From Caulifigura coniformis (GTDB lineage: Bacteria; Planctomycetota; Planctomycetia; Planctomycetales; Planctomycetaceae), in assembly GCF_007745175.1 (NCBI RefSeq), contig NZ_CP036271.1:1570154-1634153 (forward strand): a stretch of 64,000 bases of DNA. The letters run 5' to 3'. The notes beneath the pieces were generated by a model. The model worked only from the letters and a program-made list of their open reading frames with translations, was not told the origin of the DNA and did no database searches. Within the stretch, counting starts at the first letter, position 1, and each line of letters opens with the position of its first letter. Positions 1-64,000 of this stretch are shown in pieces. Made by a program: the position numbers and the translations under genes.

Positions 1-51
1 AAAACCATTACCGCCAGCTCGGGCGAGACGATTGCCGTCAATTTCGACTGA
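1..51 (+). CDS. C-terminal end of an unidentified protein (partial)
   Basis: Frame 1 is open from the window edge and ends at TGA 49-51, encoding 16 residues that end in AVNFD. The Ser/Thr-rich tail with a final beta-strand-like stretch would suit the end of a secreted beta-sandwich protein, but that is a guess. Nothing else supports a function. Confidence 0.4.
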   Translation, partial: KTITASSGETIAVNFD

Positions 52-126
52 ACCCGGATTGCCTCATCGCGCACGCGTTCCCGCCACTCGGGTCTCCCCT
101 CCCCGGAAAGCAGGGAAGTCAGGACC

Positions 127-366
127 ATGAGTTCTGACTTCCCGATGGCCACGGACCCCGAAGACGTCCCCTCTCCCTGCATCGGCGTCTGCACTCTCAT
201 TGCGCCCGGACAGATCTGCCGCGGCTGCGGGCGAACGATCCGCGAGATTGCAGCCTGGACCGGCCTGGCGCCCGCGGAGAAGCAGCGTGTCCGGCACGCC
301 TGTCCGCAGCGGCTCATGGACCTCGAGCAGACCTCTCGCGTTCCCGATCCACCGCGATCCTTGTGA
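127..366 (+). CDS. DUF1289 family small cysteine protein
   Basis: A 79-residue protein carrying the DUF1289 signature: a CIGVC motif, then C-x2-C inside ICRGCGRT, then EIAAW and a conserved Lys/Arg patch. The family consists of short bacterial proteins whose clustered cysteines suggest metal binding; their biochemical role is not established. An in-frame ATG at 145 would give a shorter protein starting nearer the conserved core, so the first six residues are uncertain. It precedes a methyltransferase gene on the same strand with about 90 bp between, which may or may not be co-transcription. Confidence 0.8.
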   Translation: MSSDFPMATDPEDVPSPCIGVCTLIAPGQICRGCGRTIREIAAWTGLAPAEKQRVRHACPQRLMDLEQTSRVPDPPRSL

Positions 367-452
367 GGGCGTCGACCCGCCCGGCATGATGCGCCTCCCC
401 GGACGAGGGACGATACGCCCCTCGCCGATGCACTGCCCGTTTGAGCGCCTTC

Positions 453-1139
453 ATGCAACCGTTCTCCGATCCCGAAGCTGTCGCGAAGTATGCGCAGGGC
501 CCGCCCCGCATCGTCCCCGGCTTCGCTGATCTCCAGCGGATGACGGCCCTGCTCCTCGCCGAGCACGCTCCAGAAAATGCCCGCGTGCTCGTTCTGGGCG
601 CGGGCGGCGGCCTGGAACTGAAATGCTTCGCCGAGGCCCATGCAGGCTGGACGTTCGATGGCGTCGACCCGTCTGCCGAAATGCTCAGCCTCGCTGGGAA
701 GACCCTCGGCCCCCTGGTCTCGAGAGTCCGACTTCACGAGGGCACGGTCGAGGTGGCTCCCGAAGGGCCGTTTGACGCGGCAACCTGCCTGCTGACGATG
801 CACTTCATCCCACTCGATGAACGAAGGCACGCCGTCGCCGAAGTTCACCGTCGTCTCAAACCTGGATCGCCGTTCGTTGTCGCTCATCTCAGCTTTCCTC
901 AGGGAGAGGGGGAGCGCGACGCCTGGCTGTCCCGGTATTTCGCGTTTGCGGGCATCACCGACTCCGAGCCCGGAAAGCTGCAGGCCGCCCGCGCCACGAT
1001 CGATGCGAAACTGACCATCCTCTCGCCCGAACAGGAGGAAGCGATCCTGCGCGAGGCCGGATTCACGAACATCAGCCTGTTCTACGCAGGCCTCGCGTTC
1101 CGCGGCTGGGTGGCGTCCGCAGGACGTTCCAAGCATTGA
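453..1139 (+). CDS. Class I SAM-dependent methyltransferase
   Basis: A 228-residue Rossmann-fold methyltransferase. Motif I is VLVLGAGGGLE, followed by the acidic ribose-binding strand FDGVDPSAEM, and a motif similar to those of small-molecule methyltransferases around LKPGSPFVVAH. The substrate cannot be read from sequence; this UbiE-like family methylates diverse small molecules. The ATG at 453 is chosen over an upstream in-frame TTG at 441 because relatives normally begin with the FSDPEAVAKY block. The next gene starts about 90 bp after the stop. Confidence 0.82.
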   Translation: MQPFSDPEAVAKYAQGPPRIVPGFADLQRMTALLLAEHAPENARVLVLGAGGGLELKCFAEAHAGWTFDGVDPSAEMLSLAGKTLGPLVSRVRLHEGTVEVAPEGPFDAATCLLTMHFIPLDERRHAVAEVHRRLKPGSPFVVAHLSFPQGEGERDAWLSRYFAFAGITDSEPGKLQAARATIDAKLTILSPEQEEAILREAGFTNISLFYAGLAFRGWVASAGRSKH

Positions 1140-1225
1140 GGCTGTTTCACGGCGCCGTGCTTGCGCAGCCGGTCCTTGCACGTTGCCCTGCGAACCCTTG
1201 CCGAACGCTCCCGCCTGCTATTCTT

Positions 1226-3325
1226 ATGTTCATGCCCCCGCTTGCTGAACTGAATCTGCAGGAAACCTACGCCGCGCCCCCCGGAGGCGCCTGGCTCGAG
1301 CTGACAGGCGCGCGCCAGAACAACCTCAAGAATGTTCACCTCCGGCTGCCCCTGGGCACGCTGACGGCAGTCACTGGAGTCTCCGGCTCCGGAAAAAGCT
1401 CGCTCGTTCTCGAAACCCTCGCCCGCGCCGTCGCCAAACACCTGCACCGCACCGGCGAACAGCCCGGGCCGTTCGAGAAACTGATCGGCGTCGAGCACGT
1501 CAACAAGATCGTGATGGTCGACCAGGCCCCCCTCGGGTCGACGCCCGCGTCCAACCCCGCCACCTACACCGGCGTCTTCGACCAGATCCGCGAGCTGTTC
1601 TCGCGCATGCCGGACGCCAAGATCCGCGGCTATCGCCCGGCCCGCTTCAGCTTCAACCGCCCCGGCGGCCGCTGCGAAGACTGCGAGGGACTTGGCCAGA
1701 AGAAAATCGAGATGCACTTCCTCCCTGACGTGTGGGTCGAGTGCATCACCTGCCGTGGACAGCGATTCAACCAGGAAACGCTCGCCGTCAAGTACCGCAA
1801 CCGCTCGATCGCCGACGTCCTCGACATGTCGATCGGGCAGGCGCTCGAACTGTTCGACAACATCCCGAAGATCCGGGCCCCGCTGGCCACACTCGTCGCG
1901 ATCGGCCTCGACTACCTCACGCTCGGACAGTCGGCCCCCACGCTCTCCGGCGGCGAAGCCCAGCGCGTGAAGCTGGCGGCCGAATTGTGCAAACCCGACA
2001 GCGGAAAGACGCTGTATATCCTCGACGAGCCGACGACGGGGCTGCACTTCGACGACATCGCCAAGCTGTTGAAGGTGCTCAATAGCCTCGTCGACCGAGG
2101 CAACACGGTCGTCGTCATCGAACACAATCTGGATGTGATCAAGACGGCCGACTGGATCATCGATGTCGGCCCCGAAGCGGGCCACGCCGGCGGCCGGATC
2201 GTCGCGGAAGGTACGCCGGAGAACATCGTCGAGGCGTTTCAATCGACTCGCGGAACCGGCGCTCCCCACTCATATACGGCCGAACTTCTGGCGCCGCTCC
2301 TGAAGGCCGAGCCCCGGGCCGAACGGGATGTCTTCGATCCGGCCCAGGAAGCGAAGAAGCGGGCCGGCGATCTCGATCTCGCGAAGGTCGGGAAGGACGC
2401 GGCGCTCCCCTGGCAGGTCGACGGCCGGAAATGGCACACCGTCGATCGCGTCAGCCACATCGGAACTCCCTGCCGCTGGGAAGGGGAGGCGCTGGCATTC
2501 GTCATCGACGAACTGGGCGCGGACGACCGCCTGGCCGAACCAAACTGGAATCACCGCAGCATCGTCGAAGTCGCCAGTACTTCGAAACAGGGTGGCTGGT
2601 TCCTGCATGCGGAGACGGGCGACGAATGGCTGCTCACCCTGAAGTTTAGAGTGAAGAAATCGGCGTTCGATGAGGACGAACTGAGTCGCGCGCTTCAGCT
2701 GAAGCGTGTGGACGACCTCGATGAACTGGCCGTCTATGGCCGGGGAGACCGCGTTCGAGCGAAGAACCTGAAAGGCCCGTTCCAGGAAGTGGTGATCACC
2801 GTTCACTGGAAACGGGAGATCGAGACTCCTGCATTTCGCGAGTTCCTGAAGAGGGCGGCCGAGTCCTATCTGTCCCAGGCGAAGGCGGCCGCGCTCAATC
2901 CGGCGGAACTGATGCCCTGGAAGGTGCTCGGCGAGAAATGGCATGTCTCACGCAAGGGGTTTCCATCCAACAAGCGGGTTCTCTGGGAGCCTGAACTGGT
3001 GTCGACCCTCGCTGGACATCTGGCCGGCCTGCATGGCGACATGGAGCTCGACTGGACCGGTCAGACGGTTGTGACCGGCTGGATACCGACGAGCGAGACT
3101 CCGCAGTTCGAGCTGTACACCAAGCGCCGGGAAGGCGTGGACGTCAACCTGTTCGCGCCGGCGAACTCTTTCGCACTGGGGCGCATCTCGGGGATTGCCG
3201 CGGAACGCGAAGTGACGACCCACCGGGATGGTCGGCAGGCGATCCGGTTGCGGTTCACCGACCTCGACCAGGCTCGCTCCCGCGAATGGGCCGGCTTTCT
3301 CAAGGAATACGGCGACAGGATTTGA
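1226..3325 (+). CDS. UvrA-like protein: second ATPase half plus duplicated C-terminal domain
   Basis: A 699-residue protein. Residues about 20-375 match the second nucleotide-binding half of UvrA: Walker A GVSGSGKSS at 51-59, a zinc finger with Cys at 150, 153, 173 and 176, ABC signature LSGGEAQR at 240-247, Walker B ending ILDEPTTGLH, and H-loop VIEHNLDV. All ATPase residues look intact. The first UvrA half, which carries the UvrB-binding region in ordinary UvrA, is absent. After residue 380 comes about 320 residues not found in canonical UvrA. It looks duplicated: PWQVDGRKWH starts at residue 395 and PWKVLGEKWH at residue 564. The ATG at 1226 (or 1232) is preferred to the TTG at 1136, which overlaps the previous gene. 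It may act in DNA damage recognition or have been repurposed. Confidence 0.85.
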   Translation: MFMPPLAELNLQETYAAPPGGAWLELTGARQNNLKNVHLRLPLGTLTAVTGVSGSGKSSLVLETLARAVAKHLHRTGEQPGPFEKLIGVEHVNKIVMVDQAPLGSTPASNPATYTGVFDQIRELFSRMPDAKIRGYRPARFSFNRPGGRCEDCEGLGQKKIEMHFLPDVWVECITCRGQRFNQETLAVKYRNRSIADVLDMSIGQALELFDNIPKIRAPLATLVAIGLDYLTLGQSAPTLSGGEAQRVKLAAELCKPDSGKTLYILDEPTTGLHFDDIAKLLKVLNSLVDRGNTVVVIEHNLDVIKTADWIIDVGPEAGHAGGRIVAEGTPENIVEAFQSTRGTGAPHSYTAELLAPLLKAEPRAERDVFDPAQEAKKRAGDLDLAKVGKDAALPWQVDGRKWHTVDRVSHIGTPCRWEGEALAFVIDELGADDRLAEPNWNHRSIVEVASTSKQGGWFLHAETGDEWLLTLKFRVKKSAFDEDELSRALQLKRVDDLDELAVYGRGDRVRAKNLKGPFQEVVITVHWKREIETPAFREFLKRAAESYLSQAKAAALNPAELMPWKVLGEKWHVSRKGFPSNKRVLWEPELVSTLAGHLAGLHGDMELDWTGQTVVTGWIPTSETPQFELYTKRREGVDVNLFAPANSFALGRISGIAAEREVTTHRDGRQAIRLRFTDLDQARSREWAGFLKEYGDRI

Positions 3326-3529
3326 GGCCGGATTCAGCGGCGAATTCGCTGGACGGGCCGTCCGCGCTCCCCATACCTTGGGGTTCCCGATCCTCAAGCG
3401 TCTCGGCTCCAGTGCGGGCGACTGGAGTGAGTGTCGGGGTCGAAATGGAATTTTTTGAGGCGCCAGGTCGCTGCGAATCGTCTCACATGAGTCGTCGCGA
3501 TCCCTGGCATTGACGGAATTGTTGCGCCC

Positions 3530-4705
3530 ATGTCGCTGGATCTGGAGTTCGAGCCGCCGCACTGCGTCGGGCTGGTCGGTGCGAGCGCTCGAGCCGCGGC
3601 CTTTTCCGCGCTGCGGGCGGGATTGACTCCCTTCTGCTGGGACCTCTTTGCCGACACCGACCTCTCGGCCGTCGCCGAAACCCAGACCCTCAAAGGACTG
3701 AACGACCTGGCGATGCTGAACAGCGCTGAGCGACGCGGCCTTCCGCTGATGCAGCTGGGCGGAATGGAGAACCAGGCCGACTGGCTGGCCCGCGCCTCGG
3801 AAACCGGTCCGACGTGGTGCAACTCCCCCGAGGTCGTCCGCCGGGTGCGCGATCCGCACCTGCTCCACCAGACCCTCACGGCCCTTCGCCTGCCGCTTCC
3901 AGATGTCCGCTCATCGGAGAATCCTCCGCCCCCGGACGGCGAATGGCTGCTGAAGCCCATCGCGAGCGGAGGCGGCCGTGGCATCGTCCGCTGGACCCCG
4001 GAGGCCTTCGGGCACCCGACTCTCAACGAGCCGCATGTCTTCCAGAGGTTCGTTCCGGGGCAGGCTTACTCGGCCGTTTTCGTCGGTCTCGAGCCTCCGG
4101 GCGACGTGAACTTCGTCGGCATCACCCGCCAGCTGGTCGGCTGGGAAGCCCTGAATGCACCCGAGTTCGCGTGGTGCGGATCTGTCGGTCCCGCGACACT
4201 CGACGTTCCCACAGAACACATGATCCGCCGTATCGGCAACATTCTGATGTGGAAGTTCAAGCTGCGTGGCCTGTTCGGGTGCGACCTGGTCGTCGACTCA
4301 TCCGGAACGCCCTGGCTCGTGGAAGTGAACCCCCGCTATCCCGCGTCGGCCGAAGTGCTGGAACTGGCCTGTGGCTTCACGCTGATGCGCTCGCACGCAG
4401 CGGCCTTCGGCGTCTCCTGGCGCGATCCGGATGCCGACTTCGAAACCTACCCGGAGAGCGTGATCGCCAAGGGCGTCCTGTTTGCTCCGCACGATTTCAC
4501 GATGCCGGAGCTCGACCCTCTGCAGATCGCCACCCCCTGCGAATCGATCAACAGGGTCGCCGACGTTTCGCCCGCAGGAACTCTCATCACCGCCGGGCAG
4601 CCGGTCTGCACGTTTCTGGTCGACGGCATCGACGACGAAACCGCCACGCAGAAGCTGAAGGGGACGGCGCGCGAGTTTCTCAAGCAGGCGCTGCAGGACG
4701 CCTGA
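3530..4705 (+). CDS. ATP-grasp domain protein
   Basis: A 391-residue protein with an N-terminal Rossmann-like pre-ATP-grasp region (GLVGASARAAAFSA) and a C-terminal ATP-grasp fold. Visible elements are the glycine-rich loop GGGRGIVRW near residue 145, the strand VFQRFVPGQAYSAVFV, and the metal-binding end LVEVNPRYPASAEVLE near residue 270. ATP-grasp enzymes ligate a carboxylate to an amine or thiol through an acylphosphate. Relatives of about this size occur in Planctomycetes and methylotrophs near one-carbon (tetrahydromethanopterin) genes, but none of those genes is visible here, so the substrate is unknown. The gene is convergent with the ketosynthase homologue, only 1 bp apart. Confidence 0.8.
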   Translation: MSLDLEFEPPHCVGLVGASARAAAFSALRAGLTPFCWDLFADTDLSAVAETQTLKGLNDLAMLNSAERRGLPLMQLGGMENQADWLARASETGPTWCNSPEVVRRVRDPHLLHQTLTALRLPLPDVRSSENPPPPDGEWLLKPIASGGGRGIVRWTPEAFGHPTLNEPHVFQRFVPGQAYSAVFVGLEPPGDVNFVGITRQLVGWEALNAPEFAWCGSVGPATLDVPTEHMIRRIGNILMWKFKLRGLFGCDLVVDSSGTPWLVEVNPRYPASAEVLELACGFTLMRSHAAAFGVSWRDPDADFETYPESVIAKGVLFAPHDFTMPELDPLQIATPCESINRVADVSPAGTLITAGQPVCTFLVDGIDDETATQKLKGTAREFLKQALQDA

Positions 4706-4706
4706 C

Positions 4707-6014
4707 TCAGGCCCCTTCGAAGATCACCGCGGTCGCCTGTCCGGCGCGCGTGTAGTTGATCTTCAGGAACTTCCTGCTGGCCACCGGGGTGAAGTCTCGG
4801 GTGACGTTGAGCTTCAGAGCCGGATCAGGCTCATCGCAGTTCAGCGTCTTCGGCGCCAGGCCTTCCGCCGACGACAGCAGCGACGCGGCGATCTCGATCA
4901 TTCCGCAACCGCCGCCCGAGTTGCCCGTGTATCCCTTGATCGAGGCGACGGGGATCGTCGACGCAGCCGGTCCGAACACGTCATGAATCGCGGCCGCTTC
5001 AATCGCGTCGTCTTCCGGATCCCCCGCGCCATGTGCGTTGATGTGGCCGATGTCGGCCGGAGTAAGGCCGGAGTCGCGAAGCGCCGCGTGGATGGCGTTG
5101 GTGATCGCAGTCTGGAGCTGCGGCTTCCCGTCCATCGAAAGGACGCACGACGATCCGCCCCCGAGCAGGTAGCCGTAGATCTTCGCCCCGCGCTGGACGG
5201 CGTGTCCTTCGTTCTCGAGGATCAGACATCCGGCCCCTTCGCCGATGACCTGCCCGACCCGCTTGCTGTCGAACGGCCGGCTGCTCTTTTCCGGATGCGC
5301 GGTATCGGCAGCGACGTCGTCCCACAGGTTGGCGTGCATGGCCCGGATCGGATGGAGACGCGTCCCGGTCGATCCGGTGATCATGACGTCGGCCGCGTTG
5401 CGGCGGAGGATGCGCAGCGCCTCGGTAATGACGACGCCGGACGATGCTTCATCGAGCGTCAGCGAGTTGCTCGGGCCGCGGGCGTCGGCATAGATCGCGA
5501 TGTGGCAGCCGGGCATGTTCGGCAGATACTTCAGCATCCACAGTGGTTCCATCTTGGTGATGCCCTTCTCACCCCACTGCTCGAACCGGAACACGCCGGT
5601 TTCATCGGTGCACGCCTTGGCGCCGTCCTTCAGATCATCGGGGGGCGAGAAGATGAGGTTGGCCCCGTACTCGACGCCGATCCGCTCGGGGTTGATGCCC
5701 GACCCCTTCAGATTGCTGTCCGCCAGCGCCTGCGAGGCGGCGGCCATCGCCATCTGGATGTCGCGGCTCATCACCTTCAGGCTCTTGCGCAGATCCTTGA
5801 GGTGAACCTTCTTGATGGTCTCGTCGTTGAAGTCTTTGACTTCGCCCCCGACGCCCGAGCTGACGCTCTCGCATTCGAAGAGCTCAACCTTCGAAACGCC
5901 CGAGCGCCCGTCTTTCAGCGACGTCCAGAACGCCTCGCGGCCGATTCCGCACGGGCTGACGATGCCCAGACCTGTGACAGCGACGCGGCGACCGCGGTCG
6001 TTCTCTGCACTCAT
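4707..6014 (-). CDS. Beta-ketoacyl-ACP synthase homologue lacking the catalytic Cys
   Basis: A 435-residue thiolase-fold protein of FabF size with the N-terminal VAVTGLGIVSPCG and the family's RGPSNSL strand. Aligned to E. coli FabF, the nucleophilic cysteine is replaced by Glu189 (context TLDEASSG). The first active-site histidine is kept (His328 in INAHGAG) and the family lysine is kept (Lys360). The second histidine becomes Asn365 (TGNSGGG instead of TGH). This pattern recalls chain-length-factor (KS-beta) subunits and decarboxylating ketosynthases, which also lack the Cys. No active KS partner, ACP or acyltransferase gene is adjacent. Condensing activity is therefore unlikely; a structural or decarboxylase role is inferred. 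Confidence 0.83.
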   Translation of the reverse strand: MSAENDRGRRVAVTGLGIVSPCGIGREAFWTSLKDGRSGVSKVELFECESVSSGVGGEVKDFNDETIKKVHLKDLRKSLKVMSRDIQMAMAAASQALADSNLKGSGINPERIGVEYGANLIFSPPDDLKDGAKACTDETGVFRFEQWGEKGITKMEPLWMLKYLPNMPGCHIAIYADARGPSNSLTLDEASSGVVITEALRILRRNAADVMITGSTGTRLHPIRAMHANLWDDVAADTAHPEKSSRPFDSKRVGQVIGEGAGCLILENEGHAVQRGAKIYGYLLGGGSSCVLSMDGKPQLQTAITNAIHAALRDSGLTPADIGHINAHGAGDPEDDAIEAAAIHDVFGPAASTIPVASIKGYTGNSGGGCGMIEIAASLLSSAEGLAPKTLNCDEPDPALKLNVTRDFTPVASRKFLKINYTRAGQATAVIFEGA

Positions 6015-6351
6015 TGTTGACTCTCAGCCTTCACCACTCGAATTCCCGGACGGCTCCGCCCGCCTGGATGCAGCAGCGGTGGCTCTCGACGGGACAACTA
6101 GGATTGGCAAACCACACCCAGTGTCGCGCTCGATCACCGACGCCACCACAGACGAATGACAGGAGACAACGCCCCCATCAACCGCGTCTGCGGCACTACG
6201 GGAAATCGACCGGACCCACCGATGATTTGCACGAAAACAGCAACCTGACCGGAAGATAGGAGACCGGTTCAGGCGCTGGTTTGCAAGCCCGGCAGACACT
6301 GCTGGAGAGACCAGGCAATCCGGGACGGCTGCGAATTCTCGGCAACCGGGG
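6015..6351. other. Intergenic stretch, nothing recognised
   Basis: This 337 bp stretch lies between accC and the ketosynthase homologue, both on the minus strand. Short open frames on both strands have no family features. No clear hairpin with a T tract and no promoter could be picked out by eye. The length makes co-transcription of the two genes uncertain. Confidence 0.4.
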
Positions 6352-7689
6352 TCACCAGGTCCGTTCGACGAACTTCGTGTCGCCCGACGCGTTCTGGAAC
6401 GTCGGGTGCTCGATGATCTTTTTCAGCAGCGGAATCGTCGTCTTGATCCCCTCGACGACAAACTCGGACAGGGCCCGCCGCAGCGTGATGATCGCTTCTT
6501 CACGTGTCGCCTTGTGCACGATCAGCTTGCCGATCATGGAATCGTAATATGGCGGAACGCGGTAGCCCTCGTGGACGTGACTGTCCCAGCGAACCCCGTT
6601 TCCACCGGGAACCCGCAGCTTCGTGATCGTTCCGGGGGACCCGCGGAAATTGTCGTCGGGATCTTCCGCGTTGATCCGGACTTCAATCGCGTGGCCCGTC
6701 GTCGTGATGTCCTTCTGCTTGAGTTCGAGCTTCTCGCCCGACGCCATCTTGATCTGCTGCTTGATCAGATCGATGCCGGTCACCTGCTCCGTCACCGGGT
6801 GCTCCACCTGGATGCGGGCGTTGACTTCAATGAAATAGAAGTTGAAGGCGGAATCAACGAGGAACTCGCAGGTGCCGGCGTTGGTGTAGCCCGCGGCCTT
6901 CACCAGCCGCACGGCCGCCTTGCAGATTTCCTCCCGGACCTCCTTGGGGAGGTTCGGGGCCGGGCTTTCTTCGATCAGCTTCTGGTGCTTGCGCTGCATC
7001 GTGCAGTCGCGTTCCCACAGATGAACGGCGTTGCCGTGATTGTCGGCGAGGATCTGGACTTCGACGTGTCGCGGACGATCCACGTAGCGTTCGATGTAAA
7101 CGCCAGCGTTCTTGAAGGCCTTTTCCGCCTCGGCGGAGGCGTTCTTCAGTTCCGTGCGAAGCGTGGCTTCGTTCATGGCGGGGCGGATCCCCTTGCCTCC
7201 GCCGCCGGCCGTCGCCTTGATGAGAACGGGATACCCGATTTCCGCCGCTACCCGGACGGCTTCTTCTTCCGACTGGATCAGCCCTTCCGAGCCAGGAACG
7301 AGTGGCACCTTGCTCTCTTTGGCGATGGTCTTCGCAGAGATCTTGTCCCCCAGCTTGTTCATCGCCTCGTGCGGCGGCCCGATGAACTCGATCTTCGACT
7401 CCCGGCAGACCTCGGCAAAATGCGAGTTCTCGGCCAGGAACCCGTACCCTGGGTGGATCGCCTGGACGTTCCCCAGTTCCGCGGCGCTGATGATGCGATC
7501 AATCCGCAGGTAGCTCTCCGTCGATGCAGGAGCCCCGATGCAATAGGCCTCGTTGGCGAGCGTGAGATAGTGGGCGCCGCGGTCCGCCTCGGAGAAAACG
7601 GCGACCGTCTCGATGCCCATTTCGCGACAGGCCCTGATGATCCGGAGCGCAATTTCGCCGCGGTTGGCAATGAGAATCCGTTGAAACAC
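6352..7689 (-). CDS. accC: Acetyl-CoA carboxylase, biotin carboxylase subunit
   Basis: A 445-residue protein, the usual AccC length. It starts [18 protein letters not shown], has the ATP-grasp glycine loop [11 protein letters not shown], the biotin carboxylase signature around [13 protein letters not shown], and the catalytic loop [16 protein letters not shown]. It performs ATP-dependent carboxylation of biotin on AccB, the first half-reaction in malonyl-CoA formation for fatty acid synthesis. In many bacteria accB lies directly upstream. Here the region upstream of the start holds no biotin-attachment motif (MKM), so accB must be elsewhere or another carrier is used. Confidence 0.96.
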
Positions 7690-8086
7690 TGGTCGTCCTT
7701 CTCGCGATCGGGCAGTTCCTGGAATGCGGAGTCTAAAAACCGCGGGCAGGAAGCCAAAGCCTAGCGGCCCCGGCCCGGCAGGAATGGGAATGACGTGGCA
7801 TTCAGGGCGGGGGGCCGGCGCTTGAGAATCGCCCTGCCGCCGACGAGGGCCGTCGGGAAGACCTGACGGCGATCAGCAACTTCCGCCGGTCGCGCTGTGC
7901 CAGATAACCACTCCTTCAGGTTCACGGTTTCACCCGGTGGAAATCCGCCGCTTGTGAGAGTTTAACGGTTGTATCGCTCGTGCCGGCTGTCGCCCGACGA
8001 CGATGCGTATCCGAAGGCCACATCCCGCGCTGCTCGATGGCCAGGAAATCGGGCACACCGGCGGACCTCTCACAAGGATGGGAAGA
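7690..8086. other. Divergent intergenic region between accC and the porin gene
   Basis: This 397 bp stretch must contain promoters for accC (leftward) and the porin (rightward). No accB-like biotin domain, RNA gene or strong operator could be seen. Short GC-rich self-complementary pieces around 7840-7875 (ggccgtcgg with cctgacggc) may form a weak hairpin. I assign nothing further. Confidence 0.35.
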
Positions 8087-9706
8087 ATGCGGCGGCAGTG
8101 TCTCATGAGCGACCATCGGAAGGCGGCGCTGGGCGCCCTCGTCCTGATGCTTGCCATGCTACTTGCCGGTCAGTCCGCGCTGGCCCAGTCTCCCCAGAAC
8201 GACGAACTCTCCCGCCTGATCGAACGGATCGAAAAGCTGGAAGTGGAAAAGCAGGACCTGTCGCAGCGGCTCGAGACCATCGAGCGCGCGGGCCTGACCG
8301 CGCCGGATCAGAAGTTTCCTGACCTCCCCGCCGCGACCGGAGTGGCCGCGTTCGATGCCCCGACCCGAGCGGCGTCCACGGAGCCGCTCGAACAAGGGAC
8401 CGAGGCCGAATCCGCAGCCGCTGCATCGGCAGCCCGCCTCGACGCCCAGGGGGAGCAACTCTCCGCGCTGCAGAAGGCCTTCAAGGCGTTCCAGCAGAGG
8501 GCCGCTCAGAAGAAATATCCGAACCTCCAGATGAACGGGGTGTTCCAGGCGGACGCGGGCTGGGTCCACCAGGATGAGGACAGCCTGAACGAGTTCGGAA
8601 GAATTGAAGACGGAGCGGGGTTTCGGCGGGCCCGGCTCTCGGCAAAAGGGAGTGTGGCCGAACACACGAATTACCTGTTCCAGTTCGACCTGGGAACCGC
8701 GGGAATCGGACGTCCGACCATCACCGACATCTGGGTCGAGCAGGAGGAAGTTCCCTACCTGGGGACCGTCAGGGCCGGACAGTGGAAGCAGCCCTTCAGT
8801 CTCGAGGTCGTCAGCAGCTTCCGGTACACGACCCTCATGGAGCGTTCCTCACTGTTCCAGGCATTCACCCCGTTTCGCCGACTCGGCGTCGGCTTCTACG
8901 ACCAGAACGCCGACCAGACGATAACCTGGGCCGTCTCTGGCTTCCGAAGCGGCCAGGACCAGTTTGGCGGCACGTATTCCAACAACAGCGGCTACGGAAC
9001 GGCCGAACGCGTGACGTTCCTCCCCTGCTGGTCCGACGAAGGCCAGCAATACCTGCACCTGGGGCTGGGCCATTTCTTCAATGCGCCCGTCAACGGGGTC
9101 GTCAATTTCCGCACGATTCCGGAGATGTTCGTCGGAGCGCACGGCAACGACATTCCCGTGGGATCGAGCGGGCAACCAATCCCCGGCCCGCTGAACGGAG
9201 TTCCGTTCTTCGTTGAGACGGGAAACCTCAACGTGAACGTCTACAACGTCCTGGGAACCGAATTCCTCTGGGTGAAGGGAGCGTTCTCGCTGCAGTCGGA
9301 AGCGATGGTGAATTTCGTGGACCAGTCCGGGGGAAACCCCATGGGAGTGCTGCCGGGCATGTATGCCCAGGTGGGTTACTTCCTGACCGGAGAGCATCGT
9401 CCTTACGACCGAAAGGCCGGCGCGATCGACCGGGTGATTCCATACCAGAACATGAGGTTCTGGAGAGACAACGGGAACGGACCAGGCTTCGGCGCGTGGG
9501 AAGTGGCGGCGCGGTTTTCGTATCTCGACCTGAACGACGAGAACATCCGGGGCGGAACCCTGACCGACTACACCGTCGGCGTGAACTGGTACATGAACCC
9601 TTATCTGAAGACCGTGTTTAACTGGGTCCACGCCATCGCGGACAACGCGGCCTTCCCGAAAAGCCAGACCGACCTGTTCGGCATCCGGGCCCAGGTCGAT
9701 TTCTGA
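8087..9706 (+). CDS. OprP-type (phosphate-selective, Porin_O_P) outer membrane porin
   Basis: About 539 residues. There is a signal peptide with a hydrophobic core (LGALVLMLAMLLAG) cut near ALAQS, then a heptad-rich coiled coil (ELSRLIERIEKLEVEKQDL) at about 40-70, then a second helical stretch near residue 130. From about residue 155 to the end lies an aromatic-rich beta-barrel typical of Porin_O_P, ending in the expected Phe (RAQVDF). The coiled coil may anchor or trimerise the porin in the periplasm. ATG 8087 is chosen because AAGGA at 8074-8078 sits 8 nt upstream; ATG 8105 is an alternative. The anion cargo (phosphate or polyphosphate) is known for some family members only. Confidence 0.88.
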   Translation: MRRQCLMSDHRKAALGALVLMLAMLLAGQSALAQSPQNDELSRLIERIEKLEVEKQDLSQRLETIERAGLTAPDQKFPDLPAATGVAAFDAPTRAASTEPLEQGTEAESAAAASAARLDAQGEQLSALQKAFKAFQQRAAQKKYPNLQMNGVFQADAGWVHQDEDSLNEFGRIEDGAGFRRARLSAKGSVAEHTNYLFQFDLGTAGIGRPTITDIWVEQEEVPYLGTVRAGQWKQPFSLEVVSSFRYTTLMERSSLFQAFTPFRRLGVGFYDQNADQTITWAVSGFRSGQDQFGGTYSNNSGYGTAERVTFLPCWSDEGQQYLHLGLGHFFNAPVNGVVNFRTIPEMFVGAHGNDIPVGSSGQPIPGPLNGVPFFVETGNLNVNVYNVLGTEFLWVKGAFSLQSEAMVNFVDQSGGNPMGVLPGMYAQVGYFLTGEHRPYDRKAGAIDRVIPYQNMRFWRDNGNGPGFGAWEVAARFSYLDLNDENIRGGTLTDYTVGVNWYMNPYLKTVFNWVHAIADNAAFPKSQTDLFGIRAQVDF

Positions 9707-9797
9707 CGGTCGACGTCCGACGGCCGAGGCCACGTCGCTCATCGGGCCCTGCCCTCCTCGTACGCTCACCGGCCTCGCAGCGGCGGCCGGGACACAT

Positions 9798-11306
9798 TCA
9801 GGGGATCATCCGCTGAGGCGCGTTGAACAGGTGTCGGGCAGCGTCGCGTTCGTCCTGCGTCGTTCGACGCCCCCCCTGCAACCAGTTCGGAGGAATCATC
9901 CGGTTGTTGAGGACGCGCCACGCCCTCTCCAGGCGGTCGACCTGTTCAGGATTCTTCGCAGCCAGATTCGTCGACTCGGCCGGGTCATCCTTCAGGTTGA
10001 ACAGTTCCCAGACCGGCAGCCCCGCTTCGTGGAAGCGACAGAGAATCTTCCAATCGCCCGCTCGATAGGCCGCCGATTCACCAACCCGCCAGTAGTGACC
10101 GGCGTGAATCTCATCGGTCGAGTCGGTCGACAGGGCCGGGGTCAGATCGACGCCGTCCAGCCCCTGCAGTCCCGTCAGTCCGGCCGCGGCGGTCGCCGTC
10201 GGGAGAAGATCGAGCGCGCTGACCATCCGCTCTTCAACCCGTCCTTTCGGATAGCGCGCGGGCCACTTCATGATCATCGGAACTCGAATGCCCCCTTCGA
10301 AGAGCTGTCCCTTCTGACCACGAAAGGGGTGGTTGCTTGAGGTCAGCTCACGCGTCGGCCCGCCATTGTCGCTCAGAAACACGACCAGCGTGTTCTCTTC
10401 GATCCCCAGTTCCCGCAGCTTGTGAACGACCCGGCCGATTCCATCGTCCAGATGCGAAAGCATGCTGGCGAAGAGACGGCGATGAATGTCCTCGATGTGG
10501 GCGAATTTCCCGAGGTCGTCGCTCCGCGCCTGAATGGGGCTGTGGACCGCGTTGTACGACAGGCACAGGAAGAACGGCTGCGACCGGTTCCGTTCGAGGA
10601 AGCGTTCGGCCTCGCGGGTGAACGCATCGGTGAGATTCTCACGCTCATCAACAGGCTGGCTCGATCGCAGGATCGGATTGTCGGCGTCGTAATCAGGCTC
10701 GAAGCTGTTGAGATGCGTTGACCAGATCATGCGTCCATCCGGCGACGTCCAGCGACCGACTCCTCCATCCGGCAGCCTGCGCCGACGCAGCCAGGTGACG
10801 TGCCCCTCAAACGGTGACGGAACGTAGGTGTGCCCTTCGTGGAGAAAGCCGAAGAACTCATCGAATCCTCGGCGCTGCGGATGAAATGCAGCGGTGCCTC
10901 CAAGGTGCCATTTCCCGATCAGCGCCGTCGAGTAGCCCGCCAGGCGCAGGAGGTCCGGCAGCGTGGTTTCATAAAGCGGCAGCCCGACTTCGGGATCGGC
11001 ATTAGCCGCGCCGATGGGATTGAACTCGAAGCCGTAGCGGTTCTGGTAACGGCCCGTGAGCAGGGCCGCACGCGAGGCCGCGCAGAACGGCGCGGTCACG
11101 TATCCCGCATTGAACCGGATGCCGGCTGCCGCGAGGGAGTCGATGTTCGGAGTCGGCAGGTCGCCGCCGTAACAGCCCGGCTCTCCGCGACCGAGGTCGT
11201 CGGCGATGATCAGCACGATATTCGGGCGGACCTGTTCGGCGGCGGACGCGGAGCCCACCAGGAGAAAGCACAAACCGACCGCCTGTGCCGCCTGATGGCT
11301 CCGCAT
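9798..11306 (-). CDS. Secreted sulfatase (arylsulfatase family)
   Basis: A 502-residue alkaline-phosphatase-fold sulfatase with a signal peptide cut near SASAAE. Metal ligands lie in VLIIADDLGRG (about 32-41) and DNGG. The formylglycine site is Cys75-Ala-Ala-Ser-Arg79, fitting the Cys-x-[Pro/Ala]-x-Arg rule but with Ala in place of the usual Pro. The GKWHLGG motif is present. Such enzymes hydrolyse sulfate esters, usually of algal polysaccharides, after export. The gene starts 3 bp after the stop of the PVC-type cytochrome protein, so the two form an operon. The substrate is not predictable. Confidence 0.93.
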   Translation of the reverse strand: MRSHQAAQAVGLCFLLVGSASAAEQVRPNIVLIIADDLGRGEPGCYGGDLPTPNIDSLAAAGIRFNAGYVTAPFCAASRAALLTGRYQNRYGFEFNPIGAANADPEVGLPLYETTLPDLLRLAGYSTALIGKWHLGGTAAFHPQRRGFDEFFGFLHEGHTYVPSPFEGHVTWLRRRRLPDGGVGRWTSPDGRMIWSTHLNSFEPDYDADNPILRSSQPVDERENLTDAFTREAERFLERNRSQPFFLCLSYNAVHSPIQARSDDLGKFAHIEDIHRRLFASMLSHLDDGIGRVVHKLRELGIEENTLVVFLSDNGGPTRELTSSNHPFRGQKGQLFEGGIRVPMIMKWPARYPKGRVEERMVSALDLLPTATAAAGLTGLQGLDGVDLTPALSTDSTDEIHAGHYWRVGESAAYRAGDWKILCRFHEAGLPVWELFNLKDDPAESTNLAAKNPEQVDRLERAWRVLNNRMIPPNWLQGGRRTTQDERDAARHLFNAPQRMIP

Positions 11307-11309
11307 GGC

Positions 11310-14285
11310 TCATTTCTTTCCGAGCAGGAAGACAAGGAGATCGGCCATGTCCTGCTGGGAGAGCTTTTTCTCGAGCCCTTCCGGCATCAGCGACTGGCCG
11401 CTGTTGGACATCGCCTCAATGTTGGCCCGTAGCAGCGTCTCTGTCACGCCTTCGGCCCGCTTGAGGACGACGCTCGTCGCGGTTTCGCTCTCGATAATGC
11501 CGGTCGCGATCCGCCCGTCGTCGATCGAAACCACGTAGTTGACGAAGTTCGGCCCGACTTCGCGATTGGGGTCGAGAATATGCATCAGGACTTCCGCGGG
11601 GGTGCGATGGCGGATCGTCGAGAGATTCGGTCCGACATCATACCCCTTGTCGCCATTCTTATGGCAGGTGATGCATTCCTTCTCGAACAGCGCCTGGCCG
11701 CGCCGGGCGTCGCCAGCGAGATTGAGGACCGATTGATATTCGGCGACCACTTCCTTGCGGCGTCCTGCAGGCTCGGCCGCCAGCAGCCGGCCGGCTCGAG
11801 CGGCGATCGCGGCGTCTTTGTGTTTAAGGAGCAGTGTTCGACGCGCAGGGCTGATCTGCGAGGCGGGAATCGTTCCAGCCTCGATCGCTTCCAGAACGGC
11901 CACCGTGCGGTCGGCTCTTGCCAGAAGCTGATCGACGACTTCCGTCCGCAATGCGGGGGAAAGCCCGCGCCAATGTTCGAGCATCAGCGGCGTCACGTCC
12001 GCATCCGGAAACGCCGTCAGAGTCCGGACCGCGGCCCGCTGGACATTCGTGGAATGCCTTGGGGCGAGCAGCATCGAGAGCACCTCGCGCGCGACCGCGA
12101 AGCCATCCAGCCCCACCAGTTCGATCGCTTCGAGACGCATCTCTTCGGCCGCGGAATCATCCGCCGCGATCCGGGCGGAATCCTTGAGCAGCGCGTCGAT
12201 CCGAGTCTCGACGTCCGGCCCGGCCTGGCCTGCTGCCGTTCGCAGCGGAACCCTTGCCCGCTTAAGTCCCTCTCCCAGCCCCGCCAGAACGCTCAACAGC
12301 GCGGGACGTTCCGAATCGGGAACGGACACGGACGTCAGCGCGGCGAACACGGACGCCAGTTCGTCCGGCCGCTTGCGCGCACCGACGCAAACGGCCAGCT
12401 GCCGTCGGAGAATCCTTGGCCCGGCCTGCGGATCGAGCGGCGTCTGCTTGAGGAGCTGGACCAGAACCTCATCCGCACCGTCGACGAGCGAACTGAGAAT
12501 CGCCACACGCATCCAGGAATCCCCGGAGTCACGCTCGACCAGCCGCATCAACGCGCCCGTTGCGACCGGATCGCGGACCTCCCCCAGCGAGAACGCAAGC
12601 TGGAATCGCACCCGAATCTCTTCGTCGTCGACCAGCCTCGCGGCCTTCGCCAGGACGGCCGGTGAGCTGGCGAAACGCGATTCCGCGAGGCGAATTGCCT
12701 GCTCGCGTACTCCCGCCGATGCGTCGCTCAGCACGGCAAGCAGATCGTCGTCGGCCAGCGACTTCAGCCCTTCCAGCGACCACAGCGCATGCGATCGCCC
12801 CAGGGGCGTGCCGCTGCGGACGAGTTTCTTCAACGGCTCGATGGCCGAACGGTCCTGCTTCTCAAACAGCAGGCGATGAGCCGTCTCCCGATGCCACGCA
12901 TTCGGATGATCCAGCAACGAAACCAGTTCCTCCGTGGTCGCCTGGCCAAGCCTCGGCGGCTTGGGGGCCTGGAATCCGGGCGGACTCAGGCGATAGATCC
13001 GGCCGCGATCGCGACCGCTCTCCAGGTCGATCATGGCCTTGATATCGTCGGGGATCGACCACGGGTGCTCGATCGTTTCGCGATACATGTCGAGCACGTG
13101 CAGCGTGCCGTCGGGGGCGTTGACGAAGTTGACCGCCCGGAACCAGTTGTCGTCCGAGGTGACGAACTCGGCATTCTGTTCCGTCCGGTGGGAACGGAAC
13201 GTGACTCCATCCTTCTCAAGGGCCTGGCGATGAATCAGGTTGCCGGCCACCTCGCCAACGAACACGTTGTTTCTGAACTCGGACGGATAGGCCGACCCGC
13301 GATAGACCGTGACGCCGCTGGAAGACGTGAAGTAGGCCTGGTTCGTCTCGCTCCGCGGGATGACGGTCCCTTCCGCCACGTAGCGTTCGGCCCGCAGCGT
13401 GCGCCACGGTTCCGGCGGGCTCGTGCGATACACCGGCAGCGTATCCCCCGCCTCGGCTACGTCGTGCACGGCGGCCGGGGCGACGAGGAACGGATTCCGC
13501 TTCAGATACCGGCTGGGAAGGAGGACATGCTGGATCGGGTTGCGGATGTTGCAGAGGAACCGGTTCCCCCAGTCGTCGAACGAGTTCCCGAACCGGGCGC
13601 CACCGGAAATCGCTTCGAACTCGCGCGTGTTCGGATCGATCGAATAGTCGTTCCGGGAGAGGGCCACCGGCTTCACGCCCTCGTTGCCGACGGTCTGAAT
13701 CGTGCCGCCGTTGCTGGAACCCGCGCCATAGATCTTGTGATCGAGCCCCCAGGCGAGATTGTTCATCACCGCCTGGACGTTGTACTTCCGGAAGCCGGTA
13801 AACACTTTCTCACGGACATCCGCCTGGAGATCGCCGTCCGTGTCCTTGAGGTACCAGATGTCCGGCGTGGCGGCGATGTAGACGCCCCCTTTGAACAGGG
13901 CGATGCCGGTCGGCCAGGAGAGGTCGCGGGCAAAGATCGTGCTCTTGTCGAAGTCGCCGTCGCCATCGGTGTCTTCGAGAATGCGCACCTTGCCAAGCGG
14001 GAGATCTTTCGTGCTGTCCTGCCAGGCGACGTCGTTCTTCTTGTCGGTGTACGGGTAGTCGCTCATTTCGACGACCCAGGCCCGCCCGTTCTCGTCGTAC
14101 ACCATCGCCACGGGGTCGGTCGTCAGTGGCTCCGCGGCCAGAAGGTCCATCGTGAACCGATGCTGCGCGTGAAACTTTGCAGCGACGTCTTTCGGCTCCG
14201 TCGCGGGAATCCGCGGCAGCGGGTCGGCGGCGGGAAGAACGGACACCATCCCGAAAACGAACAGGGCGGAGAGAGCAGCGCGCAT
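11310..14285 (-). CDS. PVC-type haem-binding membrane-bound dehydrogenase-like protein
   Basis: A 991-residue exported protein with a signal peptide ending near LPAADP. The first half is a beta-propeller like sugar or PQQ dehydrogenases, with repeated acidic turns such as DTDGDGDFD. Residues about 450-830 are alpha-helical HEAT-like repeats. The C-terminal domain carries one c-type haem site, Cys871-x2-Cys874-His875 (CITCH), followed by the conserved DPNREVGPNF block. This is the architecture of the Planctomycetes/Verrucomicrobia 'PVC-type haem-binding CxxCH' family, thought to oxidise extracytoplasmic carbohydrates or pass electrons. It is the first gene of an operon with the sulfatase, suggesting joint action on sulfated glycans. 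Confidence 0.92.
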   Translation of the reverse strand: MRAALSALFVFGMVSVLPAADPLPRIPATEPKDVAAKFHAQHRFTMDLLAAEPLTTDPVAMVYDENGRAWVVEMSDYPYTDKKNDVAWQDSTKDLPLGKVRILEDTDGDGDFDKSTIFARDLSWPTGIALFKGGVYIAATPDIWYLKDTDGDLQADVREKVFTGFRKYNVQAVMNNLAWGLDHKIYGAGSSNGGTIQTVGNEGVKPVALSRNDYSIDPNTREFEAISGGARFGNSFDDWGNRFLCNIRNPIQHVLLPSRYLKRNPFLVAPAAVHDVAEAGDTLPVYRTSPPEPWRTLRAERYVAEGTVIPRSETNQAYFTSSSGVTVYRGSAYPSEFRNNVFVGEVAGNLIHRQALEKDGVTFRSHRTEQNAEFVTSDDNWFRAVNFVNAPDGTLHVLDMYRETIEHPWSIPDDIKAMIDLESGRDRGRIYRLSPPGFQAPKPPRLGQATTEELVSLLDHPNAWHRETAHRLLFEKQDRSAIEPLKKLVRSGTPLGRSHALWSLEGLKSLADDDLLAVLSDASAGVREQAIRLAESRFASSPAVLAKAARLVDDEEIRVRFQLAFSLGEVRDPVATGALMRLVERDSGDSWMRVAILSSLVDGADEVLVQLLKQTPLDPQAGPRILRRQLAVCVGARKRPDELASVFAALTSVSVPDSERPALLSVLAGLGEGLKRARVPLRTAAGQAGPDVETRIDALLKDSARIAADDSAAEEMRLEAIELVGLDGFAVAREVLSMLLAPRHSTNVQRAAVRTLTAFPDADVTPLMLEHWRGLSPALRTEVVDQLLARADRTVAVLEAIEAGTIPASQISPARRTLLLKHKDAAIAARAGRLLAAEPAGRRKEVVAEYQSVLNLAGDARRGQALFEKECITCHKNGDKGYDVGPNLSTIRHRTPAEVLMHILDPNREVGPNFVNYVVSIDDGRIATGIIESETATSVVLKRAEGVTETLLRANIEAMSNSGQSLMPEGLEKKLSQQDMADLLVFLLGKK

Positions 14286-14572
14286 AGGGAGCCTTCGAGG
14301 TCGAACTCAGGTCGAACGCGGCATGATCGTCAGCGAGATGCTCCGGTGCTGCAAACGAAGTCGACGAATTGCGGGCGGCCCTGTCGCATAATCACACGTG
14401 AACCGGTCCGTTTGGCGGCCTCCGGCTCGATGCCGTCGCGCAGTTTTCCGACGGCGTTCATGAAATCTTCATCGCGCCCGATCATCGCTGGCGGCGCTGC
14501 ACTTCTGTGGGAAAGCAGTAGGATCACAGGCAACCTGAAGCATCGATTGTCACGCATCGAGGAGACGCGCTC

Positions 14573-15580
14573 GTGGGTTCAAAACGCTGGATGTCTCGCG
14601 TGCTCGTCCTCGCGCTGGCAGTGTGCTGGGCAACCATCGGCAACGCCTGGTGGGACTGCGGCCACAAGATCATCGCCTCCATCGCCTATCGCCGACTGAC
14701 TCCCGAGCAACAGAAGACGCTCGTCGACATCCTCCGGCAGCATCCCCGCTTCGAGCAGGATTTCCGCTCGAAGATGCCGAAGGACGTTCCGCCCGAACTC
14801 GAAGGCGAGTGGATCGTTCAGCAATGCTCGATCTGGCCCGACCTGACGCGCGACTTCAAAGGGGCGGACAAGGACAAGTACAACCACGGCCCCTGGCATT
14901 ACCAGGATCTGCCCCTGTTCCTCACAGAAGCCGACCGGGCCGCCATGGAAAGCCGGCTGACGCTCAACATGGTCACAACACTTCCGGCCGACCTCAGCAA
15001 TCCCAACGAACTGAACGCCCTCCAGGCGATCGCGCTCTCCCGGAAAACGGCCTTCGATCCTGGCGCCCCCGCTCCGGAACGGGCCGTGGCGTTCTGCTGG
15101 CTGTTTCATCTGGCGGGAGACATTCACCAGCCATGCCACGCATCAGCCATGTTCTCGCAGCGGCTGTTCCCCAACCTGAACGAAGGCGACCGCGGCGGCA
15201 ACCTTGTGAAAGTCACGCAGCGAGGCAACCTGCATTCCCTGTGGGATGGATTCCTCGGCTCGCGAGGCCAGGTCGTGGAAATGAAGAACCGGGCCGTGGC
15301 GATGATGGCCGACCCCGAGTTCGCCGCGCTCGGTGAAAAGGCGATCCAGACGCTCGACCCGACAACCTGGCGGGCCGAGAGCTTCGAACTGGCGAAGGAA
15401 TACGTCTACGACTCGGAAATCACGACGTTCCTGAAGGCCCTCGACATGAGTGGGGCCGCGGCCAACAGCATGGCCTGCACCGTGACGGAGGATTACCTCA
15501 AGCACGGCGGGAAGGTGTCGGAGAAGCGAGTCGTCGAAGCGGGATACCGGATCGGAAAACTGCTTGACGAGCTGAAGTAG
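14573..15580 (+). CDS. Secreted S1/P1-type zinc nuclease
   Basis: A 335-residue protein. The start is GTG 14573 with GAGGAG about 8 nt upstream; an ATG at 14591 is possible. The signal peptide is cut before the tryptophan of NAWWDCGHK, so the mature N-terminus can supply zinc ligands as in P1 nuclease. Other ligands and catalytic blocks are visible: WHYQDLPL, the strongly diagnostic HLAGDIHQPCHA, DRGGN and NLHSLWDG. The family cleaves single-stranded DNA and RNA and 3' nucleotides with three zinc ions. Export suggests scavenging phosphate and nucleosides from environmental nucleic acid. Confidence 0.93.
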   Translation: MGSKRWMSRVLVLALAVCWATIGNAWWDCGHKIIASIAYRRLTPEQQKTLVDILRQHPRFEQDFRSKMPKDVPPELEGEWIVQQCSIWPDLTRDFKGADKDKYNHGPWHYQDLPLFLTEADRAAMESRLTLNMVTTLPADLSNPNELNALQAIALSRKTAFDPGAPAPERAVAFCWLFHLAGDIHQPCHASAMFSQRLFPNLNEGDRGGNLVKVTQRGNLHSLWDGFLGSRGQVVEMKNRAVAMMADPEFAALGEKAIQTLDPTTWRAESFELAKEYVYDSEITTFLKALDMSGAAANSMACTVTEDYLKHGGKVSEKRVVEAGYRIGKLLDELK

Positions 15581-15603
15581 GATGCAGATTCCGCCGAGGT
15601 TCC

Positions 15604-16581
15604 TTACGTTCGCACACCGCGTTCCGTCAGGTCCATGAACGCTTCGTTCAGGTGGCGCTGATCCTTGCTGAAGCCGGCAATGGGGATGCTCTTGTCGAGC
15701 AGGTTTCGCAGGAGCCCGTTCACATCCGTCCTGGCAGGATCGATCGCGATCCGGTATTCGGGGCGGCCTTCGACCGGGTCGACGCTCAGCACGCCGCCAA
15801 GCGTCTTGAGTGTGTCGAGATAGCCGTCGACCTCTCCATTCTGCGTCTCAACGCGCAGCCGGTACACCGGGTTCTCCGACGTCGTCTCGAGCAGCGCGTC
15901 CATCGGGCCGGAGTACTTCGTCTTCCCGCGGTCGACGATCGTCACGCTGTCGCATAGCTCGGCCAGCTCGCTGAGGATGTGGCTGGAGATGAAGATCGTT
16001 TTGCCCATCCGCCGCAGCTCGCGGAGGATTTCCATCAGCTCGATGCGGGCCCGCGGATCGAGCCCCGACGCCGGCTCGTCGAGCAGGAGCAGGTCCGGGT
16101 CGTTCACGAGCACGCGGGCGAGGCTCACGCGCTGCTGCATGCCGCGGGAGAGACCCTGAATCAGGTCGTCTTTCCGGCCGTCCATGTCGGTCAGCGCCAG
16201 CACGTCGGCGACAATCCGGTCACGGTCTTTGAGTGAGAAACCGTAGGCGGCCGCGAAGAAGTCGAGGTACTCGAACACCGTCATCTGCTTGTACATGCTG
16301 AAGTGGTCGGGCATGTAGCCGATGCGGCGGCGGATGGCCTTCACGTCGTCCCGGACGTTGTAACCAAACACCTCGATCCGTCCGGACTGAGGCTTCAGCA
16401 GCGTGCAGATGATCTTCAGCGTCGTTGTTTTTCCGGCTCCGTTCGGGCCGACGAAGCCATGCAGCGACTTCGGCGCAACCTGGAAGCTGATCCCGTCGAG
16501 GGCCCTGTGCTGCTTGAACAGGTGGGTGACGTTCTCGACGTTGATGACTGCGTCAGATTTGGCAGAGGACTGGGTCGACAT
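15604..16581 (-). CDS. ABC transporter ATP-binding protein (ABC-2/CcmA-like)
   Basis: A 325-residue ATPase: Walker A GPNGAGKTT, Q-loop, signature LSRGMQQRV, Walker B LLLLDEPASGLDPRAR, and H-loop ISSHILSE. The roughly 90-residue C-terminal extension after the ABC domain is typical of ABC-2 exporters. No permease gene is next to it, so its transport partner is encoded elsewhere. ATG 16581 is preferred to a GTG six bases upstream. It is convergent with the nuclease gene and divergent from the TPR gene. The substrate is unknown. Confidence 0.9.
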   Translation of the reverse strand: MSTQSSAKSDAVINVENVTHLFKQHRALDGISFQVAPKSLHGFVGPNGAGKTTTLKIICTLLKPQSGRIEVFGYNVRDDVKAIRRRIGYMPDHFSMYKQMTVFEYLDFFAAAYGFSLKDRDRIVADVLALTDMDGRKDDLIQGLSRGMQQRVSLARVLVNDPDLLLLDEPASGLDPRARIELMEILRELRRMGKTIFISSHILSELAELCDSVTIVDRGKTKYSGPMDALLETTSENPVYRLRVETQNGEVDGYLDTLKTLGGVLSVDPVEGRPEYRIAIDPARTDVNGLLRNLLDKSIPIAGFSKDQRHLNEAFMDLTERGVRT

Positions 16582-16667
16582 GCGCACGCGACTAAGGTGA
16601 ACGGGAGCCCGGGAAGCAGTACGTCTGGAAGCGACGGCGCGTTGGATTTCAAATTCAGACTACCGCC

Positions 16668-16684
16668 TTGGCAGGGAAAATGCA
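16668..16684 (+). promoter_or_regulatory. Candidate sigma-54 (-24/-12) promoter for the TPR gene
   Basis: TTGGCAGGGAAAATGCA fits the RpoN consensus TGGCACG-N4-TTGC with the invariant GG and GC exactly 10 nt apart and only two mismatches. It points toward the TPR protein gene, whose start is about 125 bp downstream. Found by eye only; one such match in 64 kb could occur by chance. Confidence 0.4.
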
Positions 16685-16810
16685 TTCGTCCGCCGCAACC
16701 GCGTAGAATGTCCAGGGGTGCACCGACGGGGGAATTGAATGATCTTCCCCCGTACGCCATCCTCAAGGGTCTCACGTCGAGTCAATCACGCAGCGATCGA
16801 GGCAAGCGAC

Positions 16811-18193
16811 ATGGCGGCACCGGCAGCCGGAGGCGACAAGAACCGTTGGGCGAGCGACTGTTTCCGCAAGGGAACGGAAGCGGTCAACAAGAAGAACTGG
16901 GACCTCGCCATCGAGATGTTCGGCATGTGCGTCAAGCTCGTGCCCGACAACATCGGTTTTCGCCAGAACCTGCGCGGCGTCACCAAAAAGAAATACAACG
17001 ACAACGGATCGGGTGCCGGAGCGCTCGCGAAGGCGAAACTGGTCGGCCTGCGGAGCCGCATCAAGAAATCTAAGGCCGCCAAAAACTGGGAAGACGCGGA
17101 CAAGGCCTGCGAAGAGGGCCTCCTCGTCAATCCGTGGGACGTCGGGCTCAACGTCGACCTGGGCGAAATCTGCAAGGAGACTGAGCGGACCGACATGTCC
17201 GCCTGGGCCTACGGGCTCGCCCGCCAGGGGGACATGAACAACCTGGACATCAATATCGCCCTCGCCAACGTTCTCGAAGAACGGGGGCAGTACGCCGAAG
17301 CGGCCGGAGTCTGGCGGCACCTCTACAAGCTCGATCCCAAGAACGGCCAGGCCCGCTCGAAGATCGCGGCACTGGAAACGAAGACGACCATCGAAGCCGG
17401 CGGCTACGAGGGCGCCAAGAACACCGGCGACGTGCGGGTGAACAAGGAAGTCGTCCGGAAAGGCGAAGTCGTCGCGCCGGGTCAGTCCGTCGAGATCGAC
17501 ATGCGGCATGCCATCCGCAAGGAACCGCAGAACAAGGGGCTGTACCTGAAACTCGCCGATCACCTGCGGAAGAACCGCAAGCTCGACGAAGCGCGCGAAA
17601 CCTTGAACCAGGCGCTCGAAATCTCGGGCAACGACCCCGCGATCACCGAGATTCTCGAAGACGTCGAGCTCGATCAGCTGGCGCTGAACCTCGATGCCGC
17701 CAAGCAGACGGCGGCCGCAAGCGGCAAGGACACCGACCGTCAGAACACCGTCGCACTGGCGCAGGAACTTCTCAAGCGGCAGATCGAAGTCCTCAGCGCC
17801 CGCGTCGAGAAGTATCCGGCCGACCTGGGACGGAAATACGACCTGGCCCTGCTCCTGATGCGCATCCAGAAATGGCAGCAGGCGATTCCGAACCTTCAGA
17901 AGGCGTCGCAGGATCCCCGGATGCGGGGCAAGGCACTCGTCGCGCTGGGCGAATGCTTCCTGTACGACAAGAAGGGCTCGCTCGCCCGCGGACAGTTTGA
18001 ACGGGCCCTGCCGGAGCTCAGCTTCGACCAGGAGCCCGATATGTACAAGAAGACCTACTACAACCTCGGCCGCATCTGTGAAGAAGTCGGCGACAAGGCC
18101 GCGGCCGAGAAGTACTACGGCGAAGTCCTCGTGGTCGACTACGAATACAAGGACGCCAACGAGCGCCTCACCAAACTGCAGGGCGGCGAGTAA
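16811..18193 (+). CDS. TPR-repeat protein
   Basis: A 460-residue cytoplasmic protein, with no signal peptide, made of tetratricopeptide repeats. Clear copies are seen around CFRKGTEAVNKKNWDLAIEMF (about 15-35), the NLDINIALANVLEERGQYAEAAGVW segment (about 155), LYLKLADHLRKNRKLDEARETL (about 260) and YYNLGRICEEVGDKAAAEKYY (about 430). TPR arrays are protein-binding scaffolds. Planctomycete relatives are numerous and uncharacterised. ATG 16811 is chosen over an in-frame start 72 bp upstream because the first repeat starts just after it. No partner is evident among the neighbours. Confidence 0.85.
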   Translation: MAAPAAGGDKNRWASDCFRKGTEAVNKKNWDLAIEMFGMCVKLVPDNIGFRQNLRGVTKKKYNDNGSGAGALAKAKLVGLRSRIKKSKAAKNWEDADKACEEGLLVNPWDVGLNVDLGEICKETERTDMSAWAYGLARQGDMNNLDINIALANVLEERGQYAEAAGVWRHLYKLDPKNGQARSKIAALETKTTIEAGGYEGAKNTGDVRVNKEVVRKGEVVAPGQSVEIDMRHAIRKEPQNKGLYLKLADHLRKNRKLDEARETLNQALEISGNDPAITEILEDVELDQLALNLDAAKQTAAASGKDTDRQNTVALAQELLKRQIEVLSARVEKYPADLGRKYDLALLLMRIQKWQQAIPNLQKASQDPRMRGKALVALGECFLYDKKGSLARGQFERALPELSFDQEPDMYKKTYYNLGRICEEVGDKAAAEKYYGEVLVVDYEYKDANERLTKLQGGE

Positions 18194-18212
18194 CCTGCAT
18201 CGTCGGCCGGAA

Positions 18213-18370
18213 AACACGGAGGCGCCGAGGTCGTGGAGACGCGAGGAGGGCATCTCTTGCTCCGCTCCACAGTCTCTGGTCGAACGCGGCGATCCTGGCG
18301 ACGTGGATTCCGATGGCCGAACCGAAGCGTCTCCTCAGTGCGTCTCTGCAAACTTCGTGTCTCCGCGTTC
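18213..18370. repeat. Imperfect inverted 'GGAGGCGC...GGAGACGCG' repeat arms
   Basis: The gap between the TPR gene and the dehydrogenase gene has two related arms: one at 18213-18246 (cacggaggcgccgagg, then tcgtggagacgcgag) and one at about 18340-18370 (gcgtctctgc, then cgtgtctccgcgtt) that is roughly its reverse complement. A further cgtgtccctccgcgt follows at 18385-18399, overlapping the next start codon. This resembles the low-complexity 'cgtgtctccgcg' repeats scattered in many environmental genomes. Confidence 0.35.
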
Positions 18371-18384
18371 ATTGAACTGTTTTC

Positions 18385-19980
18385 GTGTCCCTCCGCGTCA
18401 CCAATCTTTGCCTGTCCGTCGAGCAGTCCGAACTGGAACTGAACGACGTTGTTGCGCGGCAGCTCAGGCTGAAGCCGGGTGACCTCGCCCGCCTGCGGAT
18501 CCTGCGAAAGAGCCTCGACGCCCGCTCCCGCGGTGACATGAAGTTCGTCTACACGCTGGAGGTCGAGCCCCGACCCGGCGTCACCGTCACCAGGAAGCCC
18601 GGCGACTGTGAAGTCGCCCAGTATCAGCCGGAGCAGTTCGACGATCCCCCCGACGGAAAGGCCCCCCTCGGCCAGCGCCCGATCGTCGTCGGCGCCGGCC
18701 CGGGCGGACTCCTCGCCGGCTACTACCTGGCCCGGCGCGGATACGCCCCCCTGATCCTGGAACGCGGCAAGCCGGTCAAAGAGCGAGTCCCGGCCATCCG
18801 ACTGTTCGACTCCGGCGGTCCTCACGATCCCGAAAACAACTACCTGTTCGGCGAAGGAGGAGCCGGAGCGTTTTCCGACGGCAAGTTGACCTGCCGGATG
18901 ACCGGCGCCGATGTCGACTGGGTGCTGCAGTCGTTTGTCGATTGCGGCGGCCGCCCGTCGCTGGTCTACGAGAACCGACCGCACCTCGGCAGCAACAAGC
19001 TCCCGATGATCTGCCGCAACTACCGCCGAAAGATCGAGGCGCTGGGAGGCGAATACCGATTCGACTGCCGCGTCGAAGGACTCCGCAGCCAGGAAGGCCG
19101 CATTGTCGGCGTGGAAACGAGCAGCGGCTTCATCGCCGGGAACGTCGTCATCTTCGCCCCCGGCCACAGCGCGCGGGAAACCTATCGCTGGCTGCTCGCC
19201 GCCGGCGTGCCCATCCACCAGAAGGCCTTCCAGCTCGGCCTCCGCATCGAGCAGCCGCAGGAGCAGGTCAACCGCTGGAAATACGGGCACGAGCGTTACC
19301 TGGATCTCCTCGGAGCCGCCGACTACTCGCTCGGCGCCAAAGGAGACCGCGACCTGTACACGTTCTGCATGTGCGCCGGCGGCTACGTGATTCCCAGCGT
19401 CTCCGATCCCGGCCTGTTCTGTTCGAACGGCATGAGCAACTCCCGCCACGATTCCCCATTCGCCAACAGCGGGTTGATGGTCACTCTGCAGCCCGCCGAG
19501 TTCGGCGGCGAGCATCCGCTGGCCGGCGTCGAACTGCAGGCTCGCTACGAAAAACTGGCGTTCGAACTCAGCCGCAACTACCTCGCCCCCATCCAGTGGG
19601 CCAACGATTTCGTCGCGGGGCGTCGCACGGCGTCCACCGACAAGCTTCCGTCGTCCTACGAGCGGGGCGTCATCCCGGCCGACCTGCATGAAGTGCTTCC
19701 TCCCGCGATTGCCCAGGCGATTGCCAGAGGCCTGCCGCAGCTCGACCAGAAATCGCGCGGCATGATGCTGAAGAACGCCACGCTCGTGGGACCGGAAATG
19801 CGAGGCAGCGCGCCGGTCCGCATCGAGCGGGATGCGGAGTCGCGAGACACTCCCGGCTTCACCGGCTTCTACCCCGTCGGCGAGGGAGCCGGCTACGCGG
19901 GTGGCATCGTCAGCGCCGCGGTGGATGGTCTGCGAAGCGCCCGGGAAATTGTGCGGCGCTACGCACCGGTCACAACGTGA
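18385..19980 (+). CDS. FAD-dependent dehydrogenase (COG2509 type)
   Basis: A 531-residue flavoprotein. The first 90 residues form a small domain characteristic of this family, followed by the FAD-binding PIVVGAGPGGLLAGYYLARRG near residue 97 and the family block NYLFGEGGAGAFSDGKL near residue 153. Late in the chain comes GFYPVGEGAGYAGGI, which contacts the flavin. The family is described only as uncharacterised FAD-dependent dehydrogenases; the physiological substrate is unknown. The start is a GTG; no strong ribosome-binding site is seen. It is convergent with the sigma-54 regulator and separated from it by a short perfect hairpin. Confidence 0.88.
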   Translation: MSLRVTNLCLSVEQSELELNDVVARQLRLKPGDLARLRILRKSLDARSRGDMKFVYTLEVEPRPGVTVTRKPGDCEVAQYQPEQFDDPPDGKAPLGQRPIVVGAGPGGLLAGYYLARRGYAPLILERGKPVKERVPAIRLFDSGGPHDPENNYLFGEGGAGAFSDGKLTCRMTGADVDWVLQSFVDCGGRPSLVYENRPHLGSNKLPMICRNYRRKIEALGGEYRFDCRVEGLRSQEGRIVGVETSSGFIAGNVVIFAPGHSARETYRWLLAAGVPIHQKAFQLGLRIEQPQEQVNRWKYGHERYLDLLGAADYSLGAKGDRDLYTFCMCAGGYVIPSVSDPGLFCSNGMSNSRHDSPFANSGLMVTLQPAEFGGEHPLAGVELQARYEKLAFELSRNYLAPIQWANDFVAGRRTASTDKLPSSYERGVIPADLHEVLPPAIAQAIARGLPQLDQKSRGMMLKNATLVGPEMRGSAPVRIERDAESRDTPGFTGFYPVGEGAGYAGGIVSAAVDGLRSAREIVRRYAPVTT

Positions 19981-19986
19981 TTGTTC

Positions 19987-20005
19987 CCGACGCTGCCAGC
20001 GTCGG
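19987..20005. terminator. Short perfect hairpin between convergent genes
   Basis: ccgacgct (19987-19994) and agcgtcgg (19998-20005) form a perfect 8 bp stem with loop gcc, sitting just after the dehydrogenase stop and just before the end of the sigma-54 regulator gene. There is no long T tract, so it may act as a weak bidirectional terminator or mRNA end stabiliser. Confidence 0.5.
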
Positions 20006-20029
20006 CTGCGGCAGTGCTGAGGACAGCGT

Positions 20030-23000
20030 TCAGTCCAGTCCGTGTTTCTTCAGCTTGCTGTAGTAGGTGCTCCGCGGCATTCCGAGGAGACGGGCCGCAT
20101 CCGCCTTGTTGCCGTTCGCCCGCTGCAGCGCGTCCTCCAGCATCGACTTCTCATCACTGGAGCCGCTGACCAGGATCCGCCTGGGCGCGGCGAGGACGTC
20201 GACGGTCAACGCGCGGCGGCGCGGACGATCGGCCTCTTCCGAACGACGCCCCAGCAGCGGCGTCGAAGGCTCCCGCATTTCTGCGGGAAGTTCGGCCACC
20301 GTCAGCGACGCCCCTTCCGCCAGCACCACGGCCCGCTCGATGATGTTCTGCAGCTCACGGATGTTTCCGGGCCAGTTGTATTCCGTCAGCCGCCGCATGG
20401 CGGTTTCGTCGATCGAGGTGACTCTCCGCCCCGTACGCTCGCCAGCCCGCCGCAGGAAGTGCAGCGCCAGTTCGAACAGGTCCTCACGCCGCTCGCGCAG
20501 CGGCGGCAGCGTGATCGTCACCACGTTCAGCCGGTAGTAAAGATCTTCCCGGAACTTCCCTTCGGCGATCAGGCGCTCCAGGTTCTGGTGCGTGGCAGCG
20601 ACGACGCGCACATCCACCGGAATCGACTGTGACCCTCCCACCGGCTCGATGATCCGCTCCTGCAGCACCCGCAGCAGCTTGATCTGGGTTTCCAGCGAGA
20701 TGTCTCCAATTTCGTCGAGGAACAGCGTCCCCCCCTCGGCCAGCTGAAAACGGCCGACCCGCGCGTCCCGCGCATCGGTGAACGCCCCTTTGACGTGTCC
20801 GAAGAGTTCGCTTTCCAGCAGTGTCGGCGACAGCGACGCGCAGTGGACGCTCACCAGCGGACCATCGGCGCGCGGGCTGTTCTCGTGGATGGCGCGGGCG
20901 AGAAGCTCCTTGCCCGTGCCGCTCTCGCCGCGCAGAAGGACCGAAGCCTCGCTCGCGGCGACCTTCCGAACCGTCTCCAGCACCCCCTGGATCGCCGGGC
21001 TGGTCCCCTTGATCGCCTCCCTGCGGAACTCGGTCAGATCCCCGTCCGCCTGCGGGTCGGTCACGTGATGCGAAAGCTCCGCCTGGAGGAACGCGATACG
21101 CCTCTCCTGTTCGGCAATATGCCGGGCCTGCTGCTGGACATCTTCATTCAGCCTGTTGATGTCCGCATGCACCTTGGCACAGTGCAGGGCCACGCCCGTC
21201 ACCCGCCCGATCGCGGTGATGAACGTGACGTCTTCTCCCGTATAGGCCGCTCCGTTCGACTTCGCCCCCAAGACGACCACCCCAACCAGCTGGCCTTCCG
21301 ATTCCAGTCCCTGGATGAACTCGGCCGAGTGGGCCCGCAGCCAGTCCTGAATGGGCGAGGCCCCGCTGGGCACGCGCTGCACCGCCACTTCTTCCATCAG
21401 CAGCTGCAGGACCGAGTCGTCCTCGCTGAACTGGAGGGGCAGGTTGAAACGCCCGATCACGGTCGACAGCCGAAACCTCTGTCGGTCGTCCTCCACGAGA
21501 TAGAGCGCGCCGCGATCGACCCGCAGGGCTTCGCAGCACGATGTGAGCAGGTTGTCGGCAACGACCCGGCGTTCGAGCACGTTGGTGATCGAACGATTGA
21601 TGCGCTGCAGCGCCTTGTCGAGCGGGTACTTCTCGCGGAAGAACCGAAGATCGATCGACCGCTGCAGCCGGTCCCGCAGCCAGTTGCTCGCCAGAACGCT
21701 CGCCGTCAAAACGAAGACCATCGGCAGCGGATCATTGAAGCCGCTCCCTTCCCGCCACAGCGCCGCGATGGCCACGCCGGCGATGCTCAGACCGAACGTG
21801 ATCGTCAGGCCCACGCTGAGGACATAATACCACATGCCCCGGCTGAGGACCTGGTCTACCAGCATCAGCTTGTAGCGGGCGATTCCGACGGCGTAAGCCA
21901 CCATGAACAGTCCGCTGGCCGCCATCATCGGCGCCCGCGCCGCCCCAAACGCGAAATCATCAGTCCGGAAGTAGGCCAGCCAGAGCGTGTAACAGATGGC
22001 GATGGACGAGCCGATCCCCGCCCACAGAATCCACTGGACCTGCGCCCGCTCGAGCGGATTCCGCGCCCCGACATAGCTGCGGATCAGGCGGGCCATGCTG
22101 ACAACGAAGTAAACCGCCGCCACGCCGATATAGCCGAAGACTCCTGTCCGGAGGATCTCCATCAGCCCCGAGGAGCCGCTGCTCAGGTAACCCTGCAGCC
22201 CCCTCTGCAGCACGCCGGGCCCCCAGTCGCTCGACAGCAGACGCGCCATCACCATGCACAGGATGGCCGAGCACATCGCCGCGACCGGAACCGGATACAC
22301 CACCAGCGGAATCACCGCCGATGAGCCCCGCTGCGAATCGGGAGCCGGATAGACGAGGAAGAAGTGCAGCAGCACCGCCGGAAACAGCACCGCCGCCGAC
22401 GTGAACGACAGCGTCAGCAGTGGTGAAGACGCCAGGACCCACCAGTGGTTGCCGCCGGTATAGGCCACCAGCGCCAGGCTGCTGACCATGAAAAACAGTT
22501 TAACCGCCTGATCGTCCGGCCGCTTCCAGTAGGTCAGTCCGGTCAGCACCACGATCGGGAACTGGAGAAGCAGCCACAGCACCGACCACGCCAGCGGAGT
22601 GAGCGGCTGGGGTAGAACTTTCAGCCAGCCGACATGCAGCGTGCCATCGACATGCGAACGAAAGACGGCATGGACGAACCGGGTGCCGTTCTCGATCTCA
22701 ACAAAACGGTACGTCGAATCGGGAGTCAGGTCGGCTGGCGAGGCGTAGTTGTTGAGCCGCCCGTACTGGCTGCTGACCCGGCTCCGAAGATCGGCCAGGA
22801 CATAGGTGTAGTCGACAAACGAACGAATCGACCTCCCCCCCAGCGAGACCAGACGGTCGCCCGGGACAGGCAGCACCTTGCCATCGAAGTCGTCCTCGCG
22901 GGGGCCATAACGGATCGGCAGCCCGAGTTCGGCCACCGATTCCTCGGAGAGCACACACCGCACGGGAAGGTCGGGCGAGGAGGCGACATACCACAACGCG

Positions 23001-23074
23001 AAAAGGCTGAAGAGTCCGCACAGCGCCGAGACGCAGGTGAGGACCAGCTGGTCTTTTCGTAGATTGGGGGACAT
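20030..23074 (-). CDS. Membrane-anchored sigma-54 transcriptional activator (TM-GAF-AAA+-Fis)
   Basis: A 1014-residue protein. The N-terminus has one TM helix, a periplasmic PDZ-like segment (about 35-150, with [15 protein letters not shown]), then eight or nine more TM helices to about residue 455. A linker [20 protein letters not shown], like that of membrane histidine kinases, leads into a GAF domain (about 490-640) and a coiled coil (about 645-670). The AAA+ domain has Walker A GESGTGKE at 716-723, a sigma-54-contacting loop GAFTDA at 763-768 (classically GAFTGA) and Walker [12 protein letters not shown] Fis-type helix-turn-helix is at about 973-1014. It should open sigma-54 promoters in response to an envelope or ligand signal. 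ATG 23074 is preferred to TTG 23080. Confidence 0.9.
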
Positions 23075-23113
23075 CGGCAATCTAACCTTGTGAACAAATA
23101 TTCACAGGATCCA

Positions 23114-23277
23114 GCGCCGAAATCAGCGCCGAACCCCGCCACACAGTACCTTTTCGGCGCGCCACTGGCAAGAGGCCGCCAAGCGCCGAAACAAGTTCGA
23201 AACGTATAACTCCATTCCCTGAATGCACTTCGTTGCGCCGAATTCAATCCATCCGCTTTTCCGCAACAACTCGGCGC
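23114..23277. promoter_or_regulatory. Cluster of GCGCCGAA boxes upstream of the sigma-54 regulator
   Basis: The octamer GCGCCGAA occurs perfectly at 23114-23121, 23126-23133, 23183-23190 and 23235-23242, and inverted (TTCGGCGC) at 23153-23160. A 7-base inverted match (TCGGCGC) is at 23271-23277. All lie 40-205 bp upstream of the regulator's start codon, where its promoter or leader should be. Several binding sites for a repressor or activator, possibly the regulator's own Fis domain, is the simplest inference. Confidence 0.5.
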
Positions 23278-23463
23278 GGAACGGCACGTCGTCTGCAATC
23301 CTTTCAAACGCCCAGCAAGACCCTTGGCTGATGGCGAAGGTCAAAGAGACGCGGAACTGACTAGGCAGCCTGACCCACGTTGCTTTTCAGAAACCGTACT
23401 CCACTCCGGCCCCGCGTCCCGGACCTTCGACTCGCCAAGGGTCTTTCTATTTGCGCGGGCCAT

Positions 23464-23501
23464 CTTCCCCCCGGGCCCCTCACTTCCCCCCGGGCCCCTC
23501 A
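23464..23501. repeat. Perfect 19 bp tandem duplication
   Basis: The unit cttccccccgggcccctca is present twice head to tail (23464-23482 and 23483-23501) in the non-coding gap. It is a very GC-rich slippage-type duplication with an internal ccccggg palindromic core. Confidence 0.85.
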
Positions 23502-23685
23502 CTCTTCGCAATTGCGCCCCGACACGCCCCGTCCCCGGGAGATGCCAGCGTCAATGCTCTGATGCACTGGAACAGCCAGTCCCGACTCGCGAAGCCGCCC
23601 CCCGTGAGGCGAACTTGGTATCGGCACCCTTCCAAGGCGCAACCCTGCCGTCTGGCAGAGGATCCGCAGCCCACGTCGGGCCGGG

Positions 23686-26600
23686 CTACTCGCGGGTGAT
23701 AGTCTCATCGAGGTTCAGCAGCACACGACTGACAGCCGTCCACGCCGCGGCCTGAGCGGGTGTCGCTCCAGGCGGCAGGATCGGGGGATGGGCCGGATCG
23801 CTGGCCGCCGCCTCCCACGCCGCCTTGTCGTCTCCGGCGAACCGCTCGTTCTCACGCCGCCAGAGCTCAGCCACAACGTGCAGCTCCTCGTCGGAAGGCC
23901 AGCGGCTCGTGCACTGCCGGAACGCCTTCCGGATCCGCAGTCGTTCGTCTCCTGCGTCCAGCAGAAGCGTCTTCCCCATCGCCCGGGCGCATTCCATGAA
24001 GACGGGCTCATTCAGCGTCATTAACGCCTGCAGCGGGGTATTCGACCTCGCCCGCCGCACGCATGAGAAGTCGCCGTTCGGGGCATCGAACGCCTGCAGC
24101 ACCGGATACGGAATCGACCGGAAACGGAAGGTGTACAGCGCACGGCGGTAGCGCTGCACGCCGGTGTCTTCTTTCCAGGTCTTGGGGCCATAGCTCACCG
24201 GCGGCTGCAGCATGAAGTCGGGAAGCGGCGGATGGACCGGCCGGCCTCCGGTCTCCCGGTTCAGCAACCCCGATGCAGCGAGCGAAATATCGCGCACCAG
24301 TTCGGCGTCCACCCGGAATCGGGCTCCTCGCGCCAAGAGCCGGTTGTAAGGATCGCGAAGCGCCAGGTCCGGCGAGACCTTCGAGGACTGCCGATACGTT
24401 GCGGAATGGACGATCAGCCGGTGAATGTGCTTCAGGCTCCACGGCGCCGCCCCCTGGGCGTCGTTTGAGGGCTCCATCAGTTCGACCGCCAGCCAGTCCA
24501 GCAATTCCGGATGAGATGGCGGCTCCGATTGAACGCCGAAATCCTCGCTCGTGGACACCAGGCCCACCCCGAAGTCGCTCTGCCAGATCCGGTTCACGAT
24601 GGACCGCGCCGTCGTCGGGTTCTGGCGATCGGCCATCCACCGCGCCAGCGTCAGTCGGTCTTTTTCGGAATCGCCCGGCACCGCCCCGAGAAACGCCGGC
24701 ACACCCGGCTCGACAGGCTCGGCCGGCTTCAGGAAATCACCCCGCCTCAGCATGCGCGTCGTGCGAGGCTCGCGTCGCTCTCGGAGGACGAGTTGCGATG
24801 AGGGGCGAGGGTGCGATCGCCACAGCGCCTCGATCTCGTCGTTCCGCGACTGGAACTCCGGAACCGTCGTTCGCCAGTGGCCGAACAGGACGTCCCTCTG
24901 CGCCGGGGACCGTTGCCCCGCCGCAACGCTCAGAACGCCCCGCACCGCCGTAGGCACGCAGGCGTCTTCAATCACGGCATCGCCCGTCACCGACAGGCGG
25001 AATCGCCCCAGGTTATTGGTCTGATTGTCGTCGCTGTTCCAGCCACCGTGATTCTGGGCCAGGCGGAACGTCAGCCGTGTGCCAGCCGGATTCGCAATGG
25101 GCGTCTCCGGAACGAAAACCGCCGTCCGGGGAACGTTGCTGCGCCCGGGTCCGACGTCGATGCCCCATGCCGTCAGCAGGTCTCCGTCGATCGCGAACGC
25201 CACGGGGCCGGTCACCCGCCGCTTGTTCGTCTTGTCGGCGAACATCGGATCAAGCTCGGTTTCCGCGGGATTCGCGTCGGCGATCGCCTTGACGAATTTC
25301 ACCTTCACCGGCTTCACACCCGGCTCGGGAGAAACCGCGTCGACCATGAACTCAGTCAGGGCACACAGCCCGTTGATCGCCCGCCCCGGCCCTCCAAGCG
25401 GCAGGTTCGGGTCGTTCAGGAGTTCCAGGCGAACGGCCTTGATCTCGGGAACATCCGAAATGGCACAGCTGAAATCCGTCGTCGATTTCGTGGGGGCATA
25501 GCCTTGGGCGAGAATCGAGCTGTCATCCAGCAGGTAGTGCTTCTGCCCGCCCGAGGTATCGAGTTCGGGCCGGGCCATGATCCACTTCGGTTCCGGCGGA
25601 AGCGACGCCTCCCACGCCGCGACACGCGGCTCCCAGTCCGGCGTCGTGTGCTTGAGATCGGTCTCGATCTCGGACACCTTGCGCAGCACCTCCCCTTTTT
25701 TCTGGAGGTCCTCCGGCGAGTAGACGGCCGTGCTTCCTTCGGTGCTGTTATTCAGGAAGGCAAACAGGCGGTAATAATCGGCCTGGCTGATCGGGTCATA
25801 CTTGTGGTCGTGGCACTGGGCGCACTGCACGGTCAGCCCCAGGATCGATTTCCCGATCGCGTCCATGCGGTCGAACATCGCCTCCATCCGGAACTGCTCG
25901 GGGTCGACGCCCCCCTCTTCATTGATCATCGAGTTGCGGAGAAACCCGGTCGCCACCACCTGGTCCTGGGTCGCATCCGGCAGCAGGTCGCCCGCCAGCT
26001 GCTCGATGATGAACTGGTCGTATGGAAGGTCGCGGTTCAACGCGTTGACGACCCAGTCGCGGTAAAACCAGACGAACCGGGGCTTGTCTTTCTCGAAGCC
26101 GTCCGAGTCGGCGTAACGGGCGGCGTCCAGCCAGACCCGTCCCCAGCGTTCCCCGTAGTGGGGCGACGACAGCAGTCGCTCCACCTGCTTCGACCAGGCA
26201 TCGGGGCTCTCATCCGCCTCGAAGGCGTCGAGTTCATCAAGCGTCGGCGGGAGGCCAATCAGGTCGAGGCTGAGCCTGCGGAGCAGCGTGGCGCGGTCGG
26301 CCTCGGGGGACGGCGCGAGTCCTTCCTCGTCCAGCTTCCGTCGGACAAAATTGTCGATCGGGTTCCTCGACCAGCCGCTGGGATCGGCCGGAACCGCAGG
26401 CCGCACTGGCGGTTGGAACGCCCAATGCCGGAGGGCGGCATGCTCATCCCCTGCGAGGGCGTCGGGCCATACGGTCCCCGATTCGATCCACTCCTTGACC
26501 GTGGAAATCTCCTTCGGAGTCAAGCCGGGCCCTTCCGGGGGCATCCGGACATCCGGGTCAGTCGTGGCCACGCGCTGAAACAGCGAACTCTCCGACGGTC

Positions 26601-26865
26601 GCCCCGTCACGATCCCCGCATCCCCCGACTCCCCTCCCCGGATCGCACGGGCTCGCAGGTCGAGTCGCAAACCGGCCGTCTGTTTCCGGCCGTCGTGGCA
26701 CTCGTAGCAGTGCTGTTTCAGGATCGGCAGCACGTCTCGTTCGTAGTCGACGGCCGCCGAGGCGGGAGTCGCTCCGACAACCACGGCGGCCAGAGCCACC
26801 GTCAGCGGCAACAGGGCCGCGGCGCGGAGAACCAGGTGACCTCGGGAAGAAGCAGGAGCCGGCAT
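23686..26865 (-). CDS. Planctomycete cytochrome c / DUF1549 / DUF1553 protein
   Basis: A 1059-residue exported protein. A signal peptide (cut near TPASAA) is followed by the planctomycete cytochrome domain with a haem site at Cys53-x2-Cys56-His57 (CYECH) and its Met-containing loop DVRMPPEGPGL. Next come DUF1549 (about 165-370, with a second CAQCH motif) and, after a beta-rich insert, DUF1553 (about 740-1000) with RSIVNRIWQSDFG. These proteins are abundant in Planctomycetes and are suspected to act in electron transfer or polysaccharide breakdown; no activity is proven. Unusually no DUF1501 gene follows it. ATG 26865 is chosen since the signal peptide starts there. Confidence 0.92.
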   Translation of the reverse strand: MPAPASSRGHLVLRAAALLPLTVALAAVVVGATPASAAVDYERDVLPILKQHCYECHDGRKQTAGLRLDLRARAIRGGESGDAGIVTGRPSESSLFQRVATTDPDVRMPPEGPGLTPKEISTVKEWIESGTVWPDALAGDEHAALRHWAFQPPVRPAVPADPSGWSRNPIDNFVRRKLDEEGLAPSPEADRATLLRRLSLDLIGLPPTLDELDAFEADESPDAWSKQVERLLSSPHYGERWGRVWLDAARYADSDGFEKDKPRFVWFYRDWVVNALNRDLPYDQFIIEQLAGDLLPDATQDQVVATGFLRNSMINEEGGVDPEQFRMEAMFDRMDAIGKSILGLTVQCAQCHDHKYDPISQADYYRLFAFLNNSTEGSTAVYSPEDLQKKGEVLRKVSEIETDLKHTTPDWEPRVAAWEASLPPEPKWIMARPELDTSGGQKHYLLDDSSILAQGYAPTKSTTDFSCAISDVPEIKAVRLELLNDPNLPLGGPGRAINGLCALTEFMVDAVSPEPGVKPVKVKFVKAIADANPAETELDPMFADKTNKRRVTGPVAFAIDGDLLTAWGIDVGPGRSNVPRTAVFVPETPIANPAGTRLTFRLAQNHGGWNSDDNQTNNLGRFRLSVTGDAVIEDACVPTAVRGVLSVAAGQRSPAQRDVLFGHWRTTVPEFQSRNDEIEALWRSHPRPSSQLVLRERREPRTTRMLRRGDFLKPAEPVEPGVPAFLGAVPGDSEKDRLTLARWMADRQNPTTARSIVNRIWQSDFGVGLVSTSEDFGVQSEPPSHPELLDWLAVELMEPSNDAQGAAPWSLKHIHRLIVHSATYRQSSKVSPDLALRDPYNRLLARGARFRVDAELVRDISLAASGLLNRETGGRPVHPPLPDFMLQPPVSYGPKTWKEDTGVQRYRRALYTFRFRSIPYPVLQAFDAPNGDFSCVRRARSNTPLQALMTLNEPVFMECARAMGKTLLLDAGDERLRIRKAFRQCTSRWPSDEELHVVAELWRRENERFAGDDKAAWEAAASDPAHPPILPPGATPAQAAAWTAVSRVLLNLDETITRE

Positions 26866-27208
26866 GGAGGGGACCAGGGCCAGGGGAGGGAGTTCCCTGA
26901 TTGTCAGCAACTCCCCCCCGCTCCGCAATCAGATCAGGCCGAATCGATGGATCGGGCGAGGCCCGGTTCTGTTGTGGGCGGTCTCTGAGAAGTCTTGGCG
27001 ATTCCCGGCGATGTCCCTGATTCGCGACCACTTTTCTGGAACAGGTCTCGACGTCTGTTCTGTTTCCGGGGAAAATCATGACGGTTCTACTCGACGTGAA
27101 TTGGCCATGTTGCGTAGGATTCGCGGAGTTCTGCGGTCATCCGGCCGAGTCCGGATGTGGGCAGCGCTCCCCCGCGGATCGCGTCGAGTTCAGATGAGAC
27201 AGGTAGTC
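26866..27208. other. Divergent intergenic region, nothing firm recognised
   Basis: This 343 bp stretch separates the cytochrome-DUF1549 gene (leftward) from the Minf_1886 gene (rightward) and should hold both promoters. The frame of the Minf_1886 gene is open throughout upstream, but that extra part lacks family similarity. No RNA gene or operator was recognised. Confidence 0.35.
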
Positions 27209-27610
27209 ATGGCGAAGGCAGTCGCTCGGACGGCGTCACGCAAGCGGTATGACGAAGAGGCTTATCACTTCGTCGTGGAGGCTTTGCACTTCACTCAGCA
27301 GCGGCTTTCCCGTCCGCGCCCCAAAAGCGTCGACGACGAATCGGCCCACATCTCCGGGCAGGAACTGTGCGTCGGCTTCCGGGAATACGCCAGCAAGGCG
27401 TTCGGCATGCTCGCCGGAACCGTCCTTCGCAGCTGGGGCATCAAGACGACCGATGATGTCGGTCGGATCGTGTTCGAGCTGATCGAGCGTGGTGAGATGC
27501 GGAAGACGGAACGCGATCGCCTCGCCGACTTCGCGCACCTCTACGACTTTCGCGAAGCCTTCGTCGAAGACTACGTGATCGAAATCCCCAGCTCTTTCCG
27601 GCAGTCGTGA
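27209..27610 (+). CDS. Minf_1886 family (Verrucomicrobia/Planctomycetes-restricted) protein
   Basis: A 133-residue protein matching the PVC-restricted TIGR04138/Minf_1886 pattern. It has YDEEAYHFVVEALHFT near the start, ISGQELCVGFREYA in the middle, then VLRSWGIKTTDDVGRIVFELI, and YDFREAF close to the end. The fold is predicted helical and soluble; the function is unknown. ATG 27209 is preferred; ATG 27194 is in frame and would add five residues. The last four bases overlap the start of the next gene, so the two are translationally coupled. Confidence 0.85.
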   Translation: MAKAVARTASRKRYDEEAYHFVVEALHFTQQRLSRPRPKSVDDESAHISGQELCVGFREYASKAFGMLAGTVLRSWGIKTTDDVGRIVFELIERGEMRKTERDRLADFAHLYDFREAFVEDYVIEIPSSFRQS

Positions 27611-28104
27611 ACGAACCGCCGCCACGGATGGCTGTGCGACGATCACGACGGATGCTTGTCCTCGGAGCGGCCGCCGCGTGGATTCTGCTGCTCGCCGGGC
27701 TCGCGTTCTGGACGGCCAATCCCGTCACGCTGAACCTCGCTTCGATCTCGCTGGCCCGGGAGTCCGGTGCGGTGATCATCGGTGAGGTGGTCGAAGTCCG
27801 GAAACCCGATTCGGAAGAGAAGCCCCCCGAGACCAGCGCTCCGGATTACTCCGTCCGTGTGGTGGAAGTGCTCGGCGCCAAACCGGGCTTCGCGGACGAC
27901 TTCGGAATCGCGATCGGGAAATCGGCCGGCGTCGTCGACACCAGCCACTATCAGCCAAAGGTGGGAGAAAAGCTGGTCCTCCCGTTGTTGCTTCACTCGA
28001 GCGTCCACCTCATGCAGACGACGGGACGCCCCTACGCGGCCACGCCCCGGACCATCGCCGACGTGAAAAATGTCCTCGAGGATGCAGCGCCGTCCGGACG
28101 CTGA
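27607..28104 (+). CDS. Small single-pass membrane protein of unknown function
   Basis: 165 residues: a basic N-terminus, one TM or uncleaved signal helix (about 16-37, MLVLGAAAAWILLLAGLAFW), then an extracytoplasmic beta-rich domain around GAVIIGEVVEV and YSVRVVEVLG that resembles small OB- or SH3-like barrels, though I cannot name it. GTG 27607 overlaps the previous stop (GTGA), which supports the start and co-translation with the Minf_1886 protein. No family is recognised. Confidence 0.7.
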   Translation: MNEPPPRMAVRRSRRMLVLGAAAAWILLLAGLAFWTANPVTLNLASISLARESGAVIIGEVVEVRKPDSEEKPPETSAPDYSVRVVEVLGAKPGFADDFGIAIGKSAGVVDTSHYQPKVGEKLVLPLLLHSSVHLMQTTGRPYAATPRTIADVKNVLEDAAPSGR

Positions 28105-28115
28105 TGGCCGGGTGC

Positions 28116-28134
28116 CACGGCCGTCTCGGCCGTG
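28116..28134. repeat. Hairpin repeat, copy 1
   Basis: cacggccg and cggccgtg form a perfect 8 bp stem with loop tct, followed by tgcgaa. Structure, loop and trailing bases resemble the hairpins at 38429 and 47594. Confidence 0.6.
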
Positions 28135-28157
28135 TGCGAATGCCAGCGATTTCCACA

Positions 28158-28184
28158 GTGGCACGGCTCACAGAGCGGTGCCAC
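28158..28184. repeat. Hairpin repeat, copy 2, between convergent genes
   Basis: gtggcacggctc (28158-28169) and gagcggtgccac (28173-28184) pair at 11 of 12 positions around loop aca. It lies 24 bp after copy 1 and just before the end of hisS, and could also serve as a bidirectional terminator, although no T tract follows. Confidence 0.6.
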
Positions 28185-28203
28185 CCAATCCATCAACTCG
28201 CTC

Positions 28204-29526
28204 TTAACCCAGGATCGCCCGAACGCGGTCCACCAGTTCTGCCGCCGCCACCGTCTCCTGCTGCTGGGCCTTCAGGTTCTTCACCTGCCAGACGCCCGCG
28301 TTGAACTCGTTCTCACCGGCGATCACCGCCAGCGTGAAGCCCTTCTTGTCCGCGTACTGCAGCTGTTTCTTCAGCCCCTTCGCCTGCGGGTAAACCTCCG
28401 TCGGGACTCCTGCCTGGCGAAGCGCCCGGGCCGTCGCCATGTAGTCGCCGAGCCGCGATTCATCAAAGCAGACGACCAGCACCTGCGCCGGGGTCGCCGC
28501 CGACTTCACGAGCCCCATGTTCTCCATCGCCGCCAGCAGCCGGTCGAGCCCCAGGCTCGCGCCCACCCCAGGAAGAGGCTGCTTCGTGAACAGCGCAGCC
28601 AGGTTGTCGTACCTGCCTCCCGAGCAGACGCTGCCAATCTTCTCGTCCTCGTTGAGGAACGTCTCGTAGATCGTGCCGGTGTAGTAATCGAGCCCGCGCG
28701 CAATCGAGACATCGAGCCGGATCCGCTCCGCCGGCAGGCCCGACCGGCGGCAGACGTCGAAAAGCTCCCGCAGACGGGCCACGCCTGTCTCGCCACGCTC
28801 GCTACCGGCCACGGTTTCGGACACACGCGCCAGGATCTCGTCCGGCGTGCCTCTCAACTCGGCGAAGTCGAGGACTTTGCCCGCCTGCTCAGGCGTCGCT
28901 CCCACCTGGCCGGTCATTTCCTCGACCACAGCCTCCCGGCCGATCTTGGGCAGCTTGTCGAGCGCCCGCAGAACACCCGTCGACTTTTCGAGAAGCCCCT
29001 GCCGCTCCAGAAGTCCGTTCAGCATCTGCCGGTGGTTGACCCGGATCGTGAAGGCCTTGAACCCGATCGCTTCCATCAGGTCGTGGATGACCATCAGGGT
29101 TTCGATATCCGATGCGTTTGCATCGGTGCCGATGGTGTCGAAATCGCACTGGACGAATTCGCGATAACGTCCCCGCTGAGTGTTCTCCCCGCGCCAGACG
29201 GGCGCAATGTGATAGCGCTTGAACGGCAGCGTGATCTCGTTCAGGTGTTCGGCGGCGAATCGGGCGAAAGGCACGGTGAGGTCGAACCGCATGGCCACGT
29301 CCCGCTTCCCCTGCTGGAAGCGGAACAGTTGCTTGTCTGATTCATCCCCCCCTTTGCCCAGCAGCACTTCCGAGTATTCCAGCGCCGGCGTGTCGATCGG
29401 ACTGAAACCGTAGCTGCGGTAAACGCGCCGGGCCGTTTCCATCAGCGCTTCGCGGGCCATCATCGCGTCCGGGAGAGAGTCGCGAAAACCCTTGACGGTC
29501 TGGGTGCTGATGAGCGAATCGGCCAT
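28204..29526 (-). CDS. hisS: Histidyl-tRNA synthetase
   Basis: A 440-residue class II aminoacyl-tRNA synthetase. Motif 2 region is KRYHIAPVWRGENTQRGRYREFVQCDFD, histidine-binding blocks include GLDYYTGTIYET and CSGGRYDNL, and motif 3 is GLDRLL. The C-terminal anticodon-binding domain follows (about 335-440). It charges tRNA-His in the cytoplasm. ATG 29526 is chosen over a TTG nine bases upstream. Its 3' end faces the small membrane-protein gene across a pair of hairpins. Confidence 0.97.
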   Translation of the reverse strand: MADSLISTQTVKGFRDSLPDAMMAREALMETARRVYRSYGFSPIDTPALEYSEVLLGKGGDESDKQLFRFQQGKRDVAMRFDLTVPFARFAAEHLNEITLPFKRYHIAPVWRGENTQRGRYREFVQCDFDTIGTDANASDIETLMVIHDLMEAIGFKAFTIRVNHRQMLNGLLERQGLLEKSTGVLRALDKLPKIGREAVVEEMTGQVGATPEQAGKVLDFAELRGTPDEILARVSETVAGSERGETGVARLRELFDVCRRSGLPAERIRLDVSIARGLDYYTGTIYETFLNEDEKIGSVCSGGRYDNLAALFTKQPLPGVGASLGLDRLLAAMENMGLVKSAATPAQVLVVCFDESRLGDYMATARALRQAGVPTEVYPQAKGLKKQLQYADKKGFTLAVIAGENEFNAGVWQVKNLKAQQQETVAAAELVDRVRAILG

Positions 29527-29679
29527 GAGAAACAACGATCAAACGCAGAAAACAGTGAGAGGGACACTCAATCAGGCGGCGAGGTTCCGGGACCGGCCGC
29601 CAGATGTCAAACCTGTCGACACGACACACAGCTCAGGTTCTGCCGCGGAATCCACGCGGTCGACCGTCGCGGCCGCCAA

Positions 29680-31155
29680 TCAATGGTTGTGCCCGGCATG
29701 CGGATCCACGGCCCCGCCCGAACGATTCTTGAGCGCCATCTGCAGTTGGTGGGCCCCCCGCAGCGCGATGACGTTCCCCGGATAGAGCTGGTTGTCGTCC
29801 GCAACAACCACCGTGTCCCGGTCGCGGTACTCAACCGTGACACGAACGCGATCGAATTTCCGGCCATTCTGCCGGAACACGAACGAATCGAGACCGTCAC
29901 GCGCGATCGCGTCGGCCGGCAACACAAACCTGTCCTTCCATTCCACGACGGGAATCCGGAGCTGCAGCCGCTGCCCCGGCCGGTAGCGCCAGTCGATGAA
30001 ACTCTGCCCGTCAGGGCTCTTTTCCGACCGCTCCACGACGTTCGGCAGCCGTACATAAATCGGCAGCGTCCGGGCATCCGCATCGACGACGCTTCCCGTG
30101 TAGGCAAACGCAAGGTCTTCAATCACCACGGTTCTGCCCCCCGGCGCCGTGATCGCCGCCGAGGCCTTCCAGCCTTTGCGGACCGCTTCCGTCATCCATG
30201 CGGCGTCCTGCTCGAACGCCTGCCCTTCAATGAACAACTCGGAGTTGTCGGTGAGGACGGCCAGCGTCTGGCCTGCAGCAACAGTCTCACCTTTATGAAT
30301 CAGCACTTCCTGAAGAATCAACGGTCGAGATTCCTCGTCCCCCTCAGCCGAGTCCTCCTTGCCCGAGGCCGTGTGAAACGCCGCCGGATCGACCGAAGAA
30401 TCGGCCAGCTTCAGTTCTTCGTCCGAATGGTCGTCGTGTGACGGCGCGACGATCAGCAGTTCCTTGAGCAGTTTGCGGTTGGCGACGATCTCTTCGATCT
30501 GCCGGTCCGACAGGCCGACCAGCCTGAGCCCTTCCCGCAGCGCATCCACCTGCGATTGAAGCTTCTCCTGCGCGTACTGCCGCTCCAGCAGGTTCCGTGA
30601 CGCGACCGCCCCGGTGTCGACGGCCTTCGACAACCGGGCGATTTCCCGGGTTTCGACGTCCAGCTCCCCCAGCAGCCGGAGAAGATTCATCTGCGAATTG
30701 ACCATCGCCTCCGCCGTGATCCTGAGCTGAAACAGCACGGCCCCCGGCTGAACCGCTTCCCCCTGCACCGCGTGGACGTGCGTGATCACGCCGGCGATCG
30801 GAGTGGAGGCTTCCAGCCGCGTGCGTCCCGGCCGGCCCACGATGATCGCCGGCACGGTGATCGACTGACGGTACGTCGAGAGCACAGCCGGCTTGAGCGT
30901 CGAGTCATCCAGTCCCAGGCTCTTCATGGCCTGCGGCGAAATCTCGATCGAGTTCTCACTTCCGTGGGAATGGTCATGCCCGTCGTCGTGCGGGTGGTCC
31001 TCCTCGCCGGGAGACGAACCGTTCGCAATGACCTCATGGACCATCCTTTGAACCGATGGCCACCAGAGTTTGAAGGTCGTTCCTCCCACGGCCGCCGCAG
31101 CGATCAGCAGCGTGAACAGGGAGTATCGGGCGATCCGGGGATTGTCGGGGGACAT
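29680..31155 (-). CDS. RND efflux periplasmic adaptor (CusB/CzcB-like) with His-rich ends
   Basis: A 491-residue membrane-fusion protein. It has an N-terminal TM anchor (about 9-27), a His/Asp-rich stretch HPHDDGHDHSHG near residue 50, a lipoyl/barrel-sandwich half-motif (VQPGAVLFQLR), an alpha-hairpin (about 165-250) and a second half (HKGETVAAGQTLAVL) with the beta-barrel after it. It ends in HAGHNH. CusB/CzcB proteins link an inner-membrane RND pump to an outer-membrane channel for Cu, Ag, Co, Zn or Cd export. The His clusters support metal work. No RND pump or channel gene adjoins it. ATG 31155 is chosen at the TM anchor; longer frames run into the queG upstream region. Confidence 0.86.
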   Translation of the reverse strand: MSPDNPRIARYSLFTLLIAAAAVGGTTFKLWWPSVQRMVHEVIANGSSPGEEDHPHDDGHDHSHGSENSIEISPQAMKSLGLDDSTLKPAVLSTYRQSITVPAIIVGRPGRTRLEASTPIAGVITHVHAVQGEAVQPGAVLFQLRITAEAMVNSQMNLLRLLGELDVETREIARLSKAVDTGAVASRNLLERQYAQEKLQSQVDALREGLRLVGLSDRQIEEIVANRKLLKELLIVAPSHDDHSDEELKLADSSVDPAAFHTASGKEDSAEGDEESRPLILQEVLIHKGETVAAGQTLAVLTDNSELFIEGQAFEQDAAWMTEAVRKGWKASAAITAPGGRTVVIEDLAFAYTGSVVDADARTLPIYVRLPNVVERSEKSPDGQSFIDWRYRPGQRLQLRIPVVEWKDRFVLPADAIARDGLDSFVFRQNGRKFDRVRVTVEYRDRDTVVVADDNQLYPGNVIALRGAHQLQMALKNRSGGAVDPHAGHNH

Positions 31156-31338
31156 GAGCACAGCATGATGGAGATCAGGCCCCCGGAAACTCGCAGTCGG
31201 GCTGCGGAGAGCGATCGGGGTTCCGGCATCATTCAAGTCCCTCATCCGTCGGTCAAGATCGACCCGCGCCGCCTCCCCCGGAGCAATCGACTTCGACATT
31301 CGGCCCACACTCCCGATAATCGGGGCCCGCAATTCCCG

Positions 31339-32520
31339 ATGCCCGAAGTGTCCATCTCCCCCACCACTCCCGATCCCGCCCATCTGGCGGACCGACTCAA
31401 GGCCGAAGCCCGGCGACTGGGGTTCGACCTCGTCGGCATTGCCCCGGCCGCCGCCCCGACCACGACCCCCGAGTTCCGGGAATGGCTCAGCGCGGGCTTC
31501 GCCGGAGAGATGCACTACCTCGAACGGCGGCGCGAGGCGTACGACCACCCCGCCTCGATGCTGACCGAAGTTCGCACCGTCATCATGCTGGGCGTCAACT
31601 ACTACAGCGGAGACGAACCCGAACCGCAGCCCGGCGACGGCCGCGTGGCCCGCTATGCCCGCATCCCGGCCGATTATCACGATGTGCTGCGTGCCCGCCT
31701 CAAAGAGCTGGCCGCCTTGCTCCACAACGCCCATCCCAGATGCCGCACGCGCGGAGTCGTCGACACCGCTCCGCTGCTCGAACGCGACTTCGCCCGTCGG
31801 GCCGGCCTCGGCTGGTTCGGCAAGAACACCATGCTGCTCAACAAACGTTTGGGAAGCTGGTTCTTTCTCGCAGCGCTCCTCACCGACGTCGAACTGCCGG
31901 CCGATGCCCCGCACGATGCGGCCCATTGCGGAACGTGCACGCGCTGCCTCGAGGCCTGCCCGACCGACGCCTTCATCGCCCCCTATGTGCTCGATGCCCG
32001 GCGCTGTATCAGCTACCTCACGATCGAACTCGGCGCTCGCCCGATCGAGGAATCCCTGCTTTCCGGAATGCAGGACTGGGCATTCGGCTGCGACATCTGC
32101 CAGGAAGTCTGTCCGTGGAACCGGAAGGCTCCTCTCGCTGAAGACCAGGCCTTTCGCGCCGGTCCCGAGAACAGCTCACTGAGGCTCGCCCCGCTGCTGG
32201 AGATGGACGAATCACGGTTCCAGCAGCAGTTCGGACAGACGCCTCTCGCTCGCCCGGGACTGGAAGCCCTGACGCGCAGCGCCTGCCTGGCCGTCGGTAA
32301 CGCCGGAACCCTCGAAGACCTCCCGACCCTCGCGGCAGCGAAGGCTTCAGCGTCACCACTGATCCGCGACGCCGCTGGATGGGCTGAGGCCCGATTGCGA
32401 GATCGCGCGGGATCGAGGGGCGAATTTGCGGAAAACAACGAATGTGCCGATCTGGCCGTGAAGTCGGACGCGATGCACGCTGGGGAGTCGAACGCCCGCG
32501 GACATTCGGGTTCCCGCTAA
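31339..32520 (+). CDS. queG: Epoxyqueuosine reductase
   Basis: A 393-residue QueG. The N-terminal cobalamin-binding region contains GFDLVGIAPA. Two 4Fe-4S motifs follow, CGTCTRCLEACPTDA and CDICQEVCPWN, then HEAT-like helices. The enzyme reduces epoxyqueuosine to queuosine in tRNAs with GUN anticodons, the last step of Q biosynthesis. The final 30 residues or so (acidic and Asn/Ser-rich, after RLRDRAGSRG) are not part of the usual domain and may be a tail from a drifted stop codon. It is divergent from the efflux adaptor gene. Confidence 0.95.
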   Translation: MPEVSISPTTPDPAHLADRLKAEARRLGFDLVGIAPAAAPTTTPEFREWLSAGFAGEMHYLERRREAYDHPASMLTEVRTVIMLGVNYYSGDEPEPQPGDGRVARYARIPADYHDVLRARLKELAALLHNAHPRCRTRGVVDTAPLLERDFARRAGLGWFGKNTMLLNKRLGSWFFLAALLTDVELPADAPHDAAHCGTCTRCLEACPTDAFIAPYVLDARRCISYLTIELGARPIEESLLSGMQDWAFGCDICQEVCPWNRKAPLAEDQAFRAGPENSSLRLAPLLEMDESRFQQQFGQTPLARPGLEALTRSACLAVGNAGTLEDLPTLAAAKASASPLIRDAAGWAEARLRDRAGSRGEFAENNECADLAVKSDAMHAGESNARGHSGSR

Positions 32521-32608
32521 GTTCGCTCTGAAGCGACCCGAAACCCTCGCCGCCGCGCCAACCAGCATGCACACTTAGAGAGTCTCCCCTGAAGATCGCT
32601 TCCCTGGC

Positions 32609-32630
32609 CGTCTCGATTTGATTCGAGACG
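32609..32630 (+). promoter_or_regulatory. Hairpin directly upstream of the HEPN gene start
   Basis: cgtctcga (32609-32616) and tcgagacg (32623-32630) form a perfect 8 bp stem around loop tttgat, ending 10 nt before the GTG start codon at 32641. In the mRNA this would fold over the ribosome-binding region. It could control translation or be chance. Confidence 0.35.
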
Positions 32631-32640
32631 AGAACTGCCT

Positions 32641-33357
32641 GTGCCCAGCAATCACGAACGCGTCGCCACTGCTCTCGATCTGCTGACCGCCGGCATGGCC
32701 GACTTCGCGGAGACGAAGCTCCGCGAAGTGTATAAGGAGAACTGGGTCAACTCCGTCTCCGGAAGTTTCCGTGATGACCGGAACCGCCTCTCCGCCGACG
32801 GCCTCAGCATCCGCTGGGATGCCCACGCCCTGCTGACCGTCATGTGGGATCAGTGGAACGCCGTCTTCCGGACTTCGCTCGGCCACGCCGAACGCAGCCT
32901 CGTCAGCGAACTGCGCGAGTACCGGAACCGCTGGGCCCACCAGAAAGAATTCGACTTCGACGACACCTACCGCATTCTCGACAGCGTCCGCCGACTGCTC
33001 CAGGCCGCCGAGTCCCGGAAACTGCCGGAACTGGAGTACCAGAAGCGCGATCTGCTCGAGGCCTATGTCGCCGAGGAAGTGAACACCCAGATCCAGCAGT
33101 CGATGTTCAACCGCAACCGGCCGTGGGTCATTGCGTTCTACACCTTCTGCTTCGGCGTCACCTTCTACAACCTGGTCGCGAAACGCGACATGACCGAGCC
33201 GTCCCGATACTTCTTCATCTCGACGCTGCTCCTCGCGTTCATCTACCTGATCTATCGCCAGTACAGGATGGACCCGCCGATCCTGTTCGGCCCGCACGAA
33301 TGCCAGCGCTGCCGGAAGATCATCTATCGCAAGGAATGCCCTTACTGCGAGTCGTAG
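32641..33357 (+). CDS. Membrane-anchored Swt1-type HEPN domain protein with zinc ribbon
   Basis: A 238-residue protein. Residues about 4-125 match the Swt1-type HEPN helical domain, including HAERSLVSELREYRNRWAH; the HEPN RNase motif Rx4H is Arg95-Asn-Arg-Trp-Ala-His100. A charged helical linker follows. TM helices lie at about 161-180 and 190-206. The C-terminal tail is a zinc ribbon with Cys at 221, 224, 233 and 236. HEPN proteins with Rx4-6H are commonly RNases in toxin-antitoxin, phage defence and RNA processing systems. Here the catalytic site would face the cytoplasm if both termini are inside. The GTG start sits behind a hairpin. No antitoxin (MNT) gene adjoins it. Confidence 0.8.
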   Translation: MPSNHERVATALDLLTAGMADFAETKLREVYKENWVNSVSGSFRDDRNRLSADGLSIRWDAHALLTVMWDQWNAVFRTSLGHAERSLVSELREYRNRWAHQKEFDFDDTYRILDSVRRLLQAAESRKLPELEYQKRDLLEAYVAEEVNTQIQQSMFNRNRPWVIAFYTFCFGVTFYNLVAKRDMTEPSRYFFISTLLLAFIYLIYRQYRMDPPILFGPHECQRCRKIIYRKECPYCES

Positions 33358-33418
33358 GCCCGGCCGTCAGAAACGCGGATCCTTGACCGGTCGCCGGTCG
33401 CTCTCCACGCTGGGCCGC

Positions 33419-34327
33419 ATGTCGACCCTCCGCACCTACGCACAGCTCTGCCGCCTCCCCGCCGTCTTCACCGCGATGGCGGACGTCTTCATGGGCTATT
33501 TCGTTCTGCGCGGGGTCCGGCATCTGTCCGATCCTTCCATCCAGGGCCCCCAGACCCTGGCGGCCCTGGTCGTCGCCTCCAGTGCTCTGTATCTCGCGGG
33601 GATGGTGCTGAATGACGTGTTCGATCGCGAGATCGATGCCCGTGAACGCCCGCAGCGCCCGATCCCTTCCGGCCGCGTCAGCCTGCGGAACGCCATCCGC
33701 CTTGCCGTGTTGTTGATCGTGACAGGCCTCATCGCCAGCCAGCTTGCCGGCTATAAGTCCCTGCTGGTCGCGCTGCTGCTGCTCGTGAACATCGTGCTGT
33801 ACGATGGCTGGGGAAAGCACACCCCGCTGGGGCCGCTGCTGATGGGGGGCTGCCGATTCCTGAACGTCATTCTGGGCGGCAGTTCGGGGGCCGGAGACGT
33901 GTCCCAGCTCTTCACCTCGCACGGGTCGCTCGTGGCTACGGGCCTCGCGATCTATGTCGCCGGCGTCACCATCTTCGCGAAGAAGGAAGCGGAAACGAGC
34001 GGACGCGGCGGACTGATCTTCGGCCAGGTCGTCCTGAATCTCGGGTTGCTGACCACCGCCGTCTGGATTGCGCCACACATGGACTCGACCCGCGCGCTCG
34101 CAACGCTGGGAGTCATCGCCGTCGTCATCAATCGCCGCGCGCTCCAGGCAGTCGCGGATCTGCGACCGGCCAGGGTGCAGGCCGCAGTCCGCATCATGCT
34201 CCTGTCGATCATCACCATCGATGCCACGGTGATCTACACCGCGACAGGAGACACGGGGACCGCCCTCGCCGTCGTGGCACTGCTGTTTCCGTCGCTCCTG
34301 CTGGGCAAGTGGATGACGATGACGTAA
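33419..34327 (+). CDS. UbiA-family prenyltransferase
   Basis: A 302-residue polytopic membrane protein with about eight or nine TM helices. The first Asp-rich motif is NDVFDREIDARERPQRPIPS, near residue 62, the site that binds the prenyl diphosphate through magnesium. The start YAQLCRLPAVFTAMADVFMGYF resembles EboC-type UbiA proteins more than menaquinone or haem O synthases, but no other ebo gene is adjacent, so the acceptor is unknown. ATG 33419 is preferred over a TTG at 33383. Confidence 0.87.
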   Translation: MSTLRTYAQLCRLPAVFTAMADVFMGYFVLRGVRHLSDPSIQGPQTLAALVVASSALYLAGMVLNDVFDREIDARERPQRPIPSGRVSLRNAIRLAVLLIVTGLIASQLAGYKSLLVALLLLVNIVLYDGWGKHTPLGPLLMGGCRFLNVILGGSSGAGDVSQLFTSHGSLVATGLAIYVAGVTIFAKKEAETSGRGGLIFGQVVLNLGLLTTAVWIAPHMDSTRALATLGVIAVVINRRALQAVADLRPARVQAAVRIMLLSIITIDATVIYTATGDTGTALAVVALLFPSLLLGKWMTMT

Positions 34328-34365
34328 GGAAGAAGCCCGGCTTCTCGCTGTGCTAACATATCCCC

Positions 34366-36243
34366 ATGGATTTCCTCCGTCTCGGCCCCCGCATCACCCT
34401 TGTCCCCGTGCTTCATGGCAGCGGCGATTTCGCCGTCGCCGTGCGGCGGCTGATGTTGATGGAGCGGTTCGACTGCCTGGCGGTGCCGCTCCCTCCCTCG
34501 TTCCAGCACGACGTCGAACGCGCGATCGACGTCCTCCCCGCGGTCTCCGCCGTGATTCAACGCGAGTCCCCCCGCTTTGAAGCGACCGACTGGTCCCCGG
34601 AAGAAGACGACTCGGATGAGCCCGACGAGTCGAAGGCCTGCAGCTATGTCCCGATCGATCCCTGCCAGCCGGTGATCGCGGCGCTGCGGGTGGCCTTGCA
34701 GGAGAACATTGCGCGGGCCTTCATCGATCGTGAGTCGGAAGAATACCTCCCGGCAGCACTCAACCTTCCCGATGCCTACGCCCTGAAGAAGACGACGCTC
34801 GACCGGTTCGCCGCCGCCGTTCTTCCCAGCCTGCCGCGGCCCCCTGAGGGGGCCTGGAACGACCGCATCCTGCACATGGCAGCCCGGCTGAGGGAACTGG
34901 AACTGCGTCACAAGTCGATTCTCTGCCTGTGTGCCGTCAGCGACTGGCCCTGGATCCGCGAAGCGTTCACCGAAAAGTCGCCCCCTCCCGAATCGGCCGC
35001 CGAGGTCGAGGAGACCGAACTGTGCGGCGTCGACCCCGCCTCGATGCTCTTCTTTCTCGGAGAACTCCCGCACATCACGGGCCTCTATGAACGGGCCCGC
35101 GCCGACCTCGACGACGATGAAAACCTCTCGCTCGATGGAGTCAAGAACCTCCTGCTGGTCGCCCGAGACCGTTACCGGGCCGATCTCAAGCAGCGGGCCC
35201 GCAGCATCACGCCGCATCTGCTGGCGACCATGCTCAAGTACATCCGCAACCTCTCGCTCATCGAACGCCGGCTCACTCCCGATCTGTACACGCTGATCGT
35301 GGCGGGAAGGCAGATGGCGGGAGACCAGTACGCGATCCATGTCGCCGAAACCGCACGCGACTATCCCTACCCCGCACAGGCCGCGTGGCCCGAAGTGCGG
35401 TTTGGCATCGGCAAGGTCCGCATGCCGGACGGCGACACCTTGATGGCCAAATCCCGGCTGCCAGGTCAGCCGGTGGTCTGGCGGACCCTCGAGCTCAACC
35501 GCCGGCCGCCGAAGATCGACCAGATGCGCTGGGCCATGCAATGGAACCCCTTCAGTCAGTGCAGCTGGCCCCCCGAGGATACGACGATCGAGCGGTTCCG
35601 GACGGCCGTGAAAGATCAGGCCCTGAGCCTGCTGGGACAGGATCTCGCTCGCACCGAGAAGTTCAGCACCAGCCTGCTTGATGGTCTCGACATCCGTGAG
35701 ACGCTCCGCAACTGGCACACGGGCGATCTCTACGTCAAAGTCCTCCCGCCGACGCGCGGCAGCCTCGACTGCGTCCTGATGATCTTCGACTCACCGGCCG
35801 ACCCGCGCGAGTATCCGTGGCGCATCACCTGGCATGCCGAGCACCAGGACGAGTCGACCCTCACGTTTTTCGCGACCCACTTCGCGAAGGACATTGTCGG
35901 CCCTGGTATCGCCGCCGCCACCTACGGCGGCGCCATGTTCCTGTTTCCGCCGCGGGCGATCCCCGATGTCTGGCGTGACAAGCGGTTCGACTTCGCCGAC
36001 ACGCTCGAAGAACGCCTGCTGGCCGCGGCCTGCTTTCATTCGCATGAACGACACATCGCGCTCCTTTCGCCCTCCCCGCCGGGGCCGGGCTGGCGGCGAC
36101 TCGCAAAAAAATACGGCAAGCGACTGATCCACGTGCCGCTGTCGAAGTTCAGCCAGGAAACGATTCAGCGGCTGCGGACGTTCCACGTCCTGAACGGCCG
36201 TCAGGTCCGCAGCTATGCCGAGCACTTTATCCGCAAGGCGTAG
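34366..36243 (+). CDS. Large conserved-looking protein of unknown function
   Basis: A 625-residue soluble-looking protein without signal peptide or TM helices. It opens with GPRITLVPVLHGSGDFAVAVRRLM and FDCLAVPLPPSFQ, a layout resembling the beta-strand plus HxG motif and paired-strand organisation of TraB/EreA/DUF5682-type proteins, but the likeness is weak. The middle is helical (about 150-320). The last third has Trp-rich blocks such as MRWAMQWNPFSQCSWPPE and ends with a Ser/Pro-rich segment. It stands alone after the UbiA gene (38 bp gap), possibly co-transcribed. Function not assigned. Confidence 0.75.
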   Translation: MDFLRLGPRITLVPVLHGSGDFAVAVRRLMLMERFDCLAVPLPPSFQHDVERAIDVLPAVSAVIQRESPRFEATDWSPEEDDSDEPDESKACSYVPIDPCQPVIAALRVALQENIARAFIDRESEEYLPAALNLPDAYALKKTTLDRFAAAVLPSLPRPPEGAWNDRILHMAARLRELELRHKSILCLCAVSDWPWIREAFTEKSPPPESAAEVEETELCGVDPASMLFFLGELPHITGLYERARADLDDDENLSLDGVKNLLLVARDRYRADLKQRARSITPHLLATMLKYIRNLSLIERRLTPDLYTLIVAGRQMAGDQYAIHVAETARDYPYPAQAAWPEVRFGIGKVRMPDGDTLMAKSRLPGQPVVWRTLELNRRPPKIDQMRWAMQWNPFSQCSWPPEDTTIERFRTAVKDQALSLLGQDLARTEKFSTSLLDGLDIRETLRNWHTGDLYVKVLPPTRGSLDCVLMIFDSPADPREYPWRITWHAEHQDESTLTFFATHFAKDIVGPGIAAATYGGAMFLFPPRAIPDVWRDKRFDFADTLEERLLAAACFHSHERHIALLSPSPPGPGWRRLAKKYGKRLIHVPLSKFSQETIQRLRTFHVLNGRQVRSYAEHFIRKA

Positions 36244-36255
36244 AGCAACGTGCCG

Positions 36256-36633
36256 CTACGCCTCAGGCGGAGTCTGCGCGCCGGCATGTCGGCGAAGCGA
36301 CTTGCGGACGAGCTTCGCAAAGTCCCGATCGAGCTTCACCAGCTGAACCCGACGGACGTCGAGCGTCCGGAACTTCCCGTCGATCCGCGAGACGAGCACG
36401 AACGGCAGGCAGACCGCCTTGATCCGCAGCGGCCGGCCGGAGCCCCGGCCGGTGATCTGCAGTCGCACCGGCTCATCGGGCCGGACGCCGGAAACCTCTC
36501 CCGGCCACAGCCATGTTGGACACTCCAGGATTTCCGTCAGGACGGCGATGTCCTGCCCCGGCCGCAGATCTTCCGGCGCCAGTCGCGCGGCGACGGTCGT
36601 AACGGTCTTCAGAATGGAGTCCGAGCCCTTCAT
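36256..36633 (-). CDS. Small protein of unknown function
   Basis: A 125-residue soluble protein rich in beta-strand patterns, for example the alternating stretch RLQITGRGSGRPLRIKAVCLPF. It looks like a small barrel or translation-type fold with a basic C-terminal helix (LDRDFAKLVRKSLRRH). Codon use and strand pattern suggest a real gene. No family is recognised. GTG 36648 is an alternative start. It is convergent with the 625-residue protein and divergent from the DUF1549 gene. Confidence 0.55.
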   Translation of the reverse strand: MKGSDSILKTVTTVAARLAPEDLRPGQDIAVLTEILECPTWLWPGEVSGVRPDEPVRLQITGRGSGRPLRIKAVCLPFVLVSRIDGKFRTLDVRRVQLVKLDRDFAKLVRKSLRRHAGAQTPPEA

Positions 36634-36773
36634 GCCCGCGGCAGACACCTGTTTCGCGGTCCCGGTTCACTTCCGTCATTCCCGAGTCGACCGGCAATTC
36701 AATTCATCTCCCGTCCCCCTCGCCCGCGTATTACGATCAACGAACCGCAATATGCCCGTCTCAGGAGCGTCGG

Positions 36774-38393
36774 ATGCGACTGCCGACCGTCGTAGCGCCG
36801 CTGGCTGTCGTCGCCGCCGTCCTCGGAGTGACCGGGTACGCCGTCCAGCCCCCCCTGCCCGACCGTCCACTCGTTTCAGCCGACACGGGTGGAACCGCTT
36901 CGACCATCGAACGCCTGGAGGGCCTGCTTGCGAAATCCTGGTCTGCTCATGGGCTCACAGCGGCGGCCCCGGCCGATGACCTGACCGTCCTCCGCCGGCT
37001 CACTCTCGCGCTGGCGGGAACCGTCCCCTCCCTGGAAGAGATCCGGCGATTCGAGAACGACACGCGCCCGGATCGCCTGTCCCACTGGACGGCTCAACTG
37101 CTCAACGACGTCCGCTTCGCCGACTACTTTTCCGAGCGACTCGCCCGCGCTTTTGTGGGAGTCGACGGCGGACAGTTCATCGTCTTCCGCCGCGATCGCT
37201 TCACCGCCTGGCTCAGCGAACAACTGAAGAAGCGGCGGCCCTATGACGAAATGGTTCGCGACATGATCGCAACCGACGGCGTGTGGACCGACAAACCCGC
37301 CGTCAATTTCATCTCCGCCGCCTACGCCAACGACGCGTTCGATGAGAACAAGCTGGCTGGCCGCGCGGTTCGCGCCTTCCTCGGCCAGCGGATCGACTGT
37401 GCCCAATGCCACGATCATCCGTTCGCCCACTGGAAGCAGTCCGAGTTTGAAGGCCTCGCCGCCTGCTTCGGAAAGACGCGAATGTCGATCGTCGGTGTCG
37501 ATGATGGACGGAAGACCCCATTCGAGATCGAGGATCGCAAAACCCTCGAGAAGCGCGTCATCGAGCCCGCCGTTCCTTTCGGAGCCGAATGGCTGCCGGC
37601 CGATGGCTCCCCCCGAAAGCGCCTCGCCGCCTGGGTGACCCATCCCGACAACCGCCGCTTCGACCGCGCGATCGTCAATCGGGTCTGGGGGCTGATGTTC
37701 GGCCGGCCGTTGATCGCCGACCGCCCCGTCGATGATCTTCCCGATCCGGACGATCCGGCCTTCAACGAACAGAACGCCGTGCTCGATGTGCTGGCCGACG
37801 ATTTCCGGCGGCACGGTCGCGACCTGCGCCGCCTGGTCGCTGTGGTCGCCGGCAGCAGTGCCTTCCGAGTCGATTCGCGAGTCCCAGAGAATGCGTCCGG
37901 GTCTACAGCCGGCGGCTGTCACTGGGAGGTCTTCCCGCTGGTTCGTCTGCGGCCGGAACAGGTGGTCGGCAGCATGTTGCAGGCCGCGAGCATTCGGACG
38001 ATCGACCGCAACTCCCATCTCTTCACGCGAGCGCTCCGCTTCTTCCGCGAGCGGGATTTCGTCGAAGATTTCGGCGACCCCGGCGAAAACGAATTGGGAG
38101 AACGAGTCGGCACCGTCCCCCAGGCGCTCCTCCGCATGAACGGCGAACTTCAGAAGGACCTGACCGAACCCAATCCCTTCAATGCCACGACCCGCATCGC
38201 CAACAGCGCACCCGACCCGGCCTCATGCGTCGAGGTGGCTTACCTCATCTGCCTCACGCGACGGCCAACGACCGAGGAAAGTGAGTTCTTCACGAATCGC
38301 ATCTCCGAGGCGTCCAGCAAAAAACGCGACGAGGCCGTCGCCGACCTGATCTGGACGTTGTTCAACAGCACCGAGTTTTCCTGGAACCATTGA
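36774..38393 (+). CDS. DUF1549/DUF1553 protein without cytochrome domain
   Basis: 539 residues with a signal peptide or anchor (about 5-25), then DUF1549 (about 60-225, LRRLTLALAGTVPSLEEI and the haem-like CAQCHDHPF motif) and a shortened DUF1553 (about 285-530, FDRAIVNRVWGLMFGRP). In contrast to the 1059-residue homologue at 23.7-26.9 kb it lacks the N-terminal cytochrome and the long beta insert. It precedes the DUF1501 gene by 79 bp on the same strand, the standard planctomycete pairing. Role in electron transfer or surface polysaccharide handling is a guess for the family. Confidence 0.9.
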   Translation: MRLPTVVAPLAVVAAVLGVTGYAVQPPLPDRPLVSADTGGTASTIERLEGLLAKSWSAHGLTAAAPADDLTVLRRLTLALAGTVPSLEEIRRFENDTRPDRLSHWTAQLLNDVRFADYFSERLARAFVGVDGGQFIVFRRDRFTAWLSEQLKKRRPYDEMVRDMIATDGVWTDKPAVNFISAAYANDAFDENKLAGRAVRAFLGQRIDCAQCHDHPFAHWKQSEFEGLAACFGKTRMSIVGVDDGRKTPFEIEDRKTLEKRVIEPAVPFGAEWLPADGSPRKRLAAWVTHPDNRRFDRAIVNRVWGLMFGRPLIADRPVDDLPDPDDPAFNEQNAVLDVLADDFRRHGRDLRRLVAVVAGSSAFRVDSRVPENASGSTAGGCHWEVFPLVRLRPEQVVGSMLQAASIRTIDRNSHLFTRALRFFRERDFVEDFGDPGENELGERVGTVPQALLRMNGELQKDLTEPNPFNATTRIANSAPDPASCVEVAYLICLTRRPTTEESEFFTNRISEASSKKRDEAVADLIWTLFNSTEFSWNH

Positions 38394-38428
38394 ACGGTCC
38401 CCGCAAGCCCCTCCCGCGACCGGGCTGA

Positions 38429-38445
38429 CACTGGCCCTGCCAGTG
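38429..38445. repeat. Hairpin repeat, copy 3
   Basis: cactggc and gccagtg form a perfect 7 bp stem with loop cct, followed by cgaac. It sits within the DUF1549-DUF1501 gap. It is nearly the same sequence as the hairpin at 47594. Confidence 0.65.
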
Positions 38446-38472
38446 CGAACCACTGAACACGGTCCAACATCC

Positions 38473-39744
38473 ATGCACGATCCCTCCGCTCTCATGGTCT
38501 CGCGTCGTAGCTTCCTTGGTCGAGCCGCCGCGCTCGGCCTCAGTTTCTCGCTCCCCGCGCTCACCGCCCGCGCGGTGGAACGGCGTGGCAGCGAGCGCCC
38601 GATGTCGCTGATCACCCTCTGGATGCAGGGAGGGCCAAGCCAGCTCGAAACCTGGGATCCGCATCCCGGGACTCCCATCGGCGGCCCGACGACCGCCATC
38701 GACACCACCGTTCCCGGCCTGCGGATCGCCAGCACGTTCCCGAAAATGGCCGAGATGATGCACCACACGAGCGTGATCCGCTCGCTCGTCTCGAAAGAAG
38801 GAGACCACGAACGCGGCTCCTACCACGTCCTCACCGGCTATCGGCCCGATCCCACCGTCGTTCACCCGTCCGTCGGCGCCGTGCTCTCCCACGAGCTTCC
38901 CGCAACAGGCGTCGAGATTCCGCTGCACATCTCGCTCGCCGGCGGAGCAGGCTTCACGCTGCCGCGCGGCGGTTACCTCGGTGATGAATACGACGCGTTC
39001 CGCATCTACGAACCGGGCCGCGGCCTGATCAACATGCGATCGCGGGTCGGCGACAGTCGGACCGACCGGCGACGCGATGGCCTCGCCGTCGTCGAACGCG
39101 CGTTTCAGGCCGGGCGAACCAGGCCTGCCTCGGAAACCCTGCACCGGCAGATGCTCGACAAGGCGGTCGCCATGATGTCGTCAGAGCAGCTGACCGCGTT
39201 CGACATCGACAAGGAGCCGGCCGCAGTCGCCGCCGCCTACGGCGACACCCGATTCGGGCGCGGATGCCTCGTCGCCCGCAGACTCGTCGAGACCGGCGTC
39301 CGCTCGGTGCAGGTCGTTCTCGATGGATTCGACACTCACACCGACAACTTTGAAGGCTGCAAGACCCAGGCGGCCATCCTCGATCCCGCCCTGGCAACGC
39401 TGCTCAACGATCTCGCCCAGCGCGATCTGCTCGCCTCGACAATCGTTCTGTGCATCGGCGAGTTCGGGCGCACGCCCCGCATCAACCCGCTCGATGGCCG
39501 TGACCATTGGCCCGGCGGCTTCAGCTGCGTCATCGCCGGCGGCGGCCTGAAGACAGGCGTCGTCGTCGGCGCGACGGACCCCGAAGGACTCCGCCGCGAA
39601 CCGGAACGCCCCGTCCCCATCGCCGACCTCTACACCACCCTCTTCCAGGCGATGTCGGTCGACCCCTCCAGGGAAATCAACACTCCCATCGGCCGGCCCA
39701 TGAAGTTGAGCGAGGGCCAGGCCATCGGCGAACTCAACGGCTGA
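38473..39744 (+). CDS. DUF1501 family Tat-exported protein
   Basis: A 423-residue protein. A twin-arginine signal (SRRSFLGRAA, about 12-21) is followed by a fold related to sulfatases/alkaline phosphatases with SLITLWMQGGPSQLETWDPH, HTDNFEGC and EFGRTPRIN blocks typical of DUF1501. The family lacks a sulfatase formylglycine site and has no proven activity. ATG 38473 is chosen; the frame is open further upstream but lacks a signal. Co-transcription with the DUF1549 gene is likely. Confidence 0.92.
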   Translation: MHDPSALMVSRRSFLGRAAALGLSFSLPALTARAVERRGSERPMSLITLWMQGGPSQLETWDPHPGTPIGGPTTAIDTTVPGLRIASTFPKMAEMMHHTSVIRSLVSKEGDHERGSYHVLTGYRPDPTVVHPSVGAVLSHELPATGVEIPLHISLAGGAGFTLPRGGYLGDEYDAFRIYEPGRGLINMRSRVGDSRTDRRRDGLAVVERAFQAGRTRPASETLHRQMLDKAVAMMSSEQLTAFDIDKEPAAVAAAYGDTRFGRGCLVARRLVETGVRSVQVVLDGFDTHTDNFEGCKTQAAILDPALATLLNDLAQRDLLASTIVLCIGEFGRTPRINPLDGRDHWPGGFSCVIAGGGLKTGVVVGATDPEGLRREPERPVPIADLYTTLFQAMSVDPSREINTPIGRPMKLSEGQAIGELNG

Positions 39745-39755
39745 GCCTTCGCGGC

Positions 39756-40316
39756 TCAGTCGTTCATCACTTCCTTTTCCTTCGAGCTCGCCAGGTCGTT
39801 GACGAGGCCTTCGTATTTCTTCGTCAGCTCCTGCACCTGCTCCTTCGTCGCCTTGCAGAGGTCTTCCGTCATCGTCTTCTCTTTTTCCGCCGTCTCCGCG
39901 TGCTTGTTGCCGTCACGACGGATATTGCGGATCGCGACACGGGCGTCTTCCGCCAGCTTGCCCACGCGGGTCACGAATTCCCGGCGACGTTCGGTCGACA
40001 GCGGCGGAACGTTCAGGCGAATCAACCGGCCGTCCGAATTCGGGGCCAGCCCGGCGTCGCTCGATTGAATCGCCTTCACGATTTCACTCAGGCTCGAAGC
40101 GTCGAACGGCTTGATGACGATCTGCTGCGGTTCCGGGCAGCTGATCACGGCCATCTGCTTCAGCGGCGTGGGAGACCCGTAGTAGTTGACGCGGATCGAA
40201 TCGACGAGGCCCGGAGTGGCGCGGCCCGTCCGCAACCCGGTCAGCGCGTTCTTGAAGACTGCGGCGGCCTTCTCCATGCGGTCTTCGGTGTCGAGAAGAA
40301 TTTCGTCCTGATCCAT
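39756..40316 (-). CDS. frr: Ribosome recycling factor
   Basis: 186 residues, standard RRF length. Diagnostic segments are the N-terminal MEKAAAVFKNALTGLRTGRA, the hinge and beta domain (YYGSPTPLKQMAVI), and RLNVPPLSTERRREFV. With EF-G it splits post-termination ribosomes. It usually follows pyrH, but here neither pyrH nor tsf is nearby; the upstream gene on this strand is arfB, 124 bp away. Confidence 0.97.
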   Translation of the reverse strand: MDQDEILLDTEDRMEKAAAVFKNALTGLRTGRATPGLVDSIRVNYYGSPTPLKQMAVISCPEPQQIVIKPFDASSLSEIVKAIQSSDAGLAPNSDGRLIRLNVPPLSTERRREFVTRVGKLAEDARVAIRNIRRDGNKHAETAEKEKTMTEDLCKATKEQVQELTKKYEGLVNDLASSKEKEVMND

Positions 40317-40440
40317 GTGCGGCGCCTCAATCGTCGAGCGATGCCGGTCAAAGGTTGCACCGGCCCCTGCAAAGACTTCGAAAACAGTGAATTCTGAAAG
40401 TATCGCATGCAGCCCCGCATTTGAAGCCGCCCCGCCGTTC

Positions 40441-40878
40441 TCACTCCGACGCCGGCCGCTGCCTCCCCTGCTTCGTCTCCGATCGGAAACGCTTCTCCTT
40501 CAGCCGCCGCTCCTTCGCGCCGCGCGACGGCTTCGTCGCCTTCCGCACCCGTGGTCTCACCAGCGCCGCACGCAGCAGTTCGGCCAGACGCTCCAGGCAG
40601 TCCGCCTTGTTCTTCGGCGCGTCGCGATGCTCCTGCCCCGTGATCAGGATCGCGCCTTCCTTCGTCATCCGCTTGCCGGCCAGTTTGACGAATCGTTCCG
40701 CCACGTCGGGATCGATCGACGGCGAGGCCGTCGGATTCCACCGCAACTGGATCCGCGAATTCACCTTGTTGACGTTCTGCCCGCCCGGCCCCCCGCTCCG
40801 CGAAGCCATGAACTCGAATTCCGCGAACGGAATGCGGACCTTGTTCGTGATCACCAGTTCTTCAGGTCCGCTGGACAT
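40441..40878 (-). CDS. arfB: Peptidyl-tRNA hydrolase ArfB (YaeJ) / class I release-factor-like
   Basis: 145 residues. The GGQ catalytic motif is in SRSGGPGGQNVNKVNSRIQL. There is no codon-recognition domain. The C-terminus is a long basic tail (GAKERRLKEKRFRSETKQ) that in ArfB enters the empty mRNA channel. It releases peptides from ribosomes stalled without a stop codon. Adjacent to frr, so a ribosome rescue plus recycling pair is likely. Confidence 0.92.
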   Translation of the reverse strand: MSSGPEELVITNKVRIPFAEFEFMASRSGGPGGQNVNKVNSRIQLRWNPTASPSIDPDVAERFVKLAGKRMTKEGAILITGQEHRDAPKNKADCLERLAELLRAALVRPRVRKATKPSRGAKERRLKEKRFRSETKQGRQRPASE

Positions 40879-40976
40879 GACACAAGAGACGTTGCGAGGA
40901 TGAGGCTGCTGCGAAAGCGATGGTCCGATTGAATTGCGGCAGGCGGACGCCTGCCCTCAGGCAAGGCGCTCGATCG

Positions 40977-42236
40977 ATGCAACTTCCCCGGATGATCCGA
41001 GTGCGTCAACGCTTCGACCGACCGATCGTCACCGACATCGACCGCGAAGTCCACCAGCAACTGGCAGGCCTGAATCTCCAGCACCGCGTCCGGCCCGGCC
41101 AGACCGTCGCGATCACCGCCGGGAGTCGCGGCATCGCCAACATCGCCCAGATCACCCGGGCGATCGTCGCCCACTGCGTCGAACTCGGGCTCAGGCCATT
41201 CATCGTGCCGGCCATGGGAAGCCACGGCGGTGCGACCGCCGAGGGACAGCGCGAAGTGCTCGCAGGTTACGGCATCGTCGAGGAATTTGTCGGTGCGCCG
41301 ATCAGGGCGTCGATGGATACCGTCATCGTCGACACCACCCCCCAGGGGATCCCCGTCCACTTCGACAGGCTCGCCGCCGAAGCCGACCACGTGATCATCG
41401 CCGGTCGCATCAAGCCCCATACCGGCTTCGTCGGCGAAATCGAGTCCGGCCTCCACAAGATGATGCTCATCGGTCTCGGCAAGGCCGTCGGCGCAGCCAT
41501 CTACCACAAGGCCATCAAGGACTTCACATTCCAGGAGATCATCCTCGCGGTGGCGGACTCCGTCATCCGCAAATGCCGCGTTCTGTGCGGCGTCGGCATC
41601 GTCGAAAACGCCTACGACGAAACAGCCCTCATCGCCGCAGTTCCCCCCGAAGCCTTCTACGAACGCGAGAAGGCCCTCTTGAGCCAGGCCCGCAGCTGGC
41701 TGCCGCGGCTCCCGTTTCCCGATGTCGACCTGCTGATCATCGACCAGATCGGCAAGAACGTCAGCGGCACCGGCATGGACACCAATGTCGTCGGACGGAA
41801 GTACAACGACCACGCCCCCACCGAACTCGACGATGCCCGCGTCCGCCGGATCTTCATCCGCGGACTCACGGAGATGACGCACGGCAACGCCTGCGGGATC
41901 GGGCTCGCGGAGTTCACCACCCGGCGAACAGTCGCGCAGATCGACTCCGAGATCACCCGGGTCAATTGCGTCACCGCCGGCCACCCGACCGCCGCGATGC
42001 TCCCGGTCGTCTGCGAAACCGACCGTGACGCCGTCGAAGACGCTCTCTCCACCATCGGACTCACGCCGCCCGAACACGCCCGCGTGGTCCACATCCACGA
42101 CACCCTGCACCTCGAAACTGTCCTCGTCAGCGAGGTTTACGGCAAAGAGATCAAGTCCAGGACTCACCTGGAGGCGCTCGGCGGACCGGAACCGATGAGA
42201 TTCGACCAGCAGGGCTTTCTGGTTCCTCTTTCCTGA
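40977..42236 (+). CDS. Lactate racemase domain (DUF2088) protein
   Basis: A 419-residue protein with the N-terminal LarA-like fold: VAITAGSRGIANI, PAMGSHGGATAEGQ near residue 82 and RIKPHTGFVGEIESGLHKMM near residue 145. LarA proteins bind a nickel pincer cofactor, and the conserved His and Lys here could do the same, but the sequence is not close enough to LarA to claim lactate racemisation. No larBCE cofactor genes are nearby. ATG 40977 is chosen; ATG 40992 is possible. Confidence 0.82.
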   Translation: MQLPRMIRVRQRFDRPIVTDIDREVHQQLAGLNLQHRVRPGQTVAITAGSRGIANIAQITRAIVAHCVELGLRPFIVPAMGSHGGATAEGQREVLAGYGIVEEFVGAPIRASMDTVIVDTTPQGIPVHFDRLAAEADHVIIAGRIKPHTGFVGEIESGLHKMMLIGLGKAVGAAIYHKAIKDFTFQEIILAVADSVIRKCRVLCGVGIVENAYDETALIAAVPPEAFYEREKALLSQARSWLPRLPFPDVDLLIIDQIGKNVSGTGMDTNVVGRKYNDHAPTELDDARVRRIFIRGLTEMTHGNACGIGLAEFTTRRTVAQIDSEITRVNCVTAGHPTAAMLPVVCETDRDAVEDALSTIGLTPPEHARVVHIHDTLHLETVLVSEVYGKEIKSRTHLEALGGPEPMRFDQQGFLVPLS

Positions 42237-42257
42237 GTTTCCCCCCTTTGCTAAAAG

Positions 42258-42274
42258 CCGGCAAAAGTTGCCGG
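42258..42274. terminator. Hairpin after the lactate-racemase-domain gene
   Basis: ccggcaa and ttgccgg form a 7 bp perfect stem around loop aag, 21 bp beyond the stop at 42236. A second GC hairpin (cggcgc/gcgccg) follows at about 42283-42300. No T tract is present. These may end the upstream transcript or structure the leader of the DUF11 gene. Confidence 0.35.
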
Positions 42275-42376
42275 TCGGGCTGCGGCGCCCCTTGCGCCGT
42301 CCGTCCCGGATCGCCAATCGCTCCATTGACGGAGCACTCAGGGCGGCCACCGCCGCTCGTGGGGAAAGGACTTCCC

Positions 42377-45292
42377 ATGTCGATGATGCTTTGGAAAACA
42401 CTCGCTCTGGGCGGCGTTATTGGCGTCGGCTCGGTCGTCGTCGTGCAGGCGAAGCGCGGCCTCGATGATGGCGCCGCCACCGCCGGAACCACCAAGCCGG
42501 CCGAAGAGGAATTCGAGCTTCTCGATCCCGAAACCGGGCTCGAGACTTCCTTCGAAGGGGCCCTCGACGCCGCGCCCCCCAAAAAACTCGCTGAGCGGGC
42601 CCAGGCCGAACCCCTCGCGGCGCTCGCCGCCGTCAGCCCTGATGACAATCCCTTTGGCGGCGAGCCATCGCCCGCCGAAGTGGCCCAGGCCTCGGCCGAG
42701 AAAGTCCCCGACGACAACCCCTTCGCCTCCGGAACGGCCACTCTCGCGGACGCCCAGGAAGAGCCCGCTTCGACCGTGACGCTCGATGAGCAAGCCGGGG
42801 AAAAGTTCGCGCTCCTCGACGGCGCCGCCCCCCCCACCGCTCCCGAACAATCGGAACCGAATCCCTTCGACCCCGCCCCGGCAGCGGAACCGACGCAGCC
42901 CCTCAAGAAGCTCTCTCCGGGCAACGACGGCCCGGTCTTGATGACGCCCCCCGCGGACGACAATCCCTTCTCCCAGTTTGTGCGCACGCAAACCGAGACC
43001 GCGGAAAGCGTCACCGCCGAAACGTCCACCACCGAAGTCGAACCCGGCGCCCCGCAGTTCGACGCCGCCCCCGCGGTCGACGCTCAGCCGCCGCTCCGAA
43101 CCCGTGAGCCGGCCGCGTCACTTCCCATCGAATTGCCCCCCGCGACTCTCAACCCGGAAGCCTCCGGCTTCACCCGGGAGCGTCGCGAACCCGCTCCGCA
43201 GGTAGAGCCGGCAATCGCCAGCCCGCAGGACGCAGGCCTCGCCCCGACCCCAGCGCCTGGTCTGCCCGAAGTCGCCCGGGAAAATGCCCCGGGCCGTGTC
43301 CGCGTGGCCGAAGCCGAGCTTCCCGCCCCCGGCCCCGAAGTGGCGCCGGATTCTCTTCCTCCCTTTCCGCCTCTGAACCTCACTGGCGGCGAGGCGACGA
43401 CTCGCTCCGACTCCCCCCCGTCCGACATTTCGTCGATCCCTCAATCGGCCAGGCCACTGGTCAACGAACCAGACTCGTCAATCCCCACCGACCGCACGAT
43501 CCCCAACGAAGCCCCCCCCACCCAGGACAGCAAGGGCGGGTTCGGCATCGAGAATTCGTTCCCCGCACGGCCTGCTCCAGACACGTTCAATCCCGACGAA
43601 TCTCCGACGGCAAGGCCGCAGCAGCAGCCGGCGAACACCTTCCCTGTCGAACAGGGTCAGCCTCAGGGATCTCCATTTGATCCCCTGCCGGCCTCCTCGA
43701 TCCCCACGTCGCCAGCGAACTCGCTCCCGGCCAATCCCCCCGCGTCCCTGCCGACGACTCCGGCTCCAACCACTCCCGCCCCGGTCACCCCGGCGCCGGC
43801 CGCGCAGCCCGATCTCTCCGGCGCCGCAGTCCTCGATCGAAACGTCGCCATCGGCCCCGCCCAGCCGCAGCTCACGATCGTCAAGCAGGCTCCCAGTGAG
43901 GCCGTTGTCGGACAGGACCTCGAATACTCGATCCTCGTCAAGAACATCGGGCGGTCGGCGGCCCACAACGTGGTCGTCGAAGACCTCATCCCCCGCGGCT
44001 CCAAGTGCACGGGAACGATTCCCAAGGCCGAATCGCAACTGGAAAAGAAGAACCTGATCTGGAAGCTCGGCACACTCGCCGCCGGCGCCGAACAACTCAT
44101 CCGCGTCCGCATCACTCCCACGGACGCCGGCGAAATCGGCAGCGTCGCCACCGTCAGCTTCTCCGCGGCCGTCGCGGCCAAAACCGTCATCGTCGAACCG
44201 AAGGCCACGCTCCTGGTCACAGGACCGCGGGACGCCGTCGTCGGCGAGCCGGCCCAGTACAAGTTCACCATCACGAACAACGGCCCCATCGACCTCAAGG
44301 GCGTCTTCGTCCGGACCGTCCTGCCGGGACAGGGCCTCACCCATCCCGGTGGCAACGATCTTGAGTACGAACTCGGCGACCTCCCCCGCGGCAAGTCCCG
44401 GGAAGTCTCGCTGGCGATGACGCCCTCCCAGCAGGGCGACTGGTCCTTCGATTCGATGGTCACTCTGAATGGCCGCGAACTTTCCAAACACCAGTCAGCG
44501 CTCCATGTGGTCGGCGCACGGCTGACCGTCGTCCGCACCGGGCCGACAAAACGGTTCGTCGGCCGGTCCGCGACCTACAGCAACACGGTCTCGAACAACT
44601 CCGCACAGACACTGATGAACGTCAACGTCGTCGAATCGCTTCCCATGGGACTCGATCCCTCGGGCCAGCTCTCGAAAGACGTCCGCTGGGATCCCGCCCG
44701 TCGCACGCTGACCTGGACGATTCCCCAGCTCGCCCCCGGACAATCGGTCGATCTCCCCTGCACCGTCACGCCCAAAACGGCCGGCGCGCTTCAGGGACAG
44801 ATCGTCGCCCGAGACGCCTCGGGAAATCATGCCGAAATCGCGACGGCCCTCGAAGTCGCCGGCTTCTCGTCACTGGTGGTCGATGGCGGACACGACGGCC
44901 GGCCCGTCGCCGTCGGTGACCAGGTCTCCTTCCGGTTCAGCGTCAAGAACCGCGGAACCGCCGCTGCCGAGCAGGTCGTCGCCATGTTCGACCTCCCGCA
45001 GGAAGTGGAATTCATCAGCGCCCAGGGTCCCGGCAACGCGAAGTTCGAGCGGACCGGGCAGTTGATCGTGTTCGACCCGGTTCCCAACGTCCTCGTGAAC
45101 GGCGAACTCACCTACGACGTCGTCGTCCAGGCGAAGACCGCCACCTCCCCGAACGCCCACCCGCGAATCCGCGTCAGCCTGAACAGCACGCAGCTTCCCG
45201 CGGACCATCCGCTCGAACAGGAACAGCAGCTCGTGATCTACGGCGACGACGAAGAGATGCAGCCCGTCCAGCGCGTCAGCGGCACGCGGTAA
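42377..45292 (+). CDS. Large DUF11-repeat exported protein with Pro-rich N-terminal half
   Basis: A 971-residue protein. ATG 42377 has a good GGGAAAGGA Shine-Dalgarno 8 nt upstream. An N-terminal signal/anchor (about 5-22) is followed by roughly 480 residues of Pro/Glu/Ala-rich low complexity. The second half has about four DUF11-type Ig-like repeats, each opening with a phrase like VVGQDLEYSILVKNIGRSAA and spaced about 115 residues. The low-complexity part has four Asn-Pro-Phe motifs at residues 91, 114, 162 and 196, three preceded by Asp-Asp, and two related segments, EFELLDPETG and KFALLDGAAP. Such DUF11 proteins are cell-surface or crystallin-like structural proteins in Planctomycetes; the ligand is unknown. 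Confidence 0.85.
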   Translation: MSMMLWKTLALGGVIGVGSVVVVQAKRGLDDGAATAGTTKPAEEEFELLDPETGLETSFEGALDAAPPKKLAERAQAEPLAALAAVSPDDNPFGGEPSPAEVAQASAEKVPDDNPFASGTATLADAQEEPASTVTLDEQAGEKFALLDGAAPPTAPEQSEPNPFDPAPAAEPTQPLKKLSPGNDGPVLMTPPADDNPFSQFVRTQTETAESVTAETSTTEVEPGAPQFDAAPAVDAQPPLRTREPAASLPIELPPATLNPEASGFTRERREPAPQVEPAIASPQDAGLAPTPAPGLPEVARENAPGRVRVAEAELPAPGPEVAPDSLPPFPPLNLTGGEATTRSDSPPSDISSIPQSARPLVNEPDSSIPTDRTIPNEAPPTQDSKGGFGIENSFPARPAPDTFNPDESPTARPQQQPANTFPVEQGQPQGSPFDPLPASSIPTSPANSLPANPPASLPTTPAPTTPAPVTPAPAAQPDLSGAAVLDRNVAIGPAQPQLTIVKQAPSEAVVGQDLEYSILVKNIGRSAAHNVVVEDLIPRGSKCTGTIPKAESQLEKKNLIWKLGTLAAGAEQLIRVRITPTDAGEIGSVATVSFSAAVAAKTVIVEPKATLLVTGPRDAVVGEPAQYKFTITNNGPIDLKGVFVRTVLPGQGLTHPGGNDLEYELGDLPRGKSREVSLAMTPSQQGDWSFDSMVTLNGRELSKHQSALHVVGARLTVVRTGPTKRFVGRSATYSNTVSNNSAQTLMNVNVVESLPMGLDPSGQLSKDVRWDPARRTLTWTIPQLAPGQSVDLPCTVTPKTAGALQGQIVARDASGNHAEIATALEVAGFSSLVVDGGHDGRPVAVGDQVSFRFSVKNRGTAAAEQVVAMFDLPQEVEFISAQGPGNAKFERTGQLIVFDPVPNVLVNGELTYDVVVQAKTATSPNAHPRIRVSLNSTQLPADHPLEQEQQLVIYGDDEEMQPVQRVSGTR

Positions 45293-45519
45293 ACGCACGG
45301 TCGTCGACGCCGGGGCACGACGGAACGGCGAAGATTTTCCTGAGCCGCATCCGGGAAGAGACCATCGTTGCGAAAACGGCCTCGTCCCGGGATGCCGTCG
45401 CCCACTTTCGCTCCTCCTCCCTTCCCTCTGTTCGCCCCCTTCCTGGCCGGCAGCCCGCCACTCGCAATCCCAAGAGTCAAACATCTGTCGTCCGGTCGCG
45501 GCCAAACTATACTTCCCCG

Positions 45520-46065
45520 ATGATCGCTGCTCGTCCTTCCCGCCTTCCCCGCGTCGCCCTTCTGTCGGCGATCATTCTGGCGTTGGTCGGCTGCGACCAG
45601 GCGACGAAGGTTTACGCCGTCAAGAACCTGAAAGGGCAGCCGCCGCAGTCGTATCTCAATGACACTGTGCGGATCCATTACGTCGAGAATCCGGGCGCGT
45701 TCCTCGGACTGGGTGGCCAGCTCGACCCCAGGGTCAAGTTCTGGGTGCTGACGATCCCGACGGCCCTCATCCTCGTCTGGGTGCTGGCCTTCGTGTTCAC
45801 AAGCCGGTCGATCGATCGCTGGACCTTCGTCGCCCTCGCGATGATCGCCGCCGGCGGCATCGGCAATTCCATCGACCGCTTCCGCCTCGGCGGACTGGTG
45901 ATCGACTTCCTGAACGTCGGCTTCGGAACACAGGTCTGGCAGCGAACCGGAATCTTCAACGTCGCCGACGTCGGAATCACGGCCGGATTCATCATGCTGC
46001 TCCCTTATGTGCTCAAAGGGGAGCCGACACCAGCCCCGCCACCGGAAGCGCCGGCGACTCAATGA
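45520..46065 (+). CDS. lspA: Lipoprotein signal peptidase (signal peptidase II)
   Basis: 181 residues with four TM helices. Conserved blocks are GCDQATKVYA, ENPGAFLGLG, GNSIDRFRLGGLVIDF and FNVADVGITAG; the catalytic pair is the Asp of GNSIDR and the Asp of NVAD. LspA removes signal peptides from prolipoproteins; two lipoproteins are encoded within this window. It is convergent with the small His-tailed protein, overlapping by 7 bp. Confidence 0.95.
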   Translation: MIAARPSRLPRVALLSAIILALVGCDQATKVYAVKNLKGQPPQSYLNDTVRIHYVENPGAFLGLGGQLDPRVKFWVLTIPTALILVWVLAFVFTSRSIDRWTFVALAMIAAGGIGNSIDRFRLGGLVIDFLNVGFGTQVWQRTGIFNVADVGITAGFIMLLPYVLKGEPTPAPPPEAPATQ

Positions 46066-46445
46066 CTGTGATCGTGCCCCGAATGCGGGTCGATCGGTGA
46101 TCGCTTGCGGCTGAGCTGGGCCGCGGCGAAATCGAATGTCTGGCGATCGGCATCTTCCCACTTGCCGGCCCGAACCGTGGCCAGGATCTCTTCAAAGTGG
46201 GCCAGCTCATCGTCGGACATCTGAGACTGCGAATGTCGCTGGCGGATCGCCTTCTCCACCTTGGAGACCATGTCCGCCTTTCGAGACGAGACCGCCGTCG
46301 ACAGCAACTGGATGTACTTCAGGTTGTCGAACTCGACGGCTGGCGGCTTCGTCCACCAGCCAATCAGCTGCCACAGAACCAGGGCGGCCCCCAGCAGACC
46401 CAGGAAATGCAGGCCGAAGCGGTCCATCAACGTGCGATCGTTCAT
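46059..46445 (-). CDS. Small single-pass membrane protein with His-rich tail
   Basis: 128 residues: TM helix about 12-31, a helical middle (about 45-110) with the pattern KVEKAIRQRHSQSQMSDDEL, and a C-terminal tail DPHSGHDHSH that may bind metal. The tail matches the end of the efflux adaptor (DPHAGHNH). It starts 8 bp after the DUF1559 gene stop, so it is co-transcribed with it. No family recognised. Confidence 0.72.
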   Translation of the reverse strand: MNDRTLMDRFGLHFLGLLGAALVLWQLIGWWTKPPAVEFDNLKYIQLLSTAVSSRKADMVSKVEKAIRQRHSQSQMSDDELAHFEEILATVRAGKWEDADRQTFDFAAAQLSRKRSPIDPHSGHDHSH

Positions 46446-46453
46446 GGCGGACC

Positions 46454-47434
46454 TCAGTATTCACCCACGACTTCGCCGTCACGGCAGCTCGACAGCGCGG
46501 CCCACGTCGGCTGATGAATGTATTGCGACACGAATCGCACGCTCCCGTCCCCCAGCAGTACGTGGGAACCGCCCATGTGCGGCGAGTACATCTGGCACAC
46601 GTGGCAAAGCGGGCTGTTCGGCGGATGGATCGGCGCGAAGCCGGTCACCGGATCGATTTCCGCCTGCGCGGGGCCGGAGTGGACGTTGACGAGAGTCGCG
46701 GCCCGGTCGCAGGCCGTAATCGGGAACTTCGCCGGATCGATCGTGCAGACTGATGCCCCCGGTACGACGCCCACCCATGTCTTGTCGCTGATGATGCTGT
46801 GTTCGCCGATGAATACCGTGTTCGAAAGGCCATCCGGCACATCCGCCTCACGGGTGCGCGAGTTTCGATACAACGGCCCGTCGGCGATCGCCCTGGCATC
46901 GACGATCGCATACCCCCAGAACTCGTCTCGCCCCGCGTTCGCCACATAGTGGGCACGCCCGAACCGGGCCAGTTCCGTGCCCGATCCATCGCGAACAATC
47001 ATCGGCCCGCTGGAGTTCGTCGCCGAGGGCGACATGAAGACCGCCAGGTTCGTCGCGGCCGGAGTGGCATTGATCGGATCCCAGCAAGGCAGGTCGGTGC
47101 GGAGCTGGTTGTAGAGTGGCGACTGGTCGAGGAACGGAAGCAGCATCGTTCCCCATGCGAATCCGTTCGGACCATCGAACGTGTCCGGATCCCGGCTCGG
47201 GTGACGCGTGTCGGCCAGGTACGACGCCGGAAAAACGCGATGCGTTTCGAGGTAATTGTGCAGCCCGAGCCCGATCTGCTTGAGGTTGTTCTTGCTCTGA
47301 GTCATGCGGGCGGCCTCGCGGGCCTGCTGGACGGCCGGCAACAGCAGGCTGACCAGAACCCCGATGATCGCAATCACCACGAGAAGCTCGATGAGCGTGA
47401 ATCCGCGCACAGCGGATCGACAACCAGTTGGCAT
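46454..47434 (-). CDS. DUF1559 prepilin-like protein
   Basis: 326 residues. The N-terminus has a type IV prepilin/pseudopilin cleavage and methylation segment (RGFTLIELLVVIAIIGVL) followed by QQAREAAR, typical of planctomycete DUF1559. The C-terminus has the HX9DG-type segment (LLGDGSVRFVSQYI) and ends VVGEY. These are presumed secreted through a type II-like system, and are very numerous in Planctomycetes. ATG 47434 is taken since it starts just before the prepilin motif. It is the first gene of a two-gene unit with the small His-tailed membrane protein. Confidence 0.9.
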   Translation of the reverse strand: MPTGCRSAVRGFTLIELLVVIAIIGVLVSLLLPAVQQAREAARMTQSKNNLKQIGLGLHNYLETHRVFPASYLADTRHPSRDPDTFDGPNGFAWGTMLLPFLDQSPLYNQLRTDLPCWDPINATPAATNLAVFMSPSATNSSGPMIVRDGSGTELARFGRAHYVANAGRDEFWGYAIVDARAIADGPLYRNSRTREADVPDGLSNTVFIGEHSIISDKTWVGVVPGASVCTIDPAKFPITACDRAATLVNVHSGPAQAEIDPVTGFAPIHPPNSPLCHVCQMYSPHMGGSHVLLGDGSVRFVSQYIHQPTWAALSSCRDGEVVGEY

Positions 47435-47593
47435 GATCTCGGACTCGACAAAGAAGGGCTTTCGGCGCACGAGAGCAGACGCGCCGAAAGTCAAAAGCTA
47501 CTTCGTCAAATTCGACAATTCAAGTTGAGAGACAATATTTTTTGACCAATCAAAATCCTGCCCTCAAGAAAGAGTGCAGCATTGACGAGGGTG

Positions 47594-47612
47594 GCACTGG
47601 CTCTGCCAGTGC
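47594..47612. repeat. Hairpin repeat, copy 4
   Basis: gcactggc and gccagtgc form a perfect 8 bp stem with loop tct, in the context gggtg...gatg. It is located between the lipid A acyltransferase gene and the DUF1559 gene, and may double as a terminator for the former. Confidence 0.65.
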
Positions 47613-47690
47613 GATGAACCATCAGGCCCCAGCATCGGGGAGCCGGGCGAGCCAACGGCACTCCCCTCTCACGTCCGACCTGGCCAACCG

Positions 47691-48659
47691 CTACGCAGCC
47701 TTCCGCTCCGCGATCTTGACCGCCTTCTTCTTCGTCACCGAATCCGTCTTCCACCGCCGGTGCACCCAGAAATACTGCTCCGGAGCCCGCCGGATCGCCC
47801 GCTCCAGCGCCGACGTAAACCGCTGCGTGACCTGCTTCACCGCGTCCGCCCCGGTGTACTCCAGGGGGTCGATGACCTCCTCGCACCCGATCTCGAACTG
47901 CGACCACCGCGCGTTCTCGAAGTCGTCCGGCAGGCGGATGCCGTAACCCATCACCAGGATCGCCTTGAACTCCATCGCCATCAGGGCGATCGATTTGAAC
48001 GTCGACGCCGGGCTCCCGAAGAAATCGACGAACACGCCCCGCCGGCCAGCATCCTGGTCGCACAGAATGCCAAGGTTTCCCCCCGCCCCGGCCGCGGACA
48101 CCATGTCTCCCCAACCCCCATCCTTCAGCAGCAGCTTGTGGCCGAACTGCTGACGCGAGCGGACAAACCAGTCGTGCAGGTACGGATTGTCCATCTCGCG
48201 GGCGATGACCCCCATCGGAAATCCGAAGAAGCCAAACGTCGCCATCGACACTTCCCAGTTGCCAAAGTGCCCCCCCAGGATGAACACCGGCCGGCCGCTG
48301 CACAGCGCCTTCAGCACCTGCTGGCGCTGGCGAAACACGACGACTTCCCGACAGTTGGTCAGGTCCATCTTCCGTGGAAGCTGCGACCACTCCACCAGCA
48401 GGCGAAACAGGTGTTGCCACATCCCACTGATGATCCGCTGCACCTCGCTCGCGGGCATCTCCTCACCGAAGGCCCGGCGAAGGTTTTCCTCCGCCACGTC
48501 CGCCCGGGAGATCTTTTTCGGGACGACGCGGGTCATCAGCCAGGCGAACAGCCGCGCCCCCTGGGCCGCGCGACGAACCGACAGCATCTGGAACGCGCAC
48601 AGGACGACGCGAAACGCCAGATAAACGGCCCGGTGCTGGATGTCCTCCCTGAACTTCAC
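47691..48659 (-). CDS. Lipid A biosynthesis acyltransferase (LpxL/HtrB family)
   Basis: 322 residues. Catalytic HX4E motif is in GGHFGNWE, followed by FPMGVIAREMDNPYL and QDAGRRGVFVDFFGSPAS, all hallmarks of the LpxL/LpxM superfamily. It acylates lipid A precursors at the inner membrane. The start is GTG 48659 with AAGGAG 7 nt upstream on the coding strand; ATG 48713 is in frame but has no such site. The long basic end (VTKKKAVKIAERKAA) is typical of planctomycete members. Its presence supports an LPS-bearing outer membrane. Confidence 0.9.
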   Translation of the reverse strand: MKFREDIQHRAVYLAFRVVLCAFQMLSVRRAAQGARLFAWLMTRVVPKKISRADVAEENLRRAFGEEMPASEVQRIISGMWQHLFRLLVEWSQLPRKMDLTNCREVVVFRQRQQVLKALCSGRPVFILGGHFGNWEVSMATFGFFGFPMGVIAREMDNPYLHDWFVRSRQQFGHKLLLKDGGWGDMVSAAGAGGNLGILCDQDAGRRGVFVDFFGSPASTFKSIALMAMEFKAILVMGYGIRLPDDFENARWSQFEIGCEEVIDPLEYTGADAVKQVTQRFTSALERAIRRAPEQYFWVHRRWKTDSVTKKKAVKIAERKAA

Positions 48660-48872
48660 GGCGTCGCTCCTTGACGCGGACGCCGCTTCCACCGGCCTCC
48701 GAGCCCGAATCATCGGGATTCCACCATCCACTGCAAGAGGAGATCGGCCTGAGTCCCCCTCCAGAGGCCCGCTCGCAGACGGCGCAACGGCAGTCCGGGT
48801 CTGGAAATCGGGCAGGCAGACTGCAACACTCCCCCTGTTCTGCCCCTCTTGTTGACCGGATTGTGTGACGCG

Positions 48873-49184
48873 ATGAGTACGTGGACGCGGGCTGCCGCGA
48901 TCGATGAAGTTCCCGTCGGAGGCCGCCTGGTCGTCGAAGTCGACGACATTCCGGCCCTGCTCCTTCGCGATGCCGAGCGGTATTATTGCATCGAGGACCT
49001 CTGCACCCACGATGGCCAGCCGCTCACGGATGGAGAGTTTCAGAACGGCTGCATCACCTGCCCGCGGCATGGCGCCCGCTTCGACGTGGCCACCGGCGAA
49101 GCCAAATGCATGCCCGCGACCGAACCGGTCCGCACCTTTCCCGTCGAGGTTCGGGCGGACGGCGTTTACATCGCAGATTCCTGA
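48873..49184 (+). CDS. Rieske-type 2Fe-2S ferredoxin
   Basis: 103 residues with both Rieske ligand boxes: CTHDG (Cys-x-His) and CPRHGARFD (Cys-x2-His). Resembles stand-alone ferredoxins of dioxygenase or NirD type that pass electrons to an oxygenase or reductase. ATG 48873 is chosen; the frame is open a little further upstream. It is followed after 39 bp by the metal-binding lipoprotein gene. No oxygenase partner is adjacent. Confidence 0.9.
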   Translation: MSTWTRAAAIDEVPVGGRLVVEVDDIPALLLRDAERYYCIEDLCTHDGQPLTDGEFQNGCITCPRHGARFDVATGEAKCMPATEPVRTFPVEVRADGVYIADS

Positions 49185-49223
49185 AACAACGACGACTCCC
49201 GCACGGACGACAAGGATTTCCTC

Positions 49224-49598
49224 ATGCTTTCCCGATTCCTCCCGCTGACACTTCTCCTCGCCGCCATCGCCCTCGCAGGCTGCGGCGCCTCGGACCCCGC
49301 CCCGGCCAAGGACGACAAGCCCGTCCTCACTGAAGCCGACAAGGCGCTGATCGAGAAGCAGAAACTCTGCCTCGTCGCCGACGAACCGCTGGGCTCGATG
49401 GGGACGCCGATCAAGCTCACGGTCAAGGGACGCGATGTCTTCCTCTGCTGCGAAGGATGCCGGGAAGCCGTCCTGAAGGATCCGGACAAATACCTCGCAA
49501 AGCTTGACGCGAACGGCACAGTTGTCGTCGCCCCCAAGACCGACGAGCCCGCGAAAACCGAAGCTCCCCAAACCGCCGAACCGGCCCCAGCGCCCTAG
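49224..49598 (+). CDS. Lipoprotein with YHS/TRASH-like metal-binding cysteines
   Basis: 124 residues. Lipobox LALAGC with acylated Cys20, then a charged linker. A compact domain follows, KLCLVADEPLGSMG, then FLCCEGCREAVLKDPDKYL; this resembles YHS or TRASH-like treble-clef domains which bind metals through clustered Cys. The C-terminus is a Pro/Ala/Thr-rich tail. Presumably lipid-anchored at the cell envelope and processed by LspA. Function in metal handling inferred from the cysteines. Confidence 0.75.
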   Translation: MLSRFLPLTLLLAAIALAGCGASDPAPAKDDKPVLTEADKALIEKQKLCLVADEPLGSMGTPIKLTVKGRDVFLCCEGCREAVLKDPDKYLAKLDANGTVVVAPKTDEPAKTEAPQTAEPAPAP

Positions 49599-49610
49599 TA
49601 AAGCCTGACA

Positions 49611-49626
49611 CGCCAAGCGCTTGGCG
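49611..49626. terminator. Perfect 16 bp palindrome after the lipoprotein gene
   Basis: cgccaagcgcttggcg is a perfect inverted repeat just beyond the stop codon at 49598. Perfect symmetry without a loop could be a protein-binding operator, or a hairpin with fewer pairs. No T tract follows. Confidence 0.4.
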
Positions 49627-49773
49627 AGCGGAAACCACCTCTTCTTCTTCTGCGGCGGGCGTGCCGTCCGGGCCGAGTTCTCTCCCGGGCACGCCGCTTG
49701 CGACAGTCGTCTTCAGCAATTGGAATCTGCCAGAACGGCAGTGTGCGCTGAATGACGAGAATCAATGCCCTCC

Positions 49774-50916
49774 ATGGCCGAACGCGACTACTACGAGGTC
49801 CTGGGAGTCGCGAAAAGCGCGTCCTTCGAGGAAATCAAAAAGGCCTACAAGAAGGCCGCTCTCGCCAATCACCCCGACAAGAACCCGGGTGACGACACGG
49901 CGGTCGAACGCTTCAAGGAATGCGCGGCTGCTTACGAAGTCCTCTCGGACGAAAACAAACGCGCCCGATACGACCGTTACGGCCACGCGGGCGTCCAGGG
50001 AGCGGGCGGCGGCGGATCTCCCTTCGGCGACGTCAACGACATCTTCAGCCAGTTCAGCGACATCTTCGAGGGCTTCGGCTTCTTCGGAGGCAACCAGCGC
50101 TCACGCAGCGGCGCCCAGCGCGGCAGCCACCTGCGGGCCTCAATGACCATCGACCTCGTCACCGCCTCCAAAGGCGCCGAACGAGAGCTGCGAATCCAGC
50201 GGAAGAAATCGTGCGCCCGCTGCAGCGGCTCCGGGGCCGAGCCCGGTTCCTCCCCCCATCGCTGCGACTACTGCGGCGGCCGCGGACAGGTCGTCCAGTC
50301 CCAGGGATTCTTCCGGGTCCAGACCCCCTGCCCGGCCTGCTCGGGATCCGGCTCGATCATTCGCAACAAGTGCACCGAATGCCGCGGAACGGGACGCGAA
50401 GACGAGGAAGTCGTCCTGCAGGTCCGCATCCCGGCCGGCATCGACAACGGCGTCCAGCTCTGCCTCCGCGGTGAAGGAGAGGCCGGGTCCGGCGGAGGAC
50501 CGCGCGGCGACCTCTACGTCGACGTGCACGTCAAGGATCACCCGCTCTTCAAGCGGGAAGGCCAGCACCTCATCTGCACGGTGCCGATCTCCTATACCCA
50601 GGCGGCCCTCGGCGGAACCATCGAGGTCCCGCTCCTCACCGGCAGCGACACGATCGAGATCCCCCCCGGAACTCAGCCCGGCGAACTCTTCCGCGTCCGA
50701 GGACAGGGCATGCCCGACCTCCGTGGAGGCCGCCGCGGCGATCTCCACGTGCAGATCGAACTGCAGGTGCCGAAGAAACTCGATGCCGAACACGAAGGGC
50801 TGTTGCGCAAGCTGGCGGAATACGAAAACGCCAACGTGGCGCCGCATCACAAATCATGGTTGGACAAGCTCCGCGATTTCATCTCCGGAGAAAACGACGA
50901 CGAGGAGGATGAGTGA
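49774..50916 (+). CDS. dnaJ: Chaperone protein DnaJ
   Basis: 380 residues. J-domain with HPD (LANHPDKNP), then the G/F region and four zinc motifs [24 protein letters not shown] and CTECRGTG, followed by the client-binding beta domains. It stimulates DnaK ATPase. ATG 49774 ([11 protein letters not shown]) is the family-typical start; ATG 49765 is in frame. The stop overlaps or adjoins the grpE start, showing translational coupling. dnaK is not in the window. Confidence 0.96.
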
Positions 50917-50918
50917 AT

Positions 50919-51449
50919 ATGGCTAAGCCCCAAAAGGCAGAAGCCCGCGAAGAGATTGAGACTGAAGCGGCAGACATCCAGCCGGAGCAGTCGCAGATCG
51001 AATCACTGTCGAAAGAGCGCGACCAGAACTTCGAAAAGTATCTGCGCGCCCAGGCGGAACTCGAGACGGCCCGTCGCCGCTGGCGGCAGGAAATGGACGA
51101 GTACCGCAAGTACCAGGCGATGCCGCTCGTCAGGGATCTCCTCCCCAGCCTCGACAACCTGCGCCGCGCCGTCGACGCGGCCCAGACCGGAGCCACCGTC
51201 GAATCGCTCCGCACCGGCGTCGAAATGGTCCTCCGGCAGATCGACGACGTCCTCGCGAAACACGACGCCCGGCCCATCCCCGCGCTCGGCCAGCCGTTCG
51301 ACCCCAACCTCCACGAAGCCATCACGCAGATCCCGACCGCCGATCAGCCACCGATGAGCGTCGTGCTCGAAGCGGAGCGCGGTTACCAGATGCACGACCG
51401 CATCGTCCGGCCGAGCAAGGTCGGCGTCGCCGTCCCCCCAGCCAGCTGA
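50919..51449 (+). CDS. grpE: Nucleotide exchange factor GrpE
   Basis: 176 residues: long coiled coil (about 20-70, including YLRAQAELETARRRW), then RDLLPSLDNLRRAVD and the beta-wing LHEAITQIPTADQPPMSV. It resets DnaK by releasing ADP. A strong GAGGAGG (50901-50907) precedes both a GTG at 50913 that overlaps the dnaJ stop (GTGA) and the ATG at 50919; I use the ATG. The pairing dnaJ-grpE without dnaK and without hrcA is visible. Confidence 0.93.
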   Translation: MAKPQKAEAREEIETEAADIQPEQSQIESLSKERDQNFEKYLRAQAELETARRRWRQEMDEYRKYQAMPLVRDLLPSLDNLRRAVDAAQTGATVESLRTGVEMVLRQIDDVLAKHDARPIPALGQPFDPNLHEAITQIPTADQPPMSVVLEAERGYQMHDRIVRPSKVGVAVPPAS

Positions 51450-51489
51450 AACATCCATTCAAGAAGCAGGCGAAAGCCTGATTCCACAC

Positions 51490-51789
51490 ATGCCAACGTA
51501 CGATTACCGTTGCAAGAAATGCGGCCATACCTGGGAGCTGTTCCAGTCGATCAAGGCCGAGCCGATCAAGAAGTGTCCGGAGTGCAAAAAGAACCAGGCC
51601 GAGCGCGTTATCGGCCCCGGCGCCGCCATCCTCTTCAAGGGGTCCGGCTTCTACCTGACCGACTACCGCAGCGACTCCTACAAAAAAGCCGCCGCCGCCG
51701 ATAAGCCCAGCTCCGGCTCCGACAGCTCCTCGTCATCGAAGTCGAGCGACTCGAAGCCCGCCCCCAAGTCGAAAAAGAGCGGCGAATAA
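51490..51789 (+). CDS. FmdB family zinc ribbon protein
   Basis: 99 residues: MPTYDYRCKKCGHTWE then KCPECKK, giving four Cys for a zinc ribbon, the FmdB signature. The C-terminus is a Ser/Lys-rich low-complexity tail (from about residue 70). Members are putative regulators or nucleic-acid-binding proteins of unknown function. It follows grpE by 40 bp and is the last gene before a strong terminator, so it is probably co-transcribed with dnaJ-grpE. Confidence 0.88.
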   Translation: MPTYDYRCKKCGHTWELFQSIKAEPIKKCPECKKNQAERVIGPGAAILFKGSGFYLTDYRSDSYKKAAAADKPSSGSDSSSSSKSSDSKPAPKSKKSGE

Positions 51790-51841
51790 GCGCTCGTCGC
51801 TCCTGAATACGATCAATTCGCTGGAGTTCACGTCTCAACGA

Positions 51842-51871
51842 AAAAGCCGGTCGATTGCTCGACCGGCTTTT
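51842..51871. terminator. Strong bidirectional rho-independent terminator
   Basis: aaaagccggtcga (51842-51854) and tcgaccggctttt (51859-51871) pair perfectly over 13 bp with a 4-nt loop ttgc; the A tract on one side and T tract on the other give U runs in both directions. It lies between the convergent fmdB and PQQ-propeller genes. Confidence 0.93.
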
Positions 51872-51901
51872 CCATTGCGCTCAGCGCTCGCCCCGGAACT
51901 G

Positions 51902-54466
51902 TCAGTTGGGCGTCACGCTCAGGTTGTCATAGAAGAACTCCGCGACCTTGGAGTCCCCGAACAGACCCGGGCTGCCGATCCGGTTGGCGACGTCGTCCGT
52001 CGCTTCGACCATCCAGTTCGAAGGCTCCGTCTCCCCCCGCTTCCAGATCTTCGCCCGCAGGGTCGCCTTGTTCCCTTCGGTCGAAGCCGAGAACTTCAGG
52101 GTGTACCACGTGTCCGGCTCCCAGGCGAACGGATAGTCCGCCGAGAACCGCTCGAGCTGAGCGTGCCACGTCCGAAGCTGGATCTGCTGGTTGGCCCCCA
52201 TCAGCACGCAGGCGTAACGCTGCGCGATGAGGCCGATGTCCGGTAGCTTCCCGTCACGCCCGAGACCCAGGACATCTGCCTGCATGGTGTAATCATGAAG
52301 GTCGATCTGTCCCATGGTTCCCTGGCTGCGGGCGCCTTTGGGAATCGTCATCAGCTTGCACATGACGCCGTTCCCCTGGATGCCGCGCGTCCCCTTCGTC
52401 AGCGTCAGCCGCGGCTCGGGGTAGGTCTTCCCTTCCTCGCTGGTGGGACGATCCCAGACGCCCCACTCGGCGCCGGCGAAGACCTTCTCGTCAACCAGCT
52501 TCTGCAGGGACGGGCCGAACATCTTCTCCGCGTCATCCTTCGTCCGCGGACGGTCCGCCGCCGTCTCCAGGTTGAGATACCGCAGGAACTCGGTCCACCG
52601 CTGCTGCGGAGTCGAGTCGTCGAGCGTCATCTTCGGTGCGCCGAGGTTCTGCAGGGCCGGGTACAGGTACAGGTACATCTCCGCCGCCCGCTTGTCCTCC
52701 TTGCGGAGCTTCTCGAACAGATCCCAGTCGATCACCACGTGCCGGTACTGGGCGCCGACCCACGTGATCGGCACTTCGCCATCGTCGAAGGTCCAGTTCC
52801 AGGGAAGGTCCGGCACGATCCGGGCCCGGGCGCCGCCCGTCAGCTCGCCCAGCTTGGCGGTCACGTAAACCGCAGCCTGCCCCTGGAAGTCGCCGGGGAT
52901 CTCGTACTCGCCGGTTTCCGAAATCTTGCCCGGTCCCTTGATCGAAAACTCGACCTTGTCCTCGGCGCTGGCCAGACGCAGGTACTGGCCTTTGGCGTTG
53001 TACAGCCGAACCTGGTACGGCTGCTTCGACTTCGGCTTCAGCAGGACCTCGACCGGAGTCACCTGCACCCACGCCGGCGTGGTGTCCGACGACTTCGGAG
53101 TTTCCTTCGCGGGTTCCGGGATCGGATCGACGTCGGTCGGCTTCCAGTCCTTGTTGCCGAAGCAATACAGGTTGCTCGTCGTCGGCAGGTAAACCTTGCC
53201 GTGCGAGCAGATCGGTGAGCCGAAGCAGTCTTCGCCCCGCGCGAACCGCACGTAGTGGAGCTGCTCCACGCCCTTTTCCGCCGGCTTGAAGATGTACGCC
53301 CCGCGGTTCACGTCGTTCTGGAAGATCTTGCCGTCGAAAAACATCGGGCTGGCCCGCACCATCGTGCCGAGCTTCGCGCCCCGCTTATCCAGCAGCTTGC
53401 CGTCCTCCGCGTTCAGGACGTACAGCTTGCCGCCGTCATCCGCGACATACAGGCGATCGCCAACGAGAAGCGGCGAGGCTCGACCGACCATCACTTCCAG
53501 GGTCCGCCAGATCACGCCCGTCTTCGTGATGTTGCCCCTCTTGGTGGCGTCGAGGCAGAAGACCGCCCCCGACGCGTTCGAGTCCTGGTTCTCTTCGCTG
53601 TGTCCGCAGTACACGCGATTGTTCACCACCAGCGGTGAAACATTGAGTCCGTGCGAAGAGATGTCGTACTGCCACAGCTTCTTGCCCGTGCGGGGCTGAA
53701 TACCGTACAGCGATCCATCCCCCCCGCCGGCCACCATCTGCAGCTCGCCGTCGACGACCGCCAGCACCGGGGCGCTGTACGTCGTATCTTCCGGCAGCGG
53801 ACGGGTTCCTTCGAACCACACCGGCTGGCCGTTCCGCTTGTCGAACGCGATGAACCGATGATTCGGCTTCGCCTGCTCCCCCCAGCCGATCACCACGGCC
53901 GAGATGATGACGTTGTTCTCATGGACGAGCGGGAAGTTGGTCCGGCCGCCGTAGGTCGTCAGGAATCCGTATTCCTCGAACAGCGACTTGTCCCACAGGA
54001 TGGCTCCGGTCTCGCCATTCAGACAGGCGAACGTGGCGCCGACGCCCATGTAGAAAATATTGCCCGTTTCCGGATCGCCGCAGACGCTCGACCAGCCGGT
54101 CCGCTCGCGCGGCACGTCGGTCAGGAACACGTTGAACGCCGTCTCCCACTTCACCTCGCCGGTCGCGGCGTCAAGACAGACGATCTTTTCCCGTTCCTCC
54201 TTCGCCACATCCGGCTTGTCCGCCGTAATGAGATACAGCTTGCCGTTCATCACGATCGGCGTGGACCGGCTGCCGATCGGAGCCTTCCACAGGAGGTTGC
54301 TCCCCTCGCCGCCGTCCGGATCCCATTTGTCAGGGATGTTCTTCTCGGGCGAGGTGCCGTCGAAACGCGGGCCTCGCCAGTAGGTCCAGTCAAGCGGATC
54401 GGCGGCGGAGGCGATCGTGGCCGTCACGATCGCAGCCAGGAACGTGAAGCGAGCAAGAAGCGGCAT
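51902..54466 (-). CDS. PQQ-type beta-propeller protein with C-terminal beta-sandwich
   Basis: 854 residues. A signal peptide (cut near SAADPLDW) is followed by an eight-bladed-type PQQ/BamB-like propeller (about 25-430) with LYLITADKPDV and FDKRNGQPVWFEGTRP blade-type repeats. A linker and an Ig-like stretch around residues 475-560 follow. The C-terminal roughly 170 residues look like a concanavalin/LamG-like sandwich with WYTLKFSASTEGNK and FFYDNLSVTP. Extracytoplasmic; the propeller may bind PQQ or act as a scaffold, and the sandwich may bind carbohydrate. No catalytic partner adjoins it. Confidence 0.85.
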   Translation of the reverse strand: MPLLARFTFLAAIVTATIASAADPLDWTYWRGPRFDGTSPEKNIPDKWDPDGGEGSNLLWKAPIGSRSTPIVMNGKLYLITADKPDVAKEEREKIVCLDAATGEVKWETAFNVFLTDVPRERTGWSSVCGDPETGNIFYMGVGATFACLNGETGAILWDKSLFEEYGFLTTYGGRTNFPLVHENNVIISAVVIGWGEQAKPNHRFIAFDKRNGQPVWFEGTRPLPEDTTYSAPVLAVVDGELQMVAGGGDGSLYGIQPRTGKKLWQYDISSHGLNVSPLVVNNRVYCGHSEENQDSNASGAVFCLDATKRGNITKTGVIWRTLEVMVGRASPLLVGDRLYVADDGGKLYVLNAEDGKLLDKRGAKLGTMVRASPMFFDGKIFQNDVNRGAYIFKPAEKGVEQLHYVRFARGEDCFGSPICSHGKVYLPTTSNLYCFGNKDWKPTDVDPIPEPAKETPKSSDTTPAWVQVTPVEVLLKPKSKQPYQVRLYNAKGQYLRLASAEDKVEFSIKGPGKISETGEYEIPGDFQGQAAVYVTAKLGELTGGARARIVPDLPWNWTFDDGEVPITWVGAQYRHVVIDWDLFEKLRKEDKRAAEMYLYLYPALQNLGAPKMTLDDSTPQQRWTEFLRYLNLETAADRPRTKDDAEKMFGPSLQKLVDEKVFAGAEWGVWDRPTSEEGKTYPEPRLTLTKGTRGIQGNGVMCKLMTIPKGARSQGTMGQIDLHDYTMQADVLGLGRDGKLPDIGLIAQRYACVLMGANQQIQLRTWHAQLERFSADYPFAWEPDTWYTLKFSASTEGNKATLRAKIWKRGETEPSNWMVEATDDVANRIGSPGLFGDSKVAEFFYDNLSVTPN

Positions 54467-54530
54467 GGCAGGATGTGGGGGGCGGGACCAGGGGATGGAA
54501 CGGGCGCGACGGCGAACACCGCCACGAAAA

Positions 54531-54555
54531 ACCCCGCGAAGAACCTTCGCGGGGT
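54531..54555 (-). terminator. Rho-independent terminator of tpx
   Basis: accccgcgaag and cttcgcggggt pair perfectly over 11 bp around loop aac. Read on the minus strand it is followed by TTTTT (aaaaa just left of it), directly after the tpx stop. Confidence 0.92.
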
Positions 54556-54567
54556 CGGGGGGCGGGA

Positions 54568-55068
54568 TTATTTCGCGGCGGCCAGAACAGCCTCGTAGTT
54601 CGGGTGCTCTGCGATCTCTTTTACGTATTCCACGTGCTTGACCACGTCGTCCGGACCGACGACGAACACGGCCCGGGCATACACGCGGTCGAACGGACCC
54701 CCTTCAACCAGCACGCCGTAGTCCTTGCCGAACTTTCCGGTCCGGTGATCGCTCAGGCATTTGACGCTGCTGATGCCTTCCGCGCCGCACCATCGCTTCT
54801 GGCCGAACGGCAGATCCATTGAGACGACGAGGACTTCGACATTGCCCAGCTTGCCCGCCTCTTCGTTGAATCGCTTCGTCTCCAGCGCGCACACCGGCGT
54901 GTCGATCGAGGGGACAGCCGCGATGATCCGCGTCTTGCCGGCCGAACTGGCGAGCGTCACATCCGCAAGGCCGGCGTCCTGCAGATTGAAATCGGGAGCC
55001 TTCTGGCCGACTTTGATTTCGGTTCCCGGCAGTTTGACCGGATTTCCCTTGAGCGTGATCTGCGGCAT
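54568..55068 (-). CDS. tpx: Thiol peroxidase (atypical 2-Cys peroxiredoxin)
   Basis: 166 residues, the usual Tpx length. Peroxidatic cysteine in SIDTPVCALETKRF and resolving cysteine in SVKCLSDHRTGKFGKDYG form the characteristic Tpx pair. It reduces hydrogen peroxide and organic peroxides, with thioredoxin. ATG 55068 (MPQITLKGNPV) is the family start; a longer frame upstream has no homology. It has its own terminator. Confidence 0.95.
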   Translation of the reverse strand: MPQITLKGNPVKLPGTEIKVGQKAPDFNLQDAGLADVTLASSAGKTRIIAAVPSIDTPVCALETKRFNEEAGKLGNVEVLVVSMDLPFGQKRWCGAEGISSVKCLSDHRTGKFGKDYGVLVEGGPFDRVYARAVFVVGPDDVVKHVEYVKEIAEHPNYEAVLAAAK

Positions 55069-55264
55069 CGGCGCGTCCCTCTCGCAAGCAAACAGTTCAG
55101 GTGGCTGGAATGCGCTAGATGATAGGCCGGTCCCGAAAGCCCGCAAAGTGACTGAACAAATCCGCGCTCAACGGAGAGAGATCCGCAGGGCCGCCTCCCA
55201 CAAGCGACTTCCAATCCCCCCTCTTGGCGCCAACCCCTTCCCCATTCCCCAGCGCAAAAAAAAT

Positions 55265-55297
55265 CATCCCCGCGACCGGGGGGTGGTCGCGGGGATG
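55265..55297 (-). terminator. Rho-independent terminator downstream of the small carboxypeptidase-like protein
   Basis: catccccgcgacc (55265-55277) and ggtcgcggggatg (55285-55297) pair perfectly over 13 bp; on the minus strand a run of eight or more Ts follows (aaaaaaaa at 55256-55263). It is 170 bp beyond the stop of the 190-residue gene, leaving a long 3' UTR. Confidence 0.9.
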
Positions 55298-55469
55298 AGT
55301 GCTCGAAAGCAGTCTGCGGACTTTGACGCGGGGGAAGCGTCAGGGAGGGGAAGGAGCGCCGAAACGTCCGTGAGAAATCCGCATTCATCCAAGAAGGGGC
55401 TGACTGGGGAAGTCGTCTCCGTGCGGCCGCATCAGGACGGCCGCCGGGCTGTGTCTCAGGTTCCCGGGT

Positions 55470-56042
55470 TTACGGGCTGCCAACGCTGTCGATGTCGTCC
55501 TGGATGTCGTTCAGGTCCGACTGGTTGACGATCCCAACGGCCAGTCCGGCCGTGGCGACGCCCAGGGTGCCCAGCGAAATGAAGTCCAGACCGCCCGCCT
55601 CGTAGTACGGATCAGAGTATCCGTCCTGAGCGCGAACCGTGGTGGAGTCCATCACGAGGGTGGCGTTCTCAGCCGAGGCGGGGGGCGCCACGTCCGAGTT
55701 CCACAGACGCACCAGGCGCGTCGTGTGGCCGGCCTTCAGCTCGTACGAGCCCGACCGCACGCTCGCCAGGGCAAACTTCCCCTTGGCGTTCGTGGTCGTC
55801 TTGGCAACGGGCTTGCCTTCCTTCGTCAACGTGACGATGGCCCCGTCCACCGGCGAGCCGGCTTCCGAAACCACAGCACCCGCCAGGGCGCCGTTCTGCG
55901 TCAGAGTGACGTCGGCCACCTTCGGGGCAGCCTTCTTCGCCGCAACCGGCTTCTCGCCGGCCTGCAGCAGACAATGCGGGGCGGCAACGCCGAGGCCGGC
56001 GGTCACCACCATCGCGAAGCGAAGCGTTCGGAGTCTGGTCAT
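55470..56042 (-). CDS. Exported carboxypeptidase-regulatory-like domain protein
   Basis: 190 residues. Signal peptide (about 1-26, cut near LQAGEKP). A prealbumin-like carboxypeptidase regulatory domain spans about 45-110 (GALAGAVVSEAGSPVDGAIVTL, TTNAKGKFALASV). A Gly/Ala hydrophobic segment near the end (SLGTLGVATAGLAVGIV) may be a membrane helix. Probably an envelope protein; function unknown. Its own terminator lies about 170 bp downstream. Confidence 0.75.
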   Translation of the reverse strand: MTRLRTLRFAMVVTAGLGVAAPHCLLQAGEKPVAAKKAAPKVADVTLTQNGALAGAVVSEAGSPVDGAIVTLTKEGKPVAKTTTNAKGKFALASVRSGSYELKAGHTTRLVRLWNSDVAPPASAENATLVMDSTTVRAQDGYSDPYYEAGGLDFISLGTLGVATAGLAVGIVNQSDLNDIQDDIDSVGSP

Positions 56043-56319
56043 GGGCGCTCCTTTCTCCGTTCATCCAGCCGGAGGGACACTCCTGTCGAAGTCACTCTCC
56101 GGCTGAGGAGCAACCTGACCCCGGGAACGCGGCATCCGACCGCGTGCCATTTTCTCTCTCTGTTCGCATCAAGGGAGCCGGCACGAACGCCGGTCCTGGG
56201 AGGGCGAATCCACGCCTGCCGCTCGACGGCCAAAACGCGGGATTCACAACAACCGACCGTGATTACCCCCCGCAAAACCGAAGGGTCAACAGGGAGAGAG
56301 ACCCGGCAGCCCAAATGAA

Positions 56320-56350
56320 AGCGTCACCGGCGTGTTCTGCCGGTGACGCT
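56320..56350 (-). terminator. Hairpin after the second sulfatase gene
   Basis: agcgtcaccggc and gccggtgacgct pair perfectly over 12 bp around a 7-nt loop. On the minus strand the bases after it read ttcattt, a weak T tract. It probably ends the sigma-FecR-sulfatase transcript. Confidence 0.75.
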
Positions 56351-56394
56351 CGCCCATTTCTGAACAATGCCTCGAAAACCAGGGCGAATCTGCC

Positions 56395-57816
56395 CTATGG
56401 CAGACCATAGGCCGACGCCTGCAGAACAAGCGGATCGGACAGCCGCTTTTGAAGCATCTGCAAGTCCTGAAACATCGTCGCGACCCGCCCCTGGTGCACC
56501 GTTTCGCCGCTCAGGTCGTGAATCTCGTCCGGATCGGCCTTCAGGTCGAACAGCAGCAGCTTGGGAACGTTCGGATAAACCACCAGCTTGAACCCGTCCT
56601 TCGTCACGCTCCGCTGCGTCATCGTGTACGCCCCGTAGATCGCATCCCCATGGTGGGGCGACGGCTGCCCCTCCGCCAGGGGGAGCAGGCTCTTGAATTC
56701 AACGCTCTCCGGGATCTCGGCCCCCGCCAGCTCCAGCGAGGTCGGCATGACGTCCTGCAGGTAGATCGGAGTCGCCACACGCCCCCCCGCCTGGAACTTC
56801 TCACCCCGCGCGAGGAACGGAACCCGCACGCTGTGGTCGAACAGGTTCTGCTTCCCCATCAGCCCGTGATGCCCCACCGCCAGGCCGTGATCCGCCGTAA
56901 AGAACACGTACGTATTGGCCGCTTTCCCCGACTTTTCCAGGTGGTCGAGAATGCGGCCGATCTGCTCATCGAGATGAGTGATGATCGCATAGTACTCCTG
57001 CCGGTGCACCTGGACCGCGTGCTCCGTTCGCGGGAACGGCCCGAGCGCCTCATCCCTCAGCTTGGGATCACACCCGATCTGGTCCTTCCACGGATACTCC
57101 GGCAGGAAACTCTTCGGCACCTGGATCTGCGACGCCGGATAGCGGTCGACGAACGATTGCGGCGACTGCCGCGGATCGTGCGGCGCGTTGAACGCGATGT
57201 ACATGAAGAACGGCTTCCCGCGCGTGGCCGCATCGTCCAGGAAACCGATCGCGTCATCGGCGACGACTTCGCTCCAGTGTTTCCCACCCTCCCAGAATCC
57301 CTTGTGCTTCGGATCGGAAGGCGACCACGGGTCGGGCTTCCCGGCCAGCGGACGGTTGTACGACTCCGGAACCGTCGCCGGCATCCCCCCCGGGCGGTAA
57401 TGCCCGAGATGATCGAACCTCTTGGCCGGGTCCGTCGAAACGTGCCACTTCCCCGAGTGATACGTCTCATAGCCCGCCGCGTGCATGCGCTCAGGCCACA
57501 GCGCCCCCACCTCCTCCTTCTGCTTCATCTGGTGGTCCAGTTCCCGCGCCCGCCACACCGAGCGCCCGGTCACCAGCATGGTTCGGCTCGCCACGCACAC
57601 CGCCCCGTGATAGCCCCCCATGTTGGAGGCATGCGTGAAACACGTCCCCTGACGCGCCAGGCGATCGAGATTCGGAGTCTGGATCTCCGGGTTCCCCAGT
57701 TCCCGAATCGCCGCATACGTCATGTCGTCGGCGAATAGGAACAGGATGTTCGGCTTCTCAGCAGCCGTGGCCGTTGTGGAAAGGGCACTCAAAACGAGCA
57801 GGGCGGCGATGCGCAT
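56395..57816 (-). CDS. Secreted sulfatase
   Basis: 473 residues; signal peptide cut near ATAAEK. Metal ligands in ILFLFADDMTY; formylglycine site Cys74-Val-Ala-Ser-Arg78 fits Cys-x-Ala-x-Arg; HSGKWHVSTD and TADHGLAVGHHGLMGKQ complete the active site. Different from the 9.8 kb sulfatase, but both use Ala at the third position of the motif. Last gene of the run below the ECF sigma gene (80 bp after the DUF1559 gene). Substrate unknown. Confidence 0.93.
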   Translation of the reverse strand: MRIAALLVLSALSTTATAAEKPNILFLFADDMTYAAIRELGNPEIQTPNLDRLARQGTCFTHASNMGGYHGAVCVASRTMLVTGRSVWRARELDHQMKQKEEVGALWPERMHAAGYETYHSGKWHVSTDPAKRFDHLGHYRPGGMPATVPESYNRPLAGKPDPWSPSDPKHKGFWEGGKHWSEVVADDAIGFLDDAATRGKPFFMYIAFNAPHDPRQSPQSFVDRYPASQIQVPKSFLPEYPWKDQIGCDPKLRDEALGPFPRTEHAVQVHRQEYYAIITHLDEQIGRILDHLEKSGKAANTYVFFTADHGLAVGHHGLMGKQNLFDHSVRVPFLARGEKFQAGGRVATPIYLQDVMPTSLELAGAEIPESVEFKSLLPLAEGQPSPHHGDAIYGAYTMTQRSVTKDGFKLVVYPNVPKLLLFDLKADPDEIHDLSGETVHQGRVATMFQDLQMLQKRLSDPLVLQASAYGLP

Positions 57817-57896
57817 GGAGTCCTCTGGAGGTCACAGAAGCAGTCAAATTGGGGACGCGGCGTCAGGTCCAGGCGACCATCAGATCATCGCGGCCG

Positions 57897-58898
57897 TCAG
57901 AACTCACCAACGACCTGACCATCGTTCCGGGCGCACAGACGCTGGAACGTGCCGACCGTCACCCAGTTCACCGTGGCGGAGAACGGCGTTTCCGTGTGCT
58001 GAATGTTCTCCGAAATGAACCGCACGGAACCGTCCCCCAGCGTGAAGAATGCGCCGCCAACGTGCATGCTGCTGAAGGAGTTCCGCTTGATCACCACCGA
58101 GGCGATCGACGGCGGATTGATGCGGAATTCGCCGGCCCGCATGATGCTCTCCGGCGAATCGGCCGTCCCGCCATTCGCGGACTGGTACCGTCCGTACCAC
58201 GCCGGATCCCACAGGAAGCTCCCCGTCCCGGCGCTGCTGCCGTTACCCCAGTAATTGGTCTCTCCGACGAGCAGCGAGTTCGACAATCCGTCCGAGACGT
58301 CCCGGAATCCCGTGCTGCTGTCCTCCATCAGGATTCCAAGTTTCCGCGACGCCGCCGAATCGAAGTACTGGCTCAGCTGAAACGGCCCGCCGACCGCAAC
58401 GTAGTTGGTCGCCGTCAGCCCCGGAGTGTCGTAGCCAAACGGAGGATTCCCCGCCGTCGTCCCCACTTTGAAATACGGCGGAATCGGGGACGAAGGACAC
58501 TGCGCGATCTCGATCTTCGACGAGATCAGCGTCCGGTTCGGCTCCTCCCACATCTTCCTCCCCGTGAAGTCCATCTGGTTGTAGATCGGCGCCTGGTCAA
58601 CGAACGGCAGGATCATCGTCGACCACGCCCAGCCCGGAGCACGGTTGGGACGATCACCCCGATTGGCCATCAGGTTCCCCTGGAACAGGAACCCCGGCGG
58701 AAGAACCCGGTGCGTGCTCTCGTAGTTGTGCATCGCCAGCCCGATCTGCTTCAGCTTGTTGCGGCATTGAGTCCGGCGGGCGGCCTCCCGCGCCTGCTGC
58801 ACCGCCGGAAGAAGCAGCGCGATCAGGATGGCAATGATCGCGATCACCACGAGCAGCTCGATCAGCGTGAAGGCAGCACGGATTCTCTGGCGGAACAT
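57897..58898 (-). CDS. DUF1559 prepilin-like protein
   Basis: 333 residues. The prepilin segment AAFTLIELLVVIAIIAIL and QQAREAARRTQCRNKLKQIG open the mature protein. The C-terminal HX9DG-type block is FFTLGDGSVRFISENI, and the protein ends QVVGEF. Secreted by a pseudopilin-type route. ATG 58898 (MFRQRIRAAFTL) has GAAGAGG upstream. It is placed 118 bp after the lipoprotein gene in the ECF sigma cluster. Confidence 0.92.
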   Translation of the reverse strand: MFRQRIRAAFTLIELLVVIAIIAILIALLLPAVQQAREAARRTQCRNKLKQIGLAMHNYESTHRVLPPGFLFQGNLMANRGDRPNRAPGWAWSTMILPFVDQAPIYNQMDFTGRKMWEEPNRTLISSKIEIAQCPSSPIPPYFKVGTTAGNPPFGYDTPGLTATNYVAVGGPFQLSQYFDSAASRKLGILMEDSSTGFRDVSDGLSNSLLVGETNYWGNGSSAGTGSFLWDPAWYGRYQSANGGTADSPESIMRAGEFRINPPSIASVVIKRNSFSSMHVGGAFFTLGDGSVRFISENIQHTETPFSATVNWVTVGTFQRLCARNDGQVVGEF

Positions 58899-59016
58899 GA
58901 CGGCCTCTTCAAGGAGATGGAAAACGCTGAACCCCGAATCACTCCTCAATCCCTGGCCCATACGACGGCCCGTTCACTCCAAACTGCAACCCCGGGCCTG
59001 CAGTCCGCAACGACAC

Positions 59017-59439
59017 TCAGTCCTTCGGCCCCTGGATGATCTTCCCCGCGTCCGACTTCAGATCGAAATCGTGCGTGTTCGCCCCCGACGCCACGGTCAC
59101 CTTCGTGGTCGACCTCGTGTTGTAGACCGCCGGAACAAGCTCCTTCTTTCCGGCCACGTCGCCCGAACCGAGATCGAACGTCGAGATCCTCACGAGGTTC
59201 TCTCCCAGCCAGGCCCCGTATTCGTTGTCGCGAAACAGCATCCGATATCGCCCATCGCTGTCGGTCCGGCCGTACGACGTCGTCCCCGTCCCCGTCGGAC
59301 TGAAGATGATCATCGCATCCGTGAGCGGGCGACCATCCAGCGTGACGCGCCCGGTCACTTCCGAGAGCAATTCATTCCGGCTGCAACCGGCCAGAAGCAC
59401 GACAGCGCACAGCGAAACCATTCTGAACGAGCCCGTCAT
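59017..59439 (-). CDS. Small lipoprotein of the sigma-FecR cluster
   Basis: 140 residues. Lipobox LLAGC with Cys19, then a transthyretin/carboxypeptidase-like beta domain (EVTGRVTLDGRPLTDAMIIF, RTDSDGRYRML). Presumably exported and lipid-anchored. The ATG overlaps the FecR stop by 4 bases (ATGA), so it is translationally coupled to the FecR gene. Function unknown. Confidence 0.82.
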   Translation of the reverse strand: MTGSFRMVSLCAVVLLAGCSRNELLSEVTGRVTLDGRPLTDAMIIFSPTGTGTTSYGRTDSDGRYRMLFRDNEYGAWLGENLVRISTFDLGSGDVAGKKELVPAVYNTRSTTKVTVASGANTHDFDLKSDAGKIIQGPKD

Positions 59440-60899
59440 TTCTTCCCCCTGGAATCGGCTGGCAGCGCAGGGACATCGTCCGCCGACACCAGCACGCGGA
59501 ACTGGTCGATGGCATTCCCGAGGTTCAGTGAGAATCGCAACGTCCGACGGTCCTCGGACAACTCGATCACGTCGACGCGGTCTTTGGCGTCCGCCCCCAC
59601 CACGGTCTCGAGTCCATGCCCCACGTCCGGGGCGTACTGCACGTCCGGGCTTCCGAACACGTCCTTGCTGCGAATCAGGTCGTCCGTCTCCGTGATGACG
59701 GCGAGAACTGGTCGCCGGAATCGAACCTCTCCGGAAAGGTCTCGCCGCCCCCGCCCCATCGAGGGAGACGCATGGAACAGGTACGAGTCGACACGCGCTC
59801 CCGCGGGAACCAGGGACCGGCGCGCCGCAGTTTTTCCGGATTCCGTCACTTCGAAAACGCTGGCCGAATCGTTCTCCCAATCCGCTTCAGTCACGATTCC
59901 CCGTCGCTCCAGAAGCAGGTGCGTCGCCCCCTGCGCAAGATTGGCGTCCCGCTTGAGGCTCGGGGGAAGCACCAGGTGCGGCGCGATCTCGTTCGAATAC
60001 TGCTCCAGCCCCCAGGCGAGCGTCGCCGGACGCAGAAACTCGCGGGGACGGAATTCCACCGCCACCACCGACTCGCCCGCCCCATCTAGCGCGGCCGCCG
60101 AGCCTTTGGACAACTTCATCGGCGGTGAAGGCCGGCGGGTGATCGCCTCGACCTCTCCGTCGATCACATGCACCTGGCTGGGCCCCCGCGGGTCCACGGA
60201 GACCCCGAATTCCGTCCCATGATCGACGTACCGCCCCCCCGCTGTCTCCACAGAGAAGCCGCGGGCCTGCTCCGGCACCGAGAACGTGCCACACCCCGAT
60301 TCAAACTGGCAGGCATTCGACGACATGATCCGCAGCCGGGAAGTCCCTCCCTCAGCCGACACCAGGCACGCACGCACTCCCGATTCAAATTCAAGCTCGA
60401 CCGATCCCCCCGTAAAATCGAGGACGTCCCCCGCACGAAGCGTGTCTCCCTCCCCCGGGATCAGACCGGAGTCGGTCCACCGGACATCCCCCAGGCGGAC
60501 AATCCGTGCCGCGATCGGTGCGGCCGCGGGTTCAGGAACCGTGACATCCGGCGCGGACGCCACAGGGACACGGTCCGCAATGACCGGCAGCGGTCCGTTC
60601 CCTGGCCAGAACCGCCAGGCAACCAACGCCATCACCGCCGCCGCAACCCCGGCGAGCACTGCCTTCCGCGACCGGGGATGTCGGGCGCTCCGGGCCACCG
60701 TCTCGGCCGGCGCCAGTCCTCCGGCCTCCTCCAGCAGGTCGAAATGCAGATCCAGGTACTCGATGTAGACGAGCCGGGCCTCCGGATCGTGACGCAGCCG
60801 CTCCTGAAACTTGTGCACCGACGCCGCATCGAGCTGACCGGCGATGAACGCATCGATCGTCTCGAGCCATTGCGTCGATTGGGAAGGACGAAGCGTCAC
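59436..60899 (-). CDS. FecR domain membrane protein (putative anti-sigma factor)
   Basis: 487 residues. A cytoplasmic helical N-terminus (about 1-78, anti-sigma-like WLETIDAFIAGQLDAASVHKF) is followed by a single TM helix (about 80-97), a FecR-type extracytoplasmic domain with VELEFESGVRACLVSAEGG and a long beta-rich C-terminal part (about 260-487). GTG 60899 overlaps the sigma stop (GTGA). By analogy with FecI/FecR systems it should bind the sigma factor and release it on an envelope signal. Confidence 0.88.
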   Translation of the reverse strand: MTLRPSQSTQWLETIDAFIAGQLDAASVHKFQERLRHDPEARLVYIEYLDLHFDLLEEAGGLAPAETVARSARHPRSRKAVLAGVAAAVMALVAWRFWPGNGPLPVIADRVPVASAPDVTVPEPAAAPIAARIVRLGDVRWTDSGLIPGEGDTLRAGDVLDFTGGSVELEFESGVRACLVSAEGGTSRLRIMSSNACQFESGCGTFSVPEQARGFSVETAGGRYVDHGTEFGVSVDPRGPSQVHVIDGEVEAITRRPSPPMKLSKGSAAALDGAGESVVAVEFRPREFLRPATLAWGLEQYSNEIAPHLVLPPSLKRDANLAQGATHLLLERRGIVTEADWENDSASVFEVTESGKTAARRSLVPAGARVDSYLFHASPSMGRGRRDLSGEVRFRRPVLAVITETDDLIRSKDVFGSPDVQYAPDVGHGLETVVGADAKDRVDVIELSEDRRTLRFSLNLGNAIDQFRVLVSADDVPALPADSRGKK

Positions 60900-61507
60900 C
60901 GTTCCTCCTGGTGCAGGCGATGGCTGACGCAGCGGTACAACCGCACCCGGATTCGCCGAAGCGCCTTGTAGACGGCGTCGCGGGTCCGCCCGCTTCCGGC
61001 GGCCTGCTCCGCCGGATTCGAGTTCCCTCCATAACACGCCTGCAGAAGCGCCGCGTCGGCCGCCGGCAGGTGCTTCAGGCAGCTCTTGAGCGCGCCTCGC
61101 CTCAGTTCGAGCAGTTCATCCGCCGCCGCCCGGGTCCAAGCGATCTTGGCCAGCAGGTCATCATCGAAAATCACAGGCCGGCTGTGCTGCAGCCTCCGGA
61201 AATTGCGGGCGACGTTCCTCGCGATCGTCCGCGCCCACCGGCCAAATTCCTCATGGGGAGCCTCCCCCTCGCCATCGAACTCCGAATACTTGGCCCACAG
61301 CAGCATCGACGTCTGCTGCATCAGGTCGTCCGCCGCCGCCGGATCCGCCACGAACGCCAGCAACAGCCCGTACACCGAACGATAATTCCGCGTGTACAGG
61401 CCGAGAAACTCCGCCTGCCGGGCCTCCTCCCCCGAGGAAACACCCTCCTCGAACCCATCGACGACGGGCAGCGACGTCTCGGCCGTATCGGCAAAGCGAC
61501 GGCGCAT
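60896..61507 (-). CDS. ECF sigma factor (Rhodopirellula/Verrucomicrobium type)
   Basis: 203 residues. Region 2 includes YRSVYGLLLAFVADPAAADDLMQQTSMLLWAKYSEF and FGRWARTIARNVARNF; the C-terminal region 4 has a helix-turn-helix (GRTRDAVYKALRRIRVRLYRCV). An N-terminal extension of about 25 residues is present. It directs RNA polymerase to its own promoter set. First gene of a sigma-FecR-lipoprotein chain with 4-base overlaps, followed by the DUF1559 and sulfatase genes. Confidence 0.9.
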   Translation of the reverse strand: MRRRFADTAETSLPVVDGFEEGVSSGEEARQAEFLGLYTRNYRSVYGLLLAFVADPAAADDLMQQTSMLLWAKYSEFDGEGEAPHEEFGRWARTIARNVARNFRRLQHSRPVIFDDDLLAKIAWTRAAADELLELRRGALKSCLKHLPAADAALLQACYGGNSNPAEQAAGSGRTRDAVYKALRRIRVRLYRCVSHRLHQEER

Positions 61508-61665
61508 TCGCTTTCCTCACGCTCCGGAGAACTCACCCCTCAGATGTCGACGGATGAACCGATTGGACCCCCGAAATCCCGATCGCCTCCATCTTTTTCA
61601 GATTCCCCGACCATCCCCGCCGCCATGCCCCTCCGCAAAGGTCACATCCGAAGCCCCTGAGGCCG

Positions 61666-62994
61666 TCACTCCCTCTGTTTCTGTGGTTTCCCAAGTCGAC
61701 TCTGAACAACGTGCTCCCGCATCGCCGTCTTAAACTCTTCCGGAGGCGTGACCAGGAAAGTCAGCTCCCGATCGGCGACCACCCCCAGCTCGACCATCAC
61801 CGGTGCGTTGTTTTCCGGCCGCGTCACGGAGGCCACGATGTGCGACTCGCGGTTCTGTCTGTCGCCGGTTTGGATATGAATGGCTGAATCCAGGCGGCGG
61901 TCGCCAACCCTGCGAAAAAAGACGGAATACGGCCCATGCTTGAAGCGTGCATGCGCTTTGAACACCAGGTGTCCGGAGGGCCGGGACGATTGCTGCCCTT
62001 CTTGAGCCACACTCTTCGGCAGACTGACTTCCACCAGCTGGATCTCCGTTCCGCCGATGGAAATGGTCTGATTCAACCGAACCGGCTCCTCGCCCTTCGG
62101 CTGCTCAATCGGCGGCAACTGGACCATCGCCCCCTCCTGAACCGATGCCGACGTGAATGGACGAATCCTGACATGCACCTTCCACGCAGGCTCGTCCGGA
62201 GAAAGCCAAAGTCCGCGATTGCCGGTCGCGTCCTCGAACCAGTTTGAAACATCGCTCGACTTCCAGGCAAGCCCCTCCGCCCGCACACGTGCCTGGAGCC
62301 CCAGAACGCCGAACGACAGGCCCTCCAGCGTCACCTTCGTCCCCTCCATGTACTGCGACTGCGGCAGAGGGCTTCCCATCCACACCGGAGTGTCCGTCTT
62401 GAAAAACGGGTTCCTGATCGTCATTTCGATCGGAGCCACCCCCGGATTCCGGTCGAACAGGCCAATCCGAAGTTCCTCATCGCGTCTCGGAACGCAAGTC
62501 CACCGCTCCAGCTCGAGTCCTCCACGGCGACGTCCCGAATCCACCTTGTTGGAGAGAAAGGAGAACCCCTTCGAGTCAATCAGTTCGATCTGTTTCCTTC
62601 CGAGTGTCGAATCAACCACATAGTCCCCGTTCGAATCGACGGCCCGCAGAAGCAGGTGCGCAGCAGGAACTTCGTCCATTCTGAACCGGTCGAAGATCCC
62701 GACGGGCATCATCCCCCCAACGTCCACCTCACGGTCGCGGGGAATCCTCCGCACAAACGTCGGACTGATCCGCCGGACGAACTCCGGTCGCGGATCCTTC
62801 GCCGCGTATCGCAGCGGCCCCTCGCCAAGACGCAACAGGCGCACGCGGCGGGCACTCTCCTGGATCGGAACCTCCGCGAGGAATGGCTCCCGGTTCGGCC
62901 AGAACGAAACGCTGTTCAGGACCACCACGAAATACGTCGCGGCCAACGCCATCGCGGCCAGCAGGCCGCACCGCTTCCAGTTTTTCCTGCTCAT
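61666..62994 (-). CDS. Membrane-anchored protein of unknown function
   Basis: 442 residues. An N-terminal TM anchor (about 8-26, CGLLAAMALAATYFVVVLNS) and an extracytoplasmic beta-rich body. Blocks like ERWTCVPRRDEELRIGLFDRN and WMGSPLPQSQYMEGTKVTLE suggest two or more beta-sandwich domains, but I recognise no family. ATG 62994 is chosen at the anchor. Divergent from prs; 158 bp upstream of the ECF sigma gene, so probably separate from that operon. Confidence 0.72.
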   Translation of the reverse strand: MSRKNWKRCGLLAAMALAATYFVVVLNSVSFWPNREPFLAEVPIQESARRVRLLRLGEGPLRYAAKDPRPEFVRRISPTFVRRIPRDREVDVGGMMPVGIFDRFRMDEVPAAHLLLRAVDSNGDYVVDSTLGRKQIELIDSKGFSFLSNKVDSGRRRGGLELERWTCVPRRDEELRIGLFDRNPGVAPIEMTIRNPFFKTDTPVWMGSPLPQSQYMEGTKVTLEGLSFGVLGLQARVRAEGLAWKSSDVSNWFEDATGNRGLWLSPDEPAWKVHVRIRPFTSASVQEGAMVQLPPIEQPKGEEPVRLNQTISIGGTEIQLVEVSLPKSVAQEGQQSSRPSGHLVFKAHARFKHGPYSVFFRRVGDRRLDSAIHIQTGDRQNRESHIVASVTRPENNAPVMVELGVVADRELTFLVTPPEEFKTAMREHVVQSRLGKPQKQRE

Positions 62995-63104
62995 CGACAC
63001 CTGCGTCTGAAAGTCGCGGTGAAGCCCGATTGTCCGGCCCGTTTCCGATTTAAACCCTGCCCCTCTACTATAACCCCGTTCCACCTCTCTCGCCCCTCTG
63101 CCCA

Positions 63105-64000
63105 ATGCCTCCTGCACGTCCGTCCGGTCCTCGCCCCGTCTCCTTCCAGACCGCTCATGGCGAACTCTGCCTGCTCGCCGGCTCGGCGAACACCCAGCTC
63201 GCCAGAAAGATCGCGGCCGAACTCGGCGTCGAGCTCATCCCCTGTGAGGCCCACTACTTCAGCGACGGCAACGTCTTCGTCCGGATCCTCGAAAACGTCC
63301 GCGGACGCGATTGCTTCATCATCCAGGGCGTCCACCAGCCGGTGAACGACAACTTCGTCGAACTCCTCTTCTGGATCGACGCCCTCAGACGCGCCAGCGC
63401 CAACCACGTCACCGCCGTCGTCCCCTATTTCAGCTACGCCAAGGGCGACAAGAAGGATGAGCCCCGCGTTTCGATCCGCGCCCGCGTCTGCGCCGACGCC
63501 ATCCAGGGGGCCGGAGCCGAACGCTGCCTCATGATGGACCTGCATTCCCCGCAGATCCAGGGCTTCTTCCACATCCCTGTGGACCACCTCTACGCCCGCT
63601 ACGTGATGTGCGATCACATCAAGCAGCTCAACATCCCCGATCTCGTCGTCTGCAGCCCCGATATCGGGTTCGCCAAGAACGCCTCCGCCTACGCCAACTA
63701 CCTCGGCGTTCCGGTCGTCATCGGCAACAAAACCCGACGCGACCACTCCGAGCGGGCCGAAGTGCTGGAAGTCATCGGCGACGTGCAGGGCAAGAACGTC
63801 CTCATCACCGACGACTTCACGATCTCCGGCGGAACGCTCATCGCCATGGCCGACGTCCTGGCCGCCCGCGGCGCGAAAGACATCTACGCCGCCGTCTCCC
63901 ACGGAGCGCTGGCCAAAGGCGTCGCCGCCCGGATCGCCGCCAGCCGAATCAAGCTGCTGTTCATGACCGACACCATCGAGCCGCAGCAGGACCCACTCCC
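63105..64000 (+). CDS. prs: Ribose-phosphate pyrophosphokinase (partial, window end)
   Basis: 298 codons visible, C-terminus cut by the window edge. Blocks include GSANTQLARKIAAELG, KGDKKDEPRVSIRARV, MDLHSPQIQGFF (with catalytic His), and the PRPP loop VLITDDFTISGGTLIAM. The PRPP loop is FTISGGT instead of the MIDTAGT form of E. coli Prs, as in class II/III-type variants. It makes PRPP for nucleotides, His and Trp. ATG 63105 is the only sensible start. Divergent from the 442-residue membrane protein gene. Confidence 0.93.
   Translation, partial: MPPARPSGPRPVSFQTAHGELCLLAGSANTQLARKIAAELGVELIPCEAHYFSDGNVFVRILENVRGRDCFIIQGVHQPVNDNFVELLFWIDALRRASANHVTAVVPYFSYAKGDKKDEPRVSIRARVCADAIQGAGAERCLMMDLHSPQIQGFFHIPVDHLYARYVMCDHIKQLNIPDLVVCSPDIGFAKNASAYANYLGVPVVIGNKTRRDHSERAEVLEVIGDVQGKNVLITDDFTISGGTLIAMADVLAARGAKDIYAAVSHGALAKGVAARIAASRIKLLFMTDTIEPQQDPL

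Follow-up and report, generated by a model that had tools for sequence, protein, structure and literature searches.

A predicted membrane-tethered HEPN endoribonuclease with a C-terminal zinc ribbon, well conserved in the Planctomycetaceae

The closest described counterpart of the protein studied here is a group of proteins with an N-terminal HEPN domain, a pair of transmembrane (TM) helices and a C-terminal Zn-ribbon, reported by Anantharaman et al. (2013) for Planctomyces brasiliensis gi 325108440 (PMC3710099, here cited for Table 1 and for the passages on the groups named below). It forms the third membrane-associated HEPN group of that article, its domains are predicted to be cytoplasmic, and the section on this group names no HEPN family for it. 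The article also draws a likeness to the KEN domain of Ire1 and to C6orf70, membrane-attached HEPN-type RNases that are eukaryotic and have other HEPN families and architectures, so that the analogy with the present protein is functional only. In contrast to that of the present protein, the HEPN domain of eukaryotic Swt1 occurs in fusion with a PIN domain and is predicted to be inactive; it has lost the motif and is thought to sense RNA (PMC3710099). HEPN proteins fused to DUF499 are reported from restriction-modification operons, and the bacterial ones are called active (PMC3710099, Table 1). In a literature search with subscription journals mostly outside its scope, we found no RNase experiment on the HEPN-2TM-ribbon group, including in the portions covered of PMC12165695 and PMC9519451.

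The window, i.e. the whole stretch of 64,000 nucleotides analysed here, encodes a protein with the same order of HEPN domain, two TM helices and zinc ribbon, and we know of no difference between it and the 2013 group. Planctomyces brasiliensis is now Rubinisphaera brasiliensis in the taxonomy and belongs to Planctomycetaceae, a family named in many of the homologue titles. Judged by domain order and taxonomy, the window protein probably belongs to this group. The initial annotation had called the combination unusual, and this holds in so far as no ribbon form was seen in 18 loci from outside the family (see below); the architecture itself is not new, having been in print since 2013 for Planctomyces brasiliensis (PMC3710099). 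The present analysis extends that prediction in several respects: the motif proves to be invariant, the gene is spread through one family, the loci read from other families showed no ribbon form, no operon or mobile context is shared across the family, and the protein is separate from larger HEPN proteins. The HEPN-DUF499 (Ava_2192-like) proteins of loci L070-L072 are 52-56% identical to the window protein over residues ~3-146 and carry the same RNRWAH; L070 (a bacterium MAG) and L072 (Desulfobulbus) combine HEPN_Swt1 with DUF499 in ~1110 aa, whereas the window protein has 238 aa and no DUF499. No ribbon motif was present in the stretches read of the larger HEPN proteins.

The gene runs from GTG (32641) to TAG (33357) on the forward strand and is open throughout (Table 1). 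The Pfam profile HEPN_Swt1 (PF18731) matched residues 11-122 with E = 7.7e-35 and 120.1 bits against a gathering cut-off of 27.5, spanning profile positions 2-113 of 115, and this is the single HEPN_Swt1 match in the own genome. The initial annotation had proposed a Swt1-type HEPN domain with an intact Rx4H motif from Arg95 to His100, two TM helices at about 161-206 and four cysteines at 221-236. The profile bears out the domain, the motif R95-NRWA-H100 lies at these residues, hydropathy confirms two helices while refining their limits to ~161-180 and 187-207, and the cysteines are found at 221, 224, 233 and 236. These four residues are predicted to bind zinc. The Pfam search revealed no DUF499 region in the 238 residues; NCBIfam gave one match at chance level (14.9 bits against a cut-off of 552), PADLOC gave only Cas8g (E 0.0084, taken as chance), and a comparison of the family profile with the sequences of solved structures gave two matches with E near 1, also taken as chance, including the Nop10 zinc ribbon (profile positions 215-239). 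A promoter and terminator scan found nothing.

Table 1. Coordinates of the gene, its predicted parts and its neighbours in the window
Feature	Position	Strand	Basis
HEPN_Swt1 - 2 TM - zinc-ribbon protein, whole gene, 238 aa	32641..33357	+	ORF, Pfam, alignment
Swt1-type HEPN domain, residues 11-122	32671..33006	+	Pfam PF18731, model of residues 1-135
Rx4H motif RNRWAH, residues 95-100, predicted active site	32923..32940	+	Invariance among homologues
TM helix 1, residues ~161-180, end of long model helix 128-180	33121..33180	+	Hydropathy, AlphaFold2
TM helix 2, residues ~187-207	33199..33261	+	Hydropathy, AlphaFold2 model
Predicted C-terminal short zinc ribbon CQRC-x8-CPYC, residues 221-236	33301..33348	+	Four Cys kept
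QueG-like gene, directly upstream of HEPN gene	31393-32520	+	Pfam
UbiA-family prenyltransferase, downstream	33383-34327	+	Pfam; closest EboC model
625-aa ORF beyond UbiA-like gene	34366-36243	+	No family over cut-off

To assess conservation, 73 loci (L001-L073) were used, which yielded 65 frames of 225-310 aa and, together with the window protein, 66 aligned sequences; 44 of these, window included, form a non-redundant set with less than 90% identity to each other. The alignment left out L001 and L073 (own genome), L028 (partial), L069 (cut by a contig end), and L029 and L070-L072 (other or large proteins). Since 66 sequences of this length align, 44 of them non-redundant, the domain and motif pattern is, as judged from the alignment, more than chance. 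Arg95, Asn96 and His100 are invariant in 44/44 sequences, as are D60, W72, F76, R77, R85, E90, L91, R92, D108, R111, D114, R118 and L120. Conservation of the Arg and the His had been set beforehand as a refuting test of the HEPN proposal, and both residues were found in every sequence, so that the proposal stands. The four ribbon cysteines are kept in 42/44 homologues. One exception, L030, is a second copy in genome G023 that has lost all four and retains the HEPN motif (as RNDWAH) and the hydrophobic pair; by its sequence it is a natural ribbon-less variant. In the other, L027, the frame stops after TM2 and before the ribbon. L015, which was retained among the 44, is interrupted by an in-frame stop at residue 30 and may be a pseudogene or reflect a sequencing fault.

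The invariant positions also bear on another reading, in which the protein would be a non-catalytic RNA-binding or scaffolding protein of the membrane, with a HEPN dimer that binds RNA or protein and an Rx4H motif kept for fold or binding. Such a role would agree with the many invariant residues besides R and H, with the closest solved fold being a eukaryotic Swt1 domain (4pqz, see below) and with the view that this HEPN domain is inactive and RNA-sensing (PMC3710099). However, R, N and H are invariant in 44/44, whereas eukaryotic Swt1 has lost the motif, and the DUF499-fused bacterial relatives are called active (PMC3710099, Table 1). We consider a purely non-catalytic role to be unlikely, while giving it more weight than the other alternatives discussed below.

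With regard to the membrane helices, the best 19-residue hydropathy stretches of the window protein were 162-180 (1.55) and 187-205 (1.40), and the best stretch inside residues 1-130 reached 0.68. The HEPN part of one homologue reaches 1.61 and thereby exceeds the weakest TM stretch of the family (1.32), which means that hydropathy alone cannot separate TM from HEPN in every homologue. The paired hydrophobic stretches were set to start at least 22 residues apart, and the loop lengths of 5-11 therefore have a built-in minimum. Lysines and arginines were counted over the 16 residues up to TM1 and the 15 residues after TM2. In the 44 sequences the mean K+R was 3.57 before TM1, 0.41 in the loop and 1.93 after TM2, the loop lying below the first flank in 41/44 and below the second in 36/44. 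It should be underlined that the window protein itself has two such residues in each of the three segments and so shows no inside bias; this emerges only from the family as a whole, and the topology is consequently deduced from the family. According to the positive-inside rule, K/R-rich flanks stay cytoplasmic, and this rule combined with the family charge pattern predicts a cytoplasmic location for HEPN domain and ribbon alike (N-in/C-in).

The AlphaFold2 model of the window protein (28 sequences) had a mean pLDDT of 87.4 and showed helices at 128-180 and 187-209, with the ribbon region less certain (pLDDT 62-75 per block of 10). In VIA-align the yeast Swt1 C-terminal domain (4pqz) came first for the full-length model (Z 8.9, 122 residues, 3.3 Å) and likewise for a HEPN-only model of residues 1-135 (pLDDT 85.1; Z 8.2, 113 residues, 3.2 Å), the identity being 9-10%. 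For the HEPN-only model it was followed by Csm6 (4rgp), 2hsb, 2jpu, 6tug, sacsin HEPN (3o10), 1ufb and 1wty; the first eight entries are thus of Swt1, Csm6 or small HEPN type, with Z from 8.2 to 6.1, and the first unrelated entry had 5.6. The entries without HEPN in their title we take to be HEPN proteins, archaeal ones among them. Foldseek alone gave nothing at E <= 0.001, either for the whole model or for the HEPN part. The initial annotation had named a profile search placing residues 1-130 outside HEPN as refuting; the Pfam match (E = 7.7e-35) puts residues 11-122 inside it, and the assignment withstood this check. The models support a HEPN helical fold, with Z values near 8 being modest for helical folds; for this reason, and because Foldseek was blank, the fold match backs the profile and could not stand alone.

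Homologues were present in 29/59 relative genomes and, in a separate search, in 42 loci of the named-genome collection. In Planctomycetaceae, the window's family, 28/37 genomes matched, 27 with one copy and G023 with two. The nine family genomes without a match (G004, G008, G009, G010, G014, G019, G022, G024 and G034) are all at least 95% complete. Among genomes from other families of the same class, only 1/22 matched, weakly and within a 1201-residue frame. In a sample of the phylum, HEPN_Swt1 was detected in 35/294 genomes, 15 of these in the window's family, and at least two family members lacked a match among the 55 of the 294 genomes listed. The ribbon form occurred in 15/15 matching family genomes, namely in 13 loci identified by script, in the window and in a short copy of G220 (L107) identified by eye. 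G220 also differs in content, as it has, besides the 243-aa ribbon form L107, a HEPN domain in an 1100-aa frame (L088) and a third weak match. The gene has probably been inherited vertically within the family. Two matching loci carry the MAG titles Kuenenia (L057) and Rhodopirellula (L059), which we take to belong outside the family and which would then speak against a strict family limit; they may be mislabelled bins.

No constant partner emerged from the gene neighbourhoods. Among 20 loci with less than 75% identity, any one neighbour gene (BLAST E 1e-8, 50% coverage; several loci with short flanks) was common to at most four, and on this ground a family-wide operon or toxin-antitoxin context was rejected. 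The QueG-like gene was also found beside the L002 and L031 copies (62%, nearest relatives), and, apart from the own genome, nowhere else among the 72 loci L001-L072, whereas the UbiA-like gene and the 625-aa ORF were absent from L002-L072 and present only in the own genome's L001; many of the loci searched had short flanks, and no flank exceeded ~5 kb. As the QueG-like neighbour is kept in the nearest relatives, a local link within the genus is conceivable. The UbiA-family protein scored 199.7 bits against the EboC model, below its 250-bit cut-off, and the 625-aa ORF had no Pfam match over cut-off (best E 0.16) and neither an NCBIfam match (E up to 1) nor a PADLOC family. A role as toxin, paired with an antitoxin encoded next to it, is highly improbable for the protein: HEPN-MNT toxins do share the fold (6m6u and 7bxo with the HEPN-only model, 8xeh with the full-length model), but no partner gene is kept, any neighbour occurring in at most 4/20 loci, and the flanking genes match the QueG and UbiA families. 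Consistently, no adjacent nucleotidyltransferase antitoxin was seen, the Pfam-tested neighbours in the window being QueG and UbiA, with no family for the 625-aa ORF.

PADLOC found no family at E <= 0.001 in seven neighbouring ORFs. Phage records contained no match to the window protein, and of the plasmid records 31 matched with none reaching 80% coverage, the best 15 of the 31 ending by residue 162; transport as phage or plasmid cargo was therefore rejected. In the one plasmid copy examined (Meiothermus), the HEPN gene is 3.3 kb long and has a DUF1156 gene and a helicase-related gene next to it. This copy, the frequent use of HEPN domains as defence effectors and the occurrence of HEPN-DUF499 relatives in operons with restriction-modification parts (PMC3710099) would fit a stand-alone anti-phage (abortive infection) effector in the membrane, triggered by infection and cutting RNA to stop growth. 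Such an effector appears quite unlikely here, since the gene is present in 28/37 family genomes (the nine absences being compatible with some patchiness), no neighbour is kept across the family, the phage and plasmid searches gave the above results, and the only PADLOC signal, apart from the blank neighbours, is the Cas8g match of the protein itself. The suggestion of a signal-gated toxin made in the initial annotation likewise found no backing, as no neighbour is kept family-wide, PADLOC was blank for the seven ORFs, and the helices are joined by a short loop, the first ending at 180 and the second starting at 187 in the model, so that a sensor domain outside would have little space.

The window protein is a real and well-conserved membrane-tethered HEPN protein and most likely has endoribonuclease activity. 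Our preferred reading, to which we assign a probability of roughly 0.57, is that of a non-essential HEPN endoribonuclease that targets RNA at the inner membrane, and the idea of membrane-localised RNA processing put forward in the initial annotation gains support from the profile, alignment, charge and model evidence. According to this reading, a two-helix hairpin would hold a presumably dimeric HEPN endoribonuclease on the cytoplasmic face of the inner membrane, and the short zinc ribbon would return to the cytoplasm beside it and probably help to bind RNA, the ribosome or a partner. It would cut RNA near the membrane and contribute to RNA turnover or a stress response without being essential, outside any mobile toxin or restriction system. 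We infer both the cleavage and the biological role from the HEPN_Swt1 score (120 bits), the motif in 44/44 and the cysteines in 42/44 sequences, the charge bias and the 4pqz match, as well as from the presence in 28/37 genomes, the separate tree branch (see below), the sharing of neighbours by no more than 4/20 loci and the published prediction (PMC3710099). Against it stand the fact that a Swt1-type HEPN domain can be inactive, as in eukaryotic Swt1 (PMC3710099), the lack of any RNase report for the group in the literature searched, the wide presence of RNase Y and RNase E/G in the same genomes (see below), the 9/37 family genomes without a match, the blank Foldseek search, the window protein's charges of 2, 2 and 2, the deviating L030 (no Cys), L027 (no ribbon) and L015 (stop), and the QueG-like neighbour in the nearest relative.

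A more specific version, in which the protein would be the bacterial equivalent of membrane RNA decay of the Ire1 type, is quite unlikely. Here, the HEPN endoribonuclease would descend from HEPN proteins of the restriction type. Tethered with its zinc ribbon at the planctomycete inner membrane, next to condensed RNA or to ribosomes bound to the translocon, it would cut membrane-bound mRNA or rRNA under envelope stress. RNase Y was over cut-off in 53/59 and RNase E/G in 55/59 of the relative genomes searched for homologues, the own genome included in both cases; given this wide distribution no missing function would be filled, and replacement of a missing membrane RNase was rejected. If the RNase prediction is right, much of the family (28/37 genomes sampled) would possess, in addition to RNase Y, a further RNA-cutting activity located at the membrane. 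Since the HEPN domain is related to those of defence-type proteins, the protein would then also lend itself as a simple system for studying how a nuclease of this kind can be tethered and turned to other use.

Outside the family, 21 HEPN_Swt1 matches were found in 20 genomes, 11 of them within frames of 1099-1199 aa. The ribbon form was absent in the 18/21 loci that were read, 13 by script (in part for the larger ones, whose loci were truncated) and the short loci L100, L102, L104, L105 and L106 by eye; the second match of G224 and those of G204 and G128 make up the remainder. In a quick tree of HEPN domains, with a midpoint root for drawing only, 53 membrane-type domains fell on one side of a branch and 16 others on the opposite side (SH-aLRT 95). 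Second copies of included genomes (L087, L089, L090 and L098) were left out of this tree, and L069 and L101 were not entered. The split fits one origin of the membrane type and does not prove its direction. Three of the short other-family loci (L100:719-1890, L102:1495-2750 and L104:1040-2375) encode a HEPN_Swt1-like protein of 188-193 aa right after a similar-looking gene of ~200-250 aa, and these pairs are possibly a conserved two-gene unit. L106:2-1650 contains a HEPN-like frame that scores weakly (21.7 bits, below cut-off) and is followed closely by an ORF that to us looks like CRISPR Cas1.
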